Assembly (NCBI GenBank): GCA_028293825.1
Contig: JAQGNY010000021.1
Coordinates: 1-43,391 of the forward strand
From: Verrucomicrobiaceae bacterium
Lineage (GTDB): Bacteria; Pseudomonadota; Gammaproteobacteria; Pseudomonadales; CAMLJR01
Direction: 5' to 3'
DNA length: 43,391 nucleotides
Part shown: positions 1 to 43,391 of the stretch, in pieces
Layout of the letters: each line of letters starts with the position of its first letter
How positions within the stretch are numbered: the stretch's first letter is position 1
Translations under genes and position numbers: made by a program
Notes under the pieces: generated by a model
The model's input: only the letters and a program-made list of their open reading frames with translations
Told to the model about the DNA's origin: nothing
The model's database searches: none

Positions 1-59
1 CCGGCCTCGGCCTGCTTTAAAAAACCAATAATCTGCTCGTCGGTAAAACGCTTCTTCAT
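1..59 (-). CDS. IS3-family transposase OrfA, N-terminus only
   Basis: The first 19 codons read MKKRFTDEQIIGFLKQAEA, the classic opening of IS3-family OrfA proteins, which carry a helix-turn-helix and bind the element's ends. GGAG lies seven bases before the ATG. The rest is outside the window. Confidence 0.85.
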   Translation of the reverse strand, partial: MKKRFTDEQIIGFLKQAEA

Positions 60-127
60 GTCCATTCTCCGGTTCGAAAATGGACTTTACTAAATCACCC
101 GTGGCACTGTTTAGTGGGGGCAGGTCA
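1..127 (-). mobile_element. End of an IS3-family insertion sequence
   Basis: The transposase reading frame runs off the left edge. The outer boundary is marked by a terminal sequence that reads TGACCTGCCCCC on the minus strand (116-127), typical of IS3-family terminal repeats. Between this repeat and the transposase start lie the usual short leader and a GGAG ribosome site. Only one end is visible, so completeness, target duplication and exact subgroup cannot be judged. Confidence 0.85.
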
Positions 128-404
128 CAAAGCTGCCAATGGCGAACGCTGATACACCTGAGTTAAACCAAAAAACACTCGGCTCTGTGAGACATATCGC
201 ACGAATGGTGACGGTAATCACCTCTAGTACGTGGCTTAGTTTTCATTAAAATTACCCGCATCACGGAGGTGATCAACTGCTCGAACGGATTAGAGCGTGA
301 CAGGGATGTTTACTTCTAAAAGGGAAGTCCAAAAAAGCCGCTTTATCTCATCGTCGCACTACCATTGATCGTTCGATCCGTGTTGCCAGCAAGAGGACAC
401 TTAT

Positions 405-515
405 ATGAAATGGATTCCACTGTTATTGGTCATCGTCACCCTTGTAGGATTAATGGATATGCGGCGCGGGGCTGAATCCGATGCGCCTCGCACGGTGGCG
501 TCATTGATTCGTTAA
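405..515 (+). CDS. Possible 36-residue single-pass membrane peptide
   Basis: ATG preceded by AGAGGA at a good distance (392-397). The peptide begins MKWIPLLLVIVTLVGLMDM, a hydrophobic segment that would serve as a signal or membrane anchor, followed by a short polar tail. It ends with TAA directly followed by TAG in frame. The ORF at 537 continues in the same frame, so this could be the broken 5' part of one longer secreted-protein gene. No family is recognised. Confidence 0.35.
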   Translation: MKWIPLLLVIVTLVGLMDMRRGAESDAPRTVASLIR

Positions 516-536
516 TAGCTTCCACAATTTGCGGCG

Positions 537-824
537 ATGCATATGGCGTACGCCAACGACAAGAACTTTGCTGCGCTCGACGTTGCTATCGATTTGTTGG
601 TGCAAACCGGAAACGCGCACGCGCTTAAACAAGCGCTGGCTAACTGTGAGCTATTGGATAGCTTTTCAGATTATCTAATTAATTTGTTCAACGAAACTGT
701 GCGCCGTACCAACTCCATCAAAGCCGCGCACGACTTAATCGGACTGGTTCATGATTTTGCGGGAAATATTGAGCAGCAATATGCTGTCATCGCTTTGTTA
801 GCTCGTAACAGCGCTAATGATTGA
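537..824 (+). CDS. Small hypothetical protein, 95 residues
   Basis: Largely helical, acidic-to-neutral protein rich in Ala, Leu and Asn, without membrane segments or recognised motifs. No convincing ribosome site precedes the paired start codons (MHM). It sits in the same frame as the hydrophobic ORF that ends at 515, separated by TAA-TAG and six codons. It may therefore be the mature part of a protein whose secretion signal was cut off by nonsense mutation, or a separate gene. Function unknown. Confidence 0.35.
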   Translation: MHMAYANDKNFAALDVAIDLLVQTGNAHALKQALANCELLDSFSDYLINLFNETVRRTNSIKAAHDLIGLVHDFAGNIEQQYAVIALLARNSAND

Positions 825-1046
825 GTAGGTTAATTTGAATGCTCGATCGGATTCACTGCGGGATGTACTGTCGTTGAATTTTCGGCGGCTTAATGCACTG
901 AACTTATAAAGTGAAAGTATCCATGGCTCAGTGCGTAATTGGTTCACTTTAATTGGCGTGACAAACAGAATGGGGCAGCAATTCATGAGCGACTTTTTTA
1001 AAAATTAAAAGCCGCAATAATTAATCAGATATTTTTATTAAAAAGA

Positions 1047-1080
1047 CCCCCGCCAACAAAGGGTGGAATTCTGGCGGGGG
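1047..1080 (-). terminator. Intrinsic terminator, minus strand
   Basis: Perfect 9-bp inverted repeat, CCCCCGCCA (1047-1055) and TGGCGGGGG (1072-1080), with a 16-base loop. On the minus strand the hairpin is followed by TCTTTTTAATAAAAAT, so it ends leftward transcription, plausibly of the small gene at 1149-1316 or of the LysR gene. Confidence 0.7.
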
Positions 1081-1148
1081 CTTGCCCGAGAACTGGTTAT
1101 TCCATTTCGTTGGATTTTGATTTTACAAACGGCATAATTTGAAGCCCG

Positions 1149-1316
1149 CTATCTACTGAGTAGTGCTGGCTTTAAAATCGGTCTCGCAAGCTCTTTGCGA
1201 ATGCGGGAGTGAATGTGTTCGTGCGACGCGATTATTTCGAGGAGCCGTTTATATTGCCGGCGCTTGCTAGCCACATTGTTTTTTAATGTAACTTGAATTC
1301 GATGAGCGTAATCCAT
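1149..1316 (-). CDS. Possible small basic protein, 55 residues
   Basis: ATG preceded by AAGGGA eight bases upstream, and a strong intrinsic terminator about 70 bases downstream, together forming a compact gene unit. The protein is markedly basic (begins MDYAHRIQVTLKNNVASKRR) and mostly helical, as in small nucleic-acid-binding proteins, but no family is recognised. Its tight flanking signals are the main reason to believe in it. Confidence 0.35.
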   Translation of the reverse strand: MDYAHRIQVTLKNNVASKRRQYKRLLEIIASHEHIHSRIRKELARPILKPALLSR

Positions 1317-1486
1317 TTTTTTAGCATCCCTTGTTAAGCAATCGAAATTAAATGTTTACTAAAATTTCTACGCTTATCAAAACATGACTGTAGCGCTCGA
1401 CGCAATACCATTTTTAAAAAAAACTGATTACATCGCAGAGCTAATGAGAGGCCCCTATGAATTAATTAGTTCTGACCAATAATTAA

Positions 1487-2413
1487 TTATTTTTTGCTGT
1501 GTCGTATTTTTACTAATTCGATACGCGTGGCCATAACTTTTTTCATTTCTTCCAACAGTAACTCGGAGGCCCCTTGCAGTCTTGGTGGTAAAGGCCGGTG
1601 AATAAGGCAGAACTCAACGCTTGATTTAAACTCCGGTACATCGAGAATTTTGAGTTTTGATCGGTAGCAGCTTGCTGCTAATAAATCGGGTGTGATGAGT
1701 CCGAGTCCGGCCCCGCGAGCTACCAGTGACAATTGTAATTCGGCCGCAAATGTTTCGACGGTGATTTCAAAAGGCAGTCCTTGCCGTTCCATCGTGTGGC
1801 GCAATGCGGTGCGCATACCGCAGCCGTCTTGGCTTAGCACCCAATCAAAATCGCTCAACGTTTGTAAGCTCGGACGTTTGGGTAAATTCAATGCTGCCGC
1901 AGCGATAACATGGATCGGTTGTTTACAAATGCGATGCGAAATACAACTTGGGGGAATCAGTGTTTGCGCTCCAACGGCAACTACCGCCATATCAAGCGTA
2001 TTTTGTTCGAGTCGCTGTACTAGACCTATCGACCAAGCCGAATGAATTCGCAGCCGTAGTTGTGCATAGCGCTCACGCAGACGATCAATGGGTTCCGCTA
2101 ATGCCATGTCTGCGAGAAACGGTGGAACACCCAAACGTAATTCGCCGGTAGGCTCTTGATCGGCGTGCCCGAGCAATTTGAACTCTTCCACGCTTTCCAG
2201 CAAACGGCGCCCGCGTTGGTAAACCTCCTGGCCTGCGGCGGTGGGTCGCAATGGTTTTGCATCGCGATCCAGTAAGGCGATGCCCAGCAAGCTTTCTAAA
2301 CTTTGAATGCGGCGTGTTACGCCCGGCTGAGTTAAATGCAAAATCGTCGCCGCGCGCACGATTGAGCCGGTCTCGACGACAGCGACAAATGCATGCAGAT
2401 CGCGTGTGTTCAT
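1487..2413 (-). CDS. LysR-family transcriptional regulator
   Basis: 308 residues, normal LysR length. The N-terminal winged helix-turn-helix spans about residues 1-60 and shows the family pattern (AATILHLTQPGVTRRIQSLE). The remainder is the two-lobed periplasmic-binding-like effector domain. It is transcribed away from the MFS transporter at 2520 with about 106 bases between them, the usual arrangement for a LysR protein controlling its divergent neighbour. The inducer is probably the transporter substrate or a related molecule. The C-terminus is basic. Confidence is high for the family and low for the target. Confidence 0.93.
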   Translation of the reverse strand: MNTRDLHAFVAVVETGSIVRAATILHLTQPGVTRRIQSLESLLGIALLDRDAKPLRPTAAGQEVYQRGRRLLESVEEFKLLGHADQEPTGELRLGVPPFLADMALAEPIDRLRERYAQLRLRIHSAWSIGLVQRLEQNTLDMAVVAVGAQTLIPPSCISHRICKQPIHVIAAAALNLPKRPSLQTLSDFDWVLSQDGCGMRTALRHTMERQGLPFEITVETFAAELQLSLVARGAGLGLITPDLLAASCYRSKLKILDVPEFKSSVEFCLIHRPLPPRLQGASELLLEEMKKVMATRIELVKIRHSKK

Positions 2414-2438
2414 CGGGTTACCCCTGTCAAATAAATGC

Positions 2439-2453
2439 GCATAGTCCCTATGC
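2439..2453. promoter_or_regulatory. Putative LysR operator palindrome
   Basis: GCATAG-TCC-CTATGC is a perfect 6-bp inverted repeat in the LysR/MFS intergenic region. A further GCATAG half-site occurs at 2474-2479 and CTATGC at 2524-2529, at the transporter start. Repeated half-sites between divergent genes fit LysR binding, but this is inferred. Confidence 0.45.
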
Positions 2454-2519
2454 TAATTATTCAATTGCCGCATGCATAGATATTTCTTAGTCTGACCTCA
2501 CTTATTGTCCGAAGAGTAG

Positions 2520-3767
2520 ATGACTATGCCGCGATTTGATTCCCGTGCACTGCCGGTCCGGGAGCTTCGAACTTCCGGGTTATCGGCGACGCTCACCGCA
2601 TTTTTTGCTACAGCGGTCGGGGTCATGATGATTAATGTCGCCGCGGCACAGGTGCTGACTAAGCCGGTGGGAATGACTTTGCATATCTCGTCGGCCTTGA
2701 GCGGTTTGATCGCGACCGTGCCGCAATTGGGTTACGCGTTGGGAATGATTTTTTTAGTACCGCTGGGCGATAGATTGGAGAGTCGTAAGCTGTCGGTAAT
2801 CGTTTTACTGTGTTGCGCTGTCTCTCTCGGGGTGGCTGCGATCGCGCCGTCCGCTTTTGTGTTCTTAGTTGCCGTCGGCGGGGCGGGTCTTACCTCCTCC
2901 GCCATTCAAATCCTGGTCCCGGCCGCAGCCGCGCTCGCAGTGCCCGCCGAGCGCGGTCGTTTGCTCGGAAACATTATGAGCGGCGTTATGTTGGGGATTT
3001 TGGTGGCGCGCCCGTTAGCGAGCGTGGTCGCCGACTGGTGGGGCTGGCGTGATTTTTATGCGGCGCTGGCGTTTGTGGAAATACTTCTCGCGCTCGGTCT
3101 CTGGCGTTGGTTACCAGAACGCCAGGTGTCCACTTCTTCGCGCTACCGCGACTTACTCGCATCGTTGTGGATGCTTTGGCGCACCGAACCTGTGTTGCGT
3201 CGACATTCGTTGTCAGCGGCCTTAGGTATGGCTGTATTTAGTGCGTTTTGGACAGCGGTCGCCTTGCGGCTGAGCGAAGCACCGTTCGTATTGGGTGGTT
3301 CCGGCATAGCGCTGTTTGCGTTGGTTGGTGTGGCCGGAGCCGTTATTGCGCCCGTTGCTGGCCGCTTCGGCGATCGCGGTCATACCGAAATTGGAAAACG
3401 TTGGTCACATGCGACGACAGTGGTCAGTTGGATGGTGGCCGGAGTGGCTGCTGCGGGATGGGCTGGTGTCGTATTAGATCGCACGACCTCACTACTGCTG
3501 TTGGGGATCGCGGCGATTTTGCTGGATGCAGGGATTGTCGGTGACCAGACGTTGGGGCGGCGTGCGATCAATTTACTCGACCCGCTCGCGCGCAGTCGTT
3601 TCAACGGTATTTTTGTGGGGACGTTCTTTGTCGGCGGTGGTATTGGTGCCTTGGCTGCGAATGCGATCGAGTCTATGGCAGGCTGGAATGGAGTCTGTGT
3701 GTTTTGCTTAAGCCTCAGTGTCGTGTCGCTACTGTGGGGGATGTATACCAAAACTGCTGAGGCTTAA
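2520..3767 (+). CDS. MFS transporter, DHA1-like
   Basis: 415 residues with about 12 hydrophobic segments. The loop between helices 2 and 3 carries the MFS signature as PLGDRLESRKLSV (around residues 80-95). A duplicate-like motif (GRFGDRGHTEIGKRW) lies at the matching place in the second half. Such proton-coupled carriers of the inner membrane export drugs or move sugars and aromatics; the substrate cannot be read from sequence. The upstream GAAGAG is better placed for the ATG at 2526 than for the ATG at 2520, so the true start may be two codons later. The divergent LysR gene is the likely controller. Confidence 0.9.
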   Translation: MTMPRFDSRALPVRELRTSGLSATLTAFFATAVGVMMINVAAAQVLTKPVGMTLHISSALSGLIATVPQLGYALGMIFLVPLGDRLESRKLSVIVLLCCAVSLGVAAIAPSAFVFLVAVGGAGLTSSAIQILVPAAAALAVPAERGRLLGNIMSGVMLGILVARPLASVVADWWGWRDFYAALAFVEILLALGLWRWLPERQVSTSSRYRDLLASLWMLWRTEPVLRRHSLSAALGMAVFSAFWTAVALRLSEAPFVLGGSGIALFALVGVAGAVIAPVAGRFGDRGHTEIGKRWSHATTVVSWMVAGVAAAGWAGVVLDRTTSLLLLGIAAILLDAGIVGDQTLGRRAINLLDPLARSRFNGIFVGTFFVGGGIGALAANAIESMAGWNGVCVFCLSLSVVSLLWGMYTKTAEA

Positions 3768-3879
3768 CGCTCATCGTGCCGCTCGCATTGAATTCGAACT
3801 TAATAATTGCGTAGATAGCGTAATTGTTATGGCTCCGTTAGCGTTGGTTGGTGAATCTGCACAATGGCAATAGCTGAGG

Positions 3880-4383
3880 CTAACAACACGAACAGAGTTG
3901 GCGATACGCATCAACCAGCTGCTCACGTGAAAACGCGCGATTGCGCCCACTGGGGTTAGGTAGGACCCAAACTCGGGCATTACCAAAAGTCTGTAACTGA
4001 GGCCCCCACCTAATTACTCGCTGCCCGGATAGGGCGGAATATGCAGCTTTACCGAGAAAAGCCACAAAGCGTGGGGCATTGCGCGCGATCTTTTGTTCAA
4101 AATCTGCGGCTACAGCGATGAATTCATTTAGGGACAATTGGTCCGCTCGCGCCGTCGGCCGTTGCACCACTGCCGTTAATCCGCACCGGTACTGCAAAAT
4201 CGACCGATCGTTTTCCGGACGTATTTCCTCCGGCGTGAATCCCGCGAGATGAATTGTGCGCCAGAAGCGATTGCCTCTGCCCGCGAAATGATGTCCTTGA
4301 GTGGCAGCAATCAATCCAGGATTAATGCCACAAAAAATCACTGTAAGGTGCTCGGTAATAATATCTTCAAGGCCTTCATCCAT
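3880..4383 (-). CDS. mug: G/U mismatch-specific DNA glycosylase (Mug)
   Basis: Removes uracil or ethenocytosine opposite G in double-stranded DNA. About 167 residues, the same as E. coli Mug. The sequence tracks that family throughout: VIFCGINPGL near the N-terminus (catalytic Asn in GINPG), NRFWRTIHLAGFT, the YRCGLTAVVQRPT segment, and WVLPNPSGRNRAFS near the C-terminus, which carries the lesion-recognition loop. The ATG at 4383 is chosen over the one at 4395 because GAGG lies six bases upstream of it. It is downstream of, and co-oriented with, the GMC oxidoreductase gene; a functional link is unlikely. Confidence 0.93.
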   Translation of the reverse strand: MDEGLEDIITEHLTVIFCGINPGLIAATQGHHFAGRGNRFWRTIHLAGFTPEEIRPENDRSILQYRCGLTAVVQRPTARADQLSLNEFIAVAADFEQKIARNAPRFVAFLGKAAYSALSGQRVIRWGPQLQTFGNARVWVLPNPSGRNRAFSREQLVDAYRQLCSCC

Positions 4384-4474
4384 CGTAAACCTCATAAACC
4401 CAGCGCAGCCGAAGGCAGTTCTAAATTTTTTTTTACCTGGTCTATCAGAACGCTCTCAGTTACAACAAATTGCG

Positions 4475-6085
4475 CTACGTGTTTGTCCACGATCGCCTCA
4501 CAAAATCCGCTCCTTTCTCGCCGATCATAATCGCTGCTGCGTTGGTATTGGCGCTAATCAGTTGCGGTATGATCGATGCATCGATCACCCGCAAACCGGT
4601 AACGCCCCGCACACGTAATTCCGTATCCACTACCGACCGTGCATCCGAACCCATGCGACAGGTGCCAACAGGGTGATAACCGGTTGCGGTGTAGTTGCGA
4701 ATAATCTGCTCAAGTTGCGCATCCGTGTGCGCTGTATCGAACGGCGGCGTGCCGCCGGTGATTGATGACGCAAAAGCCGGTGCCTGAAATATACGTTCTA
4801 TTTTTTTGAGTGAGCGCACGACGGTATCGAAATCGCGTTGATCCTGATACATGTGAAAATTTATCAGTGGTTTGTCATCGGGACTCGCGCTGCGTAAACG
4901 AATTTCACCACGACCGTGCGGTCTCGATACACAGGCGCCGATGCTCACTACCGGTTTTTTGTGCAGCACTGGTGGTGAGCACGAATAGTCGATGCCAAAC
5001 GGGAAAAAATTAAGATGAATATCTGGCTGCTCCAACCGGTCGTCGCTACGCAGCCAAGCCATGCCCTGCACGGCGGCAGATGCGAGCGGGCCACGCCGAA
5101 ATAATGTGTAATTCAGCAAATGACGCAGCCCGTTGAATGGATCCATTTCGCTGTTATAGGTGGGAACATTGACGAACTTGCCAATGCCCATTCCGAGATG
5201 TTCCTGCAAATTCCGGCCGACACCGGGCGCGTCGATCTGCACCGCGATACCGTGTCGATTTAATTCCGCAGCAGGGCCCATGCCCGAGCGCATTAATATC
5301 GCAGGCGATTGCAAGGTGCCTGCACTCAGCAGCACTTCGCGGCGCGCCTTGATATCAACAAACTCATTGCCGATGCGCGCGCGCACGCCGCTGGCCCGAC
5401 CGGACTCGAACAAAATCTTATCGACGAGCGCCCCGCTCACCATGCTGAAATTACTGCGCTTGGCGGCGAGCGCTAAATAACTATTGGCAGTGCTGGCGCG
5501 GCGACCATTGCGTTGGCTGGTTAGATTGACGAACGCGCCTTCGCGGTCGCCATTATTGTAATCCGGCAGCGTTTCCAGCCCCGTTTGCGCGCAGGCTTCT
5601 ACAAACTTGTGTGTCAGTGGGTGTACCGAGCGAATGCGCGACAGCGGGTACGGACCAGTGTTGCCGAGCGATTCGTGACCGTCGTCGGCATAGCCTTCAG
5701 CCCTTTGGAAATACGCTTCAACGCCGTCCCAGCCCCACCCAGTACAGCCAAGCTTTGCCCAGTCGTCGTAGTCACGCCGTAACCCGCGAATATAGACAAG
5801 GCCATTAATGCTGCTGCCACCGCCGAGCATTTTCCCGGCAGCCCAGTTCAGCGCGCGGCCATTCAATGTCGGGTCTGGTTCAGCGACATAATTCCAGTCT
5901 GTCGCGGGATTGCCAATCAATCGCACCGTCATTGCCGGCGTATCGTTCAACCACGAACTGCCCTGCGTGCCGGCTTCCAGCAATATCACGCGCACAGCCG
6001 GATCCTGCGACAGGCGCTCCGCCAATACGGCACCGGCGCTGCCAGCACCAATAATGATGATATCGGCTTCAAACAAGTTGGACAT
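4475..6085 (-). CDS. GMC-family FAD-dependent alcohol dehydrogenase/oxidase
   Basis: 536 residues, a full-length glucose-methanol-choline oxidoreductase. The FAD dinucleotide fold is at the N-terminus (DIIIIGAGSAGAVLAERLS, residues 8-26). The first GMC signature follows (NWAAGKMLGGGSSINGLVYIRG). The catalytic His is in the C-terminal YTATGYHPVGTCRMG segment, and the Asn partner is in SANTNAAAIMIGEK. Family members oxidise choline, aliphatic alcohols, polyethylene glycol or terpene alcohols to aldehydes or ketones; the substrate is unknown here. GGAGG sits just before the start. It diverges from a MarR regulator across a palindrome, and a second diverging gene resembles oxocamphor hydrolase, which favours a role in alcohol catabolism. 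Confidence 0.92.
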   Translation of the reverse strand: MSNLFEADIIIIGAGSAGAVLAERLSQDPAVRVILLEAGTQGSSWLNDTPAMTVRLIGNPATDWNYVAEPDPTLNGRALNWAAGKMLGGGSSINGLVYIRGLRRDYDDWAKLGCTGWGWDGVEAYFQRAEGYADDGHESLGNTGPYPLSRIRSVHPLTHKFVEACAQTGLETLPDYNNGDREGAFVNLTSQRNGRRASTANSYLALAAKRSNFSMVSGALVDKILFESGRASGVRARIGNEFVDIKARREVLLSAGTLQSPAILMRSGMGPAAELNRHGIAVQIDAPGVGRNLQEHLGMGIGKFVNVPTYNSEMDPFNGLRHLLNYTLFRRGPLASAAVQGMAWLRSDDRLEQPDIHLNFFPFGIDYSCSPPVLHKKPVVSIGACVSRPHGRGEIRLRSASPDDKPLINFHMYQDQRDFDTVVRSLKKIERIFQAPAFASSITGGTPPFDTAHTDAQLEQIIRNYTATGYHPVGTCRMGSDARSVVDTELRVRGVTGLRVIDASIIPQLISANTNAAAIMIGEKGADFVRRSWTNT

Positions 6086-6147
6086 GGGTCCTCCAGGGAT
6101 GCGTTTTATGGTGTTATACGCACAGAAAAATCAATGATGCCATCCAT

Positions 6148-6164
6148 TGTTAATAGAGTTAACA
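6148..6164. promoter_or_regulatory. Putative MarR operator
   Basis: TGTTAA-TAGAG-TTAACA is a perfect 6-bp inverted repeat in the 107-base gap between the divergent GMC and MarR genes. Its size and AT-rich arms suit a MarR dimer, so one site could control both directions. Inferred from position and symmetry. Confidence 0.55.
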
Positions 6165-6192
6165 TACAAGTCAACCGCAGGAACTTTTATCG

Positions 6193-6684
6193 ATGTCACG
6201 CGAACCTATTGAATCTCTGGAAGATGAAGCGAGCGCTGCGTTTTTTCGACTATTGAATAAAATATTGTGGGGGCGTAAATACCCGCGCGATTACGGGAGC
6301 GGCGAGCTGTTGCACATGGCGGAAGCGGAAATTCTCGATCGCGTCGGCAGTTGTGAAAAGATAACAACGACTTTACTGGCCGAGCAATTGGGCGTATCGA
6401 AAGCCGCCATATCGACGCTGGTTAACAAACTTGAAACGAAGCGTTATCTGTCCAAAACCACATCGGCTTTGCATCGCAATATCAAATACCTTTCGCTCAC
6501 TAAAAAAGGCGTGACATCGCGCGACGGATTTCGTGCTTACCGGGAGCAGCTGCACGGTTATCTCGATGGCATCAGCAAAGCCGAATTGCGCGGCCACATC
6601 AATGTGCTGCTGCGGATGGAAAATTTTATCGATGTATTACACGATCAACTGAAAGAAGACTTGGATTTGAAGCGCGGACTATGA
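6193..6684 (+). CDS. MarR-family transcriptional regulator
   Basis: 163 residues. The winged helix-turn-helix occupies the middle (TLLAEQLGVSKAAISTLVNKLE, about residues 60-81), followed by the wing (KRYLSKTTSALHRNIKYLSLTKKG). Flanking helices form the dimer interface, as is usual for MarR proteins that respond to phenolic or other small ligands. GCAGGAAC precedes the ATG at a suitable distance. The gene diverges from the GMC oxidoreductase and lies just before the oxocamphor-hydrolase-like gene, so these two are the expected targets. Confidence 0.9.
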   Translation: MSREPIESLEDEASAAFFRLLNKILWGRKYPRDYGSGELLHMAEAEILDRVGSCEKITTTLLAEQLGVSKAAISTLVNKLETKRYLSKTTSALHRNIKYLSLTKKGVTSRDGFRAYREQLHGYLDGISKAELRGHINVLLRMENFIDVLHDQLKEDLDLKRGL

Positions 6685-6731
6685 CGCTGCCAAGATTAAA
6701 AACTATGGACAGCGCTTAAACATAATATTTT

Positions 6732-6759
6732 AAAAACGAAAAACGAAAAACGAAAAACG
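6732..6759 (+). repeat. 7-bp tandem repeat, four copies
   Basis: Four direct copies of AAAAACG lie in the leader between the MarR stop codon and the AGGAG ribosome site of the next gene. A 7-bp unit is prone to slipped-strand copy-number change, which would alter leader length or promoter spacing rather than reading frame. Confidence 0.85.
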
Positions 6760-6779
6760 AAAACTCACAGGAGTCGACT

Positions 6780-7535
6780 ATGCGCCCCGCTTATTTTGAT
6801 CGTTACCCCACTATCCATTTTGAACGCGATGCGCAGGGAATTTTGTTGATGCGCCTGCACAGCAATGACGGGCCGGTTGTTTACTCGTCGCAACATCATT
6901 CCGATTGGTGCGGCGCTTTTCACGATGTCGGCTGCGATCGCGGCAATAAAGTGGTAATCCTCACCGGCACCGGTGATGAATTCATCACGCAGTTTGGTTG
7001 GGATAAGCAGTTGAGCACGGCCGAAGATTGGGACGAGACGTATTGGGAAGGCAAGAACATGCTGCGCAATCTGCTCAATATTGAAGTTCCGATTATCGGT
7101 GTCGTTAACGGGCCCGCCACCATTCACGCTGAATTGGCGGTGTTATCGGATATCACGCTGGCCGCCACTCACGCCACCTTTCAGGATATGCCGCACACAA
7201 CCTTCGGCGTCGTTCCCGGTGATGGTGTGCATATTGTTTGGCAGGATCTGCTGGGCTCGAATCGCGGTCGTTATTTTTTGCTGACCGGTCAAACCCTTTC
7301 CGCCGAAGAAGCATTTAACCTCGGTGTGATTAACGAAATTTTGCCACCCGATCAATTACTACCGCGCGCCTATGCAGTAGCTCACAAGCTGGCTGCGCTG
7401 CCTGTGCTGACGCTGCGCTATTCGCGGGTCGCACTGACGCAACGCCTACGACGTCTGCTGGAAGAAAATTTGGGTTACGGGTTAGCGCTCGAAGGACTCG
7501 CCGCGTTGGGTTTGGTGCAATCGCAAAAAAAATAA
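6780..7535 (+). CDS. Crotonase-fold beta-diketone hydrolase, 6-oxocamphor hydrolase-like
   Basis: 251 residues, crotonase superfamily. Compared from memory with CamK (6-oxocamphor hydrolase of Rhodococcus), the proteins align nearly without gaps. Shared blocks include NKVVILTGTG (57-66), FQDxPH (134-139), VVPGDG (144-149) and LGSNRGRYFLLTG (158-170). The CamK active-site residues have counterparts: His122 as His116, His145 as His139, Asp154 as Asp148 and Glu244 as Glu238; Trp40 is Tyr35. Crotonase CoA hydratases lack this set. CamK cleaves the C-C bond of a cyclic beta-diketone by retro-Claisen hydrolysis, giving a keto acid. AGGAG stands six bases before the ATG. It follows the MarR gene and lies opposite the GMC oxidoreductase. 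The true substrate is unknown. Confidence 0.85.
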   Translation: MRPAYFDRYPTIHFERDAQGILLMRLHSNDGPVVYSSQHHSDWCGAFHDVGCDRGNKVVILTGTGDEFITQFGWDKQLSTAEDWDETYWEGKNMLRNLLNIEVPIIGVVNGPATIHAELAVLSDITLAATHATFQDMPHTTFGVVPGDGVHIVWQDLLGSNRGRYFLLTGQTLSAEEAFNLGVINEILPPDQLLPRAYAVAHKLAALPVLTLRYSRVALTQRLRRLLEENLGYGLALEGLAALGLVQSQKK

Positions 7536-7557
7536 CCACGGCGAAATTGGGGACGGC

Positions 7558-7893
7558 TCATCCAAGCGCGCATAGGCGCGCTTCACTCGAGCTGCGATTG
7601 CAGGCATACATGGTGTTGATGAGATGGAAAGGTTCGTCGCCAGATTCAAGTATTTCAATGAATACGCCGAGCTCTTTGCGCGCATCGTAAAATACATTCC
7701 GACCAAAACCGGGTACATCAAAGCTCACTACCTGCTCCAATCCACGCGCTGCATATTCGGCACAGAGGGCGTCGAATGCCGGTCCCTTGAGGGGTCTCAG
7801 ATTCGGGAAAACATGATGGACGGCAAGATCTCCCATTGTATCGAGCACCTCGCGAAATATCGACGGCTCCGAATTGATGGGTTGAATATTCAC
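7558..7893 (-). pseudogene. VOC (glyoxalase-fold) protein, C-terminal part only
   Basis: The 111 codons match the second half of a vicinal-oxygen-chelate domain. They cover an IQPINSEPSIFREVLD strand and loop, LAVHHVF with the metal-ligand-type His, and FGRNVFYDARKELGVFIEILE carrying the last metal-ligand Glu. The first beta-alpha-beta-beta-beta module is absent. The only start is GTG, with no ribosome site, and the upstream DNA encodes an unrelated HipA fragment. I read this as a truncated gene. A short functional half-domain protein is possible but less likely. Confidence 0.65.
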
Positions 7894-7916
7894 AGGCGCA
7901 ACGCAATTAGATGTAA

Positions 7917-8288
7917 TTATTCTTGAAGCGCAAACGGATTTAGAAATTGCCGCTGCCAGAGCAGTTTTCTGTCTACTTCGCTCAACTTTGCTTCATCGCA
8001 GACTTCAGTCCATTTTGCTGAAACGATTTCACGTTGCATTTCGACAATTGAGCGTGCGTCATTTACAGAAAGCAGAAAATTGTGTGCAGTAGAAAGACAA
8101 TTTTTGAACTGGCTGAGATTATAGTCTCCGAAAATTTTCATGGCTTGAGAAGCTTCGTTGCCGGAACGGCTTTGCGGACAAATATCGTAAGCGGGTGTCA
8201 GACTCAATATTTTGCCGTCCCAAAAGGCGGCGTGATTTCGGGCATAGTCATCGGTATTGCCACATAAAATTATGGATGGATCGTGACC
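7917..8288 (-). pseudogene. HipA-family toxin kinase, C-terminal remnant
   Basis: Read upstream from the stop at 7917, the frame gives ILCGNTDDYARNHAAFWDGK, then LSLTPAYDICPQ, then LLWQRQFLNPFALQE at the end. These are hallmark segments of the HipA C-terminal kinase domain: the N-x-D-D metal and catalytic neighbourhood and the TPxYD motif. HipA phosphorylates glutamyl-tRNA synthetase and causes persistence, with HipB as antitoxin. Only about 120 of roughly 430 residues remain, an in-frame TGA closes the frame at 8289, and there is no start codon for the full fragment or hipB-like gene. It is therefore a relic of a toxin-antitoxin locus. Confidence 0.8.
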
Positions 8289-8630
8289 TCACCTTCTGGT
8301 GCACAAATGGATCATTTATGCATTTTTAATACTGCGTTGGCGTAAGCGAAGTATTTGGTCGATGGTCATGAGTGGACGGTCGCACAGATCAAAACGTCAT
8401 CGAGAGGCATCGAGGTCGGTGACAGGCAAATTTAATGAAAATCATTTTTGGCATGGCGGCCTATCCAGATCGTTGAGCCGACAATTTTTTACGTTGTGCT
8501 CCCATAGATGAAGTAAGACAGAGTCATTTCGACACGCACGGAAGTATTTTTTAGTTTGGGCGGCGATTCTTTTACTCGTTCCGTGTGCTAAAAAAATCGA
8601 TCAACGCACGATACTTCGTTAAAATGTGTA
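8289..8630. other. Gene-free stretch with degraded coding traces
   Basis: No intact gene. Some plus-strand segments read like protein, for example a frame giving VDGHEWTVAQIKTSSRG at about 8358-8410 and MKIIFGMAAYPDR at 8435-8476, but each is closed by stops. These fit decayed genes in a remnant-rich zone. No RNA gene seen. Confidence 0.4.
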
Positions 8631-8775
8631 GGTCATTGGGGAGTAGCCGCTCTTCTACCGAAGAGGCTTACGTCAACATACTTGACCAACAGGTCGTGGC
8701 GTAAGCGGTTCCTAAGTTCTTGGCAAGACCTTTGACCACATCGCTTCCGAATTGGCCGGTGGAAGTTTTGTGGTC
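8631..8775 (+). promoter_or_regulatory. yybP-ykoY manganese riboswitch with expression platform
   Basis: The aptamer carries the conserved yybP-ykoY parts: GGGGAGTAG at its 5' side (8638-8646), CGTCAACATACT in the middle, and GGC plus GACCTTTGACC at the 3' side. Basal helix P1 would pair GGTCA (8631-8635) with TGACC (8733-8737). The 3' strand of P1 can instead form a long hairpin: GACCACA (8734-8740) with TGTGGTC (8769-8775), and CTTCC (8744-8748) with GGAAG (8761-8765). GGCCGG (8754-8759) can also pair with CCGGCC (8788-8793), right next to the AGGA ribosome site. No U-run follows, so translational control is likelier than termination. This class senses Mn2+ and usually switches on Mn exporters. 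Confidence 0.88.
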
Positions 8776-8805
8776 ATTCGTCTGTTTCCGGCCTAGGACT
8801 TTTCT

Positions 8806-9384
8806 ATGGAAGCGCTATTGGTCTCAACAGGCGTCGTCGCTCTTGCTGAAATTGGAGACAAGACGCAACTTCTTGCGTTTATCCTCGCTGCTCGCTTCAA
8901 AAAGCCGGTTCCCATAATTCTCGGCATTCTTTGCGCGACCATAGTTAATCATGGTTTAGCCGGAGCCTTAGGTGCATGGATCACCACGACGGTAAACCCT
9001 GAAATATTGCGTTGGATTTTAGGGGCATCGTTCATCGGTATGGCCATCTGGACACTGATTCCCGATAAGATCGACGATGAAGAAACACAGGTTGCCAAAA
9101 AGTTAGGCGTTTTCGGCGCAACACTGATTTCTTTCTTTCTAGCGGAAATGGGTGACAAGACCCAAATAGCCACGGTCGCTCTGGCTGCACACTACGCAAA
9201 TCCATTGTTTGTAGTGATCGGAACTACCCTAGGTATGCTGCTCGCCGATGTACCTGCTGTATTTGCTGGTGACAAACTAGCCTCGAAAATTCCGATGAAA
9301 TTGGTGCACTCGATTGCAGCGGGGATTTTTGCGCTACTCGGGGTAGCAACATTCTTTGGCGCGGGTGCAAAGCTGGGTTTTTGA
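8806..9384 (+). CDS. Gdt1/TMEM165 (UPF0016) family cation exporter, probably Mn2+
   Basis: 192 residues and six predicted membrane segments in two homologous halves. Each half carries the family signature E-x-G-D-K-T: EIGDKT (about residues 16-21) and EMGDKT (about 114-119), whose acidic residues form the ion path. A charged loop (about residues 85-100) links the halves. Bacterial relatives expel manganese from the cytoplasm, and the manganese riboswitch in the leader supports that role. AGGA lies seven bases before the ATG, and a terminator hairpin overlaps the stop codon. The gene is intact although remnants lie on both sides. Confidence 0.92.
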   Translation: MEALLVSTGVVALAEIGDKTQLLAFILAARFKKPVPIILGILCATIVNHGLAGALGAWITTTVNPEILRWILGASFIGMAIWTLIPDKIDDEETQVAKKLGVFGATLISFFLAEMGDKTQIATVALAAHYANPLFVVIGTTLGMLLADVPAVFAGDKLASKIPMKLVHSIAAGIFALLGVATFFGAGAKLGF

Positions 9385-9397
9385 CCCAGCCTTTTGG
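9372..9397 (+). terminator. Terminator of the Gdt1 gene
   Basis: GCTGGGT (9372-9378) and ACCCAGC (9384-9390) form a perfect 7-bp stem around TTTTG, followed by CTTTTGGTT. It overlaps the stop codon. The T-tract is short, so strength is uncertain. Confidence 0.6.
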
Positions 9398-9563
9398 TTC
9401 CCCAAATACCTCTCTTTGCTTTCAGACAGTGGAAACCATTTGGGTTTCAGGACCGGCTAAAGCACTACGACAAAATTGCACCCTACAACTCGATTATCTC
9501 ATTCACCAATTCACCAATGTTCACTTCGTTGTGCAACATAGCTCGTAGTCTGGAATTTCTCTG

Positions 9564-9721
9564 TTAAAAAAACCGATCCAGCGCCTCCAAGGCTTGATTT
9601 ATATTTACTGGATTAGTCCAATAATCATTAAATCCAACATTTAACGCCGCCTTAATATCCCCAGCATCGCGTCAGCAGACACCGCAACAGAGGGGTATCC
9701 CGCAAAGCAAATTAATGTCAT
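9564..9721 (-). pseudogene. Response-regulator receiver domain, C-terminal remnant
   Basis: Two minus-strand frames together give a receiver-domain end. YPSVAVSADAM comes from one frame, and GDIKAALNVGFNDYWTNPVN followed by INQALEALDRFF and a stop comes from the other. The order matches the beta-4 to alpha-5 part of hybrid-kinase receivers (VSANAM...DI..GL..GF.DYLTKP). A frameshift near 9660 joins them, and the usual Lys of the KP pair is Asn. No 5' part was found. Confidence 0.7.
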
Positions 9722-9877
9722 TTCGAGAAAGGGTGAAAGTTATTTATCCGAATAGCTGCCCTACCCACTGAAAAGTCTTAACTTTTTATTATTGTTGCTC
9801 AAGCTATTCACCTGACATTTTCATCCGCCCGAAATGCTCCCCAACAAGATTATGTAACGGCCACACGCATCATTTGC

Positions 9878-10192
9878 TCACGCGGAGAATTGGGTTTCGT
9901 CATTCGAAATTTGTATCTTATCGGCGCTTAGGAGATCGATTTTAAAACTGCCGGCGTTAGAGAGGGCCTCAATCTCGGTAGCTTCATGTACGCCTTTCAT
10001 CGGTGCACCCTGCACAGTGATCGTGAGTTTTGCCGTGTGTACATGCAGACCATCTGGCGCTCCCGCAGGGAGAGCATCGGGATCGTTAACGATGACTTGT
10101 CGCGTCTCTGAACGCTCGCCTGAAGGAGTGCTTAGGGATACATCCGCGGGGCCTTGGTAAATCATTGGCGAAATCCTCGGGCGGGGCGCCAT
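9878..10192 (-). CDS. Hypothetical protein, 104 residues
   Basis: No recognised family. The sequence has alternating polar and hydrophobic strands (LHVHTAKLTITVQG and SFKIDLLSADKIQISND), suggesting a small beta-rich domain, without signal peptide or membrane segment. It may start at an internal ATG ten codons in (MIYQGPADVS). It lies downstream of polB on the same strand with about 230 bases between, so co-transcription is uncertain. Confidence 0.4.
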   Translation of the reverse strand: MAPRPRISPMIYQGPADVSLSTPSGERSETRQVIVNDPDALPAGAPDGLHVHTAKLTITVQGAPMKGVHEATEIEALSNAGSFKIDLLSADKIQISNDETQFSA

Positions 10193-10422
10193 GGTCAGCG
10201 CGTTGATCGAAGTCTACCACCCCTTTTTTCTACGTTCATTACGTGATCTTTTGCGGTAGCGATGTTTTTGCGAAAGAGAGAGTCGGATATTTTTTTCCAA
10301 ACGTCATCATCATTGGCGTGCGAAAATTTCATCGGTGGTAACCAATAATGACCGCGCCATGAGCGCCAGCTTTTACGCGTTCCCAACGACTATTCTGTTG
10401 CGCCTAGCTGCATCCGCCAGAT

Positions 10423-12792
10423 TCAAAGCAGCGTGAGTTGGCGGCTTACTAATGCCGCAAAGTCGTCGCCGACGAACGGCAAAATGGCGTCGGCAATCGG
10501 TTGTAATTGCCGAGTAAGGTAGTGCTCGTAATCGATTGGCGCGCGCCGAATTTCTAACGGCTCGGGCCCAGCAGTGGTGATGACATAACTGATCCAGCCA
10601 CGGTTTTGATACTGTTCTGGACGTCCTAGCTGGCGATTGTGTTCGTCGGCAATACGGGCAGCGCGCACATGCGGTGGCATGTTATGCGGATAGTCATCCA
10701 GCGAGCGACGTAAACGTTTGCGATAGATTAGAAGCTCGTCCAGCTCACCTGCTAGGGTGCGGCGCACGTACTCCCGCACATAGGTCTGATGTGGCTGCTC
10801 AGTAAAGATGAGCCGGTAAAGTTCCTGCTGAAACTGTTGCGCCAGGGGCGACCAATCCGAGCGCACCGTTTCCAGTCCTTTAAAAATTAATTCGTCGCTG
10901 CCGTCGGCACGTCGAACTGAGCCGGCATAACGCTTTTTACTGCCCTCTTCGGCGCCGCGCAATGTCGGCATGAGAAAGCGCCGGTAGTGGCTTTCGTATT
11001 GCAGTTCCAGTGCATTCTGTACACCGAACTCACGCTGCACGTAGTCGCGCCAAAACGTATTAATGGTGTGAACCAACTCGCGGCCAATTACTGCGGCCGC
11101 TTCTTCGTCATGCGCTTGACCCAACCAGACAAACGTTGAGTCGGTATCGCCATAAATTACCGAGTAGCCCGCGTGTTCGATAAGCTTGCGCGTCTGCTGC
11201 ATGATTTCGTGACCGCGCAAGGTAATCGATGTAGCCAGGCGCGGATCGAAGAACCGGCAGCCGCTGGACCCGAGCACGCCGTATAGCGCATTCATGATGA
11301 TTTTTAACGCCTGCGATAGTGGTTTATTGCCATCGCGTTTGGCGACCTCCCGACCTCGCGAGATCCGTTCGACAATCACCGGCAAACAATGCCGCAGGCG
11401 TGAAAAGCGCGCACCGCGAAAGCCCGCTATGGAGTGCTCATCATCGGGTTCACGCATTCCTTCGATTAAACCCACTGGATCGATCAAGAAAGTGCGAATG
11501 ATCGATGGATAGAGGCTTTTGTAGTCCAGCACCACCACCGAATCGTACAAGCCGGGTCGTGAGTCCATAACGAAACCGCCGGGGCTCGCTTCGGGCGGCT
11601 TTTCGCCAAGATGGGGCGCGACAAAGCCGAGGCGATGCATGGCCGGCAGATAGAGGTGGGTGAAGGCCGCCACTGAACCACCGCTGCGATCAGCAGGCAG
11701 GCCGGTAACCGCCGCTCGCTCCAGCAAAAAATCGATCAGTTGCGTCTTCGCAAATAGGCGGGTGACGAGCTCGCAATCTTTGAGGTTGTAGCGCGCGAGC
11801 GCCGGCTTGTCCTCGACGAACATCCGGTTAATGGCGTCCATGCGCTGATACGGTGTATCAATCGCTTTGCCCTCGCCCAGTAATGTCTGCGCGACATGTT
11901 CCAAGCTGAACGATGCGAAGCTCCAGGTGGCCGACCGCAATGCTTCGATACCATCGATAAGCAGTCGCCCCGCTGCTGCCGCGAAGCCGTGATTGCGATT
12001 GGGGTGTACGCGCCATTCCATTTCACGGCCGCCCCGGCCGAGAAGCAACGGAACCTGTAATCGTCTTGCGTGTTCCTGTAAAACGCGCAAATCGAACTGC
12101 ACTAAATTCCAACCGATGATGGCATCGGGATCGTAGCGTGCTAACCATTCGTTTAAGCGCTCGATCAACTGCGTATGGCTGGCGCAGTACTCTAATTGGA
12201 AGTCCAGCTTGGGAGCGTCGTCAGTGGCAGTCCCCAACATATAAACCTGGCGTTCGCCGCAGCCCTCCAATGCGATCGAGTACAACTCGCCCCGCTCACT
12301 GGTTTCAATGTCCAGCGAGACTAAGCGGAGATGGGGTCGATAGTCCGGGGCAGGCTTCATCCAGCCATCAACGAGGACGTCGTCTTTGCTCGGCGTACCG
12401 CCAAATTGCACGGGAGCCGTGATGAACCGCTCCATCAAAAAGCGATCCGGAGGCCGAATATCGGCCTCATAAACATCGATACCCTGCGCGCGCAGTTGCT
12501 GGTCGAGTTTGATGAGTTGGCGGTGAAAACGGCAGTAGAGACCGACTACCGGACGGTGCTGAAAATCGCTCAGATCCAAGGTCCGCCATTTGATGGCGCG
12601 CTCATCTTTCAGCAGTGCCTCGGCCTGCGCGCGTTGGCTGCTAGGAATGAAGGCGACCGACGACTGCAATGCCAAACGGACCAAGCGCGGACCACTATCC
12701 GTTGCCAACCAAAATTCGACCTCGGTTCCTGTGGGCGTATCGCGCCAATGACGGGTTAGAACAAAGCCGCGCTGACCATCTAACTCAGAAAT
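10423..12792 (-). CDS. polB: DNA polymerase II (family B), apparently with an ATT start codon
   Basis: SOS-linked replicative-restart and bypass polymerase with 3'-5' proofreading. Numbered from ATT it has 789 residues (E. coli 783). Exonuclease motifs: DIE at about 161-163, [11 protein letters not shown], and YNLKDCELV. Polymerase motifs: [11 protein letters not shown] (about 423); [10 protein letters not shown] (about 497); C, YGDTDST (about 547). All catalytic residues are present. The first standard start codon in frame is TTG at 12708, but the 28 codons upstream still read as PolB ([20 protein letters not shown] matches the E. coli N-terminus). In that upstream stretch the only start-like codon with a ribosome site is ATT at 12792, nine bases after GGAG. 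ATT is chosen on that basis. Confidence 0.9.
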
Positions 12793-12827
12793 TATTCATT
12801 ACTCCAACACGATATGGATTTTAACAA

Positions 12828-12848
12828 GCCGTTCGACCACGGAACGGC
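12828..12848 (-). terminator. Hairpin in the polB leader
   Basis: GCCGTTC (12828-12834) and GAACGGC (12842-12848) form a perfect 7-bp stem with a 7-base loop. It is followed on the minus strand by TTGTTAAAAT. It may be a weak terminator for the small ORF upstream or a leader structure of polB. Confidence 0.35.
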
Positions 12849-12894
12849 ATTCTTTAATACTCACGTTTCGCGTACGAGCAGTTCTTTTTCGCAA

Positions 12895-13038
12895 TCATAA
12901 GTTCAGCTCTCTAATGAGTAGGTCCATCGGTGCCAATGCCTGTGCGCAATAGTCTTCATCGCGGATGTGGCTACTGAAGCCTGCCTCCGCGCTTCGGAGC
13001 TTGTCGTACTCTGCGTGAGTAACGATATTTTTTCGCAT
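12895..13038 (-). CDS. Possible small protein, 47 residues
   Basis: Starts MRKNIVTHAEYDKLRSAEAG and ends MDLLIRELNL. Charged, helical, protein-like composition. GGAGA lies 11 bases upstream, slightly far; an overlapping ATG in another frame is closer but encodes a basic, unlikely peptide. It lies between the GGDEF gene and polB, all on the minus strand. It could be the tail of a longer decayed gene, since its frame stays open back to 13070. No family recognised. Confidence 0.3.
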   Translation of the reverse strand: MRKNIVTHAEYDKLRSAEAGFSSHIRDEDYCAQALAPMDLLIRELNL

Positions 13039-13141
13039 CCATTCGATAGTCTCCAATCTCAATGAATCCTAGAACCGTAAATTGTTGCCACCCATATTGA
13101 TATTTTCACGCAGCATGCGCGATGGCGATAGCGCGTTGCGC

Positions 13142-14944
13142 TCACTCGAAAAAATGGAACGTATTGCGACCGAGTTCTTTGGCCCGATACATCGCCGTGT
13201 CCGCGTGTTTGATCAGCGTATCTGCATTAACGCCATTGATGGGATAGCGGCTGATGCCGATGCTAGCACTGACGAATAGCGATCGATCGTTGATATGCCA
13301 AGCGCTGGCGAATAGCCCGAGTAACTTCTCGGCAACCGTCGTTATGTATTGCGTTTGCACATGGTCTTGGATAAGCAGAATAAATTCGTCGCCACCCAGG
13401 CGCGCCAGCGTGTCGCTCGCACGGATTTGTGCGGCCATACGCTGTGCGACTTCGCGCAGTAGATCGTCACCGAACGTGTGCCCCAACGCATCGTTCACAT
13501 TTTTGAAGCGATCGAGATCGATAAATAGAATGGCGAGTTCGCTGCTCTCACGGTGGGCGCGCTCAATGGCGTGATCAAGCCGATCGCGAAATAATAGGCG
13601 ATTGGGAAGCTTAGTCAGTGGATCGTGGTAAGCAAGAAAATCGAGCACTTCGCGCGATTGCATGAGTTTAGTAACGTCATGGGCGATACCGAGTACGCCG
13701 ACAATATTACCCTTTGCATCTCGCATCGGTGTTTGTATGGTTTCGAAAAGTCCGCGGTAATGGTTGCTAGAAAATGCCAGCCATTTTTCATCTTTTACGG
13801 GACCATCCAATGTCAGTGCCGCTAAATCATTTTTGCGAAAAAAATCGGGTAGCCCGCGATCGATAAAATCGTCATCCGTTTTCCCTATAATTTGATTTTC
13901 TTTGGCGCCGAAGAAAGATTCAAATGCGCGATTGCAGGCAAGATAAATACCGTTGATATCTTTTAGCCAAACGAGATCAGGGAGTGTGGATAATACGGTG
14001 CGCAAACGCGCACGCTCATTTTCAAGCTCCCGAGTGCGCATCGCCACTTGCCGACGCAGCAGCATTCCCCAGCCCCCAAGCAAAACACCCACTAACAGCA
14101 CCGTTGTGAATCCATACACCGAATAGCGTGCCCACGGATTTATGCGCAGCGAAGAACCCATCCATTTATCCCAAAGTTTTTGTTGCTCCTTTGGAGAAAT
14201 GGCATCAAATCCCTGCGCCAGTAATTGCAAAGTTGCCCGATCATCTTTGCGAACAGCCCGATGAAATTGACCGGTATATAATGTGAAATGCTTGCGAAAA
14301 TTTTGATCGGCACCCGCTTTGTAGAGCAGGTAGGTTGCTGGCGGCTCATCAAGGCAAAACACTTTAATTTCAGCATCGACCGCACCCTGAATCAGCGCGC
14401 TATAGCTCTTGTATGCTTTGAGAGTGTCGATGTGCGCCGCTGCAAGTTTATCGGCGCGGGCATCCCCCGCTTTGCCACCAACCAAAAATCCGCGCAACGT
14501 CGAAACATCCGCAATACCGCCGATGCTTTTATGCGCAAAAATGGATACCGGAATCTCCGCATACGGTGGTGCGAAGTCGAGCCACGTGGAGCGTTCCGGC
14601 GTTACAAAAATTGTATCGATAACATCGGCTTTGCCCTCGGCCATTGCCGCGATTGCGGCGGCCCAATCGGTTGCAACAAGATTGACGGAAACGCCGGTTT
14701 TTTCCTGCCACAGTTTCCACATGTCGATAAGATAGCCATCGAGTTGTCCATCTTGATCGCGAAATGTGTAGGGCGGATAATTGTCATCCATCACCACGGT
14801 AATACTCTTCGTGAAAGAGGCCGCAGTCGCAGTGGAAACAAGAGTTGGAATCAGGACGAGAATTGACAGCGCGATGAGTGGGATTAACTTCGCAATCGAT
14901 AACCTGATCGCTTTACCGAGGCTCGCAATTTTACTTTTGTGCAC
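13142..14944 (-). CDS. Membrane diguanylate cyclase with periplasmic SBP-like sensor, PAS and GGDEF
   Basis: 600 residues. A signal or anchor sequence (about 1-42) precedes a periplasmic SBP_bac_3-type solute-binding domain (about 45-265; VVMDDNYPPYTFRDQDGQLDG). A transmembrane helix (about 275-297) leads to a cytoplasmic PAS domain (about 315-430) and a GGDEF domain (about 440-600). The active-site GGDEF is intact at 517-521, and an RxxD inhibitory I-site (RASD, 508-511) lies five residues before it, so the enzyme should make c-di-GMP and be product-inhibited. No EAL domain follows. The sensor class binds amino acids or similar small molecules, coupling nutrient sensing to c-di-GMP. It is transcribed leftward and separated from polB by about 350 bases. 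Confidence 0.93.
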   Translation of the reverse strand: MHKSKIASLGKAIRLSIAKLIPLIALSILVLIPTLVSTATAASFTKSITVVMDDNYPPYTFRDQDGQLDGYLIDMWKLWQEKTGVSVNLVATDWAAAIAAMAEGKADVIDTIFVTPERSTWLDFAPPYAEIPVSIFAHKSIGGIADVSTLRGFLVGGKAGDARADKLAAAHIDTLKAYKSYSALIQGAVDAEIKVFCLDEPPATYLLYKAGADQNFRKHFTLYTGQFHRAVRKDDRATLQLLAQGFDAISPKEQQKLWDKWMGSSLRINPWARYSVYGFTTVLLVGVLLGGWGMLLRRQVAMRTRELENERARLRTVLSTLPDLVWLKDINGIYLACNRAFESFFGAKENQIIGKTDDDFIDRGLPDFFRKNDLAALTLDGPVKDEKWLAFSSNHYRGLFETIQTPMRDAKGNIVGVLGIAHDVTKLMQSREVLDFLAYHDPLTKLPNRLLFRDRLDHAIERAHRESSELAILFIDLDRFKNVNDALGHTFGDDLLREVAQRMAAQIRASDTLARLGGDEFILLIQDHVQTQYITTVAEKLLGLFASAWHINDRSLFVSASIGISRYPINGVNADTLIKHADTAMYRAKELGRNTFHFFE

Positions 14945-15069
14945 GGCTTAGCTCCGTCGGCTATTGATATAGCGAAGCCATGCCATGGCCCCGTCAATCG
15001 TTCATGCATAAAAGAGCTGCGATCCTTTTCAAACCCACCCGTTATAGTTTTACGCTGGTTTCAGACATT

Positions 15070-15282
15070 AGTCGAAACGAGTCTCAAAGACGCACGAGTT
15101 TTGTGTGAGCGGATTCGTAACCGGATCGCAAATACGCTGTTTACTGACGCTCCCGCTTCTGCGCGTGTCATGCAGTTTCGGTTTAGCGAGTAATAACGCC
15201 CATGTCAAAGATGTGGGCAACCGGTTGGCATTAGCCGACAAAGCGCTCTACGAAGCTTAGGATATCGGTCGCAATCGGGTTG
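15070..15282 (+). pseudogene. Degraded GGDEF-domain remnant
   Basis: The plus strand reads SLKDARVLCERIRNRIANTL, then hits two stops. About 40 bases later, in another frame, it reads NRLALADKALYEA, a TAG, then DIGRNRVVC. These are the helix before the last strands (xxAERIRxxIA) and the C-terminal ADxALYxAKDxGRNRV signature of GGDEF domains. The order is correct, but stops and a frameshift break it, and the GGDEF loop itself is missing. It lies next to, and opposite in strand to, the intact cyclase gene. Confidence 0.75.
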
Positions 15283-15528
15283 TCTGCTGTCCGCCTCCAG
15301 AAATGCCTCGCTCGATTTAATTATCGCGCCGTTGAATGCGCGCCCGCCCAAGGCATAACAATGCGGCGAGGATCATGAAGGCGTCGTGATACGACCAGCG
15401 CGAACATTTTTACCCAAGCTTTAAAAAAGCTACGTTAATTCGCCCTGGCCGCGGACGCGCGCTATAATTTTTTGTCAGCCCGCGCAGCTCGTTCGCGTAA
15501 ATCCTAAAATAATTAGGCAGGACCTGTG

Positions 15529-16155
15529 ATGCAAGATCCGTTGGCGCCCGTGGTGCATTTAATAGACGACGACAGTATTCTGCTTGAGGTACTGAGCGAG
15601 CTGGTTGCTTCCATCAATGTCAAAACAGTGCCGTATCGCTCCGCGCGCGCCTTTCTCGACAGTTATAAACCAGCCCCCTGCGAATGTGTCGTCTCCGATA
15701 TTCGCATGCCCGAAATTACCGGCTTGGAGCTGCAGCGCGTCGTTAGTAATTCCTACCGCGTACCCCCGCCGATTATTTTTGTCACCGGCTATGCCGATGT
15801 CAGTGCCGCGGTGGAAGCGATGAAAAATGGCGCTTATGATTTTGTCGAAAAACCGGTCAGTGGCGCCGTATTTTTGGAGAAAATTAACGGCGCGTTAAAA
15901 CTGAGCCGCCAACTGCACACACAGCGCGTGGATGCGTCGGTTCGCTCCGCCCGCATTGCGTTGCTGACACCGAAAGAACGTGAAGTATTGCAGCAGCTCG
16001 TAAAGCGACAAACCAATCGCGAGATGGGCGAAACGCTCGGTCTTAGCGTGCGCACGATTGAAAACCATCGTGCACATATTCTCGCGAAATTTCGCGTCAA
16101 AGATACCTACGAATTACTCGCCCTTTTTACTCAGCCGACACCGTTAGATATTTAG
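15529..16155 (+). CDS. FixJ/NarL-type response regulator (REC + LuxR HTH)
   Basis: About 208 residues. The receiver domain (about 8-125) has the acidic pair in HLIDDDS, the phospho-acceptor Asp in VVSDIRMPEITG and the conserved Lys in FVEKPVS. After a linker comes a LuxR-type helix-turn-helix (about 145-200; LTPKEREVLQQLVKRQTNRE and LSVRTIENHRAHILAKFRVK). The layout matches FixJ and similar one-receiver activators. AGGCAGG precedes the ATG at 15529; a GTG one codon earlier is less likely. No cognate kinase is adjacent; the hybrid kinase ending at 20794 is the nearest. Confidence 0.93.
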   Translation: MQDPLAPVVHLIDDDSILLEVLSELVASINVKTVPYRSARAFLDSYKPAPCECVVSDIRMPEITGLELQRVVSNSYRVPPPIIFVTGYADVSAAVEAMKNGAYDFVEKPVSGAVFLEKINGALKLSRQLHTQRVDASVRSARIALLTPKEREVLQQLVKRQTNREMGETLGLSVRTIENHRAHILAKFRVKDTYELLALFTQPTPLDI

Positions 16156-16271
16156 ACCCTCGCATTTTCTGAGTAGTGCTACGTAGATCCACGTGGATTT
16201 ACTACTCTGGCAACTCGACCTTGCGACGACCAGAATACCAGCCTCTATTTGTTGCTGTGGCTATTTGCGCC

Positions 16272-16697
16272 ATGTACCGCACTTTCAAATCTGCCGTCTT
16301 TTCGAGCTCCGTGTTGTGGGCGTCTCTCATTTTTTTAACGGCCTGTGATTTTTCCACCTCCGATAACCGCCTTAAGCAACAGGCGCGCGGACCGATACTA
16401 AAAGTCCACTCGATGCGTGAAATTCAGGATTCGTTACGCGACATTCTCAACACCACCGCGGATGTATCGCGGCGCAAACAGATTCTGCTCGGCATGGAAC
16501 GCATCATCGCAGACAGCACCGATGACCAGGCCTATTTACATCAATTACATTTGCAAACGGGTATCGACGATTACACGCCGATACTCTCGACCGTCGCTAT
16601 TGCGCAAATGATCCGACAAGACGAGCGCATTCGTTACGCCATGCTCGATAAAGAAGCGGCTGATTTTATTCGCGCAAGCACACGGCCCATCCATTAG
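16272..16697 (+). CDS. Small putative lipoprotein
   Basis: About 141 residues from the ATG at 16272, chosen because it gives a clean lipoprotein signal: MYRTFK, a hydrophobic stretch, then the lipobox LTAC, so Cys25 would be lipidated. Residue +2 is Asp, an inner-membrane retention signal in enterobacteria. The mature part is helical and charged, with no recognised domain. It lies between the response regulator and the STAS-CheA chimera in the same direction and may be an accessory envelope part of this signalling block. Confidence 0.6.
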   Translation: MYRTFKSAVFSSSVLWASLIFLTACDFSTSDNRLKQQARGPILKVHSMREIQDSLRDILNTTADVSRRKQILLGMERIIADSTDDQAYLHQLHLQTGIDDYTPILSTVAIAQMIRQDERIRYAMLDKEAADFIRASTRPIH

Positions 16698-16825
16698 ATC
16701 GGCGCCGATGCCGGCGCGCGCATCGCTACCAAGTAGCACTACTCAAGCGCATTGAGTAATCGCACTCTCGTTGAATTAGTCGTTATCGACAACACTGCGC
16801 TACGTAATTCGCAGGGAGAAACGCG

Positions 16826-17308
16826 ATGTCTGTGCATATTATTCGAGAACAAAAACGCACGCGTCTGATCTTCGCCGGAGCGCTCACCATTTACGAAACG
16901 GGTTCAGTTCGCAACACGATGCTCGATGTCTTGAGTGAATCCCGACCGATAGAAATGGATCTTGCCGGCGTGACCGAAATCGACATGAGCGGTGTGCAAT
17001 TGCTGCTGACGCTACGCGGCGAGAGCAATCTGCAATTTGTTGCCGGTACCAATACCGTTGTTACCCGTACGTTATTACAGCTGCTCAATTTGCAGCAGTC
17101 GCTCGAACAGCATACCGGGAATTGCAGGCGGGTAATTAAACCGCTCGGACAACTCTTGCGCGGTGTCAGTGGTTTTAGCGGCTCTACCATTCTTGGCGAT
17201 GGCAGTGTGGCACTGCTACTCGATGTGCCGACACTACTGGCGCATGCGAGCCGGTGCGATGGCGAATTAACCCACGCTTTAAAGAGCTATCACGCTAACG
17301 AACGTTAA
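16826..17308 (+). CDS. STAS domain fused to the C-terminal end of CheA
   Basis: 160 residues. The first 90 or so form an STAS fold with [20 protein letters not shown], where Ser corresponds to the usual phosphorylated or contact residue. From about residue 103 the sequence changes to [20 protein letters not shown] then [16 protein letters not shown], which is the end of the CheW-like P5 domain of CheA. No HPt, dimerisation or ATPase domain is present. Stand-alone STAS proteins commonly precede cheY-cheA in alternative chemosensory operons, so the simplest reading is an in-frame deletion joining the STAS gene to the 3' end of cheA. It is followed 26 bases later by the MCP gene. The ORF is intact and may still be expressed. 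Confidence 0.85.
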
Positions 17309-17334
17309 ATTCAGGTTTCACAAGGAGCAACCTC

Positions 17335-18999
17335 ATGCAGTGGTTTATGAAATTGAAACTGGGACAAAAGCTGATTACCACCTTCGTGTGTGGCGCCGCA
17401 TTGACCGCCATCGTCGGTGGCTATGCGTTGACCCGTATCGCGGTGGTGGGCGGCCTGTTGCACGCGATGTACGCCAATAACTTGGTTGCGGTGCAACAAC
17501 TCGGCATAGCCGGTCAGCGCTTTGTCGTCCATACGCGCGGTGTGGGTCGTCTGCCGATGCAGAATCAAGCCGATGCTGACGCCACACTCGATCGGTTGAA
17601 AACACATTGGGCCGATATGCAAAAGCAAATGAATGCGTATCGCACCACACTGCTCAGCGATGTCGAAACCGGTCTTCTAAAAGAAATCGATACCCAAACG
17701 CCACTGTATCTGCACCAGGTTGATCAAGTGCGCGATTTGGCGCGGGCGAATAAAACCGCCGATGCGGTTCGTTTGATTAATACCGAGCTGCGGCAGACAT
17801 CGGGAAAAATCGAAGAGAGCTTTACGGCGTTGATGAATGAAAACAGTAGCCAGGGCCAACGCGCTGACGAGAACGCGGCGCAGCAAATCAAGCAAATGGA
17901 ATACACCATGGCGGCGGCCATTACTGCGGCCGTCATATTGGCTATTGCGTTCGGTCTTATCGTTACACGCATCATCACGCGGCAACTCGGTGGTGAACCC
18001 GACTACGCGGCCGCCGTGGTAGGACGCGTGGCGAGCGGCGACTTAACCGTGCAAATCGAATTACAAAAAAACGATAACACGAGTTTGCTCGCAGCGATGC
18101 GCAGCATGCTTGAGCGTCTCACCGCCATTATCGGCGAAGTGCGCAATTCGGCCGAGGGTTTGGCCGCTGCCTCTGAACAGGTTTCCGCCGCCTCCACCAT
18201 ATTGAGTCAGAACTCTTCAGAACAAGCGGCCAGCGTTGAAGAAACCAGTGCGTCGATGGAGCAGTTGTCCGCCACCGTCGCCCAGAATGCCGAAAATGCC
18301 GAAAATGCCGAAATAACAGATTCGATTGCGTCCCAATCATCGGCCGATGCCAGTGAAGGCGGCACCGCTGTGCGCGAAACCGTTGCCGCAATGAAAGCGA
18401 TCGCGGAAAAAATCAGCATCATTGATGACATTGCCTATCAGACTAATTTGTTAGCGCTCAATGCCGCGATTGAAGCCGCGCGTGCTGGCGATCATGGTCG
18501 CGGCTTCGCCGTGGTGGCCGCTGAAGTGCGCAAACTGGCCGAACGCTCGCAAGTTGCAGCACATGAAATTGGCGACCTTGCCGGCTCCAGCGTCAGCCTC
18601 GCTGGACGCGCTGGACTCCTGCTGTCTGACCTGGTGCCATCGATTGGTAAAACCGCCGATTTGGTGAAAGAAATCGCCGCTGCTTCGCAAGAACAGCGCA
18701 GTGGTCTCAGTCAAATCAATGTCGCTGTGGCTGAGTTATCAAAAGCGACGCAGGTCAATGCGACGGCATCGGAGGAACTATCTGCCACCTCGGAAGAAAT
18801 GAGCGCGCAAGCGGCGCAACTGCAGCAAATGACGCAATTCTTCAAAACGGGCGCTCAACCTTCCGTCGACAGTGTTGTTTCAAAACCAGCGGTAACGCAG
18901 CGGAAAAATAGGCGCCTCGGTGCGGTTGCAACGTCGACTGCGTTGCCCGGCAATGAGTCGCCTGATGATATGGCCGAAAGCCAATTCGTAAGATTCTGA
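17335..18999 (+). CDS. Methyl-accepting chemotaxis protein
   Basis: 554 residues. Transmembrane helix 1 lies at about 12-33, then a periplasmic four-helix-bundle sensor (about 34-185), helix 2 (about 190-212), a HAMP domain (about 213-265) and the cytoplasmic signalling coiled coil. The hairpin tip is intact ([43 protein letters not shown]), so CheW/CheA contacts are preserved. No CheR-binding pentapeptide is at the C-terminus. AAGGAG precedes the ATG, and cheW begins just after the stop. A 9-bp tandem repeat adds NAENAENAE in the adaptation helix, where relatives have one NAE/NAD unit. The normal partner CheA is missing nearby. Confidence 0.95.
18286..18312 (+). repeat. 9-bp tandem repeat in the MCP gene
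   Basis: Three exact copies of AATGCCGAA encode Asn-Ala-Glu three times. The unit keeps the frame but inserts a non-heptad number of residues in a coiled-coil arm. Confidence 0.9.
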
Positions 19000-19008
19000 G
19001 GTGCTGTG

Positions 19009-19500
19009 ATGGATCAGGAAAATTCTCAATATCTGCTGTTCAGTCTGGGCCATGAAACCTTTGGCATTGCCATCGGCGCCGTGCGCGAAATCATTGAATA
19101 CCCGAGCTTGACCACCCTTCCGCTAACCCCCGCGTTTATGCGCGGCGTAATCAATTTGCGTGGCGCGGTGGTACCGGTTGTCGATCTCTCGGCGCGTTTC
19201 GGTCGGCAGGCGACGATTATCGGCCGCCGCAGTTGTGTGGTGGTGATCGAGCCTCCCGCGGATGGACAGCATCGCCCCCTCGGTATCGTCGTCGACGGCG
19301 TGACCGAAGTAGTCCGCGTTGGTCCTTCGCAAATTGGTCAGCGCCCCCAATTCGGCAACGGACTGCGGGCGGATTTTGTCACTTGCGTCTTAAAACGCGA
19401 CAGTGGCTTTGTGATGATTCTCGATTTACCCGCGGTGCTGTCGTTCGCGGAGCTGGAGCAACTGGTTACCCAACCGCTGGCGAAAGTCGCCAGCGCTTAA
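19009..19500 (+). CDS. cheW: CheW chemotaxis coupling protein
   Basis: About 163 residues, a single CheW domain. It opens with YLLFSLGHETFGIAIGAVRE, has the RGVINLRGAVVPVVDLSARF core that contacts CheA and the receptor tip, and ends with the VTCVLKRDSGFVMILDLPAVL strand. CheW normally bridges MCP arrays to CheA; here the kinase is missing from the cluster. The ATG at 19009 has GAGG seven bases upstream; a GTG one codon earlier is less likely. It begins only nine bases after the MCP stop, so the two are co-transcribed. Confidence 0.94.
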   Translation: MDQENSQYLLFSLGHETFGIAIGAVREIIEYPSLTTLPLTPAFMRGVINLRGAVVPVVDLSARFGRQATIIGRRSCVVVIEPPADGQHRPLGIVVDGVTEVVRVGPSQIGQRPQFGNGLRADFVTCVLKRDSGFVMILDLPAVLSFAELEQLVTQPLAKVASA

Positions 19501-19529
19501 AATTTTTCTCAAACATACTTGAGGTTTAC

Positions 19530-20768
19530 ATGCTGAGTCCCGTGATCAAACAGCAAGGCGCATTGGTCGTTGAAGACAATGCCCTGCAACGAGCCAGCAC
19601 CGTGCGAGCATTGCGGCGCGTCGGCATAACCACACTGCACGAAGCCGAAAACGGCATTGCCGCACTGACGGTCATCGATCGTTTGCTGGTGCCACCGGCC
19701 ATCGTGGTGCTGGATCTCGATATGCCCGGCATGGATGGTATCGAACTCGTGCAGCAGTTGGCCGCCAACAACTATCGACCGGCGATTATTATCGCCAGCA
19801 ATGCCGACACGATTTTAATCAGCGCGGTCGAAACGATTGTCAGCGAATTAAAAATGCCGTTGCTGGGCTCGACAAAAAAACCATTACTCGACACGTTTCT
19901 CATCGAAGCGTTGAGCTGCTTCGATCAAGGTCTGCATCAACAATGCGAGACCGTGCTCGAGCGCGTCGTGCTGACCCCCGAGCATTTACAACACGCGCTC
20001 ACTCACGGTGAAATTCAGGCGCATTACCAGCCCAAAATTGCCGTGCACAACAGCACATTGGCTGGTGTCGAAGCGCTGGCACGCTGGCACAGTGACCGCT
20101 GGGGTTCGATTATACCGGCGCGATTTATTCCGCTGGCAGAACAGTTCGGACTTATCAATCAATTGACCCTGTGTATTATCGATACGGTGCTCGCAGATAT
20201 GCGCAACTGGCGCCAAAGTGGTATCGATCTGCCGGTATCAATTAATTTGTCCGCGCGGTCATTAGCCGACCCCGATTTTTTAGAACAAATGCTCGCGCGC
20301 ATCGAAGCCGCTGCCATCCGCCCACAATCGATTGTATTTGAGATTACCGAAAGTACGTTATTCAGCGACACGATAACATCGCTGGTCGCGGTCAGTCGGT
20401 TGCGGCTGAAGGGCTTTGGCGTTTCATTGGACGACTACGGCACCGGGTTTTCGTCGGTGCAGCAGTTATCCAAAATCCCCTTTACTGAATTAAAAATAGA
20501 TCGATCATTCGTCAGTGGCGCACCGTATAAAGAGCATTTGCGCACGATCCTGCAATCGTCGATTGAAATGGGTAAGCGGCTGGGTTTGCGCACTGTTGCC
20601 GAGGGCGTAGAAACCTTGGCCGAGTTACGGCTATTACAGAAACTCCACTGCGATGAAATTCAGGGCTATTTATTCGCGCGACCGATGCCGAGCAGCGATT
20701 TAAAAGACTGGTTCAATCACGACCAGGGTTGCGTGCGCGATATCTGTCGGCAAGGTACGGCGAATTAG
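19530..20768 (+). CDS. REC-EAL c-di-GMP phosphodiesterase (VieA/RocR-like)
   Basis: 412 residues from the ATG at 19530, which has GAGG five bases upstream. An open frame further left only overlaps cheW. The receiver (about 8-130) has the acidic pair in LVVEDN, the acceptor Asp in VVLDLDMPGMDG and Lys in GSTKKPLL. The EAL domain (about 150-400) is catalytically complete: EAL in GVEALARW, INLSARSL, FEITES, DDYGTGFSS and AEGVET. It should hydrolyse c-di-GMP under phosphorylation control. It ends the chemosensory operon and converges with a hybrid kinase that has an HPt domain, a possible phosphate donor. It opposes the cyclase at 13142 in activity. Confidence 0.93.
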   Translation: MLSPVIKQQGALVVEDNALQRASTVRALRRVGITTLHEAENGIAALTVIDRLLVPPAIVVLDLDMPGMDGIELVQQLAANNYRPAIIIASNADTILISAVETIVSELKMPLLGSTKKPLLDTFLIEALSCFDQGLHQQCETVLERVVLTPEHLQHALTHGEIQAHYQPKIAVHNSTLAGVEALARWHSDRWGSIIPARFIPLAEQFGLINQLTLCIIDTVLADMRNWRQSGIDLPVSINLSARSLADPDFLEQMLARIEAAAIRPQSIVFEITESTLFSDTITSLVAVSRLRLKGFGVSLDDYGTGFSSVQQLSKIPFTELKIDRSFVSGAPYKEHLRTILQSSIEMGKRLGLRTVAEGVETLAELRLLQKLHCDEIQGYLFARPMPSSDLKDWFNHDQGCVRDICRQGTAN

Positions 20769-20793
20769 CCACCGCCTGATTAAAACAATCTCG

Positions 20794-23700
20794 CTAAACG
20801 CGTTGGGCAAGGCCCAACGCGCCCAACAAGGGCCGCAACCCATCGATTAGGCGTGCCACCTCGGTATTGAAAGCAGCGAGTTGTTCGCGATCAATGTGCT
20901 CGGTTTCTAAATCACGCTCGATTCCCGCACAAATTTTTTGCAGCCCCTGCGCACCAATCGTTCCTGCGAGCGACTTCAGCGAATGCACCAAATGCATTGC
21001 AGCAGCGAAATCGCCGAGTTGTAGCGCGACCGCAAATTGTTGCGGCAAGTCGGCACGCTCCTCGACAAAGCGCTGCATAATTCGCGCGTACAACGATTCG
21101 CGGCCCAGTAATAAATTTATCGCTTTGGCGGTGTCGAGTCCCAATGCCTGTAACTGCGTATGCGGCAACCCATGCTCGCGCACGCCGTCATTTAATGGCG
21201 CAGCGTCGAGCGATCGCGGCTGACCGAGCCAATGGCTCAATGTCGCCAGTAATTGTGCGGGCTCGATGGGCTTAGCCACGTAATCGTTCATGCCGGCTTC
21301 AAGACAGCGCTCGCGGTCGCCTGGCAATGCATTCGCGGTCATTGCAATAATTAACGGCTGCGCGTTGGCACTATCAGCGCGGATCGCGCGTGTCGCGGCA
21401 ACACCATCGAGCACCGGCATTTGCATATCCATCAACACCACATCGAATGTTTCCGCCTTTACCATTTGCACAGCCTCGGCACCGTTATTGGCTACGCTGA
21501 CCTGTGTGCCGAATGAACGCAGAATCGCAACAGCCACCTCCTGATTGATGTCGTTGTCCTCAACCAGCAATACCCGTTTATGGCTAAGATCGATCAAGTC
21601 GATAGCGCCACGCGCAATGACGTGACGCGGTGCACCACTATAATTCTGCAGTTCGGGTTGCTCCGCCGCCGCCAGAGCGACTTCAAAGGTAAACGTACTG
21701 CCGACGCCAAGGGCGCTGCGCGCAGAAATAGTACCGCCCAACAGCTCCGCCAAACTTTTACAAATCGCCAATCCCAAACCGGTGCCTTCGAACTGGCGGG
21801 TCGATGAATTATCGACCTGGGAAAAAGGTTTAAACAGTTGCTGCAATGACGCGTCCGAGATTCCCAGACCGGTATCGCTCACGGCAAAGCGCAAGGTGAT
21901 GAAATCTGCCTCAGTTCCGGCTGTACTGACACCCAAGGTCACGCCACCGGTTTGGGTAAACTTCACCGCGTTACTGCAAAAATTAATCAGGATCTGACCG
22001 ATGCGCAGCGAGTCGCCAATAAACGCCATCGGTAAATGCGGATCGAGCTCAACCTGCAACTGCAAACCTTTTTCGTCCGCTTTATCACCGACAAAATCAA
22101 TCACGTGTCCAATGAGCTGCTGCAACGAAAATGGCGCATTGTCGAGCGTGAGCTTGCCCGCTTCAATTTTCGAATAATCTAAAATCGAATTGATAATGCC
22201 GAGTAGGTGTTGCCCTGCATTACGAATTTTTTCGACATAATTGCGCGCCTGTGATGGCAGTGTGCCGTTTAATGCAAGATAGGACATCCCGATAATTGCA
22301 TTCATCGGGGTGCGGATTTCATGGCTCATATTGGCGAGGAAATCCGACTTCGCGCGCGCACCGGCTTCTGCAGCGTCGCGCGCCTCGGCCAGCTCCTTGG
22401 TGCGATTATCAACGCGTATTTCTAAATCGCGATTGAGTGTTTCCAATTCGTGCTGGGCCTGGACCTGCACCGAAATATCGCTCACCACCATACCGACACC
22501 AATCACCTCGGTTTCATCGACATTTTTAACCGGAAAGCTGAGAATACTTACCGTCACACCGGTATGGGGAAAATAATGGATGAGTGTGGTCAACGCGCCG
22601 CAACGCAACGCTTTTTTATGTTCACCGACATAAATTTTCGCCACTTCCGTACTGCACAATTCCCAATCCGTTTTACCACTCGATTCACCGGGGGCAGTGC
22701 CGCGCAATTCTTCAAAAGCGCGATTCGCCATTTGGATAACACCATCGACATCGCGCAGCACAGTGCCATTCGGCGAATGTTCGCGGAAGGCCCTATGCTG
22801 CATTTCACTTTGCATTAAATTTTGCCGCACTCTGCGTTGAAAGATGGTCAGAAAAATAATCAGCGCAGCCGCTACCGCGGTAAATCCCCACACCGCATAG
22901 CGAGAAATTTGCGACGCGTAAAATGCCTCTGCCCAATCCTCTTCAACGACCACGCCCATATCCATTTCGGGCAACCATCGACCGGCTCCCACCACCGGCT
23001 TACCGCGATAGTCCGGGTAATTTTCCAGATAGCCGGTGTTGGCGCTTTTAGTCTGCAACAAACGCTCGGCCACCAAAGTTAAGGGGGCGGTGTTTAACGG
23101 TCCATTTTGCTGTTTCGCGCCGTTGGGCACTCGTTGCATTGCCGGTTCACGCGCAAATAGGTGATAGGCGCTCCACCCCGACTCAAACGCCTTGAGCTTT
23201 TTGATGTTCTCCTCGAAGCGGCTGGGCGACAAAATACGGCCAGTGCCGTCGACGACATACGCTTCTCCGGTTTCTCCGGTTCGCGCGGCCTCGAGTAATT
23301 TAAACAGGCGAAGTGTGGGATCGGAGCGTAGGCACAGAAAGCCCACCACACTGTCGTGAAGGACGATGCGCGCACAGGCCAGTTGATACAGAGTGCCTTG
23401 CGGCCGTGGGTGGCCATCATCGATAACGGGGCGTTGCGACGAGACGGGTGGGGAGTCTGACGCGCCATACACCAGCGCGCGCTGCATTGCCGCTTTGCCC
23501 AGCGGCGTTGCCGGCTGGCCGACATAGGCGGGACTGGAGGCCGCGACGATTACGTAATCACGATTGATGATGCTGTAACCGACAAAACCGCGACTGCGAT
23601 AACTGGTGGTAATCCAAGCGGCCAAGGCGCTGGTGGCCGATTGATCTGCGGGGGCGGCGATTACTGCATTCGCCAGTATCACCAGTTCATTCGTTTCCGC

Positions 23701-23910
23701 GATCACGCGCACTCGGTCGATATCGTCCTCGGACATCAGTTTGATCAGACTGGCAATCGAGTCGAGATTCGCCATTATGTGATTCGAGACATAGCGGCGA
23801 TCGGCTGATTTAATGACATCGATAATGGCTATGCTCAACAGAATGAGCACGATGACAGAAGCGGCGGTAACGATAGCGGGAACTGTTTTTTTTATGGTTT
23901 GAATGTTCAT
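20794..23910 (-). CDS. Hybrid sensor histidine kinase with Cache-like sensor, PAS, REC and HPt
   Basis: 1038 residues. Transmembrane helices at about 10-32 and 338-357 enclose a periplasmic Cache-like sensor of about 300 residues. Then come PAS (about 370-485), a coiled coil, and the histidine kinase with H530 in NMSHEIRTPMNAIIG. The ATPase boxes are CSNAVKFT, SDTGLGI and GTGLGLAIC. The receiver has the acceptor D828 in VVLMDMQMPVLDG and Lys in VAKPIEP. The C-terminal HPt has H976 in HSLKSLAG. The BarA-like layout allows His-Asp-His relay to a separate regulator. The facing REC-EAL protein and the FixJ-type regulator at 15529 both lack a cognate kinase in this window, so either could be its target. 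A 9-bp hairpin covers its 3' end. Confidence 0.94.
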   Translation of the reverse strand: MNIQTIKKTVPAIVTAASVIVLILLSIAIIDVIKSADRRYVSNHIMANLDSIASLIKLMSEDDIDRVRVIAETNELVILANAVIAAPADQSATSALAAWITTSYRSRGFVGYSIINRDYVIVAASSPAYVGQPATPLGKAAMQRALVYGASDSPPVSSQRPVIDDGHPRPQGTLYQLACARIVLHDSVVGFLCLRSDPTLRLFKLLEAARTGETGEAYVVDGTGRILSPSRFEENIKKLKAFESGWSAYHLFAREPAMQRVPNGAKQQNGPLNTAPLTLVAERLLQTKSANTGYLENYPDYRGKPVVGAGRWLPEMDMGVVVEEDWAEAFYASQISRYAVWGFTAVAAALIIFLTIFQRRVRQNLMQSEMQHRAFREHSPNGTVLRDVDGVIQMANRAFEELRGTAPGESSGKTDWELCSTEVAKIYVGEHKKALRCGALTTLIHYFPHTGVTVSILSFPVKNVDETEVIGVGMVVSDISVQVQAQHELETLNRDLEIRVDNRTKELAEARDAAEAGARAKSDFLANMSHEIRTPMNAIIGMSYLALNGTLPSQARNYVEKIRNAGQHLLGIINSILDYSKIEAGKLTLDNAPFSLQQLIGHVIDFVGDKADEKGLQLQVELDPHLPMAFIGDSLRIGQILINFCSNAVKFTQTGGVTLGVSTAGTEADFITLRFAVSDTGLGISDASLQQLFKPFSQVDNSSTRQFEGTGLGLAICKSLAELLGGTISARSALGVGSTFTFEVALAAAEQPELQNYSGAPRHVIARGAIDLIDLSHKRVLLVEDNDINQEVAVAILRSFGTQVSVANNGAEAVQMVKAETFDVVLMDMQMPVLDGVAATRAIRADSANAQPLIIAMTANALPGDRERCLEAGMNDYVAKPIEPAQLLATLSHWLGQPRSLDAAPLNDGVREHGLPHTQLQALGLDTAKAINLLLGRESLYARIMQRFVEERADLPQQFAVALQLGDFAAAMHLVHSLKSLAGTIGAQGLQKICAGIERDLETEHIDREQLAAFNTEVARLIDGLRPLLGALGLAQRV
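20800..20820 (-). terminator. Hairpin at the 3' end of the hybrid kinase gene
   Basis: GCGTTGGGC (20800-20808) and GCCCAACGC (20812-20820) form a perfect 9-bp stem with a 3-base loop, inside the last codons of the kinase between two convergent genes. Downstream on the minus strand is only a loose T-rich stretch (GTTTAGCGAGATTGTTTTAA). It may terminate leftward transcription or just block read-through. Confidence 0.5.
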
Positions 23911-24427
23911 TGCGTTTGATGGTGCTCCGTCTCCGCGGATGCGATATCAGAATCCCTACCTTTTGTTATTCTTCCTGAGCAGCGAGTTTAGGCAATTTCA
24001 GTGCTACCGTCATGGGCAAGGCTGTCGCTGCAACGGCGGCTGTCGGCAGGGCGTTCTTTAGTGGACTTCCTGAGCTCTGAAAAGCAGACTGTTCGGGCGG
24101 TATTTCAAGCTTTACTCGAAAATCGACGACAACCCCGATCTGCGCACCCGATGTCCTCCAATAACCGCTAGAGCGCTAAATTTAGCAATTACGGATGGTC
24201 CGCTTTAGCCGAGGACCGACGATTAATTATTTTTTGGTGTAACAGCAAGCCGGCCAAAACAGGCTCTCCGGCTTATTGCTTTACAGAGCCATTCAATTAA
24301 ACCCTTGCGCCTGCTCGTCTCGATAACGTTTATTAACACCATAGATAATCAATGTATGTCCGGATGCTGTTGAGCCACACATTGCCGGTAGAGCGCTGAC
24401 AGTAACGGGATATCGCCGTCGACTTTT
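23911..24427. other. Gene-free spacer, 517 bases
   Basis: No gene is convincingly present. On the minus strand a frame of about 65 codons without a good start ends at about 23969 (tail LKLPKLAAQEE) and may be a decayed gene end. An imperfect inverted repeat with GCCGG/CCGGC arms lies at about 24250-24275, downstream of the SDR gene at 24428; it lacks a T-tract, so its role as a terminator is doubtful. Confidence 0.4.
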
Positions 24428-25258
24428 TCACGGCATATATGCGCCGCCACTGACACTAATGAGCTGGCCGGTGATGTAGCTGGACCGCTCTGATGCTAAG
24501 AACATGGTCAGATTGGCCACGTCCTCTGGACGACCCAAACGCGCAATCGGCAAGCTGCTTATGCCTAGTAAAGTGCCATCGTTGACCGCCTGCTCCATGC
24601 CTTCCAATGTTCCTATTTGTTCGAAGCCGAAACGGTTCCAGAAGCTACCGCCGCCGATGTCGTCTTCATGGTAAGGCACGATCCAGCCGGGACAAATATT
24701 GTTGACCCGCACTCCGCGCTTCGCCCAATTCCAAGCCATTATTTTGGTAGCGCTGTTGACGAAACCTTTGGTCGCGCCGTAATGCCCCACGTTAGTCGCA
24801 GCTTCTCCATGCAACGATGAATTAGATGAAATATTGATAATGGACCCGCCGCGTCCAAACATATCTTGAGATACGGCCTGACAACAATTCATCACGCCGT
24901 CGATATTGAGGGCGATTTCCCAACGGCGCGCTTCTTCGTCGATATCCTCGATCGTCGCCAGATGCGCCACGCCGCCGGCATTATTTACGAGTACATCAAT
25001 GAGGCCGAATTGCAGATGTGCCTTTTCGATCATCGCATCCACGCTCGCACGCTGAGTGACATCGGTGGACACGCTCAATACTTTTCCAGGAAGACCTTGT
25101 TCTTGCGCTTTCTTCGCGAGCTTTTCGCCGGTCGCTTCGTCGCGGGAAGCGTTGACCACGTTGCAACCCTCTCGAGCGAATTCAAGCACTAAACCCTGAC
25201 CAATACCGCCGCTGCCACCGGTGATAATTACTGTTTTGCCGTTCAGTCCCAATTCCAT
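24428..25258 (-). CDS. Short-chain dehydrogenase/reductase
   Basis: 276 residues, classical SDR. Cofactor loop TGGSGGIG at 13-20, NNAG at 92-95, catalytic Ser in INISSNSS (about 145) and Y160-x3-K164 in GHYGATKG. The Arg at 39 after strand beta-2 (NASRDE) suggests NADP preference. The start at 25258 is chosen because GAGAAG lies just upstream and the SDR fold begins immediately. It is the last gene of the leftward seven-gene catabolic run and presumably oxidises or reduces a hydroxyl/keto intermediate; substrate unknown. A 151-base gap separates it from the DUF1214-like gene. Confidence 0.92.
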   Translation of the reverse strand: MELGLNGKTVIITGGSGGIGQGLVLEFAREGCNVVNASRDEATGEKLAKKAQEQGLPGKVLSVSTDVTQRASVDAMIEKAHLQFGLIDVLVNNAGGVAHLATIEDIDEEARRWEIALNIDGVMNCCQAVSQDMFGRGGSIINISSNSSLHGEAATNVGHYGATKGFVNSATKIMAWNWAKRGVRVNNICPGWIVPYHEDDIGGGSFWNRFGFEQIGTLEGMEQAVNDGTLLGISSLPIARLGRPEDVANLTMFLASERSSYITGQLISVSGGAYMP

Positions 25259-25409
25259 ATTATCTTCTCGCGAGTGAATATTTTGCGGTGCAAAAGTGCG
25301 TTGTTCAGCGTGCGAAACCGTGCAGATATTTGGCGACATCTGATTCGAGTTTGCGCATCGAACGACGTTGCCTTATACCCGCGCATTCGCTTCAATCGAA
25401 GTCATGTAT

Positions 25410-26645
25410 TCAAAATCCAGAAAAACGTTTTGCGATGCCGCGACGACGAGCGGCGATTTGCAGCCGACGGCTATCCGCATCGATGCGTTGTATAAAAGGC
25501 GGCAAATTATCTAAAAGAGCCTCGCGCTTTATGCGTTGAATACTTGGCTGCGGTGTGGAATCGGAACCCATCCAGCGACATACGATATAGCCGGACGCAT
25601 AACCCGATGCATCCAACCAATTCGGTACGCCGGGGTCATCGTGCGCTACCACCAGAATGACTTCCCCATCGTATTCGCGAACCGCCTGTTGGTGATTAGT
25701 GCTGGTAAGACGATGTCGATAGTCCATTGTCTCCATCCACCAATTGCCGAATTCAAAATTCCAGTAGCTCGCTTGCCGCGGTGGATACACGCGAATAATT
25801 AATGCTTCATCGGCTGCCAGCGCCCAATACGCAAGAAAAGGTTCGCCGCCCGGTGTCGCATCGATACCGTTATTGGTGAGCTCGCGAAAGGACAGAAATT
25901 CCAGCGGTCGCGCGCGCCAGAGGCTCAATGTCTGATGCCAATAACGCGTCACCTCGCCGAGCCAGTCGGCGGAGCGCCGCAAACCGCTCATCAACGCATC
26001 TGCAGTGAATTCCGGGGCTAGCAGGTCGGCGCCGATTCTCTCGATCCGGGCTCGCATCGGCGTTTCGTTTTCCCAATCGCCGAAAAATTGCCGTATCGTG
26101 ACACGAAGAGTTTTCTCGCTGGTTTGCAGCCAATTACCCGGCTGTGATTCAGGGCTGAGAATAAGCTCGAAATTTCCCGCTGCATCGGCTTGTAGTGCAC
26201 TGGCTACTAGCGTCCCGCTGGCGGCGCCACCCCATGGGGTTATGCCGCTATCGATCGCAGTAAATGCGATGAAAGACGCCGTACCCAAGTTGCCGCTAAC
26301 TCGATACGTTTCTCTGCCATCGATGATCGCGCCCAGATACAACGCATCCGCATTGTCACCACCCTGTTTGCGTCGCCAATCAAAATAATGCGTCAGTTCC
26401 GGGCGCAGCGGATCGGCGTTTTCGTATTGCACGTCGAGCGCCAGCGCGATATTGCGCGCCAACATACGCAGCCCCGCCGCACGATCGAGCGCAGAGGCTG
26501 GCGCGTCTGGATGAAACACCATTTCCTTCGCAGCTTTGAGCCGCTCGCAGAAATCATCCCAGGATTGCTTCAACGCTGCCGATTGTTCAAGCTCCGCGGA
26601 TTGTTTTAACTCTGCCGACTGTTCCACTGTCGATTGCTCGCCCAT
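25410..26645 (-). CDS. DUF1214-like protein
   Basis: About 411 residues, cytoplasmic, no signal peptide. Family traits are YRVSGNLGTASFIAFTA (about residues 110-126) and, near the C-terminus, YWNFEFGNWWMETMDYRHR followed by a TSTNHQQAV segment, the W-x-E-x-M/L-DYR pattern of DUF1214 proteins. The biochemical role is not established. Such genes often stand beside SDR, sulfotransferase-like and P450 genes in lipid or steroid degraders. The ATG at 26645 is chosen because AAGGAG lies eight bases before it; the earlier ATG at 26663 is part of that ribosome-site segment. The N-terminus carries a hexapeptide repeat. It follows the sulfotransferase gene almost directly. Confidence 0.8.
   Translation of the reverse strand: MGEQSTVEQSAELKQSAELEQSAALKQSWDDFCERLKAAKEMVFHPDAPASALDRAAGLRMLARNIALALDVQYENADPLRPELTHYFDWRRKQGGDNADALYLGAIIDGRETYRVSGNLGTASFIAFTAIDSGITPWGGAASGTLVASALQADAAGNFELILSPESQPGNWLQTSEKTLRVTIRQFFGDWENETPMRARIERIGADLLAPEFTADALMSGLRRSADWLGEVTRYWHQTLSLWRARPLEFLSFRELTNNGIDATPGGEPFLAYWALAADEALIIRVYPPRQASYWNFEFGNWWMETMDYRHRLTSTNHQQAVREYDGEVILVVAHDDPGVPNWLDASGYASGYIVCRWMGSDSTPQPSIQRIKREALLDNLPPFIQRIDADSRRLQIAARRRGIAKRFSGF
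26562..26624 (-). repeat. 18-bp repeat encoding a hexapeptide at the DUF1214 N-terminus
   Basis: Residues 8-28 read as consecutive units EQSAEL, KQSAEL, EQSAAL and a final KQS. The underlying 18-bp units are imperfect at DNA level. The stretch is strongly helical and charged, and lies outside the conserved domain. Confidence 0.85.
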
Positions 26646-26665
26646 TGCTTTGCACTCCTTCATTC

Positions 26666-27910
26666 TCAGCCTTCATTGGCGACGCCGTAATAACGCTGAT
26701 AACGGTCATAGCAGACACGAGCATTGCGCCCCACTTCACCCTCAGCAAGTTGATACGGATGCGCACCGAATTTATGCTGCGGCTTAGCCGCCAAATAAGC
26801 GCGAATTTTCTGTTCCACGGCTGCATCAAAAACCAACCCCATCTGCGCATAGAGATCGTGCAGCGTTTCCAACGGGCGTTCGACCATCGCGTCATACAGC
26901 ACGTTAACCATGCGGTCGCGCGGAATAATTCCACGCTCCAATTGATCGATCACGCGATTAAGACCTGCAGCTGTCGCCGCCGGCGTCAGAATTTTTTCAA
27001 AGCTGCTGGTATCGAATAATTTATCACTGCGCATCCACCGCAACGTGCCAACCAGACTGGTGCTGGATGCATTGGAGCGCAACGGATCTCGATGCGCTTG
27101 AATGACGCGCGCGTCGGGAAATTGCGCAAACAACTCCGGTAGATGCCACAGATGCATCGGCGATTTGAGCAGCCAATGTCGACGAGGATTTTTCCACTGC
27201 AATAGTTTCAACAAACGACGGTGATACTGGTAGCCGTAATTCCAGTCGGCGCGCTGAGCAAGCCACTTCACGTAACTGGGCACATCGACGCGCGTGGCGA
27301 GATTTTCTGACATGAACGAATAAATAAATGCTTCACCGCACTCATTCGGCAGACGCGCATCCATTTCATGCATGGCCCTGAACTCGGGAACAGCGCGGTT
27401 GTAAATCGTCAGATAGCGCTGCGCCTGTTCAATACGTGCGTCGCTGTAATAATTAGCGGCATCAGGCGGCGGACACGGCAGCACGATCTCCCAACTCAGC
27501 AGCGCGCCAAAACGCGAATCGTTGGCCAGCAGCTCGAACAAAATAGACGTACCCGAGCGCGGCAAGCCAATAATAATTACCGGCGCGACCACCACTTCAG
27601 CATTGATTTCCGGGTGTCGCTTATACGTATCCTCAATCTGCAGACGCACCTTCAGCGCGCGCAGCAATTCATCGCGGGTGTAAAGCCGTCCAAATAAATT
27701 AAGTTCGGCTTCCTCGTTGAGTGCTTTCAACAGAACAACAAATGGTTCGCGCCAACGATCATCGCCAAAATCAAATAAACCCAGTGCATGACAGGCCGTA
27801 TGGATAAGTTCGTCAGCGTCGAGCGGCACGACATCGGAAATAGAAAGTACGTCGGCTTCTGCGTTTAATCGCTGCAGCCATTCGGGACGCGGCGCGGCTT
27901 TCCAGCTCAT
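26666..27910 (-). CDS. Sulfotransferase family protein
   Basis: 414 residues. The PAPS 5'-phosphosulfate loop appears as IIGLPRSGTSILFELL (about residues 113-128). The 3'-phosphate-binding strand and Arg are in VIQAHRDPLRSNASS (about 266-280). A helical N-terminal part of about 100 residues and the bacterial Sulfotransfer_3-like core agree with family length. Such enzymes would put sulfate on hydroxyls, but many bacterial members are uncharacterised and may act on other substrates. GGAG lies six bases before the ATG. It sits between the P450 and DUF1214-like genes, suggesting a step on the hydroxylated P450 product or a related intermediate. Confidence 0.88.
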   Translation of the reverse strand: MSWKAAPRPEWLQRLNAEADVLSISDVVPLDADELIHTACHALGLFDFGDDRWREPFVVLLKALNEEAELNLFGRLYTRDELLRALKVRLQIEDTYKRHPEINAEVVVAPVIIIGLPRSGTSILFELLANDSRFGALLSWEIVLPCPPPDAANYYSDARIEQAQRYLTIYNRAVPEFRAMHEMDARLPNECGEAFIYSFMSENLATRVDVPSYVKWLAQRADWNYGYQYHRRLLKLLQWKNPRRHWLLKSPMHLWHLPELFAQFPDARVIQAHRDPLRSNASSTSLVGTLRWMRSDKLFDTSSFEKILTPAATAAGLNRVIDQLERGIIPRDRMVNVLYDAMVERPLETLHDLYAQMGLVFDAAVEQKIRAYLAAKPQHKFGAHPYQLAEGEVGRNARVCYDRYQRYYGVANEG

Positions 27911-28028
27911 CCAATACTCCAGCTATTTTAATTATTGAAAGTCGCAGGCACTAAATAAGCATTGCCCGCGATAGCCAATTACTGGGTACGACTGATACTA
28001 AAAAATTTATTCCCACTGGTGGTGCCGT

Positions 28029-29252
28029 TTACTTATTCCACACCAACGGCAACTTATCCGGCTGCATAACGCCACCCAGATGGGTCAACACTTTTGCATC
28101 CGGCGCCATTTGAAATTGCGGAATCGCAGCAAGAAATTCCTGCATGGCGATGACTAATTCGCGCCGCGCCAGTGGCGCGCCGACACAGCGGTGAATGCCA
28201 CTGCCGAACGTGACATGGCGAGGATTTCGATCAAGCAGCACTTCGTTAGGCCTGTCGAAAATATCCGGATCGCGATTGACCACCGTAGTCGGCATCGCCA
28301 CTTTATCCCCAGGCATTAATTGCACGCCGCCCATTTGAACCGGCTTGATACAGGTGCGAAATGTCGTTACCGCCGCGTAGGCGCGCAACAATTCTTCGAT
28401 CGCCGTAGGAATCAAATCAGGCTGCGCGCGCAGTAGAGCTTGATGCGCTTGGTTCTCCGCTAAATGGCGAAAGTGCCAGGCCATGTTGGTAGTGACGGTA
28501 TCCATACCGCCGATAAACAAGTTGAAACAGAACCCGAATAATTCGTCATCGGTGAGCTTGCGCCCGTCGATCTCAGCAGTAACGCCATAGCTGATCAAAT
28601 CGTCAACCGGATTGGCGCGCCGCTTATTAATCTCGCTCCATAAATAGTCTTTAACGGAGCGCGTCGCATCGGCGATTTTGGCCAGATCAGGTTCGTGGAT
28701 CAGACCGTTTTCCCACTCCAGGAATTGCTCAACATTACTCATTGGCAAACCCATCAATTCGAGAAATACGGCAATGGGAAAACGAAAGGCGAAATCCTGC
28801 ATGAAATCGCATTCGCCACGGTGTTTGAATTGGTCGATGTAAAGCCGGGCCAGTTCACGCACCCGCATTTCCAACGCCGCCATTTTTCGCGGTGTAAATA
28901 AGGGATTCATCATGCCGCGATAAAGACCGTGCATCGGCGGATCGGTTTCCACCGGCACCGAGCTCCACGTATCGCCGAGCAGTTTTGAAAACGGCGAAAA
29001 ATCCTTGGTGGTGAAATGCTCGTTATCCATGTAAATCGCCTGCACGTCTTTCGCGCGGCGAAAAACCCACGCCGGCTGATAGCCCGGATAGGCGTTCAGC
29101 GAATAGATAACTTCCGGACCATCGTGAATTGCCGGAACCATACGGTGAAATGGATTCTCGTAAGTAACGGCGCCTAGATAGAGAGGATATTCTCCAACCA
29201 TATGGGCGGGAACGTGGGCAGGAATCTGTACGACTGCTGTTGCTTGATTCAT
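28029..29252 (-). CDS. Cytochrome P450 of CYP101-like type
   Basis: 407 residues from the ATG at 29252, chosen because AGGTGA lies five bases upstream; a GTG three codons earlier overlaps it. Soluble bacterial class I P450. The acid-alcohol pair D251-T252 is in GGMDT, ExxR is E287-R290, and heme-ligand C356 is in FGSGIHRCVG. These numbers nearly equal those of P450cam. Further likeness to that protein is seen in PAHVPAHMV at the N-terminus, the LARRE segment after the heme loop and LPLVW at the C-terminus. It should hydroxylate a compact hydrophobic, possibly terpenoid, substrate. P450s of this type need a ferredoxin and reductase; none is in the window. CTATTT-TTT-AAATAG (29262-29276) lies just upstream. 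Confidence 0.92.
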   Translation of the reverse strand: MNQATAVVQIPAHVPAHMVGEYPLYLGAVTYENPFHRMVPAIHDGPEVIYSLNAYPGYQPAWVFRRAKDVQAIYMDNEHFTTKDFSPFSKLLGDTWSSVPVETDPPMHGLYRGMMNPLFTPRKMAALEMRVRELARLYIDQFKHRGECDFMQDFAFRFPIAVFLELMGLPMSNVEQFLEWENGLIHEPDLAKIADATRSVKDYLWSEINKRRANPVDDLISYGVTAEIDGRKLTDDELFGFCFNLFIGGMDTVTTNMAWHFRHLAENQAHQALLRAQPDLIPTAIEELLRAYAAVTTFRTCIKPVQMGGVQLMPGDKVAMPTTVVNRDPDIFDRPNEVLLDRNPRHVTFGSGIHRCVGAPLARRELVIAMQEFLAAIPQFQMAPDAKVLTHLGGVMQPDKLPLVWNK

Positions 29253-29342
29253 CGGGTTCACCTATTTTTTAAATAGCAATCTGGTTTTATTTTTTTAAAA
29301 ATTCATCTTTAGTTAATCAAAAAAAATACCAAAAAATTAAAT

Positions 29343-29382
29343 GCCGAAGCTTTAATTCACAATTTTGTATCACTGCTTCGGC
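29343..29382 (-). terminator. Terminator-like hairpin between SDR and P450 genes
   Basis: GCCGAAGC (29343-29350) and GCTTCGGC (29375-29382) form a perfect 8-bp stem with a 24-base loop. On the minus strand it is followed by ATTTAATTTTTTGG and a longer T-run. It sits inside the co-directional run, so it may end or attenuate the SDR transcript before the P450 gene. Confidence 0.6.
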
Positions 29383-29531
29383 TAACAAAATTATCGAAAC
29401 AGCACTCTGTTCGCCGCCTGAATTCAAATAAATGGTCTGCAGCAAAGCATTGCCTTGCGCCAAAACCTTGCGTGAATAACTCATCGCCGTCATCACGATG
29501 CACCGCGGCTGCGACGCATGGCAATGCGACT

Positions 29532-30317
29532 TCAGGCGCGCATAAAGAAACCGCCGTCAACTTGCATCGTCATACCCGTCACAAAGTCGGATTCGCTGCT
29601 CGCCAGAAAAATCGCTACGGGGGCACAGTCTTTTTCCGGGTTGCCGAAGCGACGCAAAGGCACCTGCGCGATGGTGCCGTCAAAACTGGTTGGGGCGGTT
29701 TCGTAAGCTTCTTGCAGCGCCTCGGTCAGCATGATCGGATTGATCACATTCACATTGATATTCAGCGGACCCCATTCGCGCGCGGCGGTGCGCGATAGCG
29801 AGCGCACGGCTTCCTTGGTCATGTTGTAGGCCATGCCGCCTTCCAGATTTATCTGCGCCTGCGGCGAACCGAAGTTGATGATCTTGCCGCCGTGTTTGCT
29901 CAAATGCGGAAACGCCGCCTTCATCGCCCACAGTGTCGACATAAAGCCGGAACGAAATGTGAATTCGAGAATCTCTTCGTCGAAATCCTGAATCGGCACA
30001 TAGACCGGCGCGTGTGTGAGCGCGCCTTCTTTGCCGAAGCCCTGCGCGTTATTGACCAAAATATCGATCGAGCCGAATGTCTGCGCGGCCTGTTCGATCA
30101 TTGCGAAAACCTGTTCGCGCTGGGCTACGTCGCAGGTGACACCGAGCGCGGTACCGCCCGCTGTTTCGATTTCCTTAACCACACTTATGACCGTGGCCGC
30201 CGTGCGCGAAGCGACTACCACTTTCGCGCCTTCAGCGGCGTAGGCCACTGCGATGGCGCGACCGATTCCCCGGCCCGCACCAGTGACAACTGCCACTTTT
30301 CCAGTCAACTTTCCCAT
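29532..30317 (-). CDS. Short-chain dehydrogenase/reductase
   Basis: 261 residues, classical SDR. TGAGRGIG (12-19), NNAQ at 89-92 in place of NNAG, Ser151 in NFGSPQA, and Y164-x3-K168 in MAYNMTKEA. Arg38 after beta-2 suggests NADP. C-terminal QVDGGFFM is the usual SDR end. GGAG stands seven bases before the ATG. Only 37 bases separate it from the upstream SDR gene, so they are co-transcribed. The catalytic triad is complete, so it is presumably an active alcohol/ketone oxidoreductase of the catabolic cluster; substrate not readable. Confidence 0.92.
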   Translation of the reverse strand: MGKLTGKVAVVTGAGRGIGRAIAVAYAAEGAKVVVASRTAATVISVVKEIETAGGTALGVTCDVAQREQVFAMIEQAAQTFGSIDILVNNAQGFGKEGALTHAPVYVPIQDFDEEILEFTFRSGFMSTLWAMKAAFPHLSKHGGKIINFGSPQAQINLEGGMAYNMTKEAVRSLSRTAAREWGPLNINVNVINPIMLTEALQEAYETAPTSFDGTIAQVPLRRFGNPEKDCAPVAIFLASSESDFVTGMTMQVDGGFFMRA

Positions 30318-30354
30318 GTTTTTCTCCGCTCATTGATGACGTCTCGACGTCGGG

Positions 30355-31164
30355 CTAGTAGTACGTTTCCATATTGCCGCCGTCGACCACCATGTACTGC
30401 CCGGTGATGTAGCCTGCATTTTGCGAGCATAGAAAAGCGGCGAGAGCGGAAACTTCCTCGGGACGCCCGAAGCGTTTCAGCGGAATGCGTTTCAAGAGAT
30501 CGGCCATGAACGCCTCGAAAGAAAGCCCGGCGTTGTCGGCACATTGCTGAAAGAACGCGTCGTAACTTTCGCCAGTTTCAATAAAGCCCGGTGGAATCGT
30601 ATTGACTGTTATCCCGAACGGGCCGAGCTCATCGGCCAAGCTGCGACTCAACCCGAGCGCGGCTGGACGGTGCGTATTGGCCAGCACATAGCTGAAGTTG
30701 GCGGTCGTCATACGCACGGGCCATTTGGCACAACCCGAACCGATCGTGACGATGCGGCCCCAGCGTTTTTCTTTCATGCCCGGTACCACTGCGCGGGCAA
30801 AATGGGCGAACCCCTTCACGACGTATGCGTAGGCCAGATCAAAATCGTCGTCGGTGTATTCGTTGAAACCACCCGGCGGCGGTGCCACCGGCGAATAAAT
30901 CGCAATATCCGGCAGACCAAACGCTGCTTTCGCTTGCTCGATCATCTTTGGATAATCGGAGAACACGGTCAGATCAGCCGAAACACCGATGGCCTGCCCA
31001 CCTGCGTTTTTGATTGCCGCCACCGTATCGTCGATCTTCTGCTGACCGCGCGCTGCGACCACTACCCTGCAGCCGGCGCGGCCCAAGTCTTCGGAAATGG
31101 CGCGGCCGATGCCATGCGAACCGCCGGTCACCAGCGCCACTTTGTTTGCTATACCAAGATCCAC
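30355..31164 (-). CDS. Divergent SDR family protein lacking the catalytic Lys
   Basis: 269 residues. It keeps the cofactor loop TGGSHGIG (13-20) and Ser143 in TIGSGCAK, but NNAG is replaced by IYSPVAPP. The catalytic segment reads SYVLANTHRPAAL, giving Tyr159 followed by Asn163 where classical SDRs have Lys. The position also carries Arg three residues later, a pattern seen in a side branch of the family, so it may use altered chemistry or be non-catalytic. The start codon is GTG at 31164, supported by GAGGAA six bases upstream; there is no better ATG. It lies between two SDR genes with complete triads. Confidence 0.88.
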   Translation of the reverse strand: MDLGIANKVALVTGGSHGIGRAISEDLGRAGCRVVVAARGQQKIDDTVAAIKNAGGQAIGVSADLTVFSDYPKMIEQAKAAFGLPDIAIYSPVAPPPGGFNEYTDDDFDLAYAYVVKGFAHFARAVVPGMKEKRWGRIVTIGSGCAKWPVRMTTANFSYVLANTHRPAALGLSRSLADELGPFGITVNTIPPGFIETGESYDAFFQQCADNAGLSFEAFMADLLKRIPLKRFGRPEEVSALAAFLCSQNAGYITGQYMVVDGGNMETYY

Positions 31165-31290
31165 AATCTATTCCTCGTTCACCGGACTAATTTCAACAAT
31201 CCTGATTTTTATTGGCAGGACTATTTTCGCGACCAAAGCCAGCGACAACGTGTACTTCAAGAGAGGATGGTCGCGACCACCGCGGTTCTT

Positions 31291-32064
31291 TCAGCCATAG
31301 AAATGACTCCCGCCGTTCGCATGCCAGACCTGGCCATGGATATAGCCAGCGTCCTCGGACAGCAGAAACGTGATGGTGCTGGCGAGGTCATCGGGGCGCC
31401 CGAAGCGGCGCACGGTGGTCAGCATCAGCCACTTCTGCTTAAAGTCTTCCGGCATCTGTTCGATCGCCGTGGCGCTCAGCACGATGCCTGGCGCCACGCT
31501 GTTGCACCGCACGCCTTCCGGTCCCCAGCGCAATGCGATGTGCCGCGTGAGCGCGGCCACTGCCGCTTTGGATGCCGCATAAGCCGGGCGCGTGTCTTCG
31601 CCGATATTCGCTGCCTCCGATGCCACGTTGACGATGGCACCACCGCTGCCCTGCCTAACGAAATTGCGAATCGCCGCCTGGCAGGTCAATGCGTAGCCGA
31701 TCACATTGACGCGAAAGGTGCGCTGCCATATTTCGACTGACATGCCGAGCAAATCGGTATCGGCGCCCATCGTCTGCGGCGACAAATCGGCGCCAACATT
31801 AGCCAGACCGTCGATGCCGCCGAACTCGGAGACACAAGCGGCAATCAGTGCCTCCGTAGAATGCTGTTCGGCCAGATCGAAATGGACGGCCTTGGCAACT
31901 CCACCGCCGCTGGCGATGCGTTCGGCCGTAGCCATTGCGCCGGCTAAATTGATGTCGCCAACGATGATGCGCGCACCCTCGCCGGCCAGTCGCTCGGCCG
32001 TGGCGGCGCCAATACCCGAACCGCCGCCGGCAACCACCATCCGTTTACCTTGAAGTCCCTTCAT
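31291..32064 (-). CDS. Short-chain dehydrogenase/reductase, first gene of the cluster
   Basis: 257 residues from ATG at 32064; GAGGG lies about nine bases upstream, while an in-frame TTG at 32079 overlaps that site and is rejected. AGGGSGIG (12-19) is the cofactor loop, Asp37 in VGDIN suggests NAD, Ser149 is in NVASEAA, and Y162-x3-K166 is in AYAASKAA. NNAG is altered to NVGA. C-terminal HANGGSHFYG is SDR-like. It is first in the leftward run, about 60 bases from the predicted transcription start, and would be the most tightly controlled gene. Substrate unknown. Confidence 0.92.
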   Translation of the reverse strand: MKGLQGKRMVVAGGGSGIGAATAERLAGEGARIIVGDINLAGAMATAERIASGGGVAKAVHFDLAEQHSTEALIAACVSEFGGIDGLANVGADLSPQTMGADTDLLGMSVEIWQRTFRVNVIGYALTCQAAIRNFVRQGSGGAIVNVASEAANIGEDTRPAYAASKAAVAALTRHIALRWGPEGVRCNSVAPGIVLSATAIEQMPEDFKQKWLMLTTVRRFGRPDDLASTITFLLSEDAGYIHGQVWHANGGSHFYG

Positions 32065-32112
32065 CGATCCCGCCCTCAAATAATTAGTGTTATTGACTAG
32101 CTGAGGATTTAT

Positions 32113-32159
32113 TTAACGCAGTGCGTTAATACTATAAAGCTGATAATGTGTCAGCTCAA
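32113..32159 (-). promoter_or_regulatory. Promoter and TetR-type operator of the SDR/P450 cluster
   Basis: On the minus strand, TTGAGC (-35, 32159-32154), a 17-base spacer and TATAGT (-10, 32136-32131) form a near-consensus sigma-70 promoter reading into the SDR gene. TTAACGCA-G-TGCGTTAA (32113-32129), a perfect 17-bp palindrome, covers the expected start point, a good place for repression. A second inverted repeat, AGCTGA and TCAGCT (32138-32156), fills the spacer. The divergent TetR-type gene is the likely binder. Confidence 0.75.
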
Positions 32160-32346
32160 TAGCTAATTAGATTTAATTAATGTCGCGGTTTAATTAAAGA
32201 CTAGGGGATAGGTTGCGACTCATTGTCTTCGCCACATCGCCTTCGATTATGGATCTCGTCCGACAAAACGCTGACACGCTCCTTCGACGAATTACGTAAA
32301 GCTTGCATCCTGTAAACTGCCGTATCCTCACTTTTACGCTGCAAAT

Positions 32347-33036
32347 ATGCCTGCCATCAGCGGACCTGTTATGCCGACAACCATTAACAACCTGCGCAAA
32401 GACTATTCCGAGGGTGCGTGGCAATTGATGGTCGCCGCTGAAAAACTATTCGGACAGCGCGGTATAGAAAGTGTATCGCTGCGCGAAATTGCCGCAGCGG
32501 CGAATCATGCCAACACTTCCGCAGTGGCATATCACTTTGGATCGAAAGAAAATCTGGTTCAGGCTGTATTTGAAATGCGCCTCCCCGCTTTGGATGCGGC
32601 CCGCGCGCGGCGCTTAGCCGAGGCCCGTGCCGCAGGGCCACTGTCGATGCGCACATTAGTGACGGTAATGCTGCTGCCGATACTCGAAGAATTTAACGCG
32701 CAGGATCTTGAAAATTTCGCGCTGTTTATGACGAGGCTTGCGCAGCGCCACAGCGCCGAACAAGCATTTTTTCAGGCCACGGATATTGTTCCCGCTTCGG
32801 TTGAAATTATTGGAGAGCTCGCAAAACAGCTTAAACACCTGCCGCAAGAAGCCTTGGGAATTCGCCTGCGCCTGGGCACCGATCTGTTCCTCGACAGTGT
32901 GGCGGAACATAAATATGTCGAGGACTCGTCGACAAATCCATATTTGGACGAGGCGGGATTTTGGGACGATATTCTGAATCTGGTTGTAGCGGTGATGGAG
33001 GCGCCGCTTACAGCGCGGTTAAAACCTTGTACGTGA
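32347..33036 (+). CDS. TetR-family transcriptional regulator
   Basis: 229 residues or 221 if the second Met (32371) is the start. The N-terminal TetR helix-turn-helix is clear: AAEKLFGQRGIESVSLREIA then AAANHANTSAVAYHFGSKEN (about residues 30-75). The C-terminal ligand-binding part is helical and unrecognised. It diverges from the SDR/P450 run, with the palindromic operator in the 282-base gap, so it probably represses that run and perhaps itself until a pathway compound binds. No strong ribosome site decides between the two starts. Confidence 0.92.
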   Translation: MPAISGPVMPTTINNLRKDYSEGAWQLMVAAEKLFGQRGIESVSLREIAAAANHANTSAVAYHFGSKENLVQAVFEMRLPALDAARARRLAEARAAGPLSMRTLVTVMLLPILEEFNAQDLENFALFMTRLAQRHSAEQAFFQATDIVPASVEIIGELAKQLKHLPQEALGIRLRLGTDLFLDSVAEHKYVEDSSTNPYLDEAGFWDDILNLVVAVMEAPLTARLKPCT

Positions 33037-33210
33037 TTGGGCATAAAACGGCGCGGATATTTATGTTCTTTGTTATACAGACGATTCAGACATAGAGTCC
33101 CTGTCCTTTACTCTTTTTACAGGCAGGGGCCATTCGATAAAACACGCCGACAAATGGAATGTCGGCCGCCAACGGTGAGCACTTAATTTCTCCCCGTCAT
33201 CGCCAAACGC

Positions 33211-34944
33211 TCAGAAATCGCTGTCGTTTATGTGCTGTGCAAAGCGCTGTTGTTTGCGATACGGAAAGACATCGTGCACAACGCCCGCATTGATTTGGCG
33301 CTGTATCTCAAGCCAGAAATTGGGCTCGTAAATATCGGGATGCAGTGCATCGAAGGTTTGCTTGGCATTTTGATTGCCGGAAAAGAAATGGCGAAACTCT
33401 TCCGGAAATACATCGCACGCACCTACGCTGTACCACGGTTTTTCGGCCAGCTCGTCAGCTTCGCTGCGCACGGCGGGAATGCGCCGAAAATTGCAGTCGA
33501 CCAGTGGCCGTAATTCATCGTAATCGTAAAACACGACGCGACCGTGACGCGTCACGCCAAAGTTTTTAAGTAGCATATCGCCTGGAAAAATATTGGCCGC
33601 CGCTAGTTGTTTGATCGCATTGCCATACTCGTCCATTGCGCTTTGCGTCTGCGTCGCATCGGCCTGTTGCAGGTATAAATTCAATGGCGTCATGCGCCGC
33701 TCGACATAAACGTGTTTAAGAATCAGAGCCCGCCCGCGAATTTGAATTTGCGAAGCACACTCTCTGTGTAATTCCTCAAGTAATTCTTTCGAGAAGCGCA
33801 GCAGCGGAAACGCAAGATTGCGAAATTCGTGCATATCGGCCATACGGCCGGCGCGCTCCGAGCGTTTTACAAAATCATATTTGGCTTTTACTTCTTCGCG
33901 CGTGATGTCTTTGGGCGGGGCGAAGTGGTCCTTGATAATTTTATAAACATAATCGAACGACGGCAGCGTAAACACATGCATCACCATGCCGCGCACGCCC
34001 GGCGCGATGACGTATTGATCGTCGGAAGCATGCGTGTGCGCAACCGCGGTGCGATAGAATTCGCTCTTTGCGTGTTTGACGAAACCAAGCGCCGTGTAGA
34101 GTTCAAACGATTCTTTGTTCGGCATTACACTTTTCAAAAAACGCACATACTGTGACGGCACCGGAATATCGACCATGAAATACGTGCGCGTGAAGCTGAA
34201 TAAAATACTGAGATCGTCGGTACTGAACAGTGCGGTATCGACATAAATGGCACCGCGCTCGTTATTTAATAGCGGCAATACCAATGGACAGCTGTGTTCG
34301 CCCCAATAAATTTTCCCGATGATATAACCGGCTTTGTTGCGATAAAAAATCGAATCGAGAATTTCAATCCGCGTGCCATCGAGCGTCCACATATCTGCAG
34401 CATCGGCGAGTTGTTGCGCCGCCTCAACAATGAAATTGAGATCGCGATGCAAATCCTCGAATGGAATCGAGAAATCCGCATCGAGCAAAATGTCGCGAAA
34501 TAAATTCCGCAACGTGTCGCCGTAGCGATAGCTGCGCACCACGCATTCGTAACTGGCTGGTGTGGACAGCGGCTGCTCCAACGCGAATGCATTTAAACCA
34601 TCGACTTTTTGATGACCGAACACGTAGCAGTAACACGAGTTGAAAAATGTTTGCGCGATTTCGGCATTGCTGTGCGTTAGCACCAGTTCGGCGAATTCGG
34701 TTTTAGCGCGGCGCCATAAACGCCGGTCGTGCAGACGCTCGCCGGCAATCGTGCCGGTCACGACGGCGACACCGAGCACCTTACCCCGATAAATCGTCAG
34801 ACGCTCGGCCATCGCTGCGTGAATCGCGTGCCATTCGGCGCGCTCGAACCGCGCCTGCGCGCCCAACGTCAGGTTTTGCCATTCGGCAAACATGCTGTCG
34901 AAGCCATTCAAAATGACGCGCGCAAAACGGCGGGCGGTGCTCAT
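33211..34944 (-). CDS. aceK: Isocitrate dehydrogenase kinase/phosphatase
   Basis: 577 residues, equal to the family. AceK phosphorylates and dephosphorylates isocitrate dehydrogenase, turning the TCA step down so isocitrate enters the glyoxylate shunt. The N-terminal regulatory half is followed by the kinase-like half, with the nucleotide-binding region near APGVRGMVMHVFTLPSFDYVYKIIKD and the catalytic stretch FPGDMLLKNFGVTRHGRVVF then YDYDEL (about residues 455-480). Both kinase and phosphatase share this site. Its target icd and the shunt enzymes lie on the same strand upstream but are separated by a LysR gene, unlike the E. coli aceBAK operon. The palindrome GATAATTATC (34945-34954) sits directly before the ATG. 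Confidence 0.96.
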   Translation of the reverse strand: MSTARRFARVILNGFDSMFAEWQNLTLGAQARFERAEWHAIHAAMAERLTIYRGKVLGVAVVTGTIAGERLHDRRLWRRAKTEFAELVLTHSNAEIAQTFFNSCYCYVFGHQKVDGLNAFALEQPLSTPASYECVVRSYRYGDTLRNLFRDILLDADFSIPFEDLHRDLNFIVEAAQQLADAADMWTLDGTRIEILDSIFYRNKAGYIIGKIYWGEHSCPLVLPLLNNERGAIYVDTALFSTDDLSILFSFTRTYFMVDIPVPSQYVRFLKSVMPNKESFELYTALGFVKHAKSEFYRTAVAHTHASDDQYVIAPGVRGMVMHVFTLPSFDYVYKIIKDHFAPPKDITREEVKAKYDFVKRSERAGRMADMHEFRNLAFPLLRFSKELLEELHRECASQIQIRGRALILKHVYVERRMTPLNLYLQQADATQTQSAMDEYGNAIKQLAAANIFPGDMLLKNFGVTRHGRVVFYDYDELRPLVDCNFRRIPAVRSEADELAEKPWYSVGACDVFPEEFRHFFSGNQNAKQTFDALHPDIYEPNFWLEIQRQINAGVVHDVFPYRKQQRFAQHINDSDF

Positions 34945-35110
34945 GATAATTATCTCGCACTGGGACTGCGGTGAAGAATAAGGCGAATTAATCGACGCGA
35001 ATGAATCTGGCTACCTATGCAACGCTTGTTGCGCAATCCGCGCTGGCGTAAAGATTAGGGAGTCAACATAATCACCGCAAGTAATCGCATTCAGAGCTGG
35101 CATTTATTTT

Positions 35111-36061
35111 ATGAATCTCGCGCGTATCGATCTCAATCTGCTGGTTTATCTCGACGTGTTGTTGCGCGAAGGCAGCGTCACGCGCGCGGCCGAGCACCTC
35201 AACATTACGCAACCGGCGATGAGCAACGGCCTGAAACGATTACGCGATCTATTCGACGACCCGTTGCTAATTCGTACCAGCGAAGGCATGCGTCCCACGG
35301 CGCGTGGCCTCGAATTGCAACCGCTGTTGCGCGAAGTGCTGAGCAAGGTCGAAGCGGTGGTACAACCCACCGATTTCGAACCGCTGCATAGCGACCAACT
35401 GTTTCGCATCATGGCCTCCGATTACGCCGAATCGACGCTGCTGCCGCGCCTGCTCGATATCATTCGCACCAGCGCGCCGGGTATTGCGCTGGATATCCTC
35501 ACGCCTTCCGATGTCACCTTTCAAGATCTCGAAAAGGGCAAAATCGATATGGCGATCAACCGTTTCGACCACCTGCCAAAATCGTTGCATCACAGCACGC
35601 TGTGGCGCGATAATTTTTCCTGCCTAATCAGTGCCGACAATCCCGCACTGGCTAATTTCACCCTAGAAACCTACTTGGAGGCGCCGCATATCTGGGTCAG
35701 CAAAACAGGCATGGGCATCGGCACCGGCATGACCCCGCGCGACACGCTGAAGCTCGGCTGGGTCGATGAAGCGCTGGCGGATATCGGCAAACAGCGCCGC
35801 TTTCGTATCTTTACCCGCCACTACCAAGTTGCCGCCCTGCTCGCCCAACAGCCGGATCTAATCGCGACGCTGCCGACAAAATCCGCACTGCTGCACACCG
35901 CCGATCCGCGTCTAGCGATTCGGCGGCCGCCGTTTCCGATTGTGCCAATCGAATTAAAAATGGCGTGGAGTGCGTTGCTGCAACACAACCACGCGCATAT
36001 CTGGCTGCGCCGGCAAATTCAGGAAGTGGCGCGCCATGTCAGCGGGAAAGCCGCCGAATAA
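35111..36061 (+). CDS. LysR-family transcriptional regulator
   Basis: 316 residues. Helix-turn-helix at about 15-65 (EGSVTRAAEHLNITQPAMSN); the DLNLLVYLDVLLREGSVTRA opening is that of the NodD/LinR-like LysR branch. The effector domain follows. It is divergent from aceK across about 166 bases and convergent with icd, embedded in the glyoxylate-shunt genes. Control of aceK is suggested by position only. The binding signal is unknown. Confidence 0.93.
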   Translation: MNLARIDLNLLVYLDVLLREGSVTRAAEHLNITQPAMSNGLKRLRDLFDDPLLIRTSEGMRPTARGLELQPLLREVLSKVEAVVQPTDFEPLHSDQLFRIMASDYAESTLLPRLLDIIRTSAPGIALDILTPSDVTFQDLEKGKIDMAINRFDHLPKSLHHSTLWRDNFSCLISADNPALANFTLETYLEAPHIWVSKTGMGIGTGMTPRDTLKLGWVDEALADIGKQRRFRIFTRHYQVAALLAQQPDLIATLPTKSALLHTADPRLAIRRPPFPIVPIELKMAWSALLQHNHAHIWLRRQIQEVARHVSGKAAE

Positions 36062-36277
36062 CGCCTTCGCTATGCTCGTCTGTCATTGAACTGCGATTTC
36101 TTTGGTGCTGCCAATCGACCCGACAATTACGACTGGTGATAGTTGTTAACTGAAGCGGTATGGAGCGCATATTAGGCGAGCATCTAACATTGTTTGCATT
36201 TATTGTTTTTATTATTTGAATTCACAACATGAATAACGGTGGTGAGTTTTATTTCGCGACAATATCAATTGCGATAA

Positions 36278-37531
36278 CTAATCCATGCAGGAAATAACCG
36301 CCTCGCCAAATGCAGAGCAGGAGAGGGTTTTCGCCCCCGGTATGAGTCGCGCGAGATCGTACGTAACGGTACTGGCAGCAATGGCACCGCGCATGCCCTT
36401 CAGGATCAAATCAGCAGCCTCGATCCAGCCAAGATAACGCAGCATCATTTCCGCCGACAAAATCAGCGAGCCCGGATTCACTTTGTCCTGACCTGCATAA
36501 CGCGCCGCTGTGCCATGCGTCGCTTCGAACAATGCGATGCCATCGCCCAAATTCGCCGAAGGCGCGATGCCAATGCCACCCACCTGCGCGGCCAATGCGT
36601 CCGCTAAATAATCACCATTCAAATTCAAGGTGGCGATCACGCTGTAGTCTTCGGGCTGGATCAACGCGTGCTGCAACATTTTGTCGGCGCCAATATCATT
36701 GATAATGATCGGCGCGCCGGTGCGCGGGTTTTTCAACGTCATTCCCGAGGCGTATTCAATAAACAGCGCACCGAATTCCTGCGCCGCCACTTGATAACCC
36801 CAATCGCGAAAAGCACCTTCGGTGTGTTTCATTACGTCGCCTTTATGCACCAGCGTGACCGACGGCAAATCGTGATCGATGGCGTATCGAATCGCGCGTC
36901 GCACCAAGCGTTTTGAGCCGTCTTCGGAAACCGGCTTGACGCCGATAGCACACTGCTCGGGAAAGCGAATCTTTTTAACGCCCATTTCTTCGCGCAAAAA
37001 TTGGATCAGTGTTTGCGCGTGCGCAGAGCCGGCTTTCCATTCGATACCGGCATAAATGTCTTCGGCATTTTCGCGAAAAATCACCATGTTGATTTTATGA
37101 GGCTCGCGCACTGGCGCCGGCGTATTGAACCAACGCGTCGCACGCAAACTGACGTACAAATCGAACTCCTGGCGCAAGGCGATATTCAGCGAGCGAAAAC
37201 CATCACCGATCGGCGTGGTCAGCGGTCCTTTAATCGCCACGCCGTATTCTTTGATTACATCCAGCGCCTCCGCCGGATACCACTCGCCACCGAACAGATT
37301 CGCCGCTTTTTCGCCGCTGTAAATCTCCATCCAATGAATTTTGCGCGCACCGTTAAATGCTTTTTGCACGGCCACATCGACTACACGTCGCATCACCGGC
37401 GTGACATCCGCGCCGATGCCATCGCCTTCGATAAAAGGAACGATCGGGCAATCCGGTACATTCAGCGAAAAGTCTGCGTTAACCGTGATTTTTTTGCCGT
37501 CAGATGGTATCTCGATGATCGGATACGCCAT
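36278..37531 (-). CDS. icd: NADP-dependent isocitrate dehydrogenase
   Basis: 417 residues, the E. coli Icd type. Converts isocitrate to 2-oxoglutarate with CO2 and NADPH. The substrate loop [20 protein letters not shown] has Ser114, the counterpart of E. coli Ser113 that AceK phosphorylates. Conserved Arg residues follow in [20 protein letters not shown]-like ([14 protein letters not shown]), the Lys in [12 protein letters not shown], and the metal Asps in NDIGADKML are all present. Cofactor-site [20 protein letters not shown] fits NADP use. ATG at 37531 is chosen because AGGA lies seven bases upstream; the longer frame has no such site. It converges with the LysR gene. Confidence 0.96.
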
Positions 37532-37771
37532 GAAGCAGTCCTTTAAATCATTTATTTTTTTTGACAAACCCAGTCGCATCAGAACTCGCGCACAAAAAAA
37601 TCGGCGCTAACTGCAATACAGCGACAAGCTTACCGCAAACCAATTCGGTTCCTATTTTAATAATTGCCGAGGCATGAATTTGCTCCTCATATTGGTACGT
37701 ATACGATGATCCCTATTAACGACTTAGCTATCCTGCAGAGACCTCCACTTCGATCGGAAAAACTTTTAAAA

Positions 37772-39967
37772 TTAAGAGGCGCGCTGGTTCAGCGCTTTAT
37801 ACAGTTGCCGTTGCTTATGCAGAACCGGTTCGGTGTAGCCATTGGGTTGCTGACATCCGTTAAATACCGAATCACATGCTGCCTGGAACGCGACGTTTGT
37901 AGCAAAATTCGGCGCCATTTTTTCATAAAGCGGATCCCGTGTATTTTGTGCATCAACTACAACCGCCATACGCTTAAGCGTTGCCAGCACTTGCTCGTGT
38001 GTGCATACGCCATGGAGGATCCAATTGGCCAGATGCTGACTGGAGATACGTAGCGTCGCGCGATCTTCCATTAAACCGATATTGTTGATGTCCGGCACTT
38101 TCGAACAGCCAATACCTTGATCGATCCACCGCACCACGTAGCCGAGAATTCCCTGCGCATTGTTCTCAAGTTCTTGTTGTATTTCTTCGTCCGAAAGATT
38201 CGGGGATTCGTCTTTTTCGGTTAGCAAAGGGATCGTCAAAATATCATCGAGCGCTGCACGCGAACGCGACAATAATTCCTGTTGTCGCGCAGCCACATTA
38301 ATTTGGTGATAGTGCATAACATGCAGCGTCGCTGCGGTCGGCGATGGCACCCACGCGGTATTAGCACCGGCTTGCGGATGACCAATTTTTTGTTTCAGCA
38401 TCTCCGCCATTAAATCCGGCATGGCCCACATGCCCTTACCGATTTGCGCATGCCCGCTCAGACCACAGGCAAGCCCTATATCGACATTCCATTGTTCGTA
38501 GGCTTGAATCCAGCGCTGCTGTTTCATTGAATTTTTGCGCACCATTGGACCGGCTTGCATGCTGGTGTGAATTTCGTCGCCGGTGCGATCGAGAAAACCG
38601 GTGTTAATAAATACGACTCGCTCTTTCGCGGCACGAATACATTCTTTCAAATTCACTGTGGTGCGACGCTCCTCGTCCATGATGCCGATCTTCAGCGTAT
38701 TGCGCGTCAATCCCAACATAGCTTCTATCGCCGAAAATAGATCGCACGTGAATGCGACTTCCTTCGGGCCATGCATTTTTGGTTTAACGATATACACAGA
38801 GCCGGTGCGCGAATTGTGCACCGCGCTATTGCCATTGAGATCGTGCATTGCCATTAGCGCGGTAACGGCACCGTCGAGAATGCCCTCGGCAATTTCATCG
38901 CCATTACTGTCGAGCACCGCACACGTTGTCATTAAATGGCCAACGTTACGCACGAACAGCAAACTGCGCCCCGGCAATGTCAGCGTGTCACCGTTAATCG
39001 ATTTAAATACTCGATCTGGATTGAGGGTGCGCTGAAATGTCCTGCCGTTTTTATCGAAACTCTCGCGGAGATCGCCCTTCATCAAACCCAGCCAATTTGA
39101 ATACGCCAGCGCCTTGTCTGCGCCGTCTACCGCTGCGATCGAGTCTTCCAAATCCTGAATGGTGGTCAATGCCGACTCGAGCACGATATCTTTTATACCG
39201 GCAGGGTCGGTGCGACCAATTGAGTGTTCGCGGTCGATTTGAATTTCAACATACAAACCATTGTGTTTCAGCAAAACGGAAGTCAATGCCTCTTCATTAC
39301 CGAGATATCCCGCCAGCGCTAATGGCTTTTTTAGCGTTACATCGTTGCCATTTCGCAAACGAATTTGAAGCTGACCATTTGCAATACCATACAAAACAGC
39401 ATCGGCATGGGTGCCGGTAGCGAGTGGAAATGTGTTGTCGAGAAACTGCCGGGCGTAGGCGATCACGCGCGATCCGCGCACTGGATTGTAGCCGCCGTTT
39501 TTTTCTACACTGCTGCTTTTCGTAGCGATGAGATCGTCAATCGCATCGGTGCCGTACAGCGCATCGTATAAACTGCCCCAGCGCGCATTTGCCGCGTTCA
39601 ACGCGTAGCGTGCATTCATTACGGGCACTACCAATTGCGGACCAGCGAGCGTGGCAATTTCTGCATCGACATTCGTTGTTTCAATCTTGAAATCCGGTCC
39701 TTCGGGCAACAGGTAACCGATTTCACGCAGAAATATTTTATACGTTTCCAAGTCGAATCCATTGTCGCAATGCCACTTATCGATTTTTTCTTGCAATGCA
39801 TCGCGTTCAGCCAATAGCGCGCGATTGCGTGGCGTAAACACGGCCAGCAATTCGGCAAAACGCCCCCAGAACTGATCGGCGCCGATACCTGTGCCAATCA
39901 CAGCGCGTTCGATCAATTCGTAAATCGGATGGGAAATTTGTAAACCGCTGCTGCTGCGAGTGGTCAT
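37772..39967 (-). CDS. glcB: Malate synthase G
   Basis: 731 residues, the large monomeric malate synthase isoform (E. coli GlcB 723). Condenses glyoxylate with acetyl-CoA to malate. Recognisable parts: [20 protein letters not shown], the [14 protein letters not shown] segment, the TIM-barrel Arg and acidic metal ligands in [33 protein letters not shown], and the C-terminal catalytic region [20 protein letters not shown]. It lies between aceA and icd on one strand, so acetate or fatty-acid growth genes are grouped. ACGAG-GT-CTCGT forms a short palindrome immediately before its ATG. Confidence 0.96.
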
Positions 39968-40169
39968 TACGAGGTCTCGTTATCAATACGTTTAATGCTT
40001 CGAAATCATGCATATCGAAATGCCGAATTGGACGCGACCTATTTCTGTACTACGTCGATGCGTATCGCGCCCGACCCTAACATCGAAGCTTTTTTTAGCG
40101 GCTAGTTTCTTACTGATAATTTTTTCAAACAAATTTCAACGGCCAACCCTTTTCGAACAACGCAATAAC

Positions 40170-41765
40170 TTAGGAAAACTGGTGCATCGTATTATCCTTG
40201 CCCGATGCCTTAAGTGCGGCTTCGCCGGCAAAATACTCTTTGTGATCGTCGCCGATATCCGAGCCCGACATATTTTGATGTTTTACGCAGGCGATACCTT
40301 GACGAATTTCCTGGCGTTGAACTCCGATCACATAGGCGAGCATTCCCTCTTCACCGAAATAACCTTTGGCCAAATTGTCGGTCGACAGCGCGGCCGTGTG
40401 GTACGTCGGCAAGGTAATTAGGTGATGGAAAATGCCGGCCTCGCGCGCGCCATCGCGCTGGAAATTTTGAATACGACGATCGGCTTCTTTTGATAATTCG
40501 GAATCATCGTATTCCACGCTCATCAATTGCACACGGTCATACGCCGATAAATCCCGGCCCTCTTGGCTCCAGGCATCGAATACCTGTTGCCGGAAATTCA
40601 GCGTCCAGTTGAAGGACGGACTGTTGTTGTAAACCAGCTTGGCAGTCGGCACGATGGCGCGAATGCGATCGACCATGCTTTTGACTTGGCCGATATGTGG
40701 CTTTTCAGTTTCGATCCACAACAGGTCGGCGCCGTTTTGCAGACTGGCGATGCTATCGAGCACACAACGCTCTTCGCCAGTACCGCGACGAAATTGATAA
40801 AGATTGCCCGGCAGGCGTTTCGGTCGCAATAATTTGCCATCGCGATTGATGATCACATCGCCGTTTTTCATCGATGTCGGTGTCACTTCTTCGCAATCGA
40901 GAAAACTATTGTATTGATCGCCCAAGTCGCCCGGTTCGCGCGTATAGGCAATTTGCTTGGTGAGACCGGCACCGAGCGAATCGGTACGCGCCACGATCAC
41001 ACCATCTTCTACGCCCATTTCCATGAATGCGTAACGCACCGCGCGAATTTTTGCGAGAAAGTCTTCGTGCGGCACGGTGACCTTGCCATCCTGATGCCCG
41101 CACTGCTTCTCATCGGAAACCTGATTTTCGATTTGAATACAGCAGGCGCCCGCTTCGATCATTTTCTTAGCCAATAAATAAGTTGCTTCGGCGTTGCCGA
41201 AGCCGGCATCAATGTCGGCGATGATCGGTACGACGTGCGTTTGAAAATTGTCGATTTTTTCCAATGCAATTTTTTGCTTGGCTTCATCGCCAGCATCACG
41301 TGCGCTGTCCAGCTCGCGAAATAAACCACTCAGTTCGCGCGCATCGGCCTGCCGCAAAAAGGTGTATAGCTCTTCGATCAGCGCCGGCACCGAGGTTTTT
41401 TCGTGCATTGACTGGTCGGGCAATGGACCGAATTCGGAGCGCATTGCAGCAATCATCCAGCCCGATAGATACAAGTAACGCCGCTTGGTGGAGCCGTGAT
41501 GCTTCTTGATGGCGATCAGCTTCTGCTGACCGATAAAGCCATGCCAGCAACCCAGAGACTGCGTGTATTGGGACGAATCTTTATCGTAAGCCGCCATGTC
41601 CTCGCGCATAATTTTTGCCGTGTAAAGCGCCACTTCCAGACCAGTTTTGAAGCGATTTTGCAAGCGCATGCGCGCGACATTTTCCGCACTAATGGCATTC
41701 CAGCCCGGGCCATTTAAAGCGATAACCGTGGCTGCATGGTCGGCTGTGGCGGCATAATTAGACAT
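40170..41765 (-). CDS. aceA: Isocitrate lyase, large Pseudomonas/Acinetobacter type
   Basis: 531 residues, about 100 longer than E. coli AceA, matching the large subgroup. Cleaves isocitrate to glyoxylate and succinate. Catalytic loop K-Q-C-G-H is at 220-224, where E. coli has KKCGH. ADIDAGFGNAEATYLLAKKM carries a metal Asp; CIQIENQVSDEK and ARTDSLGAG are present, as is WTLNFRQQ with NNSPSFNW near the C-terminal third. The ATG at 41765 is chosen because GGAG lies nine bases before it; an earlier ATG at 41780 overlaps that site. About 200 bases separate it from glcB. Confidence 0.96.
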   Translation of the reverse strand: MSNYAATADHAATVIALNGPGWNAISAENVARMRLQNRFKTGLEVALYTAKIMREDMAAYDKDSSQYTQSLGCWHGFIGQQKLIAIKKHHGSTKRRYLYLSGWMIAAMRSEFGPLPDQSMHEKTSVPALIEELYTFLRQADARELSGLFRELDSARDAGDEAKQKIALEKIDNFQTHVVPIIADIDAGFGNAEATYLLAKKMIEAGACCIQIENQVSDEKQCGHQDGKVTVPHEDFLAKIRAVRYAFMEMGVEDGVIVARTDSLGAGLTKQIAYTREPGDLGDQYNSFLDCEEVTPTSMKNGDVIINRDGKLLRPKRLPGNLYQFRRGTGEERCVLDSIASLQNGADLLWIETEKPHIGQVKSMVDRIRAIVPTAKLVYNNSPSFNWTLNFRQQVFDAWSQEGRDLSAYDRVQLMSVEYDDSELSKEADRRIQNFQRDGAREAGIFHHLITLPTYHTAALSTDNLAKGYFGEEGMLAYVIGVQRQEIRQGIACVKHQNMSGSDIGDDHKEYFAGEAALKASGKDNTMHQFS

Positions 41766-41780
41766 CGCGTAAAACTCCAT

Positions 41781-42350
41781 CAGGATTCAGAAATTTAAGC
41801 CGCACTCATAAGGAGTGCTGCGGTGAAATGGCTGGTTGTTTCGACGTGGTGAGTGTAAGAAGGGGAAAAACATAATAGAAATTTATATATTCTATTTTCG
41901 ACATTTCTCAGATGAATGTACTTACTCGATGCATTTGAGACATCGTCGATTTCAGGATCTTCTGAGCTCATATCGTTCTAACGATTCGTTTAAAAGCATT
42001 ATCCAATGGATGCCCAAACACAAATCTATGACGTGAGTGCTTTTGCTTTAGCGTTTTGGTTTGCAATGGAGCCTTAAGCTGAACGACTTTTTGATTCTTC
42101 GTCGAACGCCTCAACCTCATGGAACAGATAGGGGGTTAATTCAATTTTAGTGAAAAACATTCAGCCGGATGATGGCGATTCAATGATATTGACTGCAGGA
42201 TTGAGGAGTCGCCCCCATAGTCTTGAAATCAGAGTTTGTAAAAAAAAGCTTAACTGCCGAACTTCAATCGCTCTTTCTATTCATTGAGCTGAATGCAGAC
42301 ATGCCCCGCAACCCCGTTGGGTTCGGAAACTTGAACATAGCGCAGTTTGG
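41781..42350. other. Gene-free spacer, about 570 bases
   Basis: AT-rich region holding the aceA promoter area and the end of the TetR gene. No convincing coding region, RNA gene or clean terminator was found. Just after the TetR stop, the minus strand reads AKLRYVQVSEPNGVAGHVCI to a stop, protein-like but without start or recognised family; it may be a decayed gene end. Confidence 0.4.
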
Positions 42351-42986
42351 CTAAGATTCGGGATCGAAATGTTGTAAAAAAAATGCCAGTTGTATGTGAC
42401 CCTGCGGCGACACCAATGGCGTAAAAACAAACTCAATCACGGCGGCGAAGTTAATTGGCACTTTTTCTCCGAGCATGACTTCGTGCACATTCGATTCATA
42501 AAAAATTCCCGCTGCGATAGTACGAGCAATCATTTCTGCTGGTAGCGGCCGCAATAACCCAGCGGTGCCGCAGGCAACAACCTCCGGCACCAAGTTGGCC
42601 ATGACCAGTGCGTGTTGCTGCAACGCGAATTTGCGTGCCAACGACGCGGTAAGATATGCCTGTGATTTCACTGCGCGGCGCAGGTTGCTATACTCCAAAC
42701 CTGATCGAAATCGCATACGTGCTTCCGCGTATAAAAAGAGATTGCGCAGCGATACCTCCTTGCACGTTAGTAAGATTCGTGGCGAATTGCATTCGCAACA
42801 TGCGTGCGAAATTGCGGCGAGAAACAGTTGCTGCTTGGAACCATAAATATCGTAAATCGTCGCTGTCGAGCAATGGGCAGCCTCGGCGATGGCACCAACG
42901 GAGACGTTCTCGAAAGGCAGCTGAGCAAAAGCCTCCGCAGCCATTTTCAGCACGCGCTGCAGGGAGTGCACTTTCTTATCAGTCAT
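42351..42986 (-). CDS. TetR/AcrR-family transcriptional regulator
   Basis: About 211 residues from the ATG at 42986. A GTG 13 codons earlier (43025) would add basic residues and is less likely. The N-terminal helix-turn-helix is clear: AAEAFAQLPFENVSVGAIAE then AAHCSTATIYDIYGSKQQLF. The C-terminal helical domain contains a Cys-rich stretch (HACCECNSP) right after the DNA-binding domain, which might be redox- or metal-sensitive, but this is speculation. It follows the receiver-like gene on the same strand and overlaps it slightly only if the GTG start is used. Target unknown. Confidence 0.9.
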   Translation of the reverse strand: MTDKKVHSLQRVLKMAAEAFAQLPFENVSVGAIAEAAHCSTATIYDIYGSKQQLFLAAISHACCECNSPRILLTCKEVSLRNLFLYAEARMRFRSGLEYSNLRRAVKSQAYLTASLARKFALQQHALVMANLVPEVVACGTAGLLRPLPAEMIARTIAAGIFYESNVHEVMLGEKVPINFAAVIEFVFTPLVSPQGHIQLAFFLQHFDPES

Positions 42987-43021
42987 CTGCCTTTCTTCAC
43001 ATTTGGTTCGGTTGAACCACC

Positions 43022-43391
43022 TCACCGAGCAATGCTGCCCTTACCTTGGACTGGCCGAGACCGCAATGAAAAAGCCGACAATCGCATCGTCAGGTCTTCA
43101 ACTGAAAACGGCGCTGCAAGAAGAGAATCTCCGCCGAGACGAGAGATTTTGTCGTAAGCGTCATCGTTGTGATAGCGCGACGTCGCTACGATGATCCACG
43201 AACCCAGCACGCGCTTTCGCAAGCTGCTCAGGTCGTCCCAACCATTGCTGCTATCGGGTTCAATCACGACAATTATCGTTCGATAATATTTCGTGCGCGC
43301 AGCAAGCTCGGCGCCGACAAAGCTGTTAGCGAAATCTGTTTCAAAACCTCGATGACCTAACTGTTCGGCAAGCGTTTTCGCTGCCATTGCA
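43022..43391 (-). CDS. Receiver-like domain protein without phospho-acceptor, partial
   Basis: The frame runs off the right edge, so the start is not visible. The remaining 121 or so residues follow a response-regulator receiver fold: LAEQLGHRGFETDFANS (alpha-1/beta-2), TIIVVIEPDSSNGWDDLSSL (beta-3), GSWIIVATS (beta-4), LGGDSLLAAPFSVEDL (beta-5). At the acceptor position in beta-3 there is Val rather than Asp, and Ala replaces the conserved Lys before PF. It would be a pseudo-receiver, unable to be phosphorylated in the usual way. No output domain follows. It may act by protein contact together with the TetR protein downstream. Confidence 0.6.
   Translation of the reverse strand, partial: AMAAKTLAEQLGHRGFETDFANSFVGAELAARTKYYRTIIVVIEPDSSNGWDDLSSLRKRVLGSWIIVATSRYHNDDAYDKISRLGGDSLLAAPFSVEDLTMRLSAFSLRSRPVQGKGSIAR

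Follow-up and report, generated by a model that had tools for sequence, protein, structure and literature searches.

A STAS protein joined in frame to the end of CheA in a chemosensory gene cluster that is probably being dismantled

The DNA that we analyzed (the window) is a stretch of 43,391 nucleotides, and it comprises the whole of one contig (C9) of a draft genome of 4.34 Mb in 56 contigs. It harbors a chemosensory gene cluster (Table 1) that is headed by a FixJ-type response regulator, followed by a putative lipoprotein, a 160-residue protein in which a STAS domain runs into the end of CheA, a membrane chemoreceptor (MCP), CheW and a REC-EAL protein, with a hybrid histidine kinase encoded on the other strand. 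The FixJ-type regulator, CheW, REC-EAL and the hybrid kinase have uninterrupted reading frames and preserved domains and motifs; the regulator retains its phospho-Asp motif (SDIRMP) and EKP, and REC-EAL retains EALARW, FEITES, DDYGTGFSS, KIDRSF and AEGVET. Near the chemosensory remnant, at 10423-12708 on the reverse strand, lies a gene for a family B DNA polymerase (Pol II-like, as judged by eye).

Table 1. Features of the chemosensory cluster in the window, with one comparable locus from another genome
Feature	Position	Strand	Details
FixJ-type response regulator (REC + LuxR-type HTH), first cluster gene	15526..16155	+	Pfam: Response_reg E 6e-20, GerE E 6e-13
Palindrome, copy 1, TGAGTAGTGCTACGTA	16170..16185	.	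2 mismatches to TGAGTAGNNCTACTCA; 14 bp past FixJ gene
Small putative lipoprotein	16272..16697	+	ORF 16176-16697, in-frame ATG at 16272; LTAC lipobox-like by eye
Palindrome, copy 2, CAAGTAGCACTACTCA	16730..16745	.	2 mismatches; 80 bp before fusion gene
STAS–CheA P5 fusion ORF	16826-17308	+	160 aa, ATG start
STAS part of fusion, residues 1-97	16826..17116	+	Pfam, alignment to relatives, AlphaFold
CheA P5 stub, G98-R160	17117..17308	+	Recognizable V103 to about L138; Pfam, NCBIfam, tblastn, AlphaFold
Membrane chemoreceptor (4HB_MCP_1 + MCPsignal)	17335..18999	+	Pfam E 3e-35 (MCPsignal) and 5e-22
Three tandem copies of AATGCCGAA	18286..18312	+	Extra 9-bp copy adds 3 residues (NAENAENAE) in MCP hairpin N-arm
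CheW	19006..19500	+	Pfam E 9e-35
Site of cheR in relatives	19501..19529	.	29 bp here between CheW and REC-EAL
REC-EAL, candidate c-di-GMP phosphodiesterase	19530..20768	+	Pfam: EAL E 1e-70, Response_reg E 1e-13
Hybrid histidine kinase (HisKA-HATPase-REC-Hpt)	20794..23910	-	Pfam
L083 P5 remnant	L083:1858-2403		182-aa frame; Acidobacteria bacterium isolate gp1 AA134, MAG contig of 6.8 kb

The start of the fusion ORF is closely preceded by a purine-rich AGGGAGA, read by eye in the DNA. By Pfam, residues 17-88 match STAS_2 (E 1.1e-7; 32.4 bits against a cut-off of 29.2), whilst the older STAS family just misses (21.3 against 22.6 bits); the STAS_2 score and the STAS-like elements predicted at high confidence (see below) place this part among STAS domains. 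Residues 97-141 match the CheW-like family, that is, the P5 fold (E 1.1e-5; 25.6 bits against a cut-off of 23.5). This second match spans just profile positions 89-137 of 138, well short of the complete CheW-like double barrel of P5 (about 138 profile positions), and the sole further Pfam match, to DUF3851, is weak and below its cut-off. The Hpt (P1), dimerization (P3) and ATPase (P4) domains of a CheA histidine kinase are absent from the 160-residue protein by Pfam. An NCBIfam alignment equates residues 94-138 with CheA positions 613-657 of 670, and by tblastn the nearest CheA among the best 80 of 480 confirmed places matches at 64% in its best segment (residues 93-146). Alignment to the families by Pfam, NCBIfam and tblastn thus bears out an initial annotation, made from the letters of the sequence, that a STAS domain is joined in frame to the end of CheA P5.

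The limits of the two parts could be drawn more closely. Because in both of the nearest intact clusters, L040 and L043, the STAS protein stops eight residues past an LLNL motif, and the STAS part in the window reaches the equal point at T97, we assign STAS to about residue 97, and not to residue 90 as annotated. After T97, the alignment reads G98-N-C-R-R where CheA has G-E-x-Q-A, and then V103-I-K-P; the join therefore lies between about 97 and 103. Homology to CheA is firm from V103 (from G98 at the earliest), which agrees with the annotated start of P5, and is recognizable to about 138-139. The annotation had allowed that residues 103-160 might not be P5; residues 103-139 do align to it, and residues 140-160 gave no firm alignment to anything. 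Judged by these alignments, the predicted product combines a complete STAS protein with the terminal piece of CheA P5 in a single frame.

The relatives' loci come from tblastn scans of one genome per species, of which the best 80 of 480 confirmed places were used. Across intact relatives, the fuller gene order is FixJ-type regulator, soluble MCP, CheY, STAS, CheA, MCP, CheW, CheR, REC-EAL, hybrid kinase. L040 follows it from the FixJ-type regulator to REC-EAL, and L043, from the same taxonomic order as L040 and the window, has FixJ, an unrelated reverse-strand ORF, STAS, CheA, MCP, CheW, CheR, REC-EAL and the hybrid kinase; L041 and L049 carry an extra CheB-like gene with a response-regulator start between CheR and REC-EAL. 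The FixJ-type regulator of the window is 52% identical to that heading L040 and 59% to that heading L043, and its MCP is 63% and 61% identical, respectively. The hybrid kinase is 39% identical to the L043 kinase over an alignment of 1032; in L043 it adjoins REC-EAL, whereas here it lies on the opposite strand. The soluble MCP and cheY are absent from the window cluster, and the putative lipoprotein gene stands there instead; it gave no Pfam family below E 0.1, no tblastn match at 1e-4 in L040-L119, and no second DNA copy in its own genome.

As annotated, no HPt, dimerization or ATPase part of CheA is present in the window, where Hpt and ATPase domains occur solely in the hybrid kinase. We found no remnant of the cheA core at the fusion site and none of cheR in the 29 bp at its site; weak matches elsewhere fall in CheW, in the hybrid kinase, or have E above 0.001. 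Of the components of an F-class chemosensory system, the receptor and CheW are present, and a CheA of its own and a cheR within the cluster are missing. The annotated view that the genes beyond the fusion are intact holds for the domains and motifs of CheW and REC-EAL, but not for the cluster as a whole: cheR is missing and the MCP carries a three-residue insertion. Both changes, and the palindrome described below, had escaped the annotation.

In L040 and L043, STAS ends 9-10 bp before cheA. Projected onto L043, the deletion would begin at the stop codon of STAS (6195) and reach about 8015, or ~1.82 kb of cheA. That spacing, and the lack of an orphan core, support the annotated origin in an in-frame deletion that removed most of cheA and joined STAS to the end of P5, as far as can be read from sequence. 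The annotation also had this deletion take cheY, which does not fit: where cheY is present in relatives' clusters it lies 5' of STAS, and L043 has no cheY between FixJ and STAS, so the fusing deletion need not have touched it. The sole congener compared, G001 (89% complete), showed no such cluster; what matched there, on C113 and C49, were hybrid kinases, a paralogue of FixJ (39%) and another CheA, 42% identical over part of its length. At about 60% protein identity, the relatives are in our judgment too distant for dN/dS.

Elsewhere in the window's own genome, CheA-like genes are located on C20, C45, C27, C19 and C55, and the edge of C49 carries the N-terminal piece of a CheA. The C49 piece (90-371, reverse strand) and the CheA without an N-terminus at the start of C55 (1-1515, forward strand) are probably one gene split by the assembly. 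None of these is an orphan CheA core that fits the window cluster. The best candidate, on C20, is 54% identical to the L040 CheA over 257-659 and sits within a complete cluster of its own (soluble MCP, CheY, STAS, CheA, MCP, CheW, CheR, then genes that by eye are CheD- and CheB-like). The C20 system thus shares the soluble MCP, CheY, STAS, CheA, MCP, CheW, CheR order of the fuller cluster, but is a separate, paralogous system whose proteins are about 31-48% identical to those of the window. The best match to CheR is also on C20 (44%), and other CheR genes occur elsewhere in the genome.

These data bear on the explanation that the real genome has the missing cheA and that the contig lost it during assembly. 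The genome is a draft in 56 contigs, and a paralogous cluster could confuse an assembler. Yet a single 43.4-kb contig contains the join, the stub resembles L040-type CheA most closely and not that of C20 or C45 (best 80 of 480 places), no free core of an L040-type CheA is found on other contigs, and, with cheR missing and the MCP altered, more than one error would be needed. We therefore regard an assembly artifact as most improbable.

Among the matches listed, the fusion was seen in this genome alone: we found no other STAS fusion in 95 relatives, in 390 genomes of the order (E up to 1e-11) or in 369 genomes of the class (E up to 1e-13), samples that overlap and each include the window's own genome, and none in the best 80 of 480 confirmed places. 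The annotation had counted a STAS-tail form that is widespread and ancient, with an intact cheA beside it, as evidence against its view; the matches listed include no such form. Judging by titles and the starts of abstracts, searches of open-licence PubMed Central brought up no paper on a STAS-CheA fusion, an absence that carries little weight. Other damaged cheA loci do exist. Within the same 80 loci, the frame holding the CheA tail is below 450 residues in seven, of which three are at a contig edge and four (L057, L045, L083 and L107) are not, and 77 have a kinase core 5' of the tail, the exceptions being L070, L117 (off contig) and L083. In L057 (Pseudomonas thermotolerans DSM 14292), an in-frame stop at 6996-6998 in the cheA linker before the dimerization domain is either a real truncation or a draft error; in L045 (Herbaspirillum lusitanum P6-12), ~1 kb of unmatched DNA (936-1921) separates CheA positions 347 and 361, which looks like an interrupted gene; and L107 has a frame change in cheA.

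L083 stands apart from these. Its frame holds about two thirds of P5 (CheW profile 34-135) with no kinase core upstream, and is preceded by a stretch weakly like the end of an ADP-ribosylglycohydrolase (below the family cut-off) and an unrelated 456-residue frame; MCP, CheW and CheR follow. L083 may record another kinase loss, independent of the one in the window, or the contig may be chimeric. As a P5 remnant without a kinase, it suggests that leftovers of this kind may have more than one origin.

The stub is well preserved. Counted by eye, residues 103-138 are identical to L040 at 31 of 36 positions, as compared with 32 of 36 between L040 and L043, and the stub keeps 15 of the 16 columns that are invariant in 30 intact P5 sequences; four of these columns (VIKP) were the selection condition for the P5 rows, and without them 11 of 12 are kept. 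Lost in the fusion are an invariant Gln and a nearly invariant Glu just ahead of V103 (GNCRR in place of GE-x-QA). Such preservation fits a recent deletion or some constraint equally.

An AlphaFold model of the intact L043 P5 (30 alignment rows; mean pLDDT 81) has ten strands from residue 31 on, and the stub accounts for the last helix, two whole strands and the end of another; the stub-equivalent residues have block means of 84-90, with one loop block at 61. The fusion was folded with alignment A4 (23 STAS rows and three stub rows); alignments A1 and A3 had been rejected, as they placed C-terminal halves of STAS proteins onto the stub. Its STAS part was confident (ten-residue block means of 72-94 over residues 1-100), with the elements E2-7, E12-20, H22-36, E42-52, H54-66, E69-72 and H78-97 predicted at high confidence. 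Block means over residues 101-160 dropped to 45-74, with residues 114-129 below 50; with three stub rows in the alignment, this low confidence is partly an effect of alignment depth and no proof of disorder. The stub is predicted to be mostly unfolded in the fusion, and, since seven of ten P5 strands are lost, the models make a P5-like contact with CheW unlikely.

The annotation had left a choice between a dead cluster and a new adaptor, in which the stub docks on CheW or on receptor tips and presents STAS in the kinase's place. Several observations favor an adaptor: the stub is nearly unchanged at conserved positions, the fusion gene has a plausible start and lies 80 bp downstream of a palindrome, the MCP and CheW genes lie directly 3' of it, and in L083 a second kinase-less P5 end, on an unrelated gene, precedes MCP and CheW. 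They are opposed by how little is left of P5 (of its ten strands two and a piece of another, plus the final helix), by the prediction that this remainder is mostly unfolded, by the loss of the Gln and Glu before V103, and by the occurrence of the fusion in one genome alone among the matches listed. Consequently, the adaptor half of that choice draws little support, and we hold it to be very unlikely. A fuller version, in which the P5 end completes or caps a CheW ring or touches receptor tips, and so ties a STAS switch to a receptor array whose output can do without a kinase and has REC-EAL as its effector, also seems very unlikely.

The receptor itself is altered. Between two landmarks, the N-arm of its hairpin measures 73 residues, against 70 in all 40 measurable homologues, whilst the C-arm measures 110 residues in the window and in 59 of 59 homologues (the scan covered 121 MCP-like ORFs in 84 records, and 81 of these ORFs gave no N-arm reading). 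Nor does the insertion occur in the receptors that the same genome encodes on C20 and C34. According to passages in PMC5907407, natural length changes of the receptor hairpin are symmetric seven-residue steps; a one-sided step of three residues would therefore be expected, from sequence, to disturb signaling, though it may be tolerated. The C-terminal pentapeptide, QFVRF, matches the CheR-tether motif x-[HFYW]-x2-[HFYW] given for receptor C-termini in part of PMC7184735, as does DFVRF of the C20 receptor, so a CheR from elsewhere could still serve.

Another possible reading is that the operon is reduced but working, with its MCP and CheW serving as extra inputs to the CheA of C20 and relying on the C20 adaptation enzymes. 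The C20 system is complete and similarly laid out, both receptors end in FVRF, and a kinase-less half cluster of Campylobacterota must, according to the part of PMC9239204 that describes it, work with the species' only class. The unbalanced insertion, however, should shift the hairpin register relative to the C20 receptors, and the window CheW is just 43% identical to the C20 CheW over 162 positions. We consider this arrangement unlikely.

The two palindromes flank the putative lipoprotein gene. The pattern was noticed first and tested afterwards. Of the 13 loci with a FixJ match before cheY or cheA, three (L041:4359, L049:4353 and L057:4373) have TGAGTAGTTCTACTCA without mismatch after the FixJ-type gene. 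Each copy in the window has two mismatches; two or fewer occurred in 4 of 1680 random 1100-bp draws from the same loci, and all four were perfect copies and probably true sites. L040 and L111 have copies with three mismatches, which are weak (three or fewer in 41 of 1680 draws), and L043, L096, L102 and G029 have no convincing copy. Pseudomonas loci with a more distant FixJ (27-30%) have TAGGTAAAACTACCTA, or one letter off it, at the equivalent place (L109:3882, L118:3875, L114:3908 and L115:4177). The shared core is GTA-four bases-TAC, and the flanks differ between the FixJ groups, which is what a site belonging to the regulator should show. The exact core is not common: the window's own genome has it at one other place, on C50, as compared with nine occurrences per strand of a backward control pattern. 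On this pattern, the palindrome is a probable operator of the chemosensory operon family. We had also considered that 13-bp inverted repeats mark a small mobile element, and rejected this given that the stretch has no second copy in the genome and the repeat is a palindrome that follows FixJ in three relatives.

Rates of change relative to L043 were higher in the window for CheW (excess 0.24, interval 0.12-0.35) and for FixJ (0.21, 0.06-0.39); the excess for the MCP is small and excludes zero (0.07, 0.03-0.12), and no clear difference emerged for the stub, STAS, REC-EAL or the hybrid kinase. L057 was left out of the stub set, as its CheA ORF, ended by the early stop, gave the wrong stretch. 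Decay confined to the chemosensory genes is not borne out, FixJ being accelerated as well as CheW. The rates neither prove nor refute a partly dismantled operon with its output side in use.

With cheA, cheR and an MCP arm hit, the soluble MCP and cheY absent, and the output genes kept, the simplest reading is a partly dismantled system. We consider it likely that the fusion is an in-frame deletion product in a STAS-CheA-MCP-CheW-CheR operon that is being dismantled and whose output side looks intact. Against this speak the good preservation of the stub and the uninterrupted frames of the other genes that are left. The kinase core and the methyltransferase would have been lost and the receptor would carry a one-sided hairpin insertion, leaving the coupling protein, this receptor and an intact-looking output side of FixJ-type regulator, hybrid kinase and REC-EAL. 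The hybrid kinase and its Hpt might pass phosphate to FixJ, to REC-EAL, or to both; FixJ, bound at the palindrome, could drive the shortened operon; and REC-EAL, through breakdown of c-di-GMP, may be the product that selection keeps and perhaps the reason why the operon persists. The STAS domain might still fold and retain its earlier role, the P5 stub most likely does nothing, and MCP and CheW would be idle or ride on the intact paralogous CheA of C20.

So read, the locus offers a snapshot of a chemosensory system coming apart, in which the kinase and the methyltransferase are gone and the receptor is altered, and a regulator, its likely operator and a c-di-GMP output remain. Should the receptor and CheW still be functional, the locus could be used to ask whether a receptor whose own kinase is lost can pass to a paralogous kinase. 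The palindrome after the FixJ-type gene is, in addition, a testable candidate control element for the intact family.

The closest known systems are the STAS-CheA-MCP-CheW-CheR clusters, mostly of Gamma- and Betaproteobacteria (L040, L043, L041, L049, L057, L097 and L104), which share with the window, in equal order, the FixJ-type gene (in some), STAS, a pentapeptide-bearing MCP, CheW, REC-EAL and the hybrid kinase. The window differs from them in having no cheA core, cheR, soluble MCP or cheY, in the strand of the hybrid kinase, and in the three added MCP residues. The F8 cluster of Pseudomonas syringae has a pentapeptide-bearing receptor and its CheR, according to part of PMC11253619, and passages in PMC9321776 and PMC7184735 place the F8 receptor in class 34H; by analogy, the STAS-CheA cluster family is possibly class F8. 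A precedent for the reduction is the half F9 cluster of Campylobacterota, which, in the part of PMC9239204 that describes it, has kept a receptor and CheW, like the window, and has lost its own kinase and response regulator. That cluster keeps CheB and CheR, and the same part describes no STAS-P5 fusion for it, whereas in the window CheR is gone and REC-EAL is present. Reduction of this type is thus already known from the Campylobacterota half cluster, and the STAS-P5 by-product is, among the matches listed, seen here alone.
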